A stretch of DNA of 64,000 bases, taken from positions 30,370,501 through 30,434,500 of the forward strand of contig NC_088787.1 in assembly GCF_949628265.1 (NCBI RefSeq), in the 5' to 3' direction. This DNA is from Cloeon dipterum. Its lineage: Eukaryota; Arthropoda; Insecta; Ephemeroptera; Baetidae. A model generated the notes under the pieces. It ran no database searches and was not told where the DNA came from. It worked only from the letters and a program-made list of their open reading frames with translations. This document shows, one piece after another, positions 1 through 64,000 of the stretch. Both the position numbers and the translations under genes were made by a program. Position 1 is the stretch's first letter, and the number at the start of each line of letters is the position of its first letter.

Positions 1-802
1 AACCCTCAATTTTGAACAGTTGATTTTTTAGGATACAAAATTCCAACGACTTTATAACTAAATTATAAAAATTTGGCAATTATTATAGGCTGCAAACCCA
101 ACATAGTAATTAATAAATAAATCGGTCAATATTGCCAATGGAGAAAAGGCGTTTAAAATTATTCAATTTTCTTTAGATATTTTTAATCTGACTATGAAAA
201 GTATGAAAAACTTGTGCTTTTGCATTCCAATATATTTTTTGATAAATAACTTAATGCATGTCTCTTAATTATGTTAAAAAAAATAGATTTATAGTTTTTT
301 CGAGTGAATGTTAAAAATTAATACTGTTCAGAGTCTTATAGTTAGTCAAGTCATAGGCTAAATTTGAAATGAATAATCGGAAGAATCTAATTTTTCTATT
401 CCAAGAAATTGAGTTTCGAGCTATTTTCTGTATGACAGTCATGTTTATTTATTTTACAATACGAGTAGTAGTCGCTGTGGCAGCGACTTTTGCCAGTATT
501 TGAGCGTTAGGCAATACAGATGAGATCAGAGAAGTTAAATTCGGCCAATTGTTTTAATTCTATCGCTCAAACAACTGTGCATTACTTATTATGTTCAGCC
601 AGGTTCTTTCCGATGCAGATTTTTTTAATTGTAATTCTCTGCGGCGTTTTGCCCAAATTGTTACTTCAGAATGAACATGGCTTATATTTAGTGTGGAGCG
701 AAGTCCCTTTGTTTGTATAGCGTAGTTGTTCCAAAATTGAACTTAATTATAATTGATAGCGTATTTAAGGTTTATTTTAAGTTGTGATAGCGTAGACACA
801 AT
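1..802. other. AT-rich non-coding stretch, nothing recognised
   Basis: The longest open frame here (520-720, +) has no recognisable domain and no coding-like composition. I see no repeat unit, RNA gene or promoter that I could defend. Confidence 0.5.
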
Positions 803-815
803 TTAAAGGCACTCA

Positions 816-1250
816 TTTTTTTTTTTTTTTTTTTTGCTCTTTTTATCCTTGTCCGTCCGAGGACCGGGAAGGGCGCGCACTGCACTAGCACGAATGCTGA
901 AACCCGGGTCCCAATAACACCGCGAACGGATAACATGGGCGCACCAGGCCGCACAGGGACCCAGCCCACTGAAGGGCCACTTGCCTCTGCACCGAGGACT
1001 GCATTGAAACGCTAGACATTTGTCCCGTGAAGCCAAATCACGCATGCTGGAAAGGTGCAAACCAGCAAGTAGCGAGTCGGCGCCGGTGCGCCTCCCAGCC
1101 CGTCGAGCAATTTGAGCAATTCGAGTCACTAAACTAACCACTTTTTGCCATCTCTGACATTGGGTAGCCAGTATTAGATCTCCGAACTGCTCAAATACCT
1201 CACATTGCTTTGACACTCCTGAGAGTGCCTTAACAATGCGAGCCAAACAT
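816..1250 (-). mobile_element. Possible retroposon insertion, GC-rich with poly(A) tail
   Basis: A block of about 400 bp is far more GC-rich than its surroundings and ends on its minus-strand 3' side in a run of 20 A (seen as T at 816-835). The minus strand is open through most of the block (about 145 codons ending in a lysine run), but I recognise no domain in the translation. A GC-rich body plus a homopolymer tail is what a 5'-truncated non-LTR element or a retroposed transcript looks like. I found no clear target-site duplication. It could instead be a diverged processed pseudogene of an unrecognised gene. Confidence 0.35.
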
Positions 1251-1458
1251 CGTCAGTAAAATAACTATACACATACATATAATTATAACACTAAACTATT
1301 TATTTCATTGTCTCTCATCATAAACTTTTCAGTCAGCAAAATTCAAAATTTTTACTTACAATCTATTATTAACGAATATTGTTTAAAAATGAATTTTGTG
1401 ACACTATAGTACAATTTTATTGTTAAGCAGTGGCTTTTAGCCACTCTTGTCACGCCTG

Positions 1459-1569
1459 CTCTGATCGTGTCTTATTTGGTTTCACAGATGTTCCCTGGGA
1501 GCCAAGGATTGCGAAATAAAATTTATTTCTTACACAGCTTAGCAGAGATCAGCCTTAGCTTCGTCACGT
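1459..1569. repeat. Dispersed direct repeat, copy 1
   Basis: The segment starts CTCTGATCGTGT, continues through TTTGGTTTCACA and GCCAAGG to GAAATAA, and is followed by GCTTCGTCAC at 1558. The same landmarks recur in the same order at 1800-1873, so this is one of two diverged copies of an unknown element downstream of CMTR1. Confidence 0.6.
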
Positions 1570-1799
1570 GATGTCTTATCAGCAAAATTAATCTTGCGAT
1601 TAAAATTCAAACATCAGTAAAATACTCTGTACAGTTAAAATCAATCATAAAATGTATTCAGTCAACATGATTAGGTAAACTTTTACTAAAAAATAAACTT
1701 AACAAGCTTCTTGACTCCATTTTTTTTTTACAAAATATTACAATGAAAGAGTAGCTAAGCTAGTCTTTGGACGTTTTTTGGGTAGAGTAACAGACCCTA

Positions 1800-1873
1800 C
1801 TCTGATCGTGTGAAATTTGGTTTCACAACTATTCGATTAGCCAAGGTACTTGAAATAACAGTTGCTTCGTCAC
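1800..1873. repeat. Dispersed direct repeat, copy 2
   Basis: This is the second copy of the element at 1459-1569, sharing CTCTGATCGTGT, TTTGGTTTCACA, GCCAAGG, GAAATAA and GCTTCGTCAC. It is shorter than copy 1 between the last two landmarks. It lies about 80 bp beyond the CMTR1 stop, so it may be part of that gene's 3' UTR. Confidence 0.6.
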
Positions 1874-1953
1874 ACCTAACTAATCCTCCAATTAATTAGC
1901 ACACATGGTGTTCATAACTCACGTTTCATACACAAATGGTTCAGAGCAATAGC

Positions 1954-4589
1954 CTAAATTATTCTTAGGTTGACTTTTTCTCGCTCAATTTTGTCAATCA
2001 AGTTGACTCTGTGTACGATGGTCGTGTCGTCATTATTCGTGGCAAGGCTGACTCTGTCATGCCACCACCAATCAAGGCGCCTATTAACGGACCTCCTGAA
2101 GCTCAGGTTTGACTCGGGCGGACGCTTGAACAGGGAAGTGCCATTATCTTGATTGAACCAGTACTTGCGGCTGGCAGTCTTGCTGAAAGCCACAGTCCAA
2201 GGTTCCTTGACAACCTTCATGAACGACAGCCCGCCGACCACGTGGAACTTGTCCTCATTGTCATCAAGCATGATGCACATTCTCCTGTCTCCACCGAACT
2301 GCTTGATCTTCTTCGATTTGAGCTTTGCAAACAGGGAATCCAACTTGTCCATTGCAAAAGCTTGCTTCACCTTGAACCGAGTCAGGTCGTTTCTGCTGGG
2401 TCTCTCGATGGCCTTGGCGAACAGTTTGCAATAGTGAACGCGCTCGTCAAAGCTTAAATGGCCAATGACGCGGCCACCTAACACATGCGCATCCATCACA
2501 TGCAGCACTTTAATGCTGCTTTGCGCATCAGACTCTCCACGCAGCTCTGACACCAGCTCTCCAAACACCAGGGTTGGTGCAGGAAGGTCGAGTTTAGCGT
2601 TTTGCACGCTAACGTTGAGCCATCTGCCTTTGCCGTCTAGATAGTAGACATTGCCACGTCCCACGGCTGCAAATCAACTGGTCATGAGTATTTAATTCGT
2701 CTAATTATTACCAGGTGTGGACTTACTTAAAAACAGTGTGCAATTCCTCGAAGTAGGTCCTGAATTCATAGCGTAGCACCTCCACTCCAGTATTTTCATG
2801 TGGTCCTGCAGAATCTTGGGCGTCAAATTCCAGGAGTGTTTGTGGTAATTCCATTTGAGTGCAGCGAACGCGGCTTCTGGACGCTCAAATTTAGGAACAG
2901 TTCCGCTTTCTTTCGGGATGCACCACAGATCTAAACAGCTCTTCCTCATCTCAGCCTGTTTTGGCTCGAACAAGGTGGAGTCTTGGCAGAATGCTTTGAT
3001 TTTGTTCAAAGAGTCAACCTGCCGCTGGCCGAGCTCGTTGTTTGACATTGTCAGGTACTCTACTAGCTCTTTGTCACCAGCAATAACGTCCTCAGGAACT
3101 ATGGTGACAACTGCTCTGCCACTGCCTGGTGCCAATTTTTCAAACTCCTCGTTGGCAGTCCACATCAGGTACCTCACAGCAGATACGTCCTTTAGTCTGT
3201 GCCTGCAAACCGAAATAATTGTCAATAATACAAAAATGACTGATATCTTCAATCTTCAACTCTCAGAGAGGATAACAATCTGTTAAAATAGGGAGAGAAC
3301 CACAGCAGCTGAAACTAGTCCAAGCAGGAAATTGAAGTGATGATGATCAGCACAAAAAGAAACACTATATTTATTTCAACTAAAAACAGAAATGCTTCAA
3401 CCTCAAAAGTTTTGAGTCTATAAAATGGGTTTATTGATTTGAATTTATTTCGAATGAATAAGGTTTAAATGGTGAGTGGTTCATACATACTTGCAAACTA
3501 GATATCTTTCAGAATTGGCTGGCTGACTTGTATTAGGCCTGAAGATGCAGATTTTATGGAATGCTCTCCTCATCAGCCAAATTAGACCAGCACTGAATGG
3601 AGTGAAGACATCAAAGAGCTTGACTACAAAATGCCCACCAGGACGAGTGATGCTGAGAGCAACCAAGCATTGACACAGGTACAGCCGGTGAGACAAGACT
3701 TCTTGGATATCTTCCTGGCCATCAACGGAGAAGCCTCCGTCGGCCATGGTGAAATGGACCCCTTTGCCGTCCGTGTTTGCGAGTACATGGTTTTGGAAGT
3801 GGCGAATGTTGATTGGCTTATAGATGTTGCCGTCGCCGTCCTTCCCATAGCACGGCTCGAACGTCTCCGCACTTGCTGCGTTGAAGTCCTCCAGCTTGAA
3901 GTCGTGTTCACCGCGAAGTGTGAAGCCAAAGCCCTTGGCTTGCCACCTCTTCCGCCAAAGCACATATTCCGAGAAGCCGCCTGGTCCAGCGCAGATGTCG
4001 GCAAAGTAAAGAAGTTCATTTGCTGGCACGATTTTCTGGCCCTCTTTGTTCTTTGGGTTAGTGAACATCATATCACAGGCGGCATCAATATTTGCCATTT
4101 TAAGAGCAGCTCTGTTTTGGAAAAACACTTTTCCAATGCTTTCAAAAGGATTGCATCTTCCCCTGGCTTTCCTCAACTCTGCGTCGTCCAGCTGGTCAAA
4201 CACGGACTTGGCACCGAGTACTTTCTTCAAAATCTCAGGTGAGCAATATTTGTGCTCGTCGGCAATGGTGCGTCCGTCTTCGCCAAGCTGGATCCAGTTC
4301 CAGGATAGATCAGTGGTCACGTTGGTTCCAGGGAGCCATTTAAGCGTCTCCTTAACCTCGACCACCTCAGATCTCCAATCCCACACAACAGATTGGCTTT
4401 CTAAGCCAGCCACCTTGAAACCCAGGCCCTGACGACTGGGTTGTGTTTTAAGAGCTATAGGCGCGGTGATTCCTTTCTCGTATCGGCCGAGGCCGCCGCC
4501 CTCCTTGTTTTTGGCCATCAGCCGTATGTCAACTGACGACCTGGCCATCATCGCTCGTTTCGTGGCTGGAGCATCGTCGCCGCCCTTGT
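1954..4589 (-). CDS. CMTR1: Cap-specific mRNA (nucleoside-2'-O-)-methyltransferase 1
   Basis: The enzyme 2'-O-methylates the first transcribed nucleotide of capped mRNA (cap 1) using SAM in the nucleus. Exons on the minus strand are 4589-3491, 3202-2727 and 2666-1954, and all junctions are GT-AG and in phase. The domain order matches the family. A G-patch-like segment (KEGGGLGRYEKG) comes first. An RrmJ/FtsJ-type methyltransferase follows, with the SAM loop DICAGPGGFSEYVLWR and the K-D-K residues NRAALK, MADGGFSV and GGHFVVKLFD. Then comes the inactive guanylyltransferase-like region, and last a C-terminal WW domain (EPWTVAFSK...KYWF). The first exon shown opens at phase 1 after an acceptor, so a short upstream exon may exist. 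The first in-frame ATG is at 4551, giving 749 aa, shorter than the roughly 835 aa human protein and lacking its N-terminal nuclear signal. The G-patch is also shortened. Confidence 0.93.
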
Positions 4590-5857
4590 CTGTAACAACC
4601 AGAATGAAATAATATAAATTTCTGAAAGTATAATGATGCCTAGGATTAATATAGAGTAGTGTTCGCAAATTAAACCAGCCGGTTTTGGCCAGGGCGGTTA
4701 AGACCAGATAAAACCAAGCAATTTTTACAGGTCTTACATTAGCATTTTTTTAATTAGTATAATTTTAAAGCATAAAACGAGCTCTAATTAATATGCTAGT
4801 CATTCATTTATTAATAAGGGCGTTGAAAAATTTAAATGCAGCTTTAAAATCATGAGATCCTTAAGGTGAAACAGTTTTCTTCTTGTTTTACATTATTTCA
4901 GTTGGAGGTAACCTAATTTCATCCCATTTTTGCCACTAAAAACAGCTTGGCCGAAATTGTTTTGAAAAAGCTGGCACTACCGGATAGCCCGATGCACACG
5001 GAGTTCGATCTCAAAATACTACTCATTTTATTTCAACCGATGTATGCAATATTTCCTACGATTTTGCATCAATTTCATTCACCTTTCCTAAGCCGATAAA
5101 ATAAAATAAAATTCCCAAAAAGGGTCGTAATAGAGAAACAATTTCCAGAGGTGGCTCCTGAGGGGAGTTTTATCACGAAACCCTACTCAATTTTTTAAAC
5201 TTCTATTTATTTGAAGTTTTATCTGCGAATTTTAAAGAAGCTTCCCAAAATTGAGTTTTAAAAAATTTCAAGAAATTTCAAGCTTATTTACGACATATCG
5301 CTGTGGTAGCCACTATTGGTTTGAATTACACTTGGTAGCGAGCGCAGAATGATTGGTAATCACAATACCTCGGCAATTTTTACCTCTAATTGCTCTAAGC
5401 TACCAAACACGGTTTCAAGCATCTTTTGTGTTTTTTACAATAGTCTTCACTAGGACAAAATTTTACACCATTTGGATGGTTAGAAGCGTGATTTTTATGC
5501 CAACTAGTGTATGCGATGACAATATATGCAGAAATCAAAACTCAATTATCGCCCCAAGTGGAATTAGGACGCCGTGTGATGAACGGAAGCAATATATTTT
5601 GTGATGCCTTATAGAAATGAAGATCTAAATTTATATCTATTGAAGTTAAGCGCTGTAGGGGCGAGCTACGGCCTCAGTCGAGTTTCTTATGTCAAAATAT
5701 AAAGGAATAGCAACTGATGAGATTCTCGTACTCGCTGTGATGACCATCCATTTCTTCCAGTCCATTTTTTTCTGGTAAAATTTTGACCTTGATTTACGGC
5801 TTAATTTCCTTCAAATTTTTATTGTAGCGATTATTCAAACGCACCCTAACGAAACTA
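4590..5857. other. Intergenic region between E2F7/8 and CMTR1
   Basis: This must hold the CMTR1 promoter and probably its first exon, but no candidate exon on the minus strand ends at phase 1 with a good donor and a coding-like sequence. A minus-strand AATAAA near 5819-5824 probably ends the E2F7/8 transcript. The remainder is AT-rich without a recognisable element. Confidence 0.5.
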
Positions 5858-7281
5858 TTAGTGTACTGACCGGAGACAAAAAAATGATGAAACTGATATC
5901 ACACCTGTAACTAGTTTCCATTTCCTCCAATTCACAAAATTCAACTACAGAATATTTTGTTGCTGAGCTGTTCAATTTTAGTTCAGCAAAAACTGCATTA
6001 TTTGTTATCTATTGTGTGCATGCATAAACTTAAATATTCAACGCTTACCATTCTCTGAGAAAAGCACAAGCTTCCGTTTGCAGTTACTACATATTCCGCT
6101 CTTTGGTTCCAGCCCAGCAAATGTATTTCTGACTCGGCGTCCAGCCCCTGTCGGCTCTGCAGACGGTACATAAACTGAAATTCGCCACTTTAAATTAATA
6201 CCTTTAACGGTTAGCTGTGCTTTGAATCAAACCTTTCTTTCCTGAGTGGAGGCTGTCGATGACTGGGCCACAGTATCTGTAGAAGGGCCTGCGGCGAGTG
6301 CATTCTTTGGGGGGAAGCTTGCAGACGAGTCCGACAGCGGTTAATACATTGACCACATCATAGATTCGGCGAATTTTATTACACAGCTGCTTGGTGGCGT
6401 CGGCATCTCCGTCGCTTTTGCTGTCTGCGTTGTCCTCGTCTTCGCCACACAGAAGAACCCACCCAGCCCATTCCAAACTGATCGTCTGTGTAAGAAATTA
6501 AGACGTTTGTCTTGTACCATAATTGTTTGTGAAGAAATAAACGCATTATGACGAAACACAGCAACAAAAAGCAATATTGCTGAGAAAGAAATAAACAGTT
6601 TGAAAGCAGTCAGGGGAAATTGTGTACCTCTTTTTTAAAGAAGAGGGTCAAAAACTTGAGGCAAGTCCCCCCAAGTGACTTGTTCTTCCAAATACGGGGA
6701 CGTTTAGGTTCTGGCGACTCCTTCACAGTCTTAGCTTCCAGCAAATTTTGCAACAGTTTCTCACTGGGACTTTCAGTCTCGCAAGGAGTGATTGGAAGGT
6801 TGCTGCTGAGATAGCCAGGGTCTAGATTATCCTGAAGAGTATTTTTATTTTTATTTTTTTAATTCTTTGAGGTGGCGAGTGTATTTTACCAGCTCCTGCA
6901 GTCGATTTTGGTCAGAAAGCTGTTTCAACTGGTCCATCAGTTTTTTAACATTGCGCAGCCCGTACCACCTGTAGAGTTTTTTGGTTACTTTGACTGCCAT
7001 CTGAAGACTCTCCATGACATTGATTATGTCGTAGAGTCTTCTTCTGCTCAGGTTGAGCTTCTCTGCCAGCACCTCCAGAGGGATATCTGTGTTGGTTCCG
7101 GGTGGTAGGTCAAGGGGGTACAACTCCAAAAACCTGTTTTTATTTAAAAAATAAAATTTAAGTCACAAATAAAAAAATTTCAGAAAACGAACTTTTTGCA
7201 TATTGCCAGCAGAGATTTATTCTTCCGAAGGTTAGGGTCATCTTTCGCCTCGGAGGCGCCCAGAATAGGTGTGGCCTGCAT
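5858..7281 (-). CDS. E2F7/8: Atypical E2F transcription factor with two DNA-binding domains
   Basis: This is a repressor of the E2F7/8 class, which binds E2F sites without a DP partner by using two tandem winged-helix domains. Exons on the minus strand are 7281-7193, 7133-6890, 6831-6628, 6485-6233 and 6174-6049, with a probable terminal exon at 5904-5858. All phases agree and give 320 aa. Domain 1 starts RKNKSLLAICKKF-LELYPLDL and contains the recognition helix SRRRLYDIINVMESL. Domain 2 starts WKNKSLGGTCLKF and contains NKIRRIYDVVNVLTAVGLV. The start ATG at 7281 is preceded in frame by a stop. A short upstream reading frame (MSEEISSST) lies just before it. The protein is far shorter than vertebrate E2F7/8 (about 870-910 aa), mainly because there is almost no C-terminal region. 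Identity is firm; the last exon is less certain. Confidence 0.9.
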
Positions 7282-7369
7282 CGTCGGCGTCGCTTAGGTC
7301 GATGACGAAATTTCCTCGGACATCCCAAAGGCACTAGAATGTTCGCAAACCAAAAAGGAAAGACACGGT

Positions 7370-7377
7370 TTTGGCGG
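7370..7377 (+). promoter_or_regulatory. Candidate E2F site upstream of E2F7/8
   Basis: TTTGGCGG fits the E2F consensus TTTSGCGS and lies about 90 bp upstream of the E2F7/8 start codon. E2F7/8 genes of vertebrates are themselves E2F targets, so feedback control is plausible. One 8-mer is weak evidence by itself. Confidence 0.35.
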
Positions 7378-7684
7378 CTCCTACGTCTCACAACAAACAG
7401 TCGCGCAATTAAGGCTGAAAAGCGAGGCAAAAATCAATTTGAGCGCGGCCTTTTAGTGCACCGCCCGCTGCACCGCCCGTCCGCGTCCCGCCGAAAAGCA
7501 AGGGCTACAGAAGCGCTACTTACCACGCAGTGCAGTAATTGGTGGCAAAACACGCAAATTTCGCAGAAATCATTCCAGTCAATCGCGCCCCGGTCTCCGA
7601 AAATAAAAAATGCCTACTGCCTACATGCCTGCTACATGCCTGGTTCAAATTAACAACTGAACTTGCGGACAACGCCACAGGTCA

Positions 7685-7714
7685 CACGTGGCGCTGCCAG
7701 GCGCTGCTCACGTG
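7685..7714. promoter_or_regulatory. Pair of CACGTG E-boxes
   Basis: Two perfect palindromic E-boxes at 7685-7690 and 7709-7714, 24 bp apart, flank the short repeats GGCGCTGCC and GGCGCTGCT. bHLH-zip factors (Myc, USF, TFE types) bind this core. The pair sits in the shared upstream region of a cell-cycle repressor gene and a complex I gene. Confidence 0.4.
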
Positions 7715-8132
7715 GGCTGGGCACTAACAACATTGGAGTATTAAGGTCACTTCTTGTGGTCATCAAAGCCAATAATGGTGGGGGAAAAATTGGTATTATA
7801 TTCATTAGTTTAATGTACCTATCATAATTTAAATAATATTCACTTACTTAAAACATTAATTAATAATTTACAGTATTCCCATTCAATATTATTGACCACG
7901 AGCAATATCCCGCCTTTCAAATTTAAATAACATGAATAAGCTTTGCGTTACGAGTTCCCCCTTGGTTCGCTAGAGGCCACTACTATTGCTTTACATTCCA
8001 TCCTTTACCACAACATTAAAACAGCTAGCAGCTGGTTCGGCTCGCGCAGCGGTTCAGCTGTTGCCGATCGAAAAAAATTAGATAAAAGTTATTTTACGCG
8101 TTAATCCTAGATCTTTCGTACCGACTACAACC

Positions 8133-9397
<1,265 letters not shown>

Positions 9398-9896
9398 TTC
9401 AAAAAGTTGTTAGAAACCTAAACGACCCTTACTGTAAATTAAATGATTGTTCTTTAAATCACAACATTGAGGCCATCGAGTTTGATTGTGAAAGGATTCC
9501 AGAATATTTAATTTAAGTTTTTGCAGCTTCCTATTTTGTGTTCTCTCGAAATCCTTGTTAGGCAAAGCAGATCTTGTAGATTTTCTAGTTATGTAATAAT
9601 TTCGCGATGAGTCTGCGCTGCTTTGGAATTGTTGCACGTCGATATTGACGCCGGCGCCACCTTTTGAGCAAGCCAAGAAGCTACAATGATGACAGTGGAA
9701 GCCAATCCTGTTGTCATTTCATTCAGTTCTGTCAATTACAGCTGAGCGCGACTCCAGTTAAACCTTCAAGAGTTTGAGTTGTGAAAATCGGAGCAAGACC
9801 AATGTGGTCGTTAAGTAACGAAGGGTTTTGAGAATGGGAGTGCGCTAGATGTGAGCCCAGCACAACGCCCCGTTGCCCCTTTTAGCGCCCTGCAAA
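9398..9896. other. Short intergenic region NDUFS7 - IPP
   Basis: This should hold the NDUFS7 3' end (an ATTAAA lies near 9435) and the IPP promoter. Open frames here show no domains. No TATA box is apparent. Confidence 0.5.
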
Positions 9897-12800
9897 ATGC
9901 CCCCAATGAAAGAGAGTGACCAAGCGACGAGCCTCTGCAGAACCACCCTTGAACACCACTCCAAAATTTTGCAAAACCTGAATAAACTGCGACAGAACAC
10001 AACATTCTGTGATGTTGAGGTCTCTGCCGGTGATGGAATTTCCATCAAGGTACGAAATCATTTTTATATAAAACGAAACATTCTTGTTTGATAATTTTCA
10101 TTCCGCCCTCAAAAACTATGCTGTTTTTCTAGGCCCACAGGGTCGTTCTGTCAGCCAGCACGCCTTACTTTGAAGCCATGTTCAGCAGAGGCCTTATCGA
10201 GGAACGCCAATCAAATATCATCCTCCACTCCATCAACGGTTACATTCTTAGGATTCTCATTGACTTCATTTACACAGGTTTGAAAGCTTAAGTGGGCACC
10301 ATGGACTTTATTTTCGCATTGATTCCATTTAGGAGACGTGCGAATTACCCGGGACAACGTCCAAGATGTCATGGCTGCAGCTGACATGATACAGTTGAAA
10401 GATGTGGTCACAACGTGCACTCAATTTATGAAATCTGAGCTGCACCCCAGCAATGCTGTTGGAATATACAGGTGAGCTTTGGAAGCACGCAATATATTTT
10501 TAATAACTTTGCAACTCAATAGATTCGCTGAGGTTCACAACTTCAGGGAGTTGATAACGGCTTCCACCAAGTACATCCAGGACCACTTCACCCTCGTCTG
10601 CTGCGAGGAAGAGTTCCTAGAGTTGCCAAAAGAACAGCTTTGCTACTTCCTCTCCAGCGAATATCTAAAAGTCGACAGCGAGTTTCAAGTATAATCCCAT
10701 GCATGCCCGATATAATAAAAGGACAAAGTTTGATGTTGATGATTGTTGAGCAGGTATTTGAAGCATCAATGAGATGGTTCAGCCATGACGTAATCCAGAG
10801 GCGGCGATACGTCTTTGAAATTTTGAAACCCATTCGCTTGCCCCTTCTGCCGACCACCCTCTTAGAAAAAGCAATCAGTGAGTGCATAGATGTCAGTCTG
10901 AAAGTGGCCTTGAAGAGCGTGAGGAATGACTTGATCATGAAGAAGGGGAGCTTGGTGCCGCTCAGTGTTTCGCCTCGCATCGCAGCCAAGAAGGACATTT
11001 ATGTCATCGGAGGATCAAAAAGAGAGATAGTATGCTGCATGACGTTTATACACACCTATCTAATTTCTAATGAACAAGAATTTGAAAAGATGTTTGTACA
11101 AAGAAAGGAATAGACTAATGATCCGTTATTAGAGACTGCCAACTAGGGTAGGCATGTCTTTGTCTGAGATTAAATATAACTTTGATTAACTCTTGAAATT
11201 TGGAAGGATGGCAGGAGAGGACCATGCTGTTAAAATTAACTGTTAAATATTAAATAACAAGTTTTAATAATAATTTCATGGCGATTTCAGATCAGTACAT
11301 GGACCAGATCAGAGTGCACATACACTTCAATCGAATGCTTTGACACCTTCAAACAGCAATGGTGTCCAAGAAAATCCAGTATGGCCATCGGTCGAATTCA
11401 GCCGGGTGTAGTGGCACTTGACGGTCTCATTTACGTTGTCGGAGGAGAGCAGGATTCACAGATATTAGCCAACGGAGAGGTTTACAATCCAAGAGATGAC
11501 ACTTGGGCGAGCGTAAGCTCTTTAAATAAATAAAAACTTATTGTGATCTAAAAGAACTGTTTAGGTTGCTAGTATGGTCGTCCCTAGATGTGAATTCGGA
11601 CTCTGCGCTCTGCATGGATATCTTTATGCCATTGGAGGGTGGGTCGGCGAGGACATAGGGGGCAGCATCGAACGGTACGACCCTCTGGAAAATGTTTGGG
11701 CTCTGGACGGGAGTTTACCTGCTCCAAGATTCAGCATGGGCGTTGTTGCATATCAAGGTATACACCAACTTAAATAATTAACATAAGTCATATTTTTTGC
11801 TTCTCTAATTTCAACTAGTTAACACGCAATAATTTACCTCTGCGCGGAATGTGGTTCTATGCTGAAAAACCGCACACAGACCACTGAAACCGCATAAAAA
11901 CGAGGTTTGGTGTCAAAAATGGTGGTTGCTTTTTTTAGTCTGCGTTTGTGGTTTTCCGCACAAAAATTTATTTGACACATAAATAATAATTCGTCCCAAA
12001 ATAATTTAAAAAGTAAATAAAATCGCAGTTAAAAATGTATTTATTTTATTTTTTTAATTTATGATTTGAGCATCTTTTGGAATAGAATGACGATGAACCG
12101 AAAATCATGCGACCCCATAACTAAATTTTAATTGTATTCGAGGGTATATACAAATTTTGTTTTAAAAATTAGAGGTCTCAGCCGCGAGATTTTTCACTGG
12201 CGGCTGGCGCAACTTAGCCAGATTCAGAGCGGCTGGCATTTGCCCACGTTACCCAAAATTTGCCGGCTGGCATGGCGCAGCTCTATTAAAAATCCAAATA
12301 TTACACTTTCCTCACTCCATCCTTACTTCATTGCATCCATTGTTCACATATGGTGCTAGATAGAAACTCTTCATTGGTTATTTTATTTCAGTTTCTTGAA
12401 AATCTACACCCCTGAAGAAAAAAAGTATTTTTATTTTGGTTGTGAGGAAAAATGCGAATAATTTTTTAAATGCCATTATGAAAAAATTAATGGGCATAAA
12501 ATTACGTAACAATCTCCACGCAAAAAATTGTATTAATTTTTACGGTAAAACCGCAACCCAGGTAGTGGTGTTGACCTTTTTCAACCTCTACGATCGAGGT
12601 TTTGAGCCCCACGGCTGTGGGGTGGTTGAGACACCAAAATTTCACACCGCGCAGGTGACTAGTACCTCATTTGACTTTATCTAGTCCTCATTAATAATTA
12701 TAGTTAATTTGAGGGTTAAAAATAATTGATCTTGTTTTGTTTTGCAGGGCTGATATACATTGTGGGTGGTTGTCTTCACAACAAACGACACCTGACAGAC

Positions 12801-13354
12801 CTCATCAGCTATAATCCAGTCACCAGCGAATGGGTGACTTTAGCCCCGATGTTGGTGCCAAGAAGTCAAATGGGAGTTGCTGTGTTGAACCATTTTCTCT
12901 ACGTCGTCGGAGGTATCAACAGACAACATGAGGTTTTGCAGTCAGTGGAGCGCTACAATTTTTTAGAGGTAAAATCTTCTGGTGCAACTTTTTGCAGACT
13001 CTTTAAAGAATTCTAATTTATTTTTCTTGTCGGCTTCTTTTAATGAAATTCAATAATTTAACTAAAAACAAAATCCAAATTATTGTTATTACTTTTCTAA
13101 ACTTCTTAAATTTTTGCACGCAGGATAAATGGACTGAAGTTCCTGCTCTCAAGAGAGGCCGCGCCAGCCCAGCTGTAGCGGCTGCCGATGGCCTTTTGTA
13201 TGTCATGGGTGGTGACCATTCTCACGAAGTCAACTTCTACCGAGCTCGCATCACAATGACCAGTGTCGAGTGCTTCAACCCATTGACTAACGCTTGGACT
13301 GACCGCCCTCCTCTTCCAGAGAGTCGCAGCGAGGCTGGGTCAGTTGTCGTGTAG
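9897..13354 (+). CDS. IPP: BTB-BACK-Kelch protein, IPP-like
   Basis: This belongs to the BTB-BACK-Kelch (KLHL) family, whose members act as Cullin-3 substrate adaptors or actin-binding proteins. Exons are 9897-10049, 10133-10277, 10333-10471, 10523-10688, 10754-11029, 11291-11512, 11565-11757, 12748-12968 and 13124-13354, all in phase, giving 581 aa. The BTB domain begins near residue 37 (TTFCDVEV...AHRVVLSASTPYFEAMF). The BACK domain spans about 150-260. Kelch repeats run from about 285 to the end with the GG...E...W pattern (YVIGGS, IYVVGGEQ, YAIGGWVGEDIG, IYIVGG, LYVVGG, LYVMGGDHSH). The GGWVGEDIGGSIERYDP stretch and the total length fit actin-binding protein IPP (584 aa in human) better than other KLHL proteins, but one-to-one orthology is inferred. 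Intron 7 (11758-12747) is unusually long and holds a foldback element. Confidence 0.9.
12171..12284. mobile_element. Small foldback (MITE-like) element, copy A, in IPP intron 7
   Basis: The left end TAGAGGTCTCAGCCGCG and right end GGCGCAGCTCTA are related inverted termini. Internal motifs GGCGGCTGGCGCAAC and GCCGGCTGGCATGGCGC pair with each other. The same GAGGTCTCAG end occurs at 26911 and 54392, so this is one of at least three copies of a small non-coding family. No transposase is encoded. Confidence 0.5.
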
Positions 13355-14046
13355 CACCAAGTCGAGTCACAACGCCAATCAATCATTCATAACTCAAGTT
13401 CATTTGTATTGCTTTTGTTATAATCTGGGAGCGAGGTATAATGATGTCATACCATTTTAATTTGACCACTTTGCTACTCTGAATACTTCGGCGCACATTA
13501 CAAAAAGCATTTTTAATTATTGCAAAGATTTAACCGCGTTTAGGGTTAACAATTGAGCCTTCGTGTATAGTTTTCAATCCTGTCTTAAATATTTCCACAT
13601 CAGCTAGTGTTAACCATGTATGTATTAATGTATCTTATTTTCATTTAATTGCTGTGAAATTGTTAGAAAAGTGATTTGTTTAAATGGAAAATTCGTCTAT
13701 GCTGCAAATTCACAAGTTTGTTAACTTTATGATCTTATTTATCGTCAAAAATTCCTATTTGAGTCATTACTATAGAATAAAATGATGGTAATAAAACATA
13801 ATTATTCATATTATCAGCTCTAAATTGCCTCAATTCTCTGTTACTAATCCTCAAGGTGAGAAATTAACTTGTCAATTGGAAATGCAATAAAAAATGCGCA
13901 CTTAAGATGGCGGCATTGTTGATAGCTTTATTGCATACTTTTTACATAATATAATGTATGTTTTTTAGACACAACTAATTTTAAATCCCTGGCATGTGAC
14001 GACGCCTCTGGCAAATCAATTTCTACTGACGGGATGGTCGGTCGTT

Positions 14047-14920
14047 TTACTTGTTTTTCAGCTCAGGTCCCCAGTTAAAGAAGAACAAACCAGAGCTCTT
14101 TGCCTGAAAAATAAACGCGTAGTTGTAATTTTATTATAAATAGGCAGGCATGATTATTGACTATGATGAGTCCACCATAGTCATTTTCAAACTAAAGTAG
14201 CCATTTAAAAAATATAGAAAATCAAATAACTAATTAACTGTTTAAAAGGGGATATACACAACAGATTTAAACCAAATTGGAATAGCAACTTCTCAAAAAT
14301 ATCGTGTTTTTTCAGCCAGTATACATGACACCAAATGGAATAATTTTTCATCTCACATCTAATCAAGAATCAGAAATCAGAACTGAAGAGGTTGCACATG
14401 CATGCATGCCATTCAAAGCTGGTCAACATAATTTAAATCACGAAAAATAAAATACTATTGGCTAAAAATAGCGCATTTAAAGGATAATATACATTTTTCT
14501 ACTTACGACAAAAAGACTGAAAAGCGCAAAGGTAATGCCAGCTGCCAACTGGGTGTTGTATCTCCTCTGCAAGTTAGCGTTATGCTGGGCCCAAGATCCT
14601 TGCGGAACAGGCATGTCGTTCATGGTTATAATCTTCTGATTGGAGGGAGCATGGTATCTCCTCGCTGAAAAATTAATTAAAATAGCATGTAAGGCAAGAA
14701 ACATAAAAACCGACGCAGCTCGCCATCAGGAAGGAAAGAACAAGAGGTCTCATGTTGGGGCTACCGGGATTACCTGTCCTGTCAAGGACATTTAAGTATA
14801 ATGGGATTAAGGGGGCTTTCATGGTGGAACCAAATGCTGAAGATGGTAAATAAAAGCGTCCTCAAATATAAAAACCGTACCAATCACGTTGGTGGCGGGT
14901 CTTGCGAGACGGGACAGCAT
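14047..14920 (-). CDS. COX7B: Small mitochondrial membrane protein, COX7B-like
   Basis: This is a likely nuclear-encoded single-span subunit of cytochrome c oxidase (complex IV). Exons on the minus strand are 14920-14881, 14664-14507 and 14103-14047, in phase, giving 84 aa. The N-terminus MLSRLARPATNVIARRYHAP is a typical mitochondrial presequence. A soluble stretch (MPVPQGSWAQHNANLQRRYN) follows, then one membrane segment (TQLAAGITFALFSLFVAKSS) and a short tail GLFFFNWGPELKNK. The pattern RY..-LA-G-TF-...-W-P resembles COX7B, whose mature form is about 56 aa. Short sequences like this give weak homology, so the symbol is tentative; another small respiratory-chain subunit remains possible. 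It is tail-to-tail with IPP, and a minus-strand AATAAA lies near 13927. Confidence 0.65.
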
Positions 14921-16053
14921 TTTTGATCTTCTACGTGCACCTCAAGAAATAAACGAGAGAAGGTTCGATTTTTAGCACCGGAAGCAGCTGTTTCTTCGGG
15001 CTCAAGCAAGCCAACTTAATAGATCGACTGAAATTATTTTTAATAGCATTCAGACTGATCAAGTCAAATATTATCAAGAATTTTGACAACAGACTCTATA
15101 TGTTTGTTTTTAAAATAAATAAATAGTTATTTAGATGTAGTCTGGGTAAAAAGATCGAAATTTCCACTCTTTTCTCTTTCGTTATCAAGTTGGCAAACAT
15201 GCTCGTTTGATTTATTTTGTGATATATGCGCACCAAAGTAAGGCAAGTGAAAAATATCGTCCTTATTTCATTTTTTCTTCGTTATTTTTCCTATTCCTAA
15301 TATTATTGAAAAAAATAAATTAGAAATAACACATAAAATACTGACAAATACCCATTATTGAATATTTTCCCAAAATTCACGCTTTTCCTTTCCATCTTCT
15401 CATATTTATACTAATTATTATAAATATAATTTATGTACTTTTAAATCCTTTATAAAATGTATTTTACCAAATTTATTAATATCACAGTAAAGTAGTAGTT
15501 AAATATAGGTATAAGATCTCTCTTATCATTAATATTTAATTTGTCCTTTCAATCTATATAATTAAATCACAAATAATGTTGAATTGCATAATTTGTACAA
15601 CGCATACTACAAATTCTGCCAATTCGATTGTTTAGTGCAGCGTGGCGTGACCATTTATTTTTTCTGCATGGACTGAATGATTTAGGCTCACACGTGTTAT
15701 ATCAACAAAAATATCTTTTCGTATAATTTCTCATTGAAAATATTTTTATTTTGAAATTCCACCATAAACAAGATTAAGCAGTAACTCTCACGCAGCCTAA
15801 CAATAAGTATCAAAGCCTGATTTACAAGGAGTGATTAGGTGCAACTGGAGCGGGAGGCATGAAGACACTGGCAATTATTGCTTTGTCAGGGTGTAAGTGG
15901 AAGTCTCACGACATTTTTATGTCCTTTCAAATGCGACGTATTTGACGTTAAATTGATTTGTTTGTAGCTCCTTTGGAGCAGGAATTTTAATTTTCGTATA
16001 TTTTTAATTTGCTCTCACTTTCAATAAAAGATTGTGTCTTATGACGATTTTTC
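14921..16053. other. Intergenic region upstream of COX7B-like gene and downstream of ALDH2
   Basis: AT-rich DNA with no open frame of interest. The part next to 14921 should be the COX7B-like promoter (no TATA box seen). The part next to 16053 is ALDH2 3' flank. I see no repeat or RNA gene. Confidence 0.5.
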
Positions 16054-19000
16054 TTAGCTGTTCTTCTCAGTCACCTTAATGGTCACCGTTTTGACCTCAG
16101 TGTACGCTTGGAGACCATACTCGCCCAGCTCACGGCCATTTCCAGACATTTTGAAGCCTCCGAACGCTGCTTGAGCTCCAAAAATGTTGTAACAGTTGAT
16201 CCTGTTTTAAAAGTGGATTGCATGACTGAACATTGGAAACGAGATTATCACTCACCAAACCGTTCCTGCTCTGATGCCTTGCATTAAATACATCGCTTTA
16301 TCTATGTCCTTGGTGAAAATAGCGGCAGCAAGACCGTACTCGGTGTTGTTAGCTCTCTCAAGCAGCTCCTTGGGATTCTTGAATTTGATCAGTTGTTGCA
16401 CAGGCCCAAAAATCTATATTAAAAAAATAGTGTTAAGAGATCTGTATCAACGGGACACATTTTTATAGCAATTTGAAAGACAAATAAAAATTCAAACCAA
16501 AGAGCGCTTCAAGATTTCAGGGGTTTTAACGAGCAATGGTGCAAACCTTCAGTAAAATGAGGTAAAAAATTTAGGCAAAATAAAAGTAATATTTTTTGCT
16601 TTTCAACGAAACAATTGGACTGTCTCGTGAAGAGAATGTTTGTCGTTGTGAACTCTACCTCCTCTCTAGCAATTCGCATGCTGTCCTTGACATCGGCAAA
16701 TACGGTCGGCTGGATGAAATAACCTTTGTCTCCCTCACGGGCGCCTCCAGCCACCAAGCGCGCGCCCTCCTTTTTGCCCGAATCAATGAGCCCAAGAATC
16801 TTGGTCAGCTGCTCCTCGTCCACCTGAGGGCCCTGGTCAGTCTTGGGGTCGAACGGGTCGCCGACCACACGCTTCTTGGCGCGCGCGGCACTCTTCTCCA
16901 CAAACTCTTCATAAATATCTTCTTCGATGAAGGTGCGCGACCCAGCTGTGCAACATTGGCCCTAGAATTTCAAATCATCGTGTTAATATCCACCACTCGC
17001 TCCCATCTATGACCAAAGTGAGTTGTTTAAATTACCATGTTGAAGAAGAGGCCAAAGTGAGCGTTCTCGACAGCCGCATCAACATCGACGTCCTTCAGGA
17101 TGATGTTCGGAGACTTGCCGCCCAACTCGAGAGTGACTCGCTTCAAGTTGGACTCACCTGCTCCCTTCTGAATCAGCTTTCCAATCTGCGCATTTGAAAT
17201 GTGTTAGTGTATGAAATATCTTGACAAAAAAAACTTAAAATTAAGGCGAAAAACTTGATGTAACTAATTTTATCAACTGAAACAATAATTCCTATTCACT
17301 TTGGGATTTTTTTAATCAGAGCAGTTTTAAAATTAACACACTCAAACGTGGAAAGACTTAAAATGGCTACAATTGATTAATAGCCTGATTTTACAAATGA
17401 AAAATCTTAAACAAAGTGCTCTCTCAGGTGTAAGCAGGGGTTTTAGACTCACCTCAGTTGAACCAGTAAATGCAACTTTGTCAACATCGTTGTGGTAAGT
17501 GAGCGCGGCGCCAGCAGTGGGACCATAGCCAGGAATGACATTAAAAACACCTGGAGGAAACCCGGCCTCTTTCGCGAGTTCAGCGACATAGAGGCACGTC
17601 AACGGCGTCTGTTCTGCTGGCTTGACAATCACACAGTTGCCTGTTATTCGAAACAAATTTTTTTAGCTGAGATAGAGAGAAAAGGTCGTATTTTTCATAC
17701 CAGTGGCGAGAGCAGGCGCAATCTTCCAGCCCAGCATGAGCAGAGGGAAGTTCCACGGAATGATCTGGGCGCAAACCCCAACAGGCTCATGCCTGGTGAA
17801 GGAAATGTAGTCCCCATCCATAGGCACGACCTTTCCATGGTTCTTGTCTGCCCAACCACCGTAGTAGCGCAGACATTTGACCGTGGCAGCCACGTCCACA
17901 GCCAGAGCGCTGCTGTAGGGCTTTCCATTGTCCAGGGTCTCCAAACTCTGAACAAATTATATATTTTAAAGTAAATCATTACAAAAAATAATTGCCAGAC
18001 AAGTTAGCTTTTCACAAGGTAACCATTTAAGGAGTTAAATATTATATATTCAAATAAATATTTGTAGTTCTGTGCACTTAAGCAGCATTAAGAATTTTAG
18101 AGGCCCTTGCAACAACCTTTTAGTTGGTATTTGATTATTTTTTTCCATTATTTGTTCATCCTATTGAAGATCAGATAACTATAATAATTGTTGAAACACC
18201 TAGGCAAACATTTAAAAAATTGAAACCAAACAGGAAAATTGTGTTGTGTTTTATGGGCTAGGGCAAGTATAATGTTAAACAAAACTAAAAACATCATCTT
18301 ACGGCAATGTAAACACTGTCCCTCTCAATGAGGTCAGCCAGTCTGTTGAGCAAGACGCCACGGTCAGAGGCGTCCATGCGCCTCCACGGGCTGCCGAACC
18401 TGAAGGCATCACTGGCAGCTTTGACAGCCAAGTCAACGTCAGCCTGCGAGGAAGCACAAAGGAATGAGGCACATTAAATTTCAAAATCTTGAAAGTAATT
18501 TTGTAAGCGTTGGATTAAAGTTGTTTTGTCAGGTTTTTTCGTTTTTTTTTTCTATGAAGCGACCGGAAAAACAGGTTTTGTAGCATCACGCACACATATA
18601 GCTATACAAAATAAAGTTAATGGTATGTTGATACAGATGAATATGCTGAGAACTGAGTAAGAACTAAAATAGCTGCGTGGTTTTTAATTTAAAAACGGAT
18701 TGAAAACACGCAAGTTAATGAAGTCCTAATTTCCAAAACATATTTAAGATTCGATAATTATTAATGCTTTCAAATAATTTTTGAGTAATTTTAAAGTAGA
18801 CTCTATTAAAAACGCCTCTCGAATGGGTATTTTAAAGGAGCATTACAAGCACCAGCCCGTACAAAAAAGTAATCTGACCTTGAAGAGGCTTCTTTAAGAT
18901 TTTGATAACACGCTCCTTATATTATGTACCCGGGCGGCGCCTTCCGACTGTACGTGAGCCATGATCTCCGCGTAAACAAGTTAAAAGCAGACCAATGATT

Positions 19001-19366
19001 TCAAAAAAGGTGGCTGTAAGCGATGACTAAGCACAATAAAAACTAAATTTAATGGCAAACAGACCTTGTCACCTTCCTGAATTTGGCAAATCACTTCTCC
19101 TGTGGCAGGGTTGATGGTCGGGAAAGTCTTGCCAGAGGCAGATTTGAGCCACTCGTTGTTGACGAATATCTGGGAACGGAACAAATATTTTCAAAATTAA
19201 AAAAAAAATACAGTACAAAGACGCTATCAAATTAATTGTCACGTACGCCGGTGTGGTGAATTTCAGGCTTGACAATGGGCGCAGTGGCCGGTGCCGAAGA
19301 CATGGACGCGGCGAAGGCCCACTTCTGGTGGGCGCGGAGCCCGCTCCTCACAATGTTTCTCAGCAT
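16054..19366 (-). CDS. ALDH2: Mitochondrial aldehyde dehydrogenase, class 2
   Basis: This NAD-dependent enzyme oxidises acetaldehyde and other aldehydes to acids in the mitochondrial matrix. Nine exons on the minus strand are all in phase: 19366-19247, 19169-19065, 18443-18303, 17947-17701, 17640-17453, 17185-17036, 16961-16659, 16413-16256 and 16201-16054. The product is 519 aa, against 517 in human. [20 protein letters not shown] is an import presequence. NAD-binding and catalytic signatures are intact: [38 protein letters not shown], the general-base Glu in [11 protein letters not shown], the nucleophile in [22 protein letters not shown], and the tetramer-interface end [18 protein letters not shown]...EKNS. 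The ALATGN form and the presequence point to ALDH2 rather than cytosolic ALDH1. Confidence 0.97.
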
Positions 19367-19454
19367 CATCTCGTGTTCGTGACCTGTTGTGATCCTTCTT
19401 TTCGCCCTGACGACCGACTGTTGACTGGTGCGCCTTAGTCTGCTCGCGGGTACA

Positions 19455-19461
19455 ATTTATA
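19455..19461 (-). promoter_or_regulatory. TATA box of ALDH2
   Basis: TATAAAT on the minus strand sits in a GC-rich context about 90 bp upstream of the ALDH2 start codon. This places the transcription start near 19425-19430 and leaves a 5' UTR of about 60 nt. A GATA-type motif (CTTATCAGATA) lies further upstream near 19591. Confidence 0.6.
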
Positions 19462-19479
19462 GCCGCGGCTCTCGGCAAC

Positions 19480-21852
19480 AAGATCTAGCGATCCCGATCA
19501 GGTTTTCATGTGACGACCTACGACTGTCACCAAACCAAAGGCTCAGCGGGGGTGGAGAGGGGCAACAGTGCTGCCACTTGCAACCGCTCTACTTATCAGA
19601 TAGTCTGTGTAGTAATGCGCGTGTATGTTAATAAAAATGTAATAATTCTTTAACTGATAAAATAGTTCAAACATCAAAAATGTATAATTATTGCTTAAAA
19701 TATTGTTTTGCGCTAAATAAATCTTGAGCGATGTAGATACAGCGGAAGGAAACGAAAAATTAAAGCAAATAATTTTCTTTCTTTTACCCCTATTAATTTG
19801 CCCAATTTTTTAGCAACAAGTTTAATCTAATTTCATTTTCAACATTTCATTTTTAAGTGCAGAATTAACGAGAGAGCGCGGTAATGACACAAATTATATT
19901 TTTCGCTCAAAGATTCCCTCCTAATAATTATTTTTCTATATATATATAAAAGAATAATTACAGCAGCTAATTGTAAGTATATAGTTTACTAAAATATTAC
20001 GAAAATAAAATGAACTAGGATTTTTGCTAACTATTTTTATAAAAACTTATTTGATCTAAAGAAATAAATGTGGAAATATGAAAAAAGCAGCTGTTGAAAG
20101 ATGTGTAACACGCTGACTTACTCTCGTTCTTTGTTAGTGTGTGCATTGTAAAACGACTCAAAAACACTCACTCAGCTTTCCTTCGCTTCAGGGTATTTAT
20201 TTTTACTAGAGCTAATCAGAGCTTAAAAATGCTACAAAGATATTAATGTGACGAGAAATAACCTTGGCATCAGGTAGAAATAGAGGATAATAATAAAACC
20301 CTTTTAAATTTCGGATACTGGTACACAATATTTTATTTTTTTAGAGTAAAAAAGTGTAACTAACGCAATTGACAAAAATCTGGTTAAATTTAAAATATCA
20401 TTGATGCAATTAATTGCATTTTAATCACGCGGGTCATAACATTTTGTTAAAAGCGTCTCCAATTAAAACATATGTCTTCTTTGGTATTAAAATAATAATT
20501 ATTACAGAGTGATGATATTATGACATCAATCATAATGATGACTATTAGTAAAAGTAACTGTTAGTATAATATAGCTTCAACAAAAACAAGTGTAATAAAT
20601 GTATACCGTGTAAATAAATGGGCTTTTAATGCAGAATGATTAGAAATTTTAAGCATACTTTGCGCACTCTAACTTGACAGCAGAAAAGGCCAAAAACTCA
20701 ATAACGTGTTCGAGAAATTAATTGCAAATTTGAGCAATAAAATTACGCCACGAGTGATGTGAATCTAGACTAATTCCAGGCCTTTTCTGGCACGCGATTA
20801 GTTCAAACTTTTATGCTAAAGCGGTGAGTTATACATTTTATGTAAATATACAATATTCGTTTTGGCAAATTTGTTTCAAATTGTCGTTGATCTTCAGTAA
20901 AGGAACAATAGATGCAGTGTTGCGAATAAAATCAACAGTAACAACTAGACCATTGCTGCACCGTGCAACTTCACTTGAATAGATTATCAAAGCAAATATA
21001 GGCTATCAATCGAATTTTCAAAATTGGCAACCACGTTTGCAAATCACGTCTTGCAAACGCATCAAACTCAATAGCATAAATTCAGAACACCGATATTCCA
21101 ATGCTCTTCTCTTATTCAACAACAAATATATATATTTTGACACAAAACAACGTTTAAAACATCAATAAATTTGTTTTCTAACATTAGGAAACGCCTACAG
21201 GGCCACTGAACTCTATTATTTATTCACGGGGGAAGATTCTCTTTGGCATGCAAACCTCGGGAAGCGAGGCCAACTGTGGAGATTACGATAAATCTAGCTC
21301 TCAAGTAGACAAAAGTTGTTGTGCCTCTCTAACAACTCTTCAAATACGACGTGAGTGTGACTGTCTCAAAATTGGCTATTCGACATCAAAGGGTTTTGTT
21401 AAATGAATATAAAAAGTAAAAATTACGGCAGAGTATAAAACTGATTGGTCCTAAATATTTGTTAGCATTTACCGTTTCTTTCAATGTTCGCGGTAAACAC
21501 GCTGATGAAAGTCGAAAATACTCTTTTGTTGCGTAGAACCGACAAAATTTGTGGGACCGGGTTAATCAAAGTCGCGCGTCTTGAAAAATCTATGATTCGC
21601 CAACAACTGTTAATTATTCTGGCTATTAACGAGTGGCTATGGATTCACGTGTGCGTATAATCAACCACACACAAACACACACATACCGCCAAACAGTGTC
21701 GTCCACTTGAAAAATGCAAATTTGAGATCATCGGGTTAAATAATCATCCTACACCGATTGTAATGCAAAATTAAGATGACATTCAAGCCACGAAACAAGT
21801 TCCTCGACAAGATTGTCACTCCCGAATGTAAATTCAAGAAGTGCCCATCGTC
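19480..21852. other. Long AT-rich intergenic region ALDH2 - Ric
   Basis: No exon, repeat family or RNA gene could be supported in these 2.4 kb. Open frames are short and AT-driven. A CACGTG site occurs at 21646. The end next to 21853 is Ric 3' flank. Confidence 0.5.
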
Positions 21853-23180
21853 TCAATTTTGATACCCGTCTGAATCTTTTTTCCGAAAAACCACTGAAAA
21901 TATGTTGCGGAACCTGCGCCACTTACTTTGCTTGTCCACTTTGGCAGACCCATTTCCCATTTGATTACGCTCTCTAGCTCGAATTTCTTTTACCAAAGCG
22001 TGGAAAGAATCGTCCACGAAGTGACGAAGAGCTGCAGATGTTTCAAAAAAAGGACAACCCAGTTGCTTTGCAAGAGCCTCGCCTTCTTCAGTCGTCACCT
22101 GAAATCATAAAATTCAAACTGAAGAATAATTGAGCATTTGATTTGTAAAATACTGGATCACACTTTGTAAGTAGTGTGCTTTTGTTTCTGATATTAAAGC
22201 AGCAAGTCCCGAAAAGAAAGGGGAGGCCATAAAACTAGCAGAAACTTTAAATAGGCAGGAAAGTTTTAGTGGCCAAAATATTCAAGGATTTCACAACATC
22301 CTTTTTCTTCGAGAAAAACCACATTTCGAGGGAAAAAAACAACACCAGGATGTAAATACTTAAAAGTTGAAGCTAAAATTAAGAACAAACCACTTCGTAA
22401 ACCACTAAAAATTTCTCAAGGTGAAGCATCAACAGGACATCACTTAATCAAATCTAGCAATTTTTCAATTGCTTCAAGCTCTCTCAAGTGCATGTATCAA
22501 AATAAGCCTAATGTGCTGACCTTCCTCTGTTTGGTAAGGTCAAATTTGTTGCCGACCAAAACCAAAGGGATGTCGTCTGTGGCTCTGACCCTGCTGATCA
22601 ATTTTCTGTACTCCACAGCCTCCTGAAAACTCCGTCTATCGGTCACTGAGTAGCAGATGATAAATCCCTCTCCACATCGCATGTACTGATCTCGCATAGC
22701 AGTAAATTCAACCTTCAATACAAATTTTGAAAGTAAGTAGCGTTCCTGGGGAGCTAGCGCACTGTCTTACCTGACCAGCAGTGTCCAGAATATCGAGCAA
22801 AGCTGCCTCGCCATCAATTACAGCCTGTTGCTGATATGCATCCTCTGTCAAATATTTATTTCATTCATGAACAATGTTGCATTAACAAATAAATGTAATC
22901 AAACATACCGATCGTGGGGTCGTGATAGTCCAAGAAACTGTGACTGACAAATTGAAGTGTCAAAGCTGCAAAAGAACAATGATTTAAAATCTAAAAAATC
23001 ATTAGAAAGGGAGATGCTTTTTTGCTTTCGCTATAATTAGAATCAACTTTGACTATTTCGATGTGTATATTTAGATTAACCTGATTTTCCGACGCCTCCG
23101 TCGCCAAGGACGACTATTTTGTACACCCTCAGTCCTCCTCTGGTGGTTTGACCTTGACCGTGTGATGCAAAGTGGCCCAT
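21853..23180 (-). CDS. Ric: Ras-like GTPase Ric (RIT family)
   Basis: Ric/Rit GTPases are plasma-membrane Ras relatives acting in MAPK/stress signalling; the fly protein binds calmodulin. Exons on the minus strand are 23180-23081, 22965-22909, 22844-22771, 22712-22521 and 22098-21853, in phase, giving 222 aa. G-box motifs are present: GDGGVGKS (G1), the family-specific effector loop [16 protein letters not shown] (G2), [20 protein letters not shown] (G3), GNKFD (G4, for NKxD) and ETSA (G5). The C-terminus is basic (KWRRFRNIF...FRKKD) with no CAAX box, as in Rit/Ric. The start was chosen at an ATG with a strong context (CCCACCATGG). A 5' UTR intron lies at 23279-23372. The frame upstream stays open without an ATG. 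It is divergently oriented to the ARL14EP-like gene. Confidence 0.96.
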
Positions 23181-24024
23181 GGTGGGCCCATCCTTTGCAG
23201 AGCCTGGAGTAGAGGCCGAAGCCCTGGGTGATACAATCTTGTGTTTGGACACTTTGAGGCCGTGCAACGAAATGAGACCTGCGAGAGAAAACGATCCAAT
23301 TATATTGTTAAAAAACTGATCGAAAGAAGGGTGTCATTGTCTTTGTGTTTATAAATCAGGATACTTTCATACCTAAAAAGTGTCCCTGATTACAGCCGAA
23401 ATGAGAAGCAAGGAGAGTTTCGAGGGCTGTCCGCAAACATCGAGTTGTCTGCAGAAATCCTCGGCTGAAGAGGAAAGCACCAAGATAATTAGTGCCTCAA
23501 CAATCCCATATCATCAGACCAGTCTGTCTCTTCTCTTCAATTCTCATCAATAACAAAAACAGATGAATTCCTCTCTCTGCCTTGACCCAAAACCTCTTTG
23601 GTTCGGTGGGCTGATTGGTCGAAAAAGAAGGAGGGGTACCGGCGCAAACGTAAACAACAGCCATGCCCATCTTTCTTCTTTCTTATCACTCACAACACAA
23701 ACACAAAACACAACCAGAACACAACTGAACACAACGACAACCTTACCACCAGCACCTGACCAGCACTCACACTCGACGTTTAAATTTTAAATTTCGTTTC
23801 ACTCTCATCGCTACTGGCCTGTACTTTCGGGCCTTGGCCTTGCTGTTTCTGCATTCTGCATCACATTGAAAAAGAACCACAGCAAAAGGAAGCGGACTAA
23901 GGGGAGTGGTAACCCAAATCCAACAAGTAGTGACGAAGAAACGTCCCGTCTACATTATCTGCGCCGTGTTTGCGTTGGAAATTCGATTATAATCTTCGGA
24001 TATTAAGCGATCTTATTTGGGAAA
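23181..24024. promoter_or_regulatory. Divergent promoter region Ric - ARL14EP-like
   Basis: The side next to Ric contains its 5' UTR exons, including the UTR intron 23279-23372. A GATTGGTC (reverse CCAAT) box near 23610 and a GC-richer stretch near 23820-24000 are the only promoter-like signals visible. No TATA box was recognised. Confidence 0.45.
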
Positions 24025-24741
24025 ATGAGCAAACTCATAAACGCGCCGCTCAATGAAAAGGAGCTGACCAACCGCGAGAGGAGGAAACTTACTAGAAAAG
24101 TTTACACCGAGTACGTATCCACACTATCACATTGCTTATAAATTTTAAAATTGTATGTATATTTAAATTTTGGTGCGAACATTTAAAAAGAAACATGCAG
24201 CCCCTAAATTCGCACCTTATTTGATGATTTGGAAACGTTGTAAAATAACACTTTTCGCCGCGACTTTTAGGCATTGCCATTCATACTAATTTTATCTGAT
24301 TCTCAAAATAATTGGCGAGATGTATGTATATGTATATATATTATGTATATGAAATACGGCAAAAACTGTAATTTTTCCAAAGTGGGTATTATTCCAGGAG
24401 TAAGTACGTCGCGCTGTACACTGAGGAAGGAGTCTTTATCGCCACTGGAACTGATTTATGCGACTGCGGCACTCAAGAATGTCCAGGGTGCCACTTCCCT
24501 TGCGTCAAATGCCGCTCTTTGAAATGTGGGCACGAATGCAGGTGAGCCAAAGCATATTTTCATTCTTCAAAAATTTCCTCAGTTAAATTTTCAGGATTTT
24601 ATTTCAATTTGTCTTTTCATGTTTAAATGTGGTGCTAATTTTACGTAATGGTTACTAATACTGATTTATTATATTATTGATTTTAGGAGAAATCGCAAGT
24701 GGAAATATGAGACAGTGAAGTGCGACACCGTTCCTCGTTAA
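24025..24741 (+). CDS. ARL14EP: ARL14 effector protein-like, cysteine-rich C-terminal domain
   Basis: Exons are 24025-24110, 24398-24541 and 24687-24741, in phase, giving 94 aa. After a short charged N-terminus (NEKELTNRERRKLTRK), the rest is the ARF7 effector-type cysteine cluster LCDCGTQECPGCHFPCVKC followed by RSLKCGHECRRNRKWKYE. That cluster resembles the C-terminus of human ARL14EP and its relative ARL14EPL; it probably binds metal, though that is inferred. ARL14EP links the small GTPase ARL14 to myosin 1E in human cells, but insect function is unknown to me. At 94 aa it is closer to the short ARL14EPL form. Its first downstream AATAAA (about 24914) lies inside the antisense exon of the next gene. 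Confidence 0.85.
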
Positions 24742-24826
24742 CAAAAAGGATCTCTAGAATCATCATACATCAGATTTATTTTTCAACCTTGATATCTACA
24801 ATATCACACATACCATGACATGACGA

Positions 24827-25331
24827 CTAGTACAGTGAGCCCTTGTCTTCCTCGTACAAAAAGAAAATTGGAACTTGTTGATTGTTCACAACAACCATCT
24901 CAACGTGTCGAATTAAATAAACCGCAGCTATTCCGTATGCAAGACAAGGAAGGCCTACAAGCGATAAAATTATATTAATACCTTTCAATTCGTTGAATCG
25001 ATACTATATTACCTAAGTTAATGCACTTGATGAATCTGAAAAATTTGTCTTCTATTGTGAGGTCCTGATGAGTCCGTTTCGTACAGTGGTACTTGATGTA
25101 AGGGTAGCAGCCAGTCCTCAAAATGTGATAATTGCTAGCACCAACTTTCCAGTTAAAGTGCGACTTTCCCCACTGATCGTCTTCAATGTCTTTGTATCTT
25201 ATGAAATACGACGTCCATGGTGGTTCATTGCACTGCCTAAGGTAAGCAGAGAGCACTTCTGAGCCTCTTGGTCTCTTCTGCACTGAATGAGAGAGTCTCC
25301 GCACATTTTTCAGTGCATCAAATTTTTGCAT
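24827..25331 (-). CDS. C15orf61: C15orf61 homologue (uncharacterised, probably mitochondrial)
   Basis: Exons on the minus strand are 25331-25013 and 24954-24827, in phase, giving 148 aa (about 157 in human). Hallmarks of the family are PPWTSYFIRYKDIEDDQWG, SHFNWKVGASNYHILRTGC, YPYIKYHCTKR and a hydrophobic C-terminal segment before the acidic end FFLYEEDKGSLY. The chosen start gives MQKFDALKNVRRLSHSVQK, an amphipathic basic N-terminus suited to mitochondrial import. The frame stays open to an ATG at 25460, but that extension is AT-rich and unlike the family. Function is unknown. It is convergent with the ARL14EP-like gene and divergent from ThrRS. A minus-strand AATAAA (24775-24780) lies just 34 bp past the ARL14EP stop codon. 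Confidence 0.88.
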
Positions 25332-25794
25332 CTTGATTAATTCATCTTTGATATGGTATAACTGCAACTGAAAATTGCAGTTTAGTAATTTAAGATCTAG
25401 GGTAGGGTTATTTTTTAGTTCATATTTAGCTCCATCATTGAGAATTTTAATTGAATCCAACTTTTCATAATTTAAACTTCATTTTAAAAACCGAAATTAA
25501 AAACATCCATTTTCTGCAAGGATGTAGTAAAAACATTTTATTAAATCTTTTTGCAAACGGTATAATATTAATTGATTTGAAAAGAGAGAAATAGACGCAC
25601 AACGGATTCGATCTCAGCTCGAAAGACGTCCAGCCACCCTAACGTGACAACTCAGCTGTTAGCTTTTGTCCTCGGCAGTCTATTCAACCTGCAGTTTCCT
25701 GATTTTTTGGGAGAGGGTGTTTCTGTTTGTCAACAATTTTCAAAGGGTTGAAAGGAGAGAAAGTGAAGAGAAGAGGACAAAAAGAGCTCCTTGG

Positions 25795-25802
25795 TGACGT
25801 CA
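25795..25802. promoter_or_regulatory. CRE/ATF palindrome upstream of ThrRS
   Basis: TGACGTCA, the full CREB/ATF palindrome, lies 25 bp upstream of the first ThrRS ATG and close to the probable transcription start. ATF4-type factors induce aminoacyl-tRNA synthetase genes in amino-acid starvation in animals, although the ATF4 composite site differs from this palindrome. Confidence 0.45.
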
Positions 25803-25826
25803 CACATTGTAGTCGTGTGTACCAGC

Positions 25827-28800
25827 ATGGCGGATCCCATGTGCGACGATTCGGCATCGAGCAAACCAGATTCTTCTCAAAAGGCATGAATTAACCATTT
25901 CTATTTAGTTTTGGAATGTTCAGCCGCGTTTATAACTGTGTCGCCTATAAATTGAGACCAAAATTCAACAGGAGGTTCATATCGGTTTGTTAAAATCCTT
26001 TTTAATACATACATACAAATTCTCTATGTGGCCCGTGTTTATTTATAATGCAACCGTACTGAACAGTCATACAATTATCGGCTTCGTCACTAAGCTTCCT
26101 CAATGATTGATAATATAACTTTCAGCAGAAGTTGCATCAGATTTTCGTAGATACATATCATAGATAATAAGGGACTTTATTAAAAAAAATAATAATGATT
26201 GTCAAGTTATTTTAATGTTTGATTATGTATAAGCAAAAATGAATTATAGTTAATAAAAAGTTAACAATCAGTTATCTTTAGAGAGAATAATACATACAAA
26301 AATATTTTAAGCAATGTAATTCGATCTACCCTCCGTATATAGAAATATAAATTCAAATCGACGTGTCTCAATTTCTTTAACCAAAACAGCACATTATATG
26401 TCACACTCTGCCTTTTATTTTGCGTAGCTACAACTTAAAATTTTGTCCCCTCCGCAGGCCAAATAAGTTGCAGTAGAGCGGGAAAAGCTATGAACTTTGG
26501 TGATATTTCAAGCCTTGAAGGGTTGAGTGCCCTTGACGAGCATCTGAGCGATCGCAGCTACGTTGATTCGTTTGAGCCAACTCAGGCCGACGCCAGCTTG
26601 TTTGAAATGATCAGTGTGTCCAAAATTCCGCAGTCTTTGCCTCACTTGTCTCGCTGGTACAAGCACATTGAAAGCTTTGGCAGTGCCATCAAACTGTTTC
26701 CACCCTCAGCGTCAATCATGACTGGAGGCGGGGGCAACAGGCAGGGTGGTGCTGCTGCTCCTCAGGTGAGACCAAGCAGCACGCCCCGGTTTTTTCGTTT
26801 GAATCAAATGATTGCTTTGCCGGCACCTTTTTTGTGTGTGCAAAACATAGTTTGCCGTTCCTTTTAAGTGACTGCGTTTCCTACTACCCCTACTACATAA
26901 TCACACCCTGGAGGTCTCAGCTGCGAATTTTAGCCCGATGGTGGCTCAGCATTTTTGTTCAAATGTGAAATTTGATAGTGAAGGACTAGATGCCAATATT
27001 TTCTCCGACGCTTTTTGATTTTTTTCGTCATTTTTACCAGCATCTGGCCAAGTAGCTGACTGAGACCTCTAATAAACTCATGAAATTATCACCTGTAAAT
27101 TTTATTTTGCTTCTTAACCCTTGGTTTTTTACTAACTTGTAGTGTTGAAATTATCTATGTGTATAAGTTTTTTTCATTATTTAAATTTGTTGTTCCAGAT
27201 GGTAAACGAGGCTACTCCTGGCAAAAAGGGGAAATCCAAAGGAACTCCCAATAAGGGTGGTGGTGGAGGAAATGCCCCTAAAGCAGAACTACCTACCTTC
27301 ATTAATGTATGTTTAAACTCTTTACATTTATATTTCAAACAAATTGAACTAGAACTTATAATTCAGGACCGTTTGGTAATTTGGGATACGTTGAAACAGT
27401 CCTACCTGGACGATTTGGCGGCCAAAAGCCCAGAGAAAATCGAAATCACTTTGCCTGATGGCAAAATTGTTGAGGCTGAATCGTGGCGCACAACCCCTTA
27501 TGATGTCGCCAAAGGCATCAGGTATGATACATCTCCCTAACTCTTGACTTGAGTCTGATGTAACAAACTAATGTTATTTCAGTCAAGGTCTTGCTGACAA
27601 CACAGTCATTGCCAAGGTCAATGGAGTTCTTTGGGACTTGGACAGACCTTTGGAGGAAAGTGCCAAGTTGCAGCTGCTCAAGTTTGATGATGAAGAAGGT
27701 AGAAAACTGCGGAGAGATGAATTATTTAAATTTAGCTTGTCAAAATTTTCACTCTAGCGCAACAAGTGTTTTGGCATTCAACTGCACACATCCTTGGCGA
27801 AGCCATGGAAAAGGTTTATGGTGGTTGCCTGTGCTATGGGCCACCCATCGAGAATGGATTCTATTACGATATGTTTGTCGAGGGGAGACAGGTAATTAAA
27901 CTGTAATTTCATCATTTTATAATTATTGATTAATATGGTGATTTTCATGATCAAGGTTACCCAGTCAGATTACAACGCTTTGGAATCTGAGATGAAGTCC
28001 ATAGTTAAAGAGAAACAGAATTTCGAAAGGCTCGAAGTGCGGAAAGAAGTCTTAATGGAAATGTTCAAGGTGAAGTTTTGTCGAGTCTATTTTTCTCGCT
28101 TCTGACCAAATGTGTTTAGTACAATCCATTCAAAATCCGCATTCTCAATGAGAAAGTGAAAACTCCAACCACAACCATCTACAGATGCGGACCGTTGATT
28201 GATTTGTGCAGAGGCCCTCACGTGAGGCACACTGGAAAGGTCAAGGCCCTGAAAGTCACTAAGGTAAATATAATGCCTTGCCTACAACTTGTGCATTAAT
28301 ATAACGCAATTTGCAGAACTCGGCCTCGTACTGGGAAGGCAAAGCTGACCAGGAATCCTTGCAGCGAATCTATGGCATTTCATTCCCAGATAACAAGCAA
28401 CTGAAAGAGTGGGAAAAGTTCCAAGAAGAGGCAGCCAAGAGGGACCACAGGAAAATCGGAAAAGTAATTTAATCCTTTGACATATACTGGGGGTTGCCTA
28501 ATTTAATCTCCAATAAACGTTTCTCAAATAAAAATTATTTGTTGAACTCGAAAAAGATAAAAATAATCTTTACTTGATGTGAAATGTGGACAATTGAAGC
28601 ATATTATTATTATTATTGATATTTCTTGGTTGCGATGGTTTCCCTACCCTTATTTATTTCAAATTCCTCTACCGTGTTCACTTCACGTTAAGACTAATCT
28701 TGTCATAGTTTCTCAGCTGGCACTTTTCATTTTACAATCTATTGAACAGCAGGATGTATTTCTAATATTTTTTTAACTCATTCTAGGAACAAGAGCTTTT

Positions 28801-30659
28801 CTTTTTCCACGAGCTCAGTCCTGGCTCTTGCTTCTTCCTGCCTAAGGGAGCGTTGATCTACAACAATCTCATTGAGTTCATCCGCGAAGAGTACTGGAAA
28901 CGAGGCTTCAAAGAAGTTGTCTCGCCCAACATCTATAATTCCAAGCTGTGGCAAACCTCTGGCCACTGGGCGCACTACGCTGACAACATGTTCAGTTTCG
29001 AAGTGGAGAAGGAGACTTACGCCCTCAAGCCAATGAACTGCCCCGGCCACTGGTGTGTTCAAGTTCATTTTCCGCGTGTGGCATTGTCTAATTTCTGAAC
29101 AGTCTTATGTTTGACTCCCGGCCGCGTTCATGGAGGGAACTCCCCCTGCGCTTTGCTGACTTTGGAGTGTTGCACAGGAACGAGCTCTCCGGCGCACTCT
29201 CTGGCCTGACGCGCGTGAGGAGGTTCCAGCAAGACGACGCGCACATTTTCTGCACCACTGATCAGGTGCGATTGTTGAGTCAAGAAGATCTCAATTTTTC
29301 AACTGTGTGAACCTAAACAGATCAAAGCTGAAATGTTGGGAGCGCTCGACTTCCTGAAGCACGTCTACTCTATATTTGGATTCACTTTCCAACTTCGCCT
29401 CTCCACCAGACCGGAAACTTTCCTTGGAGAAGTTTCTGTTTGGGATGATGCTGAAAAGGTGAGACCTCCAAAGACTTGTTTATTTTTAAAGCGTGGTCAA
29501 AATCTAATAGGGTCATTCTTTTGTTACTATAGAATATATTCTTCTTTTATTTAAATAAGTGAGTCCCAATAAACTGCACTCTTAAATATTTGTTCCAAGT
29601 GCATATTTTGAGCAAGTATATACAAATTTAAAATTTAAATCGTCTTCATCTAAGTCGCATCAATTAAACCTAAAATTGTGCAATAAATACAAAAAATGCA
29701 ATCCTGGAATTACAGGAAGAAATTTCGGAAAATTGAACATGTTCTGCCAGATTTTTTAATATTTTAACACGCTTTTATTGCTCAAATTCGACCTTCATGA
29801 CAAAAATTCATCTCTGTTTGTTTCCTTTGCTCATTTCATTTTATTTTAAAATCAAAATTTTGTTATGCAGAAACTTCCTTTGTTAACCGTTGTTGTAATA
29901 ACACAAGCCTGAACGATAATCTCATTTCAGCAACTAGCTGACAGTCTGGATGCCTTTGGCTCTCCCTGGACCTTGAACCCTGGCGACGGTGCCTTCTACG
30001 GACCAAAGATCGACATTACCATTAATGATGCTCTGAAGAGACCTTTCCAGTGCGCCACAATCCAGCTGGACTTTCAACTTCCTATCAGATTCAATCTTAA
30101 CTACATCAAGTGAGACAATCTCTCCTTTTCCCCCTGATTCTCTCTCTAACATACCCTTTTTTCAGTGACAACGGAGAGAAGATTCGGCCTGTAATCATTC
30201 ACCGCGCCATCCTTGGTTCCGTGGAGCGCATGATTGCCATTCTGACCGAATCTTGTGCAGGCAAGTGGCCTTTCTGGTTGTCCCCACGGCAGTGCATCGT
30301 GGTGCCAGTGGGCCCGCAGTTTGACACATACGCCGAAGAAGTGAGAAAGAGCATTTACGACGCTGGCTTTGTTTGCGAGGCCGACTCTGACGCTGGCGAC
30401 ACCATGAACAAGAAAATCAGGAACGCCCAGCTTGCTCAGTTCAACTTCATTTTAGGTATTTTATTTGGATGAGGAGTGTATACAGTGACAATAATCCTGT
30501 GCGTGTTTCTCAGTTGTTGGTGAACGAGAAAAGACTGCCCGCACCGTAAACGTCCGCACTAGAGACAACAAGGTGCATGGCGAATTTTCAATTGACGGCG
30601 TCATTGAAAAGTTCAACGCTCTGAAAAAATCACGCACCAACTGCGAGGACACTTTTTAG
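25827..30659 (+). CDS. TARS1: Threonyl-tRNA synthetase, cytosolic, with two alternative N-termini
   Basis: This class II synthetase charges tRNA-Thr and edits Ser-tRNA-Thr. The shared exons are 27199-27306, 27367-27521, 27583-27698, 27758-27891, 27956-28069, 28120-28263, 28317-28463, 28787-29052, 29103-29265, 29321-29458, 29931-30109, 30166-30455 and 30514-30659, all in phase. They encode a lysine-rich linker, the TGS domain ([22 protein letters not shown]), the editing domain ([17 protein letters not shown]), the class II core with zinc ligands in [15 protein letters not shown] and IHRAILGS, motif 2 [13 protein letters not shown], and the anticodon-binding domain. Exon 1 (25827-25883) joins them through a GC-AG intron, giving 718 aa against 723 in human. 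The exon at 26490-26765 can instead supply the N-terminus, giving 791 aa with a GST-C-like domain. A 67-bp intron (30670-30736) lies in the 3' UTR, and AATAAA is at 30799. Confidence 0.95.
26490..26765 (+). CDS. TARS1: Alternative first coding exon of TARS1: eEF1-beta/CysRS-type GST-C-like domain
   Basis: This 92-codon exon starts at an ATG and ends with donor CAG|GTGAGA at phase 0, matching the phase-0 acceptor of the ThrRS exon at 27199. Residues 1-70 ([52 protein letters not shown]) match the GST-C-like N-terminal domain of eEF1-beta and of the CysRS long isoform (LNEHLSTRSYV...SQAD...ARWFRHIE). In those proteins the domain mediates docking to elongation factor 1 or synthetase complexes. 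A glycine/glutamine/alanine linker follows. Splicing from exon 1 into this exon would hit a stop, so it needs its own promoter or acts after an upstream ORF. No other eEF1-beta or CysRS exon is seen nearby. Confidence 0.8.
26911..27070. mobile_element. Small foldback (MITE-like) element, copy B, in ThrRS intron
   Basis: The ends are inverted repeats: GAGGTCTCAGCTG on the left, CAGCTACTTGG... complement with AGCTGACTGAGACCTCT on the right. Unit length is about 160 bp. It carries no coding capacity and lies in the intron between the GST-C exon and the ThrRS body. The terminal motif is shared with 12171 and 54392. Confidence 0.55.
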
Positions 30660-30669
30660 TTGATTATCT

Positions 30670-30736
30670 GTGAGTATATCCTCTTATTAAATTCGCACCT
30701 TACAATTGAATTAAAACTGGTTCTATCTGTTTTCAG
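30670..30736 (+). other. 3' UTR intron of ThrRS
   Basis: Ten bases after the stop codon a donor (CT|GTGAGT) is followed by a pyrimidine-rich acceptor (TGTTTTCAG) 67 bp on. The short distance to the stop should avoid nonsense-mediated decay. Splicing is predicted from consensus sites only. Confidence 0.5.
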
Positions 30737-32160
30737 AGCGCTCGCTCCAATGCATCCCAATTTTGCATCATGAGTTTGTTGCTTGATTTAATTTATAAAA
30801 TAAAGTACGCACCTTTGAATATGTAGTTTTAATTCTTTTCATAGTTATGCATTCTTTGTGTTGAGATAAGGTTTCTGAATAAAATTAATACCCATTGAAC
30901 GTTAGAGGAACGGTGTCATAGGTACTAAAGCTGTCAATAAATATAGTGTGGCTTCTAGCTTAATGAGATTTGTCTCCTCTGGGAGACGGAGCATCTTAAA
31001 GGGAATTATTTGCAGGGCTTCCCAAGCAATAATGGAGTTTGTGACATCACTTACAAGGTGGCCTGACTCGCGGTGGTAATTAGATTTCCAAGTGAGCTAA
31101 CTTTAGCAGCGTGCTAGCCATTAATATTTTTTGTGTCCGCGTTGATCCGATGCGAGAAGCCTTGCAAAGGCTGCTGTCCTATAATATGTCATAACGAAAA
31201 ACGAATCAATAAGAAGTCGAGACTCAAAGAATCGGGTTGCGAGCGACCACCGCTTCCTTTGATTCAAAAACCCATCCTTGTACGGCGCGAGTGCTCTGCA
31301 AGAGAAATTTTTTTTCAAATGTAGTTGGCGCACGTGTCCCATTTACCAGCTATGGAATCAAGTTAAAGCGTCTATTGACCAATGAAACAACTATATATGT
31401 ACTAACGCTCTTTATGAACAAAATGTACAACTATTCTAGTTCATAGGCTCCTTAGTTAGAGCCATTGAACAGCGTCAATGTTTTTTAACAGAAAATTCAA
31501 TTAAGTCTTCATTCATTATTTTTATGGGATGTACTGACAAAAAAGTCCTGTATTTTTTGATCAAATTTGATGTTTAAACTGAAAAATAAACAATCATTTT
31601 TATTTGCTTATCGTCCTAACCGTCAGCTCTTTAATTCGGATGAGTGAAACTCCGCTAGCAATGAGGTCTTTAAATAATTTAATTTCCAAATGTGAATGAG
31701 ATTTAGAATTGATTAAATATTTATAAAAAACTGATTGCATTTTTACAATGCAATTTAAAAAATTCAGAAAATGGCTTAAATCAATTTATTTGTTCTAAGT
31801 TTTAACATTCAGGGATATCTAGATAAAAAATCGTCACATAATGATTTAGATAGTTACGTCTCTCCTCTAAATATTTGATTCTGTTACTTGAACAATGAAA
31901 ACAAAACTCAGATAGTATTAAAATCTCACTAAGATCGAAAATAAATAGTCGCAGGTCCAAGAAGTTCAATTCAAGTCTATAAACGTGACCACCAAAACAA
32001 TTAAAAATAGCTTAAGCACAGTAATACCCCCAATTATCTTTGCGTGGCGACAAATTAAATTTACGTGAGCGTATTTGGATGTGTATAGCTATTCCGGCTA
32101 TTCCCATCCCTTTGTTCCGGCAGCCAGATAATGCGTCTAAATGAGTCTGCGACTAACAAT

Positions 32161-32161
<1 letters not shown>

Positions 32162-32206
<45 letters not shown>
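32162..32206. repeat. (CT)n microsatellite
   Basis: About 22 uninterrupted CT units followed by a short CACGCGCGCACAC tract. This purine-pyrimidine run could adopt non-B DNA or serve as a GAGA-factor type site, which is inference. Confidence 0.9.
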
Positions 32207-32208
<2 letters not shown>

Positions 32209-35200
32209 GCGCGCACACGATTGTTATTTTTTTCTGTTGAGCACCTCACACTTCTTGCTTAAGTACATACATGTGTGCGTTTGCAAATCGGGCTGGCAGA
32301 AGGCGAGCAAATTTACAGCACACGTGAGGGACTGGCTCGTGCGACTCCCCGCAAAGATCCCGCGAGAGCCAAGCGCATCAGGTGCCGAGACTGGGCTATT
32401 ATATTTCAAAGACTTCAGTCGTAAATCTCTCGCCAATAGGGCAGCTATTAATACAATTTCGAATTGGCGGATTTAATTCGATTCGCGGCGATGACATATA
32501 TTAGGAATGACAAGCAGGCCAGCGGACGACAGCTGCGGAAAGGTCGGAATTGGATTTGCCGCTGGAGGCGTCGAGTTGAAATGGTTTTGCATTATGAATA
32601 TATGTATATGTGCGTTGGCACGTGGGCTGAGGGCTCGAATTGGTTAGTTTGGTCACGTGCATATTCGATGAGTGACGTTCTTTTTTCCAGCTTTTCCTTA
32701 GCAACCACTTTGTGAGTGGTTTCCAAGGTGGATAAAAGGGATTCAAACCAAAATAGTAATCAATTGAATCCTTTATTCCGTTGTTATTTGCATTTAGTCT
32801 AAAGTTTTGCACCTTGCACACTAAAATAAAAGGATTATTCATTATTGTTTTCGATTAAAAGTGATTTGTAGTTTCCAGACTTTCATTAGTTTGCTTGAGA
32901 GGTTTAAAAAAACTCGATCTACACTTTGTCGTCTCGCCAATTAAGAAATCGTTTCCTATCTTTCGTACGCTCTGGAAACAGAAAAATATTACATTTGAAC
33001 TCCAAATTGACGACAGTTATTTTTAATTACACTTCACCATGATAAGATCCAGGTTCGTGCAATTTTTTAATTAAATCAGTGATTTTTTTCATAGGGGTAA
33101 TCTTGCTTAAAAAAATCAACTTCTTTCAAATTTTTAGAAGCATAATCTGCATCTGCCGTGCCTAAAATAACAGTTTTCTCGAGAGAGCGAAAAAGTGTGA
33201 ATGAAGCATGCTGAAAATCGGAAGTGCCGGTCCAGCTGTCGAGTGAGACCAATTTGGCCGTTCCAGTTAATTTAAATTAGCAGTTTCCACTTCCCCGACG
33301 TGCTCGCCCTCGTCTCAGAATTTGATTCATAGCAATCCAGGTGCCGCTCCTCGAGCCAACTCGCCTTAAATTATATTCGCATCTGTGCAGATTTATCCGC
33401 GCGAGCGACGCGAGCTAATTGTAAAAATGGCCCGCCGCGTGACACTGCCGGCCAGATTTTTCGCACAATAATGTTGGAAACGACGTTTTTATCTTCTCGG
33501 CGGCCGCCGCGCGTTTACTGCTGCACTGGCGGCGGCGGCGGCGTCGTCTTTCCTTTTTATCTGATGTGAGGTGCGGCCGTCTGCATCAGACGCGCGCGCT
33601 TTCTGTCCTCAATGAGTTTGTGCCTCAAAATAAACGGCGAATCACTCGGCAAGAGTTTTGCGAAGGAAGTTGTATTTTCGATCTATGACTTGCGAATCGC
33701 TCGTGGGAACACGCCGTCCCACAAAATCCACGGTTATTACTTTGGTTCAACAGCTGCGCAAAACGTCCTTTCATTGAGACTTTTCGTTTGATAACATTAC
33801 TATAACTCAATCTGATATTGAAGGGTTGATTCTTTTGAAAAATAAAACCCAAGCATAGCATTGCTTAGCTCATTTAAAAAAGATTTCCCAAATTTCCCTT
33901 CTGAAGGACGCAGGATGTAAAATGTTCATTGACACTATTTTCCAGTTAGAAATGTAGAGCAAAAATGTGATTTATGCACTCATTTTGTCAGCCTATTTTC
34001 AGGGTCAAATTAATCGGTGTCAATGTTGTGCTACAGTGTGAAAAGGATTTCATAAAATGTTCTGTTCAGAATCTTTTCGTATTATTATTCCTGCAAAAAG
34101 CATGGATCAAATTTCTAAATAAATAAATCAGCTTTAATTTATTCCTGGCATAATTTAATCTGTTTAGAGGCGTCTCTCAAATTAATTTGATGCATTTTTT
34201 AATTGTTTTATTAATTTCACCCTTTTGAACTAACCAAATAGTTTTGCTAAAAGTCATTTTTGTGCGCCCTTAATTTTCAATCTTATTGCAGTTGACTTTT
34301 ATGGAAATAGCAGAGGATCAATAGTTCAGAATGGTAGAAGCAGGAAATTTAATACTAACGACCGCAGTAACGGAGATGCTGCCTTATTGTAAATCTGGAT
34401 AGGTCATGCGACGGTCTCGTCGTGTCACGTTTGTGCCGATTCACGTGGTTACTGGTCCATTTTGCAAACATGTGATGTCTTTAGCTTCTGGCTGGACAGA
34501 CCTATTTCCTCTGCCAAGAATAAAACGCATTCATAAATTTCTGAGGTAAAAACCGAGCAGTTTTGGCCTTTCGAACTAGCCTAACTCAGGCCATTTTATT
34601 GCAGCTAAAATTCAATGGGAAGCGTTTTTCAATATACCAATGAATTTATTATAATTTTTAAAACTTGAAAAATGAACAAAATTTAACATTTACAGGATTT
34701 TGTACTTAAATTCTCGCAATATCTTATATATATTTTGCTTACGATGTATTTTAATTTTCTAAGTTAGTTATATAGTTTATTTTTGTTGAGTCTCACCTCA
34801 AAATCATGCTAACTGCAAAGCAAACTATTTTCTTAAGAAATAAGCAATCGTAAATATATATAAATATTTGCCTGTCTAAATAACGAGCCGATAATCATCA
34901 ACTAACTTTTACTTACCGGCCGGCGTTTATCTTAGTCTTCTTACTGCTCAAGGTAGGAATCGGCATTTCAATCGTGCTGTAACATAATTTACACATTTAC
35001 GCTATCGATGGGGTCATTGTTTAAAAATAACCTGCCTTGGAACCTGTTTAAACTTGCCTGCAGATATTTAGAAACTTGCAGCACAAGTCATAAGCTCGGC
35101 AGTGAAGTATCGGCAGAGCAAGGTAAATTTAAACTTTCAGAGGCACGTTCCAACATGATCTCGTGGCTTGGAACACGCATCCACAGCCAACAATGAAACG

Positions 35201-35329
35201 TGACTTTCCGCACGCAGATTTTGCGCCGAGAGCTAATAGATCATCCGCGACCTGCCAAAAGCGGTCGGCTGAAAAGAGATATTTGGCAAACAAGTCGTCC
35301 GCTCATCATCCCTCTCGCACGCAGGAAAT

Positions 35330-35351
35330 AGTGTGTGTGTGTGTGTGTGTG
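35330..35351. repeat. (GT)n microsatellite
   Basis: A GT run of about ten units within a GC-richer patch, followed by GAGTGTGTACG. Open frames across it on both strands are repeat artefacts. Confidence 0.85.
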
Positions 35352-38300
35352 AGTGTGTACGCGGACGAGGGTGTGTCCGACGAAGAGCTGATGGCGGGCG
35401 TCCAAAAGGCACTCTTTGTGCGGACGTAAACAATGATTGCGGGACAAGCGGGTGCGGCGTTATAGCAATACTTTTGCGCCTCCGTTTGACCCAATTCTTT
35501 GTTAATTCCTTTGCATTGCATGCGAGGGGATGCTAACTGCGTGCTTGCCGCATCTTTCGCAAATGCCGGCAATCTGTTTTGAGACGAGTAATGACAAATG
35601 AAATCACAGCCTAGAGGGAATACCAAGCACATTTCAATCTGATAACCAGATTAAAGTAATCTAACTAGGCCTATTTGTGTCCTTGAATTTAATTAACCAG
35701 GCTAATTGTTGACCTAATCATCAAGTGCGGATTCAATTATAGATAACGTGTGTGTAATAACAAGAACTCGAGGGTAATTTCTTATAAATTAATTTTTTGT
35801 TTGACTATATAAGATTAATTCTTGTCGGTCCGTGCCCTTTCCTCATATGGGGGTTTGTTTCAAATTGGAAATTGAACCGTCATCTGCCATCAAACTTTTT
35901 CTGAATTAGTTTTGGTCAGTTTGTTTGGGAATTTTCCAGGTTTTATTGCATTTTAGAATCGTAAAATTACAGATATGAAGTGCACTTCTCAAATAGGGTC
36001 GTAGAAACTCGCAACAAAGCTCACCAAACATTAAATATAATATTCACTTCTAAATAATTTATCATAAAAAATTATTTTTCACGGTCTCATGATTTATAAA
36101 TGACGAAGCATTTGTAAGACTCTTGCTATTTATGATGAACATAAAGAAAAGTAGCAATAAATAGGACCATGAAATCCGATTGAGACGCGAGCTTCCTCGT
36201 TTCAAGGTCTGCCTTTAATTGGCTTTATGCAAGTAGGCATATATATTGGTTTGAAACGAGAGACGAGCCCCGACACGCCGACGCTCCGCGCTTAGGCTTC
36301 GCGGGCGCGATCGCATTGCCAAAGTTGAACAAACTCCCCCGTCGGCTCGCTTGTGCAATCAGCTCGTCATCAGCTCCTTGAGGCGGAAAACGCAGTCCGC
36401 TCAGCTGCGACGGCGTGCCAGTTGCATAAGTTCGCCGGCATTCGTCGTCTTTGTTTGTCTGCGATCCGCGCTCACGTCCATTGTTCCATTATGATGTTTC
36501 AACGGTCACCTTGCGGGGGTGAAAAATAGAATCCGTGGATTGCCTCACTTCGCACTTGTTGATTCTGTTTTGAATTAAAATCTGATGTGTTTCTGGCGTC
36601 TTTGCAGCAATTAAAGAAATTAATTTAAAAATTATTGCTACACTGCTTAGTTCTCGTAATATATCATTAGGCTGTAAAAACGTTAAGCTGCACAACATTT
36701 TGATTAACTCTGCTTTGAAAAAAGCACGACAATAGGAACAAGTGACGAAATCTCGTGTAAAACCCCGCCACAAAAATTCTCAAGTATAAAATTTCAGCCT
36801 ATGTTTGAAGCTATTTCAATGAGGAAAATTCCACAGAATTTCTAGAAGGAAAATTATACATACCTAACTGAAGGCTGTTCTTGCTGCCCAGTCGCTGAGG
36901 ATATTTAGAGCCAAGTGTGGTGAAATATTTTACCATCAGAGGATTTATTTTAAAAACAAGCGTCGTGCAAACGTGGACATCTTTAAAATGGAGAAATTCA
37001 TTTCGTAATTTTCCTTTCACAATATTAATATTTTACTTATGAAATTGAAACTTTTATTGTTATTCATGGCTGCCTTTCAAAGTTTTACAACTTAATTCCC
37101 TTCTCCTTTTTGTTTATTTTTAAACATTGTTTTTTAATTGGCAGCAACTAATACAAAAATTAAACCATATTTCACCCAATTAACATAATCAGTAGTACCA
37201 GACCAGAAATGATACTAAAAACTGACAACCCCTTTCCTCTGACTAATGCAGTAATTGAGTTCAATTGATCAATCAGTCATGCTCACCTGTCGAGGCGTCT
37301 GTTGGATGCGATAAGATACATGCGATGGTCGGCTTCACATTCGCGCTTTAATGTGATTAATACTCACGGCGCTGCATGAAAATGAAAAGTGTACGTGTTG
37401 AATTTCAAGTGCGCCGAGCCGCGCGAGATTGAGGTCCATTCACCGTGCCGCCGTCTCTTTTTCTCTCTGTTTCGCAGCCGCCGCCGCCGCCGCCTGCGAG
37501 CTACCAAAAGTCGAGTGTGCCGCAGAATTTTTCTCTCTGACCCAGTTAAGCGGCATGCATTATCGGTTCCTTTCGAATTCTATTTTCATTCACTGCCCAT
37601 TGAACGAGACAAGTACACATACACCATGTTGCTCCGAGTCTCCGCTGCGCGCTTGACCGCGGATTCGCGAGCGTCTGCAGATTCGTGTGTTGTCTGACGC
37701 GATTTTGTTTGGGTCATCGCCCATTCTCTGCTAAAATAGTCGTCTGCCTCGTGATTCGTCGCCACCCGCTCGCCTCTGATTCATTCACACCCCACATTCC
37801 GGCTGCGTAATGTCTTCATCTCCGCTAATTGATCGAATCTAGCTGGCAGAGTCCGAACGTGATGAGATTTTAATTGGCAACAACATATGCATAAAATAAT
37901 TTGCTCATCATCCGTACTGTAATTGCAAGCTGGCGAACTGTTGCTTCAAACGAACGTACAGCTCTTTCAAAACCTCATGAATGTGTTTTTAAAAAGGATT
38001 TTGCAAAATTAAACTTTCAAATTAATTTAGAATTATAACAAAAACGATTTTTAATGAATCAATATTGTTATTATCATCATCATCTCATATTCACGGAAAA
38101 TTCTTTATTTATCAACCAATTAAAATTTGATGAATGTATTGTTAAATATATTTCCATGTTTTATTGAAATGAGTAGCACTGGAAAAACAAACTTTATATC
38201 TCTGCGAAGGCCACATGCAACTTCCTAAGGCTATTAAAATTTATTGAGGACCTTATATCTCTCTGAATATATGCATCACTTGGGACGCAGCACGTGTGAA

Positions 38301-39959
38301 CAATAATTCAATCTTCCGGAAGCAAAGAAAATGTTAATTTGAATTTTCATTTCTCCTTGAAAGAATTGTTTTCACGACTTCTTCACGGATAAGACCGCAA
38401 ATTTGAAGATTTGTGCTTAAGGAGATTAAGCTATGATTAGTTTTATCGCAATATGAATCACACGCGCGGCGCGTGGAAAATTGTTAAAATTATAGGTGAG
38501 GAACAATGTGCGAATTTCTCTTATCAAAATGCGCCGACTGCCTTATTTGAAAAGAGAGAATTAGGAACGTTCAGGTGATAAACGTCTTAAGAGATAATCG
38601 ACCCGTAATATGTTTCCTGATCCAACATTAAAAATCGTAATTTCTTTTGTCAGAGTACCGAAACGACTTCTTTTTCGCGTGTTGAACATCAAAACCTTTC
38701 AAGTGTTCCACGCAACGTTTTGACATGGAGTGAACTGATGAAATACTGGGCGAAAAGTTTCATCAGAAACACAAGCAGTCAAACCACTGGCAGGTGTTTG
38801 GAATGCAAAATGATGGAGCCGGGATGGAGAGCAAAAAAGCAATCTGTAGCATGCTAACCTTCAACTCGCTGCGATCGGTGTTTTGATAATTATGTTTCAT
38901 TCGGCTCTGTTAAGACTGTCCCTGGTTCTAAGAAAGTGTTTGCTTTTTTGTTTCGTTTTCAACTCGCCATTAAAAATTCGTAAATGCCAAAGTTTAGTAA
39001 GGCATTGATAAAATTGCTCAACTAGGGTAATTTGACAGTCATTCGTCAGTCAATCAATCAATTTTTGATTATGATGATTGAATATTCAATATACTTTTCA
39101 CAGATTAAACGTTCTAAATCTTAAATTATCTCATAGAAACAAACTTCTTTATCTTGAATTAATCTTTTTTATTAGGTCATCTCAACTTAAGCATATATAC
39201 AATTTCTCAAATCTTCCAAAAAACAAAATTCGTTTTAACCGTTTTAATAATTCCGACAAGCATGAAACGGACGGAATAAGTGCCAAAAATTCACGAGACG
39301 CTGCTCGAAATAAGCGGCGCCCATCTAATAATACGCATCCAGCATGTTCAGCCGCATTTTTTTCAGGAGCTTGACCGCACCACGTGCATATTTAGCGACA
39401 ATCCTGCCAGACAGAATGCACCGCGGCTGAAAATAAACCTCGGGTAGCAGCTAATCTATGTATTTCGAAAAGCGCAGCAGATGAATTTCAACCTAGAAAT
39501 TAGGTAAAAACACACACAAGTCGAATTGTTCAACCGGTGCTTTTTTGGTAAGTCGAGCTCTTTAAAAATAAATAAATTTGGATTGCCGATGGGGAGCGAG
39601 TCTAATTGTAATCTTAATTTTTAGAGCGTTGTTGGAGACACTGAAGTGCTTCTTTTTGGAACGCTTCTGCGCGTTTCCCAAGCTATATTTTACAAGTTAT
39701 ATCTTTTTCGTTAAGCTAGCTATGATCTTTATGAATTAACTTACGTTATAATCAATACCTCTTGGTTTAAGCATGCAATAAAAATGTTATGCTTATCACA
39801 ATAATGATTTAGCCGAGGTGCTATTAACACCATTTTAAGTTTCACAATTGCTTTTATGGATTTGAGCTAATTTTTTTAAGAAAATTAAAGTCGTTCACAT
39901 TATCGGACAAGCAAAGCAATTCATCATTCCATCATAGTTATGAAGTAATTTCGTTTCAA

Positions 39960-40239
39960 AAATTATGCTAATGCCCTGAAAGAATTTTTGTATAAACGGA
40001 AGTTTTACTCTGCAGACGAGTATTTCTCCTATATGCTGGAAATTTATGATGAATTGTATGTTTCTATTTCTGTATTTCTTTTCTTCTTTTGTATTGGTAT
40101 TTTGCAATGTTTATTTTTGAATGAATGTTACTGTATGATTGATTTTTTTTGCAATTGGATGTATGTAATTCGGTACAATTTATTGTGATGAGTTATGTGC
40201 ATGCCAAAAGTCAAATAAAGATTATTATTATTATTATTA
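39960..40239 (+). mobile_element. 3' end of a non-LTR retrotransposon (LINE)
   Basis: A short open stretch (NYANALKEFLYKRKFYSADEYF) resembles the extreme C-terminus of LINE ORF2 proteins. It is followed by an AT-rich 3' UTR, a CAAATAAAG signal and a terminal (ATT)n tail at 40217-40239. The 5' part, including reverse transcriptase, is missing, as usual for truncated insertions. The same UTR end (CATGCTAAAAGTCAAATAAAGA) recurs at 40276-40297. Confidence 0.6.
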
Positions 40240-40275
40240 GTTGGATGAAGTGCATGTGAGTACCTCGTGTACTAC

Positions 40276-40297
40276 CATGCTAAAAGTCAAATAAAGA
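40276..40297 (+). repeat. Second partial copy of the LINE 3' UTR end
   Basis: CATGCTAAAAGTCAAATAAAGA repeats the end of the element at 39960-40239 with one change (GCT for GCC). It lies about 36 bp after that element's ATT tail. Two successive insertions, or an insertion next to an old end, would explain it. Confidence 0.6.
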
Positions 40298-43200
40298 ATT
40301 TAATGGAGAATTACGCAAAACAGCTCAAAATCAGTAAATTTACTAATAATAGAGCACTAATCCTGAAAACACAATGATAAGTGATAGCGGGAATTAATTA
40401 AAAAAAAACGCTATTGGTTTTACTATTTGGTCCTTTTCATAATGTATGGGGGGGGGGGGCAAAATAGCCCTGCAGAACCATAATATAGATTATTTTGAAA
40501 CTATGGTATTTTATTTTAGCAAACATTCGATTGAGCGATGTATATACTTTACACAAGACATGGTATCATGATAATTATGTACTTCTGATCATTCCATGAA
40601 GTTATTAGACGTTAAGGTACTATCGATATATCTAGTAGAGCTTTTAAGACTTTATATTCGTTAAACCATAGTATTACAAGATTAAAGGAATATTATGACA
40701 TGGCAAAGCCGTTGGAATTATGGCCTTAAGACGAGCTATGAAGTGCGTTGGAGGAACGAGCTATATTGAATTGATTATAAGGAAAAGAGTAAAATGCTCT
40801 TTGCAGGGAAATGTTTGTTGGCAAATAGTTTGCTATTCCCCGAGCTGATCTGTTTTGGCGGATGGTGTTGGCGGACCAGCCAGCGCGGCATGCACTGCGA
40901 CTGTTGCAACCCGGATCGGGGGGCCTCCCGTCCCGTGGCAGGCAAGGATTTGTCGGCCGATACGAGAGCAGCTCCACTACTCTGTATAAGACTTACTCTC
41001 ATGACATGACACTTTCCCTTGGCACAATTCAGGTCAAACGCCCTGCGGAGCCAGCACCCATATAGACGCCGTGCCGAGTGCTCAATTCATTCCTCCGCGA
41101 TTGCCGAGATTGATCTCCGGTCTGATCGCGCACACTGTGCATAATTACTCACTCGCGTTCGCATGTGCGTGTACAGTACGCGTTAAGAAAATTCTCATCG
41201 CAATCGTCGCGCGCTCGGAAATCGGTGTGCAACGCGTTGCTTATTTCTCGGATATTGCTGTAATCACAAGTGGTGCGCGGAGAGATGTTTTACTTTATTT
41301 CTAATTGCTATTTATTTACTTGGAGAACGCGTCTAAGCCAGTTAATGGCAAGTGCTGGAGAGACGAAGAAGAAATCAAATAAATGAAGATGATGAACGAC
41401 TGCAGCCTACTTGTTTACTATTTTCTCTCAAGAACAGTCTGATTGGATTTTTTTATAGAATTAAAATAAACGAAACATACAAAACGCAACAACAGTACAA
41501 AATTTGTTTTCATAATACAATTTAATAAAATTAGCCTGGAATGTTTCACTCTTAAATCAACAAAAGTGGAGCAGATCTTGAGTTAATTTCCATTTCTCGT
41601 CCACAGGTACAGGCAAGTGAGGCTGTGTTCCTAAAATAGGTGGTTAGCCTTGCTCAAAAACTGCTACATTCACGGCTATCTCGAACGGCGCTAACTAAAA
41701 GGCTCTTAATGCCGAATTATCCGCTCGATTGATCCGCGGCGAAACGTTAAATGTGCAGAATGCGTGATTGCAAACAATCATGGTTTGAGTTATGCATCTT
41801 CATCGAGTGTGTGTGTGTTTAACCTTTCACGAGCGGGCGAATGTGCCACGTAATATACGAGAGCCCGCACCTTTCGACTTCTCATCGACACTTTTAACAT
41901 TTGCATTGTGTTATAAATAATCACGCGGCCATTCAAAGCAAATTTCGGTGACTCACGACAAGGAGGTCGTATTAAACACTCTCGTCTCGAGTGTTTGTTT
42001 CACTCTCACAATACATAAATGCAGCCCGAAATCGCCGCTCAGGGAAACGACCTTGATCCATTCAAACAGGCAATTATGCTTCGCTCGATTTCTGCGGTTT
42101 GTTGTAAATTCCGAGTTATTATTAATTTTATAGCAGACGCTCCACACTGGAGTCGTTCTTTGGTTGTTGAGTAATCGATTCGCATTGCAACGAATGACGA
42201 AATTGCAGTCCAATTAAGACTTCTCAATGTCCATTAAAAATATCTGATTGAATAAATATACAAGAGAGGATAGCAAGCATTGACATGTCTTTCAGATGGA
42301 ATATTTAAATTGAAAAAATCAAACATTCTTTAAACAGGGAAATTTAGACCGCATCATCTTGCGCTTCCAGGTTTTCATTGAACCATCAAATGAATTTACG
42401 GTGAATCATGCAATCATAAGCTACTTTAACCATAATCAAAACCATTTTAATTGGCCGAAGTCCGTGGAAAACTACGTATTTAAATTCGTTTTAAATGTTT
42501 TTTGCTCTAAGATCGAATTTTTTCAGTTAAAAAAGATAAACTGACAAGGGAGTGATAATTATTGAGAGATATTATCGATTTTATTGTTAATCAGTAGCCA
42601 ATCGAATTTTTTGTTTGAATAATAATATTTTTGATCGATTATCCAAACCGAATAGATTTCCTTGGGATGATAATATATCAGCAAATGTTGCAACTTTTAT
42701 CATCTCGTTCAAAATTGAAAATAAAAAATAATTAATTGCTTGTCCTGCTCTCAGTGATTTGCAAAATAAAAAGGAAGCAGTACCGTAATTCAGAAAATTG
42801 AAGGATTTTCAGAGGGTTTAAAAATAGCATTGGATTCACAGTCATGCGAGAATTAAAATCATTCAACTTATTCCCAAATCAGTATTTCAAAATTTTAAAT
42901 ACATGGAAAATAACGGTAGTAAAATTATGTCTCCATTAATAAAACCATTCTACAAATAAAATACCGTCTATATTTCCGAAGAAACTGTCTCGTTCGCACA
43001 AAAACACTGTCTAAAAAAAAACATTATTTGGTTTAAAAAAATTCGCATAAAATTTAGAGCCTATATAACCATAAATAAATTACGCCTCGTACCCGACTCT
43101 CTATCGAAATCCAATTAGTGACAGCTTAATAATTATATACAATTCCTCTGCTGATATTAGCTCACAATCAGATTATTTTTCAGCTGAAAGGGATTTCCCT

Positions 43201-46200
43201 AACCATCGTGTCAAGAGGATTTAAGGCCAGGAAAAACCATTACTATTTTAATTCTTGGTAAGATTTTACAAACCGTTTTATCGATTTACTAAAAGCATTA
43301 GTTTCTTTTTGCTCTGTAAAATTTAGCGAAGAAAAAAAAGGATTTTAAAGGTTTCAAAAAAACAGTAATTTCAGAGAAGCGATTTAAGTGCTATCTTAAT
43401 CTCGACTGGCACTCTTGTAAAACAATGGACACTTGTTAATCCATTAGAGTCGGTTCATCGATCAGGCCATTTAATATACGTGTTTTCTCCTTTTTTTATA
43501 ATCTCTCCTGAATGCGATTTGCGCGATGCACCTTTGCGATTCGCTGGGTGCATGCAGATGCAGACGCTTCTCTCGGCGATAGTTTATTGACACTTGGCTG
43601 AAAATGGGCTGCTGGCCATTCATGCTCCAGCAAATCGAATCGAATCGTGAAAAGAACTCGGCAGACGGTCTCTGTTCCAAACGGCTTGGCAGCAGCTTTT
43701 GTCCCAGTCACATCTCTGCGGCCACAGCCATCCTCTTTACTTATTTTCTTTTACGTTTGTGTATTATTATTTCCAGCATTATTCGATTTTTCATTGCCAA
43801 GCACGCCGCGCTTTGTAATGACCACGTCTGGACATCGGCGTGAGCTAACTGGACCGTTCACAACTGACTGCCTCTGCAGCAAAGCGAGGCCGCGAAAATC
43901 GGCGAATCTGCGCGCATTTGCTTTTTCCTCGACCGTGGGCTTTCAGCTCAAGTATAATTGGTTCGTGAACAAAAGTTTTCCTTGCGAGCTTCCTGCTAAA
44001 ACCGATTACAAAAGTATATTGCGCTCAAAGCCTGTGGCGTGAGCAGCATTTACCCTAGTCGTCAACCATTCGAGTTAAATAGCCCACAACAAAATTAAAA
44101 TTTTAAATTAATTACTCACAAGTAGATGAATATGATAATATCTATGGCGTTTAATTAAATAATTATTTATATTTATGAAATATCACAACAAACTGATCCG
44201 ATTGACACAGCCAACACGCATTTGGAAGCTAGATTAGATTAAACTGCCTGGGAACACAAAATAAGTTAGGATTAGGTGCGAGCACGTGACTACATAAGCA
44301 GAATCAAATTTTCATTACTAATTTGTTGCTTACGGGACAATCCAATGTTAACCCTATTTTTTAAAAAAAAATTTCGTGGTTTCGTGGTTTAGAATTAAAC
44401 TCAATAAAAGCAATTTAAATTTTGGCGAAAAAATTTACAAAAAAAAAGAAATGTGGATATCCTAGGAGTTGTGAACCAGTATTTGCTAAACGATTCAAAT
44501 TTTCTTTTAAAATGCCAATTGAGAAAGATACAATTATATAATAATTTATCCATTGCCATTGATAGGTCCGTCGGAATTTGTGAGCAAATTGTAACAAATA
44601 ATAATACATGGCTAAAAATTAAGTATTCAATATTTTACATCGCTGCTTCTGCAGTTTTTTGCTAGTTCTGTCCACGCAGTCGTGACCAGCTTTTCCTTAA
44701 AAACTATATATTGCACTGATAATAACAAGAATATCTGTGTAGATATAGCAAGTTAAAAAGCATTTAAAGTAGAGTTTCAAATTACATTTATTTTAAGCCA
44801 CTTTTAAATACAATTAATTTCAAAAGTGATTTAATAGAGTTATTTAAATTCAAATTACGCCCGTAAGAAATAATTTTATACATTTTTGGGACCTAAATAT
44901 AAATAAAAAATATAATAGCGAGCTCGGCATACGTTGACTTGATTGTTCATCTACAGTCGTCAACACAAAGTGATGGCGGCAAAGCTTTTTGTAACAAAAA
45001 CATGACATTTAAAGCATATCTAGGCACAAAACAGTTGTTGACTACTAGTAATCAGGTCGGGTAGTGATGTAAAGGTTTGCGATAAGGAGTAAATTGTGAT
45101 CGTATGACAGTACATGTTTGCGATAATAATAAGAGGCCGGTAAAGCGATTAGCGTATAATTGAAGCTGTCGTGAAAGTCATTTAAAAACAATTGATTTTT
45201 TTTCATGATTGAGTGGGTGCGAAGCAAATATCGCTTACGAATCTATTTTTACGTGATAAATCTCGTAGCAAGTCGCTCCGTATAATTTGTGTCACTCCAT
45301 AATCCACGAGGAGATCTTCACGTTGACCAGTCACTATTATTATCGCGGCACGTCAATCAAATTTGTATCTTTATCTTGCACATGCAGTAATTTTCTCGGG
45401 AGAAACATGCTGTCCAATCTCCCTCGTATTCCCAAATAGCCGGTGATGCGAATTGAATTAAAATCCTGCGATAGCAAAATAGAAAATAATAGTAGATAAG
45501 AAAAATTGCGTCCGGTTGTGCGAATTCCTTTTGAAGAAACCATTCAGTGCGAAACTGACCCACGTGATGCGTTCTAGCAGGCAATTGGGACAATGCACAC
45601 ATTAATTTTCACTCGCTGCCTGGTTGCAATGCACGGCACGCAAATCAGACACGCCGCGCGCGGCAGAGGCGTGTTGGCTCGATTCCTAGCAATGAACTTT
45701 CTACGGCGAAGACAGAGAAAGTTTTTTTATTGTGTCCTGCACCTGAACCACTCGGTCAATGAGCCCCGTCCGTAGCGGCAGCGGCAGCAGATTATAATTT
45801 CAAGTGCAAGTTCAAGACGTCTTTTAATTGACCACCGTATCAACGAGGAATGATAATTGTGGGGAGTCATGTGCATAAATTATAAAGCTATACGCTACGA
45901 AAGAGAACGAACGCGCGCGAGCACGCGGTTCCTATATGTATGTATTTATCCCGCGAATGTGGGTCAATGATGCGAAGGCGAGACCTTGGAGCGCTCGCTC
46001 GTTTATTTCGGCTGTTTTTTGCGAATCAGGTCCGCTCAAATGGCCATTCCATGCTATAGGGTTATAGACCTGCCTGCCTGTTGATTCGTTCGGTTTCAGA
46101 GCTACAAGGTTGTTTCCATTTGTAAAAGGTCGTCGAGTGTATTTTTTCTCTCTATTTGCTCTCTGAATAAAGACTGTTCGCATTGAAGATGCTGACGCTT

Positions 46201-46696
46201 GTTCCTGATGCTGCGAAAGGTTAAGAAGGAGGAAGCAAAATGCGGAGGTCGTTTATTTTTTATTCAGGGTTTTTTATTGCAATTTTCTTCACTAAAATAA
46301 TAATTTATCTACATACTATGGCGTGGGAGAGAATGCATTTTACACATGTTATACGATATACAGATTGAAGTTTTACACCAAAAAAGCAGCTGCTCACTCG
46401 TGACATTCACACGCACGCACAAGTGAAGTTTCACGTGAGCTGCTCTCGGGGTGAGCCGCTAAAATGTCGCGATCAAGATCAAAAATAGAATCAAAGCATG
46501 CTGGTTCACGCATGCAGAGTCATCTTCTTTCTTTAAATATAGGAATTCATCATTTCATGCTTGTAGTAAATCACAGTGTTTGTATCTCTAAACAACGCGT
46601 ACTCGCACAGTCAATCGGTGTCTGGCTCTCACTGTTTCGTTCGTTCACTCGCGCGCGCATTCAGTCAGATCAGTCTTGGTGACAAAATTAAAAGAA

Positions 46697-48112
46697 TTAA
46701 AGGGCCAGCACTGCGGCGGCGGGGCACATGGGCGCCGAGGCGGAGCGCGCGCGCGCCGCCTCCTGCATCAGCCGCTGTCGGAAGCCCTTGGTGCCGTCGG
46801 GGCCGCGCGGCAGGCGCAGCACGTTCTCGGGCAGCGTGCGCAGCACGTTGGGCGTCGTGTTGGACCTGGGGCGCGCCGTCAGCGGGCTGGCCGGCAATGG
46901 GAAGTAGCACGCGCTCTGCCGGCGCGGCACGTACGGCTCGGCGTTCACGTACTGGAACAGCGGCGAGTTCTGGATGTTCTGGATGCTGCGCAGCGGGCTG
47001 CACAGCGGCGACGAGCGGCTCGAGCTGACGCTGGACGCGGTCGAGCTGCGTCGGCGCGTCAGCACGTCGAACTCTGCGTCGGAGGCGCACGCCGACTCGT
47101 AGCCGGCCGACGGCGGCCGCTGCTGCTTGGGCTTGGCGGTGCGCTTCTTGCGCTGCTCCTTGTTGTTCTGCTGGCCGCCCGCGGCGGCCGAGGCGGCCGC
47201 GGCCGCCGAGTCGGACTTGTTGGCGAGCGCCAGCACTCGCATCTGGCCCCACTGGGTGAGCGGGGCGGCCTGCGCGCAGGCGGGACGGCGCTTCAGGGCG
47301 CACGAGCAGCCGTCCAGGTCCTCGAACTCGACGAGCGCGCACACGGCGGTGGCCAGCTCGGGCAGCGCGGCCACGAAGGGACGCACGTCGGCCGGCACCG
47401 GGTTGCCCGGACGCAGGATGCGCACGAGCGCCAGCTTGCCGCACGGCGCGAACAGGTCGACGACGCTCTCGATGGTCGGCTTCTCGAGCGGCAGCTCGAG
47501 CGCGACGACGGTGCGCGAGGGCGCGGTGTCGTCGTAGCGCGGCAGCGGCGCGATGCGACGCAACTTGGTGCGCGCCTCGTTCACCTGCAGCATGCTCGAG
47601 CCGTTGGCGAGCGCGTGAGCAACCACGCGCCAGTCCTTGGCCAGGTGCTTGACCCGCTTGAAGCTGGAGATGAGCTTGAGCGAGACGTAGCCTTCCTTGT
47701 TGCGCTTCACGTGCTTGAGCAGGAAGGCGTCCTTGGTGATGTTCACGTCCGAAAAGTAAAACTCGACCTGCTGCACGATGCGGGCGGCCATCTGCTCGTC
47801 GGGCGGTACGAACGCGTCCTCCTCGGCCGGCGCCTCGCATCCGGAGTCCTTGCAGCCCTCCGAGTCGGACGCCGAGCTGAGTTCGGACGCGGTGGAGCCG
47901 ACGCCGAGCAGCTGCTCGGTCGGCGGCGGCGACGCGGCGCCGCCGTCGTCGTCGTAAGACAGCGACACGTCGCTGTCGGTCGACGAGATGCTGTCTCTGG
48001 TGTCCGAACGCATCTTGAACACGCCCTCGAGCAGACTCGTGACCTGCGGGGCCTCCTCGTCGAGCTGCTGCGGCTGCAGCACGATCACGTCACCTGCACT
48101 GGGAACGGGCAT
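46697..48112 (-). CDS. LARP6: La-related protein 6
   Basis: LARP6 binds mRNA through a La module and directs localisation or translation of targets (collagen mRNAs in vertebrates; the fly homologue is achn). The gene is one uninterrupted 471-codon frame. An acidic, serine-rich N-terminus is followed by the La motif at about residues 95-185 (PPDEQMAARIVQQVEFYFSD, KDAFLLKHVKRNKEGYVSLK, SSFKRVKHLAKDWRVVAHAL). Next come the RRM at about 195-285 (CGKLALVRILRPGNPVPADV, CALVEFED), a low-complexity basic and serine-rich region, and the SUZ-C motif NVLRLPRGPDGTKGFRQRL near the C-terminus. All family hallmarks are present and in order. The gene is strikingly GC-rich and intronless, unlike every other gene in the window. 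Minus-strand AATAAA signals near 46250-46280 would give a 3' UTR of about 430 nt. Confidence 0.95.
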   Translation of the reverse strand: MPVPSAGDVIVLQPQQLDEEAPQVTSLLEGVFKMRSDTRDSISSTDSDVSLSYDDDGGAASPPPTEQLLGVGSTASELSSASDSEGCKDSGCEAPAEEDAFVPPDEQMAARIVQQVEFYFSDVNITKDAFLLKHVKRNKEGYVSLKLISSFKRVKHLAKDWRVVAHALANGSSMLQVNEARTKLRRIAPLPRYDDTAPSRTVVALELPLEKPTIESVVDLFAPCGKLALVRILRPGNPVPADVRPFVAALPELATAVCALVEFEDLDGCSCALKRRPACAQAAPLTQWGQMRVLALANKSDSAAAAASAAAGGQQNNKEQRKKRTAKPKQQRPPSAGYESACASDAEFDVLTRRRSSTASSVSSSRSSPLCSPLRSIQNIQNSPLFQYVNAEPYVPRRQSACYFPLPASPLTARPRSNTTPNVLRTLPENVLRLPRGPDGTKGFRQRLMQEAARARSASAPMCPAAAVLAL

Positions 48113-48304
48113 TGCGGCGGGGCCGGGTGTGTGATGCGGACAAAAATGCGGCCTAGACGCACACGCGGAGTCAAAACCACACTAGTAAGGCACACGGGCG
48201 CCGCGGCGAGTGCAGACTACTGCTCTCTGCTGCTGCTGGAGGTGAAGTGTTCCACTGCTGGTGGCTCGCGAGAGTTGTTGCACGGCCCACCCGCCGCCTC
48301 TGCC

Positions 48305-48311
48305 TTATATA
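48305..48311 (-). promoter_or_regulatory. TATA box of LARP6
   Basis: GGTATATAAGGC on the minus strand lies about 195 bp upstream of the LARP6 start codon in GC-rich sequence. This predicts transcription starting near 48278 and a 5' UTR of about 165 nt. Confidence 0.6.
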
Positions 48312-51300
48312 CCTTGCGCTCCCCCACTCTGCGTCGGCCGGCTCGCTCGCCGCCGCCGCCGCCGCCACCGTCACAGCTCTTGGGACGCGCGCTCGCCCTC
48401 CTCGCCGGCCCTCGGCCGGGGGTGGACGGTGGTGCCCGTGACGTAAAAGCAACCCGCCTACGCGGCTTTATTGGATTTGTTCAGTGATTCAATGCGCGGG
48501 CGAGGGGAAACCGAAAATAAAACTCAACGAAACAAAGAATCACACTATTTTTCTCCCCATCACGCCACCCGACGCAGAGTGTGCGAAAATTCGGCCTATT
48601 TCTGCCACGGCTTGTTTGTTTGGGTCGGCCAAGACGTGCCGCGTGCGAATCTGTTGGACGACCCCCTAAAATTAGCAACAAAGCCACGTTTGCATCTCCG
48701 CACAGCGCCGGCGGGACGCGCGCGTGCCGCGTGATTTTCAATTTAGCGGCGCGGCGCCTTTTGTTTATACGCGAAAAAGCGGCCGGTAAAAATCATAAAT
48801 TAATCCGCGTGTGACGCAAAAGTGAGTTTTCCGTGGTTGCTACGTGCTCGCTTGGGCGATGCCAAGGGCTGCTGCAAGCCCACTTTGTTCTCCGGTGCAC
48901 AAAACGAGTGCTCAGTCATTACGGAAACGAATTTCAGCTTATTTCTTTCAGTCAGTCGCGACTGAATTAGTCGCGGTGGCTGCGAGATCTCGTTCTTTTT
49001 GCCTTTTCTTTGCGTTTTCCAAGATCTTCTCAAACGTTTCACAATTAGCGCTCATTTTCCTTATCTGTGTCGAATGTTGCTCGATTCTTGAACGATTTTG
49101 ACTCTATCAACTGGGCACCCGAAAAAGGCTGCATTGTCAAGATTAACCTTGCAATCTGTTCCAATTATTGCGTTTCTTTGTTGACTCAATATAGTTGACA
49201 ATCGGACGATCCGACGAGATAAACCGCAGGTGCATTACAAAACGCATTTAGATAGACCTGCATTTGATCCTTCCGGCCGAATGAGAACCGCAGCAAGGTC
49301 GGCTAATATTGATGCAGGAAGATTGCGCCGCGATGTTCTCTTTAAAATCGGTAAACAAATTTTAGCCACTCCACTTCAAGTAAACAAAATAACAAACCGC
49401 ACATTATTTATTTCTTTGCCACTCGAATTTTAGTAAACAATTTTTCGTGGCGTCGCCCCAATTTTCGCGTCTTATTACCTATAGTTTTGACATAACGCGA
49501 TCAGAGCTCGCGGTGGCCAGAACATGTCCTTATATGGCCGTGCAGTGCGAGCTGCATAATGCGCACCAGCAATTAGGGGTGCCTTCAAAGGCTTGCAAGC
49601 CCCGCAAGTTCTCTAGCTTTCCTCATACCACCTCGCGGATGATGACAGGAATTACATTATACACGTCGCTGCCGGCCCGTCCGACTAAAGCCGGTGTGTT
49701 GCTATGCCTCGACAAAAAATTCAGCCGAACAGGTCGATGAGCCTGGGTGCACTTGTGTGATTGCGAGCTTCAGAAATCAAACCGTTCGAGTCAGACCACA
49801 TTGCTAACACTGGGAGGGCATTTTGCTAATTAGATTGTCACTGTTTCGTTTACACGTAACTTACATGATGAAGCTTTGCCTCAATAGTGTGAATGGATAG
49901 AACAGGTCATGGTAATTTTTCTATTATGCCTCAAGTTTATAAAAACGCTGTTATTCGCGCATCATCATCATACCAAAAATGCAATTTTGTTTTATGGATA
50001 CTACATAATATATCTGTCTCTAACAATAAAATCGTTACAAGCTTTATTCTCATTGAATAGCGTCGATGGATCGACAAAGGAAATCCCAATTTTTATTAAA
50101 TATCACCTAATTATAATTAAATATTCTCATTGAGTCCAAATTGCTGTGTTGGATAAGGATCGCCTCAAACACATGATGAATCAATCAGATGCTATTTATA
50201 TTTAAAACGTAGTTTTTTTTATTTATTTTGATGCCGATATTTATAAATAATTGAAACAATATAAGTATATTATTTTGGTTTGTGCCATCTGCACAGCCAA
50301 AGCGTGAAACCCGATAAAGATGGTCTGTACCATCATCAGAGCTATTAACAACTTGATAATCAACTAATAATTTTTCATTTTGCATAAAATTAGTGGTGTG
50401 TTAAGGAACAAAACATATTTTAAGCTAATAGATACTTACAAATAATGAAAGCTATAATACAAACGAAAAAACAATTTAATATAATTATTAAACTCGTGTT
50501 GTGCACATAACAGACAAAGGTGCAAAAGAATACAAAGTTGGTGACTTAAGATAGAGATCACAGTCTGGGTATGAAGGAAATTAATTCGGCTATCTTATTC
50601 CCTCGATTTTAAACCCAACAAATCTAACGGATCTGACATAATGCATAATGAGAGTTTTTGTCATCCGTTTCCACTTTGCCTGTTAGATAATCCCAATAAT
50701 ATCATCAGACCTAGTCAGCATGGGAAGTTTGCGGAAAATTGCATCATAATATGCCTTTCATTTATTAATAGTTGTGATTTTCATCAATCATTTTCACGGA
50801 ACTGACCGGCGCGAATTTTGGTTCGTGACGTGTGTGCGAACTCAACGACCGCAGACGCGGAAAACACAGTTATTTAACATAAATGTAGTGCCAAGCGCAA
50901 AGTAAAGCACGCGCACCCGAAAGGAGCAAGTTGCTGGGTGGAGCAGCAGAATGAGTGAGAGTGGTTTGCCGGAAGGAACCGCGGGCGCACAACGCCGGTC
51001 GCTCTTGACCCAATTGGCGAGGCCGAACGCCGGTCTGGCCGCCCGAGCCTGTTTTTTGAGCTCTCCGCTCTGCTCGATAATTTGTTTTCAACCGAAAAAC
51101 TGCGAAAAGGGATCTGCAAAGTGGCCTCGGGAGTTGCTTCGGCAAAGGAGCGGTTGGCAATGACAACGCCAACCACCTCCCCAGGAGAGGAAGGAAGTCT
51201 CCGACGGTATTTTTCTCTCTCGCAGCCCAGCGCAACGTGGCCTTAAACGCCATAAGACTACACATGCAAACCCGATCCGCCGGCTCTAGACCTTGGACGC

Positions 51301-51993
51301 TCAGGTTCACGTCTGCAGGTTAATCCTCTGGCTGCTGCATCTCTCTGCGAATTCGCAGCCGACCTCGCTCTTGATGCAGATCTCGTTGCTATTGTTGCAG
51401 ATGGCGAAATTCGATAATTTTGCCTGCCCGCGTGTGCTCGCACTTCATTAGCTCCCCAAGGTGCACACTTTTTTGCGGCAGATAAAACGAGGCGTTGGCT
51501 GCTGACAATGTGCGTGAAACATTATCCTCAATTTTTGTCAGATAATGTACTTTGGCTGACCTCTAGTCTGCTCCTTGCGTCATGGGCGTCAACTTTTCCT
51601 ATAGCAATAAGCAGTATATTGAAAAAGCAGCTCTGTTCTTGAACTTCCCCCAAAAGAAACCATCTCAATATTAAGGCCATCTCGAAATTCCGGCTATTCT
51701 CTCTGAAGATTATCTAACGCACTTTTTGCGTCATATAAAACATTGGAATGTGGTACAATTTCATAACATTTTTTTAAATTTTTATTTAATCTATCTAAAT
51801 AATAAGATAGATCTGCAGGTGAATTAAGTTCAATTCATTTTTATTTCTTCACATTTGGGAAAAATAAGGTCTATAATATGATATAATTTATGATTTTTAC
51901 TAGTCTGGGCTCACTTCGGCTTTGTCCACCAGGGTAGGGTTTTATAGTCACTTGTTTTCCTTAAGTTTTGCCCCTTCTTACATGATTGATTTA

Positions 51994-52025
51994 TTTATGA
52001 CAAAGTGTGAGAATGAACATCCAAT
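51994..52025 (+). repeat. 32-bp dispersed repeat, copy 1
   Basis: This segment (core CAAAGTGTGAGAAT) matches 62365-62396 at 30 of 32 positions in the same orientation. Flanks are not clearly alike, so it may be the conserved core of an old interspersed element. Confidence 0.6.
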
Positions 52026-53848
52026 ATTAATTCAATTTGTCTTTACTGAAACTCATAATTATTAAATTTGCTTCTAATCTAGCCATTCGCCACAATATAG
52101 CCTTTACAAAATCATCATTAAAAGCCACATCCCAGCATAAAAAACCTTTTGCATATTTCTTTCTAAATTAATAATTTCATTTTAAATATTGATTTCCACT
52201 ATGAAAAATATGTGAATGGATTAGGGACCCATGAAAGGGCGCATTCCGGAATCACTTGTTGCATTTGGAGCACGGAAAGGGAGAGTTTCTGACAGCAACA
52301 CTTCAGCATAAAGCTGCACTGAGAACCTTACGAGTCATGTACGTGTGATCGTATGATGTGACTTCAGAGCACTTTGTTGGCTTGCTTGTGTAAATCTAGC
52401 TGACCTGCAGAATATATCACTTTCCCCGCTTTTTATTCATGTTGGTTACATATACGGAGAATAAACCATTATTCAACGACTTCTATAGCATCAAAATTAA
52501 AAATATATAGCAATTTTTCATCGAACGTTTACCTTCGTATTATGCTTATTTTCTCACGGCAGACTTAAACTCTTCTTTTCAAGTGCTGTCCTACGGCAGC
52601 ATGTTTAATTTCAGGAAGATCGTCTTATTGAAATTTAAAAAGTAGAGAGACAGACTTCACCATTTAAAAATCGCAAATAATTTGCAGCAAAATTTACCGA
52701 CGAATTTCAAAGCTTTCGCCAGGTTGCCTTTAAAACTTGTTAGAAATTTGGCTCCAAAGTTTGCATTCTAATATAGCGGCGAGCACTGTCTACCTATTGA
52801 AAAAAAGGTCTTTTGCCAGGAAAAAAATTAAGACGAGCAGTCAAAATCAAGAAAAAATGTAAATTTAATTTACTACTTTCATCCGTTGTTTAAAGTAGAG
52901 TAATTTAATAAAAATTGGCTGTTACATAAATGCAGTCGGAGAAGGTCCTCTACAATTTAAATATTCTGCTGGTTTTTAATCAAAATTATTCCGGTTTCCC
53001 TTTTGACCTTGCACGAGAATTATATAGACCTCATTTGAAAAAGTGACCTCGTTAAACACGAATTTTGTGGGAGAGCGTGCAGGTTGACAAGCTGCTCTCC
53101 GCAGGGTCGGTCTCGATCAATATCGACCACTTCTTTTTATTCCCGGCTGCCCTTTACTTTGCTTCGCCGCGACAGACCACTTCCTGCAGCCGCAGCAGAT
53201 CGTTTGCTATTGTTGTTGTCATTCTTACTACTGTTACCTCACGATCGCGCGGCGTTTAATTGGCGAACCCTGGCACGAGCGTTTCAAGTTGAAGGTTGCA
53301 CGGCCCAAAATAACGCGTAGTTGGCCCACAAGCTAATTATTGTCACGGCGCGCTCAATCGCGAGCAACCTATTGATTAGCTCCGCCGTATCTGTCTCGAT
53401 CGACGAATATATATCACCAATTCTTCCTCTTAGAAAAAAGCACTCGATACTAGTTACCACTGGGTTTTCCTCTTTCTCTTGGAGAATGTAATTTGCGTCA
53501 ATCAAAAATCGATTAACTTTTGAGTCATCCCTGCTGATGATATCATTTGGTGTTCAGCATAATTCTAAATTTTGCGAGTGAAATAAATAGCAGATCTGAT
53601 TCTTGGGTTCGAAATTTTGATAAGAAATTAATATTTTCATATTTTTGCACCTGTTGCCAATAACCTCCTACAAACTGCATATCCGTAATTTTAGCACTGG
53701 AAATAGTAATTATTAAATTCAGTCGGCAGTTTTCTTATGAGCATGTAATAGCTTTGAGTGAGTTTTCATATTCAAACTTTATTTATTTTATGGCATAGTC
53801 ATACATGATGTAATTCTTCTCCAAAATGCAAGCTATCCATTTATAAAT

Positions 53849-53864
53849 ACACACACACACACAC
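53849..53864. repeat. (AC)n microsatellite
   Basis: Eight AC units, in the 3' flank of the possible minus-strand exon at 53892-54125. Confidence 0.85.
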
Positions 53865-53891
53865 GATACTAGGTTATACATTATCAAAAAA

Positions 53892-54125
53892 TTAATTACA
53901 AAAATAAATATCAAGCGATACTACATTTTTGACGTAAGTCAAATATGTATCAACATCATCAAATTTCAGTTGATAAACAAACTTGTGCAGCGCTTCTGTG
54001 AACTCTTTATACCTAGGCTCTAGGCGAAGCGGAATTGGTAAAGTATTGTAACAATGTGTTGCAAATTGGAATAATGAATGCACTTTTAGTAGGTTGGTTA
54101 TGATCGTCCACTGCACGTGAAACAT
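53892..54125 (-). CDS. Possible terminal exon of an unrecognised gene
   Basis: On the minus strand a good acceptor (pyrimidine-rich, ending CCAATTGCAG) is followed by 77 open codons and a stop. Minus-strand AATAAA signals lie about 110 bp further on (near 53780). The translation reads like a soluble helical protein (LRLEPRYKEFTEALHKFVYQ, LKFDDVDTYLTYVKNV) with less simple composition than the surrounding random frames. I do not recognise the family. No partner exon was found on this strand up to the end of the window, so if real it would be the last exon of a gene with a long intron. It may also be a chance frame. Confidence 0.25.
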   Translation of the reverse strand: MFHVQWTIITNLLKVHSLFQFATHCYNTLPIPLRLEPRYKEFTEALHKFVYQLKFDDVDTYLTYVKNVVSLDIYFCN

Positions 54126-54391
54126 CTGCAATTGGAAACAATAGAAAATGAACTTATCCCATAATTTTTAAAATCGAGATCAGTCCAGGGTGACTTTTAT
54201 AATGGAAACAAGCATTTCTTATTCAGTAAAAACTGCAGTTTATTATGAATGTTTTCCAGGGTGTTATGCGGAGCACTTTCGTAAAGGTGACGGAATGGAA
54301 TACATTATCCTTTGTATTTTTAGTGCATTTTTGCATTTTCTGTTCAAGTAAAGATATGTTCTGTGGCCTTTCAATTGATAGTCATTTATGT

Positions 54392-54440
54392 AGAGGTCTC
54401 AGTAGCCGCATGATGTTAGGCAGCGACTGGCGCAGCTGAC
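54392..54440. mobile_element. Fragment of the foldback family, copy C
   Basis: AGAGGTCTCAGTAGCCGCATG followed by CTGGCGCAGCTGAC repeats the terminal and subterminal motifs of the elements at 12171 and 26911. Only one end is clear, so the copy is probably truncated. Confidence 0.4.
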
Positions 54441-57400
54441 AAATTTAAAATGTTTGGTAGTATACATACTCAACGGCCCGATGGTTCGATTTGTTCGACT
54501 TTTTTACCGGCGGAAGGCATTTATTTGTTTTTTTATTTATTCACACAGCCATTTTGTGACACACACAACTAATTGCGAGTCTAACTGATCATGGCATAGC
54601 ATGCGCTAAATTAAATTTCAGGTGGGAACTGCACATTTTTAACTTTTTTGAAGAGCTGACTAGCAGAGGAAGGGTGTGTATGGGTTCCCTTGTAGAATGA
54701 AAGTGCGGTTTTATTTCTTTACTGTTATACCTATATCGTAAACTTCTGCCCGTGCAAGTCAAATTAATGAGTGCATGTTTGCTAAGAACTAATCGTTAAA
54801 CTATAACCAAAAAACATTTTCAATGCCAAAAAAATGTTGTAATTATACAGTTGACCTATTGAATAACCGCGCGGTGACGGCGATCGAACAACAGGAATTT
54901 TCAAGTGGGCCCTCGCACAAGTTCAAATTAATTAAGTCGCGTGAGCGAGGTGCGAGTATTTCCGCGTGATTGCGATAAACGCCGCGGTTCCCGCGAGCGA
55001 AAAGGCAGGAATAGCAACTAGGCGCAGCGCGCGGTGCGAAGGTTGCACTCTTTGCCAGCGCTAAGGTCAAGACTCAGGTGGCAATCTTTCCGGTCGTCCC
55101 CGCGATATGGGATGATATTTATCTGGTTCGTTGACTGTCACACGAACACAAAGTGGAGGAAGAACGAGCAGTGCAGCACTTCATAAATATATATGCACAT
55201 ATACTGCGGGTTTGCAAGCGTGCCGGCGCTGTTTGTGAGTAAATCAGCAGCGTGCTCTCGGTATTCTATACGCACTGGGAGCCTTATATTTATTTGCCCT
55301 CGGTGCTTCTTCGAGCGTGGCGTAATTATTACTGCAACGACCAGTGTTTTGCTGTGAATCGTGTATCGCACACTTCCGCTTCTTGCTGTGCGCTTATGCA
55401 TCTGATCCTTTATGCATGCGCACAAACCACACTTGCCTTGGATACGTAGAATAAAGTGGAAATGCCACAGAATGAGCAACTAATCAATATTTGTGCTATT
55501 CATATATTATTCTCTGCTAGCGTTCTTTGATGAAAGTTTTATCGTTGGCGTTGGAAATTTTTACAAAACAAATTTTAGAATATATATAAATGCGTATAAG
55601 ATATTTTACAATTTTTCACGGGAAAACGATAGATTTCAGACATCATTTGATTTTTTGCTACAAATTAGGACTTCTTTCACATTTTTTAAGAATCTTGTCA
55701 TGGTAAATTAGCCTCAATTAGCTCCTTGAAAGACTAAAATTTATATGAAGGATCATCTAATATTTTGCTAAGATAAACTGATGTTTGAGAAACATAATTG
55801 TTCTGCCATTATTTATTGTTAGTATCATATAACGATTGAGTCAGTCTTTTGGTCCAAATTATTCTGCATACAAGAAGTGTCATTTAATATTAAACCATAA
55901 TTTTACAGTTCAAAAATATGTTTTAGTTTTAGTTTTCAAAGCTCAGAAAAAACAGCCGATTGATTGCAAAATGATTTACTAGCAATTTCTTGCACAGTCA
56001 TTTGCTTAAAATTATTGCATGAAAAAACTAGTTTTTTAATACTTTAACCACACACGTACTACTTCACTTGTGAGGAAAAACGCCAAAACAGCAACTATTG
56101 ACACACTTATATTTAAATTAAATTCATTTCATACGGGCAAATTGACTGAAGCATTAAATATTCTTCAATAAAATCGCTTCAAATTGCTGCGGAGAAGGAT
56201 ACGGGTATCTAAAATTCGACAAGGACACAGAAATGAATCTGCTGCGCATCCCTAACCATATCAAGGTTATTCCGAACAAAAAAAATATCCTCTGCAAGCA
56301 TAGAGAAACAGCCCAACGGAAATTCTGAATGAATAATCTTTTTTATTGTGGTGCCGCATTTTGCACGTGTCTCCGGCGTGCCCAACTGAACACACTGCGT
56401 GTTTTTCGCTAACCTTCTTCCGCCGAAAATGCATCTCGCCGTGTTTACTTCCTCACACGTGTGCATCTTGGCTGGGAGAAAAAGCGCCCACTCATTTTCG
56501 TCTTGTTTTTCAACCTTCCGACCACACAACATTGTTTGCTGCCGATTTGGCCTAATCCATGGAGCAGAAAATCACACGCTCCACGACATGAGCACGTGGG
56601 GATCTCTTGTTGGTAAACAAAGTCTGGTTCACGCTGTAGGCAGCACACTATAAAATTAAATGTCACTTTAAAGCTTGTTTAGATTGGAAAAAACAGGGGT
56701 GCGGATTCATTTGTTTGCTTCCTGGAAGGAGGAAATAGAAAGCAAGCGGCTGTTTGTTTGTGTTTATCACTCATATTTATGCAGAAGCAATACATGCAAA
56801 CTGCAGTTCATGGATGCACCTTGAAAGCGATCGTCCACTCCTCACCGTTTCCTGCAAACCTTCGCCTCATCAAATAACCTGATCTAGCAAAGACGGCAAA
56901 TGCGTAAACACACAGGCTTCATAAACATTTATTCCAATAACAAATTATCTCACAGTGAATACATTGTTATTATTCAGTCCATAACAGCTAATTTGCATTA
57001 CTAAAAATAGTATTGAATTTCATGAATTAAAAATTAAAGAAATTCTCACTTGTGGTAGGTTTCATTTTAAGACAGATTCTAACAATTAAACATCGACCAA
57101 TAATGTTTTTTTATTGTTCACGATTAAAACATTACGACCACAATAAATATTATCATTGAAAATAATCAAAAGCAAAAAATGATTAGAAGAAACTACATGG
57201 ACCCACTAAACAAATCATTGAGTCGACGTTGTTACGTCACTGCCACCTCGTTGAAACCAAACCAGTTTTTTTCTTTGATCTCTCTATTTTTGAGCCAGCT
57301 TCGACGCCAAACCTAATTGAGAGTCTAAAATTAAATAAGCTCTTTTGAATTCAACGAAGAAGAAGAAGAACATTTTTTTTCAATTTTTAATGAAAAATAT

Positions 57401-60400
57401 AATTTGAAAATCTTTGATATAAAAAGACTTCCTCGCCAATGATAATTTGGCCTCATATCTGTTGTGCTCTCCCTGGCCAAAACTGTTTGATAAAATTAAA
57501 CAGCTTCACCGGGGAACAATTTTTAAATGCGATTCTGTAAACCAAATGCTCACTCTTGTTCCCCGCAATGAACAGGAGAGCGTCTCTAAAAACTTAATGC
57601 GCGTGCATAATTGAAATGTACAGTTGTTCGTAAAATAGTTGCACGGTTTTGCACATAAGAAAAAAATGATAGGATAGTTGAAGTCTAGAGATTTCTATTA
57701 TACACATACGGATTTATTTGATCCATTTCATTTTATCGGCTCTGAAGTGTGGCCATGAAAAGTGCGTTACAGCATTCTTTATCTGACATATTAGAAGCCA
57801 TTTTCGAGCCCATAATATAGTAACTCTAGGGCTGGGCAAAAATATGCCACCTTGCTTACACAGTTCATAAATATCTAGATAAAAAATATCACGTTATGGC
57901 AAGTAGCGAAGCCTATATTTTCATTCAATAGTAAAAGGATTTGTCCAGAATCGTATTAAGAAAGTTGCACAATGAACAATGAATGTCAGTCTTCTCTGTG
58001 CGAATTGTGCAATTTTAAAAAGATGTAATACTTCTTGCTCTCACAGCAACTACTTTTGATCTCAGTCAGTCAGCCCAATGATAAAAATCGCATTATGCAA
58101 AGTTTTCTCGTCTCTCCGCAGCATTGAAGTGTCAGTTTGTAAGCAGCGTTATGAGTTATTCTCAAATCATCACACTCGCATAACATGTTAGGTCTATTTA
58201 TCATTATTAAAATGGCTAACAAGGAAACTGCCGCAGGTAAAATATTATGAGCAAGAAGTAAACTCTTCAACTATTTATCAGGTCCTTGCAACAGTTAAAT
58301 ATTGAATTTCAGGATTCGCCAAATCTCTCGAAAAATCAAAAGGTTTATCAATGATTTTTTGCTTGATTTGGATTTCTATCGTTGCGATATATCCAACTTA
58401 CAACTATGTATATAGGTATCAATACGATAAATGCCATTGAAAGCAGATGCTTTTGTTAATAACATAATTTAAGAGTTGAAATTAAATTCAGATTCCCTCG
58501 GTGCATGGCAAGCTTTATTTTTTGTAGGTTAACGGACAAATCAACAGCTCACTATGCAAACAATATAAAAAATTGAGGTCGTGATACATTTAGGTGTACA
58601 AATTGTTTTCGAACAGTAGACACCCACTTGTTAAAAGACTGTGCATACCGGCAGAATGGCAAGTTCAGTGTAACCTCTCTTCCGTAAAGCTAATCTACAA
58701 TCCAGTTTGTTGATCGTTCCTGAACAGCAACGGGAACTCAAATTGAAGTGAATGCTTATTTTACAAGAAATGCCAATCATGGTGCAGTGTGCAGACTGTG
58801 TCAGGCTGCAGAGCGTGATTTCAGTCAGTTTACCGCAAATCCTGCCACTGCTGCGAGCGAAAAAAAGGGAAAAAGGTGACGCGAGACAATGGAGAAACGG
58901 CCGGGAGAAGAAGTGCCGAGTGTGCGGAAACACTACTTCCACCAGGCTCGCGAGCATGTGTGTGTGTTGGCGGGTATAAGGTTGGCGCGCTGTAAATTAT
59001 CCGTCAGCAGGGTCACAGAATCCTTCAAGGCGAATCGCCGCCGCCATCTGAGGGTATTGTAACCTGAGAGTGAGTGGAAATAACGCACTGCACTGCTTCG
59101 CACTTTCTGCTCGCTATATTTCTATCGGCGAACGAGACCTTGCCGCGCAGAAAATAAATGCACTACACACCCTGCGTTGCGAGCGCATCCATCGCATTGT
59201 ACATACGCGTGTAATTACTCCATATATGACTTTTTGTTTGATTGAACTGTAATGGTGATTATACGACGTAAAACGACCGCGAGCAACGACCCCCGCGGAT
59301 TGAGATTGGAAGCTGATCCGCAGTACACATGCATTTTTTCCAATTCCGCGCACATTGCTGCATCAAGTGCGCGGAGTCCAGTTACTGACAGTTGGAATTG
59401 AATTGCGGATTCACGTGCAAGTAATATTATTTGTATGTACTAAGAAAAATGTTTTTACCCTGTGGGTTTGCTGGAATCCGCATGTGTAATAATCGTGTTG
59501 GTCAATTAAACAAGTACTTTTTCTGTTTAAAGAAATACATTTAACTGGCACACGGAGGAAAGTAATGCTCTTACTTTTTCTACATTTTGCTACTTTGCAT
59601 GCCAGGAAAATAAAAGGCCAACCACCGAGAGGTAACGGAATTTCCATAAGCTCACGTCTGCATTCAAAGATCTAATAATTATCCTAATTAGAAAAGTGGC
59701 AAATAAAGAAGTAAAATGAGCTAAACTCATCAGGATTAAATATTCCTTGTTGCAGAAAATATAATGGTAAACATTTTCTAAAAAAAGAAGATTTATGATT
59801 TGATATTTTCACTCAAGGAAGGCATTTCTGATGATGGAGAGGTTGAAATTGTATTTTATTATTCTCGACATGCTAGTCATATATTATTATGAATAGGGTG
59901 CCAGTTGGAGACAAATAAAAGTTCAACTTTCAAACAACGAGGAAAAGTCCTACTATTTACTCTAAAAAAAAACATTTAATTAAGTTTAAGAATTGATACA
60001 ACAACGAGTAATATTTGCGAAGAAATTTAATTGATCGTATTCAAGGTGCTTTTGTGAGTGAAAACACACGCATTTTAACTTTCAGAGTGCTGCTAGGAAA
60101 ATGGATAAGTAATTTCACCAAATTTGTTGGGTGTGTCAAGGTGCAAAAACGCCAAAGCTAATATGAATTTCGGTTCAAAGGTTTGTTTTTTAGAAAGGAG
60201 CGGAGAAGAAAACAAAACCTTGCTTACAAGCCGAAAACAACAAAGCCAATTTGATTCATCAATCAGAGTCATCTTCTCTTTTTTTTGTTTGTACCACGTG
60301 CTGGCAGCCTTGCCTAGAGTGAAACGAAAACCAATTTTTATTCTGTATCGCTGCAAAAAACGCAAAGGTCCGATCGATTGTTATTATGCAACTGCTGCAC

Positions 60401-62012
60401 AGGTGATTCACTCTCTTTTCCTTCAAGCTAATGCAAAAACAAGCATATCAGCTCGCGGGGATTTTTCATAATTGCACTCTTGAGCGGGAGAATAATAAAA
60501 AGAAAATCGTGCACTGCTCTTGAATGTGCGTGCAATATAGGTAAAGGTAAAAAGGAAAGAAAAAACAGATTGCCAGGGTTGGGAACTGTAGACAACATCA
60601 ATTATTTAATTGGTTTAATTTTATTTTAATCAGTATAATTGATTCTTCTTACATTTAGATTTGTGTGCGTGTTTTTAATTGATTAAATTTTGGATTAATT
60701 TTTGGACACTGACAATTATTTTCTGTCCATGATCCTTTCAAACAAAACAGTACAAAAGTCACTTTCATTTTTTAAATTTCAAGGATTTGCTTATTTTGGT
60801 GCCCGATGTGTTGATCTAAAATGAGATTGAGACAAAAACATTCCATGCAAACGAGTAAACAAACACGTGGACAGGAAATTGTAATCAGTTAAATAATAAA
60901 TATTTTTGCAGTACTTACCTTTTTCACACAAAGCATATTATTTAACGTTATATGAAGACATTGAAGGACAAAAAAGATTAGGAGCGCTTAGAGTTCACAA
61001 CCCCACGATATAATAGATTGTGGAAAATGAGCAGCTGCTTTAGATTGGCCTGAGGGCTGCTTTTGTGTTGTTTCTTTGAGACCCTTTCTTTCTGTCAGCA
61101 GCACTGAACAGTAGGTGACGCAAACAAGATCACCGTGGTGTGTTTGCAGCGACCTCGGCCCATGATCTCTGATCCTGCGACAACGATCACACCACTCTTG
61201 ATTTCGCGCCGCAAGATTTTCATGCGCTGCCGCGGACTTGAGAGATGATGCGAAGTTTGGCCGAAATTTCCTCTTCGCCTGGTTTGCGTCATCCTTAATG
61301 ACGTTTTTTGTTGTGTCGCGGCATCGGCTGATTTTCGCCCAGCCGGAATACACAGTAAAAATGAGTAATATATTATACTATACTGTTGTTGCGATATCGC
61401 GAGATGAGTATTTTATTATCACTCGCTATATACGTTGTTTTGGAGGAATGCCACTTTAAACTTTCCACTGATTACAGCGCAATTGCACGCAGCTGATTAA
61501 GTTTCTAGAAGAATGCAATTTAAAAAATCTCTTACCGGATTGATCCTGATCAAGAATTACGTGTTTTGTAAAATTTCCGATTTGGCAAGTTAAACAAACA
61601 CGGCTGACAATGAAATGCAAAATATGTACATGGAAGCGAATTGCATTCCATGGTTGGGAAAATTGCTTGAATACTCGTTTTTATGGTTTCCCTTGAATGT
61701 GCGTTTAGCACTTTTGCAAGGTTTAATGCAATAATACAAATATGTACTTCCATTTTTACACTATCAATATGTCGTATCGTTTGATCATTTACCGCATGAG
61801 TGTGAAATAGTCTTCAAATATTTAATTTTGTTGCACTCGAGATCGAGAACACTCGATTGTAACCTTATATAATGATTCTTTTTAAGAAAAACTTATTCAT
61901 ATTTATCGTATTTTAATAATGTAGGAAGAGCTTTTCTTATAATTGTATTCTTGATTTTATTATGATTATGAATTTCGATTTGTTTTTATTCGTCTTTTCC
62001 AACAATTTTAAA

Positions 62013-62107
62013 GGTGCCATTTAGAACATGTCAATGAGTATACTATAAACTGTAATTTTAGTGATTTTAGTTTAAAGTATACACATTGACATGTTCTAAA
62101 TGGCACC
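62013..62107. repeat. Near-perfect 95-bp hairpin (39-bp arms)
   Basis: The left arm 62013-62051 and right arm 62069-62107 are complementary at 37 of 39 positions around a 17-nt loop. The arms start GGTGCCATTTAGAACATGTC. On the right the end reads GGCACCCTG followed by TA, which resembles CAGGGTG-type mariner ends inserted at TA. It is either a tiny internally deleted mariner-like element or a hairpin RNA source. Confidence 0.75.
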
Positions 62108-62268
62108 CTGTAAATATTTCACCATAACAGAATACAACATTTTTTAATTTGAATTCTTGTTTTAGACCTGGTGGATATTATTCCAAAACCCAAATTTTCC
62201 CTATGTACTGAAATGTTTTCTTGAGAGGTTGACTGCATTTTTGAGAGGTTATCATGAGTAACAAGAGT

Positions 62269-62471
62269 CTTCATCCTCGTTGATTTCAGAGTTATTTAAT
62301 TTCAGTCGACCAGTTCTCACAATACATGACTTCCTATTGTAAATGAATGTGATGCATTAATGTATTTATGGCAAAGTGTGAGAATAAACATCCAATTAAA
62401 TTCCAGCGAATGTGGTCTCATGAAATACTGCGGATTGGGATTCAATAACTCTGTAATCAACGAGGATGAAG
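62269..62471. repeat. 28-bp inverted repeat with 147-bp spacer
   Basis: CTTCATCCTCGTTGATTTCA...TTATT at 62269-62296 is the reverse complement of 62444-62471 with one mismatch. The spacer contains the second copy of the 32-bp dispersed repeat (62365-62396). This is a compact foldback element of unknown family. Confidence 0.65.
62365..62396 (+). repeat. 32-bp dispersed repeat, copy 2
   Basis: It matches 51994-52025 with two differences and lies within the spacer of the inverted repeat 62269-62471. Confidence 0.6.
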
Positions 62472-64000
62472 TTTTGAATCGATTTTTCTCGATAAACAGT
62501 CCAATAGCTATAGAAATTTGGCAAAAGCTGGTTCCGATCAGTGCCAGAAGCTCGATCGTGAGAATTGTAAAAGCGATCTGGAAATTGCGCGGCGGCCGCT
62601 GCAGCCAAAAGCGCAATAAGCGTCTCACTCGTCCAGTTCAAAGTACGTATCGGACGCGAAGTGGCACAAACATTGAGAGAAAGGGAACCTTGGATTTACT
62701 CGCCAGTGACCTAAACTTAAAGAGACCGCGTCTAACCACAGCATCTCCTCTCCGCCGTTTTGTTCCACTTTTCTCCGCGTCTTTCTCTCTCTCAATCGCA
62801 CTCGCTTTTCAGGAGAGCGAAGATGCTGCATTATATATGAAAGTTGAATCAATTGCCAAGTAGATTGAAACACGACGACTAATTCGCCATTGTCCGCCTA
62901 ATTTGTATTCCTGAAATGTCGCTCATTTCTTTTCTTTTGTCAAAACCAGATGCCAATCTTGATATTGCTCACGTATAACTAATTTAAATTATATGCTCTG
63001 CAGAAAACCGTGTGCGTTTGCCAATTTGGCGAAACAACAATAAAAAAGACCGGAAAACGTATATTTCGGGGTTTTCTACGTTCACCTGAAAACATAGCAA
63101 GTTTTGCTCGAAGCCTATGAAAAAATATAACTTATATTTTCGAAATTATAACGTTTTGAATTCAGTTGGCACAGAAAAATTGATTATTCGACTCTTTTAA
63201 AATTAACCGTTTCATGCGTGTTTCGAGCAAAATTCGGGTTTTTCGAATGGTTTGCCTCTGAGATACGGTATTTGGCGAGACCTGGGGAAGGTTGAAATCA
63301 AATTATCTAAAATAAATATACGACAAGTCTAAAATAAAAACTAGCATCTATCTTGCCTGAATTCTATGACACGCCCGCGATGGTTGACCAAAAATGGAAA
63401 TAGGTAAAAACAAAGGTTTTCATAGTTAATCTCAACCTGACTGTGAGTGGAAACAAACCACCTTTTTCTCATTTAATATGTGATAAAAATGAAGTCTGTC
63501 ATAAGCTTAGGTCTGTAGTGCCGAAATAATGATCCAATGTGACTTAAATAATATGCTACACACAGAAAAATGCTTTCTGTCAAGAAGAATAAATTTGAAA
63601 ATAAAAATCCTTTTTTAGAATTAGTATTTATTAAATTGTTCCCGATGAAAATCCTTTGCTAAATCGTGATTAGGTGGTAATTCCTGTCTGCACAATAAGT
63701 GCATGACCTGTATGTAGTTCAGCGTGCACTGTGCGCGAGTTGAATAAATAAATATTCGCCCGAGAAGAAACTCGGTGTCAATGCACTCTGGAAGTCGCTC
63801 CTTGCTGGCCTGCACACCTATAAGTGGCGAGAAGAATGCGAGTTCGCACTACTTAAACTGAAATTACGAACTTGTCAGCTGAATGGCAAAATTTAAAAAC
63901 TTGAATAATTGGTACCGTAATTTCCGCACTATTTTTTCTATTTTAAAATTCGATAAATTACGATAAAATCCATAAATATACTGTTTTTACCGGCAGATTT

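Follow-up and report, generated by a model that had tools for sequence, protein, structure and literature searches.

Directly upstream of a cytoplasmic-type threonyl-tRNA synthetase (ThrRS) gene of Cloeon dipterum, and in frame with it, lies a single exon encoding a GST-C-like domain of the type found at the N-terminus of eEF1B-alpha. The domain and its in-frame position beside ThrRS are near certain, and judging from the sequence it is very probable that the exon is really spliced to the synthetase. The best explanation that we can offer for the whole, and one that to our minds hangs in an even balance, is that this would be a shuffled eEF1B-alpha-type exon which is used alternatively and which docks ThrRS on eEF1B-gamma. 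The analysis covered the whole stretch of 64,000 nucleotides (the window), and the features on which the argument turns are as follows.

24978-25478, minus strand: DUF4528 frame (E=5.2e-47), head-to-head with ThrRS
25827-25883, plus strand: candidate first coding exon (MADP) of a canonical ThrRS isoform, GC donor at its end; it shares the frame of 27199 and not that of the GST-C exon
25916-25984, plus strand: peptide MFSRV...RRFIS, resembling a mitochondrial presequence, with six K/R and no D/E; phase 0 with 27199
26458-26489, plus strand: putative 5' leader of the GST-C exon, after the acceptor ccctccgcag; GCC AAA TAA closes upstream frames
26490-26765, plus strand: GST-C exon of eEF1B-alpha type, 92 codons; domain at roughly residues 1-66, with a Pro/Gly/Ala-rich stretch behind it
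27199-27306, plus strand: ThrRS exon 2, phase 0, first codon ATG, with a Lys/Gly-rich stretch
27367-30659, plus strand: ThrRS body in 12 further exons, with TGS, tRNA_SAD, class II core and HGTP anticodon domains

The synthetase gene is complete on the plus strand, from the exon at 27199-27306 to a stop at 30659, and its 13 exons, joined over GT-AG borders, give 699 codons with no internal stop. All four of its domains score above the Pfam cut-offs and follow one another in the usual order. The NCBIfam thrS model TIGR00418 is matched at 667.9 bits (cut-off 383.65), and residues 299-694 match human TARS1 (4hwt_A) at E=1.1e-206 and 691.7 bits. By its domains the gene product is a eukaryotic cytoplasmic ThrRS.

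The first-pass annotation of this DNA had described an ATG-initiated exon of 92 codons, ending at phase 0 and lying in phase directly upstream of ThrRS, and both points are borne out. From the ATG at 26490 the reading frame is free of stops up to its last codon, CAG at 26763-26765, which is followed by gtgaga. This phase 0 end reads in frame into the ATG that opens exon 2 at 27199, and on through the intact 699-aa ThrRS, to give a joined frame of 791 aa. When splice sites were scored with matrices built from the gene's other 12 donors and 12 acceptors, the donor CAG/gtgaga ranked first among the 3254 GT sites on the plus strand of the window. The likely acceptor, ccctccgcag/GCC at 26458, is 32 nt before the ATG and scores 3.8, towards the lower limit of the range of the training acceptors (3.0-14.1); 502 of 3363 AG sites in the window score as high, and the acceptor is possible, not strong. 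The GST-C frame remains open beyond the donor, to 26864. The G+C content of the exon is 51.8%, and that of its third positions 55.4% (58.1% in ThrRS), as compared with 20% to 43% in the 13 introns. A codon-usage score was as good as that of the exon in 625 of 1935 stop-free control windows and so does not separate it from them.

The exon had earlier been labelled eEF1-beta/CysRS-like. The motifs quoted in that connection, RWYKHIES among them, are present in its translation and the GST-C-like assignment stands, with the refinement that by sequence the exon is nearer to eEF1B-alpha than to the CysRS exon. In a phmmer search of 177635 distinct PDB sequences the best match was human elongation factor 1-beta (eEF1B-alpha, 5dqs_D; E=2.7e-14, residues 1-66), a homology that spans the whole domain, and the other seven of the eight matches at E up to 10 were antibody light chains with E of at least 0.89. 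The window contains 748 stop-free frames of 40 aa or more; compared with the human EEF1B2 domain, the GST-C exon frame scored 160 and the runner-up 36. Identity of the exon is 29/62 to human eEF1B-alpha, 29/89 to the fly protein and 22/49 to the human CARS1 exon. The exon scores 160 with human EEF1B2 as against 120 with the CARS1 exon, which itself scores 125 with human eEF1B-alpha; in comparison with 5dqs_D the values are 56.6 bits for the GST-C exon and 44.7 bits for the CARS1 exon. The exon opens with MNFGD, and eEF1B-alpha with MGFGD.

A search of the exon against GST_C family profiles, which had been proposed as a check, gave matches only below the curated cut-offs. Five Pfam models of GST type matched and none reached its threshold (Arc1p_N_like, 21 bits against 27; GST_C_2, 20.5 against 24.9; GST_C, 14.6 against 20.7; GST_C_6, 13.3 against 28; GST_C_3, 12 against 21.6), and no NCBIfam model was matched at E up to 1. 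Pfam scores below the cut-offs are plausible for this shortened GST-C branch. A structure predicted from the single sequence had a mean pLDDT of 69.4 (58.5 to 69.4 over five models) and four helices of at least four residues. When the model with mean pLDDT 69.4 was compared with the PDB using Foldseek, 5dqs_D was placed first (probability 1.00, TM 0.63/0.67, E=9.8e-3), and the remaining eight matches had probabilities of 0.08 or less.

The sequence ahead of the GST-C exon has a bearing on how the exon is used. The MADP exon has a good start context (ACCAGCATGG) and ends at phase 0 in AAAAG/gcatga, a donor whose score is 10.2 with GC treated as GT. The dinucleotide at 25883/25884 (plus strand) is GC rather than GT in an otherwise strong context; the intron could be of GC-AG type, or this could be a sequence variant. 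Joined to 27199 the MADP exon yields a ThrRS of 718 aa, while translation that starts at the exon 2 ATG yields one of 699 aa (MVNEATP...). Joined to 26458 it runs into a stop after 21 codons, and the GST-C ATG is the first ATG in the GST-C exon. The upstream peptides fit the ThrRS frame and not the frame of the GST-C exon, as would be expected for exclusive N-termini. The MFSRV peptide is attractive in composition and phase as a mitochondrial-presequence exon, but its donor TCG/gtttgt is weak, at 0.35 where the gene's 12 donors range from 6.8 to 10.9, and it is kept as a side observation only. In 28.5 kb, both strands included, there are seven frames with at least five K/R, no D/E and a donor score of at least 1, nested starts being counted apart. 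The DUF4528 frame, presumably a C15orf61-like gene, lies head-to-head with ThrRS, and this suggests a ThrRS promoter between about 25.5 and 25.8 kb, which is possibly common to the two. With a promoter there, the GST-C exon would fall inside the ThrRS transcription unit.

By the logic of its frames this layout fits a choice between N-termini, giving either canonical ThrRS or GST-C-ThrRS. The alternative ThrRS isoform proposed in the first-pass annotation gains circumstantial support here, since ATG is the first codon of exon 2 and the upstream peptides are in the ThrRS frame only. A serious rival to alternative use, although on balance an unlikely one, is that the GST-C exon is constitutive, so that every cytoplasmic ThrRS of the lineage carries the domain and the frames of the MADP and MFSRV peptides are open by chance. 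The top score of the GST-C donor on the plus strand would suit this, as would the rare GC donor that the MADP exon needs and the score of the MFSRV donor, which between them deprive any skipping isoform that begins in a coding exon of a strong GT donor. Constitutive use sits less easily with an exon 2 that begins exactly with ATG, with the good start context and exact phase of the MADP exon, and with a GST-C acceptor that is only moderate.

Other origins of the exon were considered by searching the window with tblastn for eEF1B proteins and an N-terminal portion of CARS1, and at E below 0.05 only the GST-C exon was found. The next-best match had an E of 0.065 and was on the other strand, at 17.5 kb. 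The acidic linker and C-terminal exchange domain of eEF1B-alpha were absent from the window by the same method and threshold, with full-length EEF1B2 and fly eEF1-beta as queries. A retrocopied eEF1B was rejected, as the window holds no eEF1B sequence beyond the domain at tblastn E below 0.05, a search in which the CARS1 query was the N-terminal part only. There are no tandem arrays in 24000-31000, and 25480-27400 contains only weak, short direct repeats (four two-copy families of 19-22 nt, with 77-84% identity). Four pattern scans of viral, bacterial and archaeal contigs returned 6, 11, 53 and 76 matches and no confirmed relative, a result that says nothing about animals. We regard it as improbable that the exon is dead, that is, a piece of an eEF1B or CysRS gene which was copied to the 5' region of ThrRS and left unspliced. 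Codon usage that does not mark the exon as coding and the mediocre acceptor at 26458 would be in keeping with this. A copy long out of use, however, would hardly keep 92 open codons and its degree of identity to human EEF1B2, and the exact phase, the top-ranked donor, the lack of trailing eEF1B sequence and of tandem repeats, and the weakness and shortness of the nearby direct repeats argue against it as well.

If the exon is instead genuine, a shuffled copy of the GST-C-like domain that eEF1B-alpha has at its N-terminus, now spliced to the N-terminal end of ThrRS, its effect on the protein can be proposed. We infer splicing of the exon in vivo and its alternative rather than constitutive use. 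Inclusion would close the upstream frames and start translation at MNFGD, giving the 791-aa GST-C-ThrRS, and skipping would give a canonical ThrRS of 699 aa (MVNEATP...) or 718 aa (MADP...). Residues 67-92 and most of exon 2, which are rich in Gly, Pro and Lys, probably form a flexible, Gly-rich tether of roughly 50-60 residues between the GST-C domain and ThrRS. Through this domain the long form may, like eEF1B-alpha, dock on the GST-like domain of eEF1B-gamma, and docking would place the production of threonyl-tRNA beside the recycling of eEF1A, where tRNA might be handed over. According to its title, entry 5DQS is a complex between the GST-like domains of human elongation factor 1B alpha and gamma, and eEF1B-gamma is the predicted partner because this entry holds the eEF1B-alpha domain together with the eEF1B-gamma domain; PMC10452860 names it as an unpublished crystal structure. 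EEF1B and VARS are described as carrying GST-C domains in eEF1H (available text of PMC12632765). The GST domain of ValRS, in turn, is reported in PMC10452860 to bind eEF1B-beta and not gamma, so that the presence of such a domain in the eEF1 complex does not by itself imply that gamma is the docking site.

The earlier proposal was that ThrRS is recruited to eEF1 or to the multi-synthetase complex. Its first half is a reasonable reading of the homology, and for the second we found no specific support. That ThrRS is tethered by the domain to the multi-synthetase complex, by way of the GST domains of MetRS, GluProRS, AIMP2 and AIMP3, rather than to eEF1B-gamma, is distinctly doubtful, slightly more so than a dead exon. 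GST-type domains do occur in that complex and help to build it, according to the available part of PMC11224427, but the sequence similarity of the exon points to eEF1B-alpha and no chain of the complex is among the eight PDB matches at E up to 10. That the exon belongs to a separate gene ahead of ThrRS (a free GST-C protein, eEF1B or CysRS) was rejected and is scarcely credible: the frame is open past the donor, to be sure, but the window has no other eEF1B or N-terminal CARS1 match at E below 0.05, and the first plus-strand exon to follow it with a fitting phase is exon 2 of ThrRS.

Among the means by which synthetases enter the eEF1 and multi-synthetase complexes are GST-type domains. If ThrRS has gained a GST-C domain on an exon of its own, this would provide an independent natural experiment that bears on whether eEF1 docking helps tRNA hand-over; one gene making docked and undocked forms would allow that docking to be tested, and the docking domain would be seen to move between synthetases by exon shuffling. 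A more elaborate scheme, which we put forward only tentatively and hold to be somewhat less probable than constitutive use, is that splicing within one ThrRS gene switches between a plain cytoplasmic N-terminus, a possibly mitochondrial one (MFSRV...RRFIS) and a GST-C form in competition with eEF1B-alpha for eEF1B-gamma. In that case the eEF1 complex would have ThrRS as a regulated member, and the exon would be a second independent invention of the CARS1 docking exon, in the other synthetase class. ThrRS would perhaps also be subject to the glutathione-dependent disassembly reported for the eEF1 complex; binding of oxidized glutathione to EEF1G, triggering disassembly, is the subject of a section heading in the preprint PMC12632765.

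Several other frames were observed in the window, whose G+C content is 40.0%, whose spliced genes mark it as eukaryotic and in which tRNA and Rfam scans found nothing. A frame for the C-terminal domain of an ARF7 effector protein (PF14949) is located at 24372-24542 on the same strand as ThrRS and just upstream of it, and a Ras-family frame (PF00071) that presumably resembles Ric/RIT is at 22500-22766 on the minus strand. Also on the minus strand are an open frame of 494 codons at 46700-48181, with 70% G+C and La and SUZ-C motifs, which we take to be a LARP6-like gene, and a frame of 422 codons at 3484-4749 with G-patch and FtsJ methyltransferase domains, which is presumably cap methyltransferase 1-like. 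Putative 3' ends of LINE reverse transcriptases were recognized by eye at 39949-40188 (plus strand) and 53895-54167 (minus strand).

With eEF1B-alpha (human EEF1B2) the GST-C exon has in common the domain itself, the MxFGD start, the identity to the human sequence noted above and the best PDB match, whereas the domain here continues into a Gly-rich stretch and ThrRS, where eEF1B-alpha has an acidic linker and exchange domain. The long isoform of human CysRS (CARS1) has an alternatively spliced GST-C exon, which is an internal in-frame cassette. Both it and the gene described here have an N-terminal GST-C domain on one exon of a synthetase, plausibly an alternative one in our case, and the two exons are identical at 22 of 49 aligned residues. 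They differ in the synthetase and its class, ThrRS being of class II, and in that the exon here supplies a start codon itself and puts an end to the upstream frames.

Among other synthetases ValRS (VARS1) of eEF1H likewise bears a GST-type domain, and in the eEF1 complex it is reported to bind eEF1B-beta (available parts of PMC10452860 and PMC12632765). Vertebrate ThrRS-L (TARSL2) has gained an N-terminal extension that recruits it to a translation complex, but as described in the accessible text of PMC6794377 this extension is ArgRS-like, with leucine zippers and AIMP1, belongs to a duplicated gene and has no GST domain, unlike the exon here. Drosophila ThrRS (CG5353) also has one gene and multiple forms: it is dual-localised, with at least two polypeptides of which the longer is predicted to be mitochondrial, and GST is not mentioned in the available text of that fly synthetase survey (PMC4826098). 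The available domain table of AARS Online gives GST for CysRS, GluRS-E, MetRS and ValRS and does not name ThrRS. A review (PMC3359775) counts four GST-bearing synthetases in insects, their names not being given in the part available, and ThrRS could be among them. No ThrRS with a GST domain was found among the matches listed in the literature searched, which covered titles, abstract beginnings and passages, and the first-pass remark that no described ThrRS of this kind was known agrees with these sources as far as they extend. Predicted animal proteins with a GST-C-ThrRS architecture may well have been overlooked so far. Synthetases that bear GST domains are already known, and ThrRS as their carrier would be the new element.
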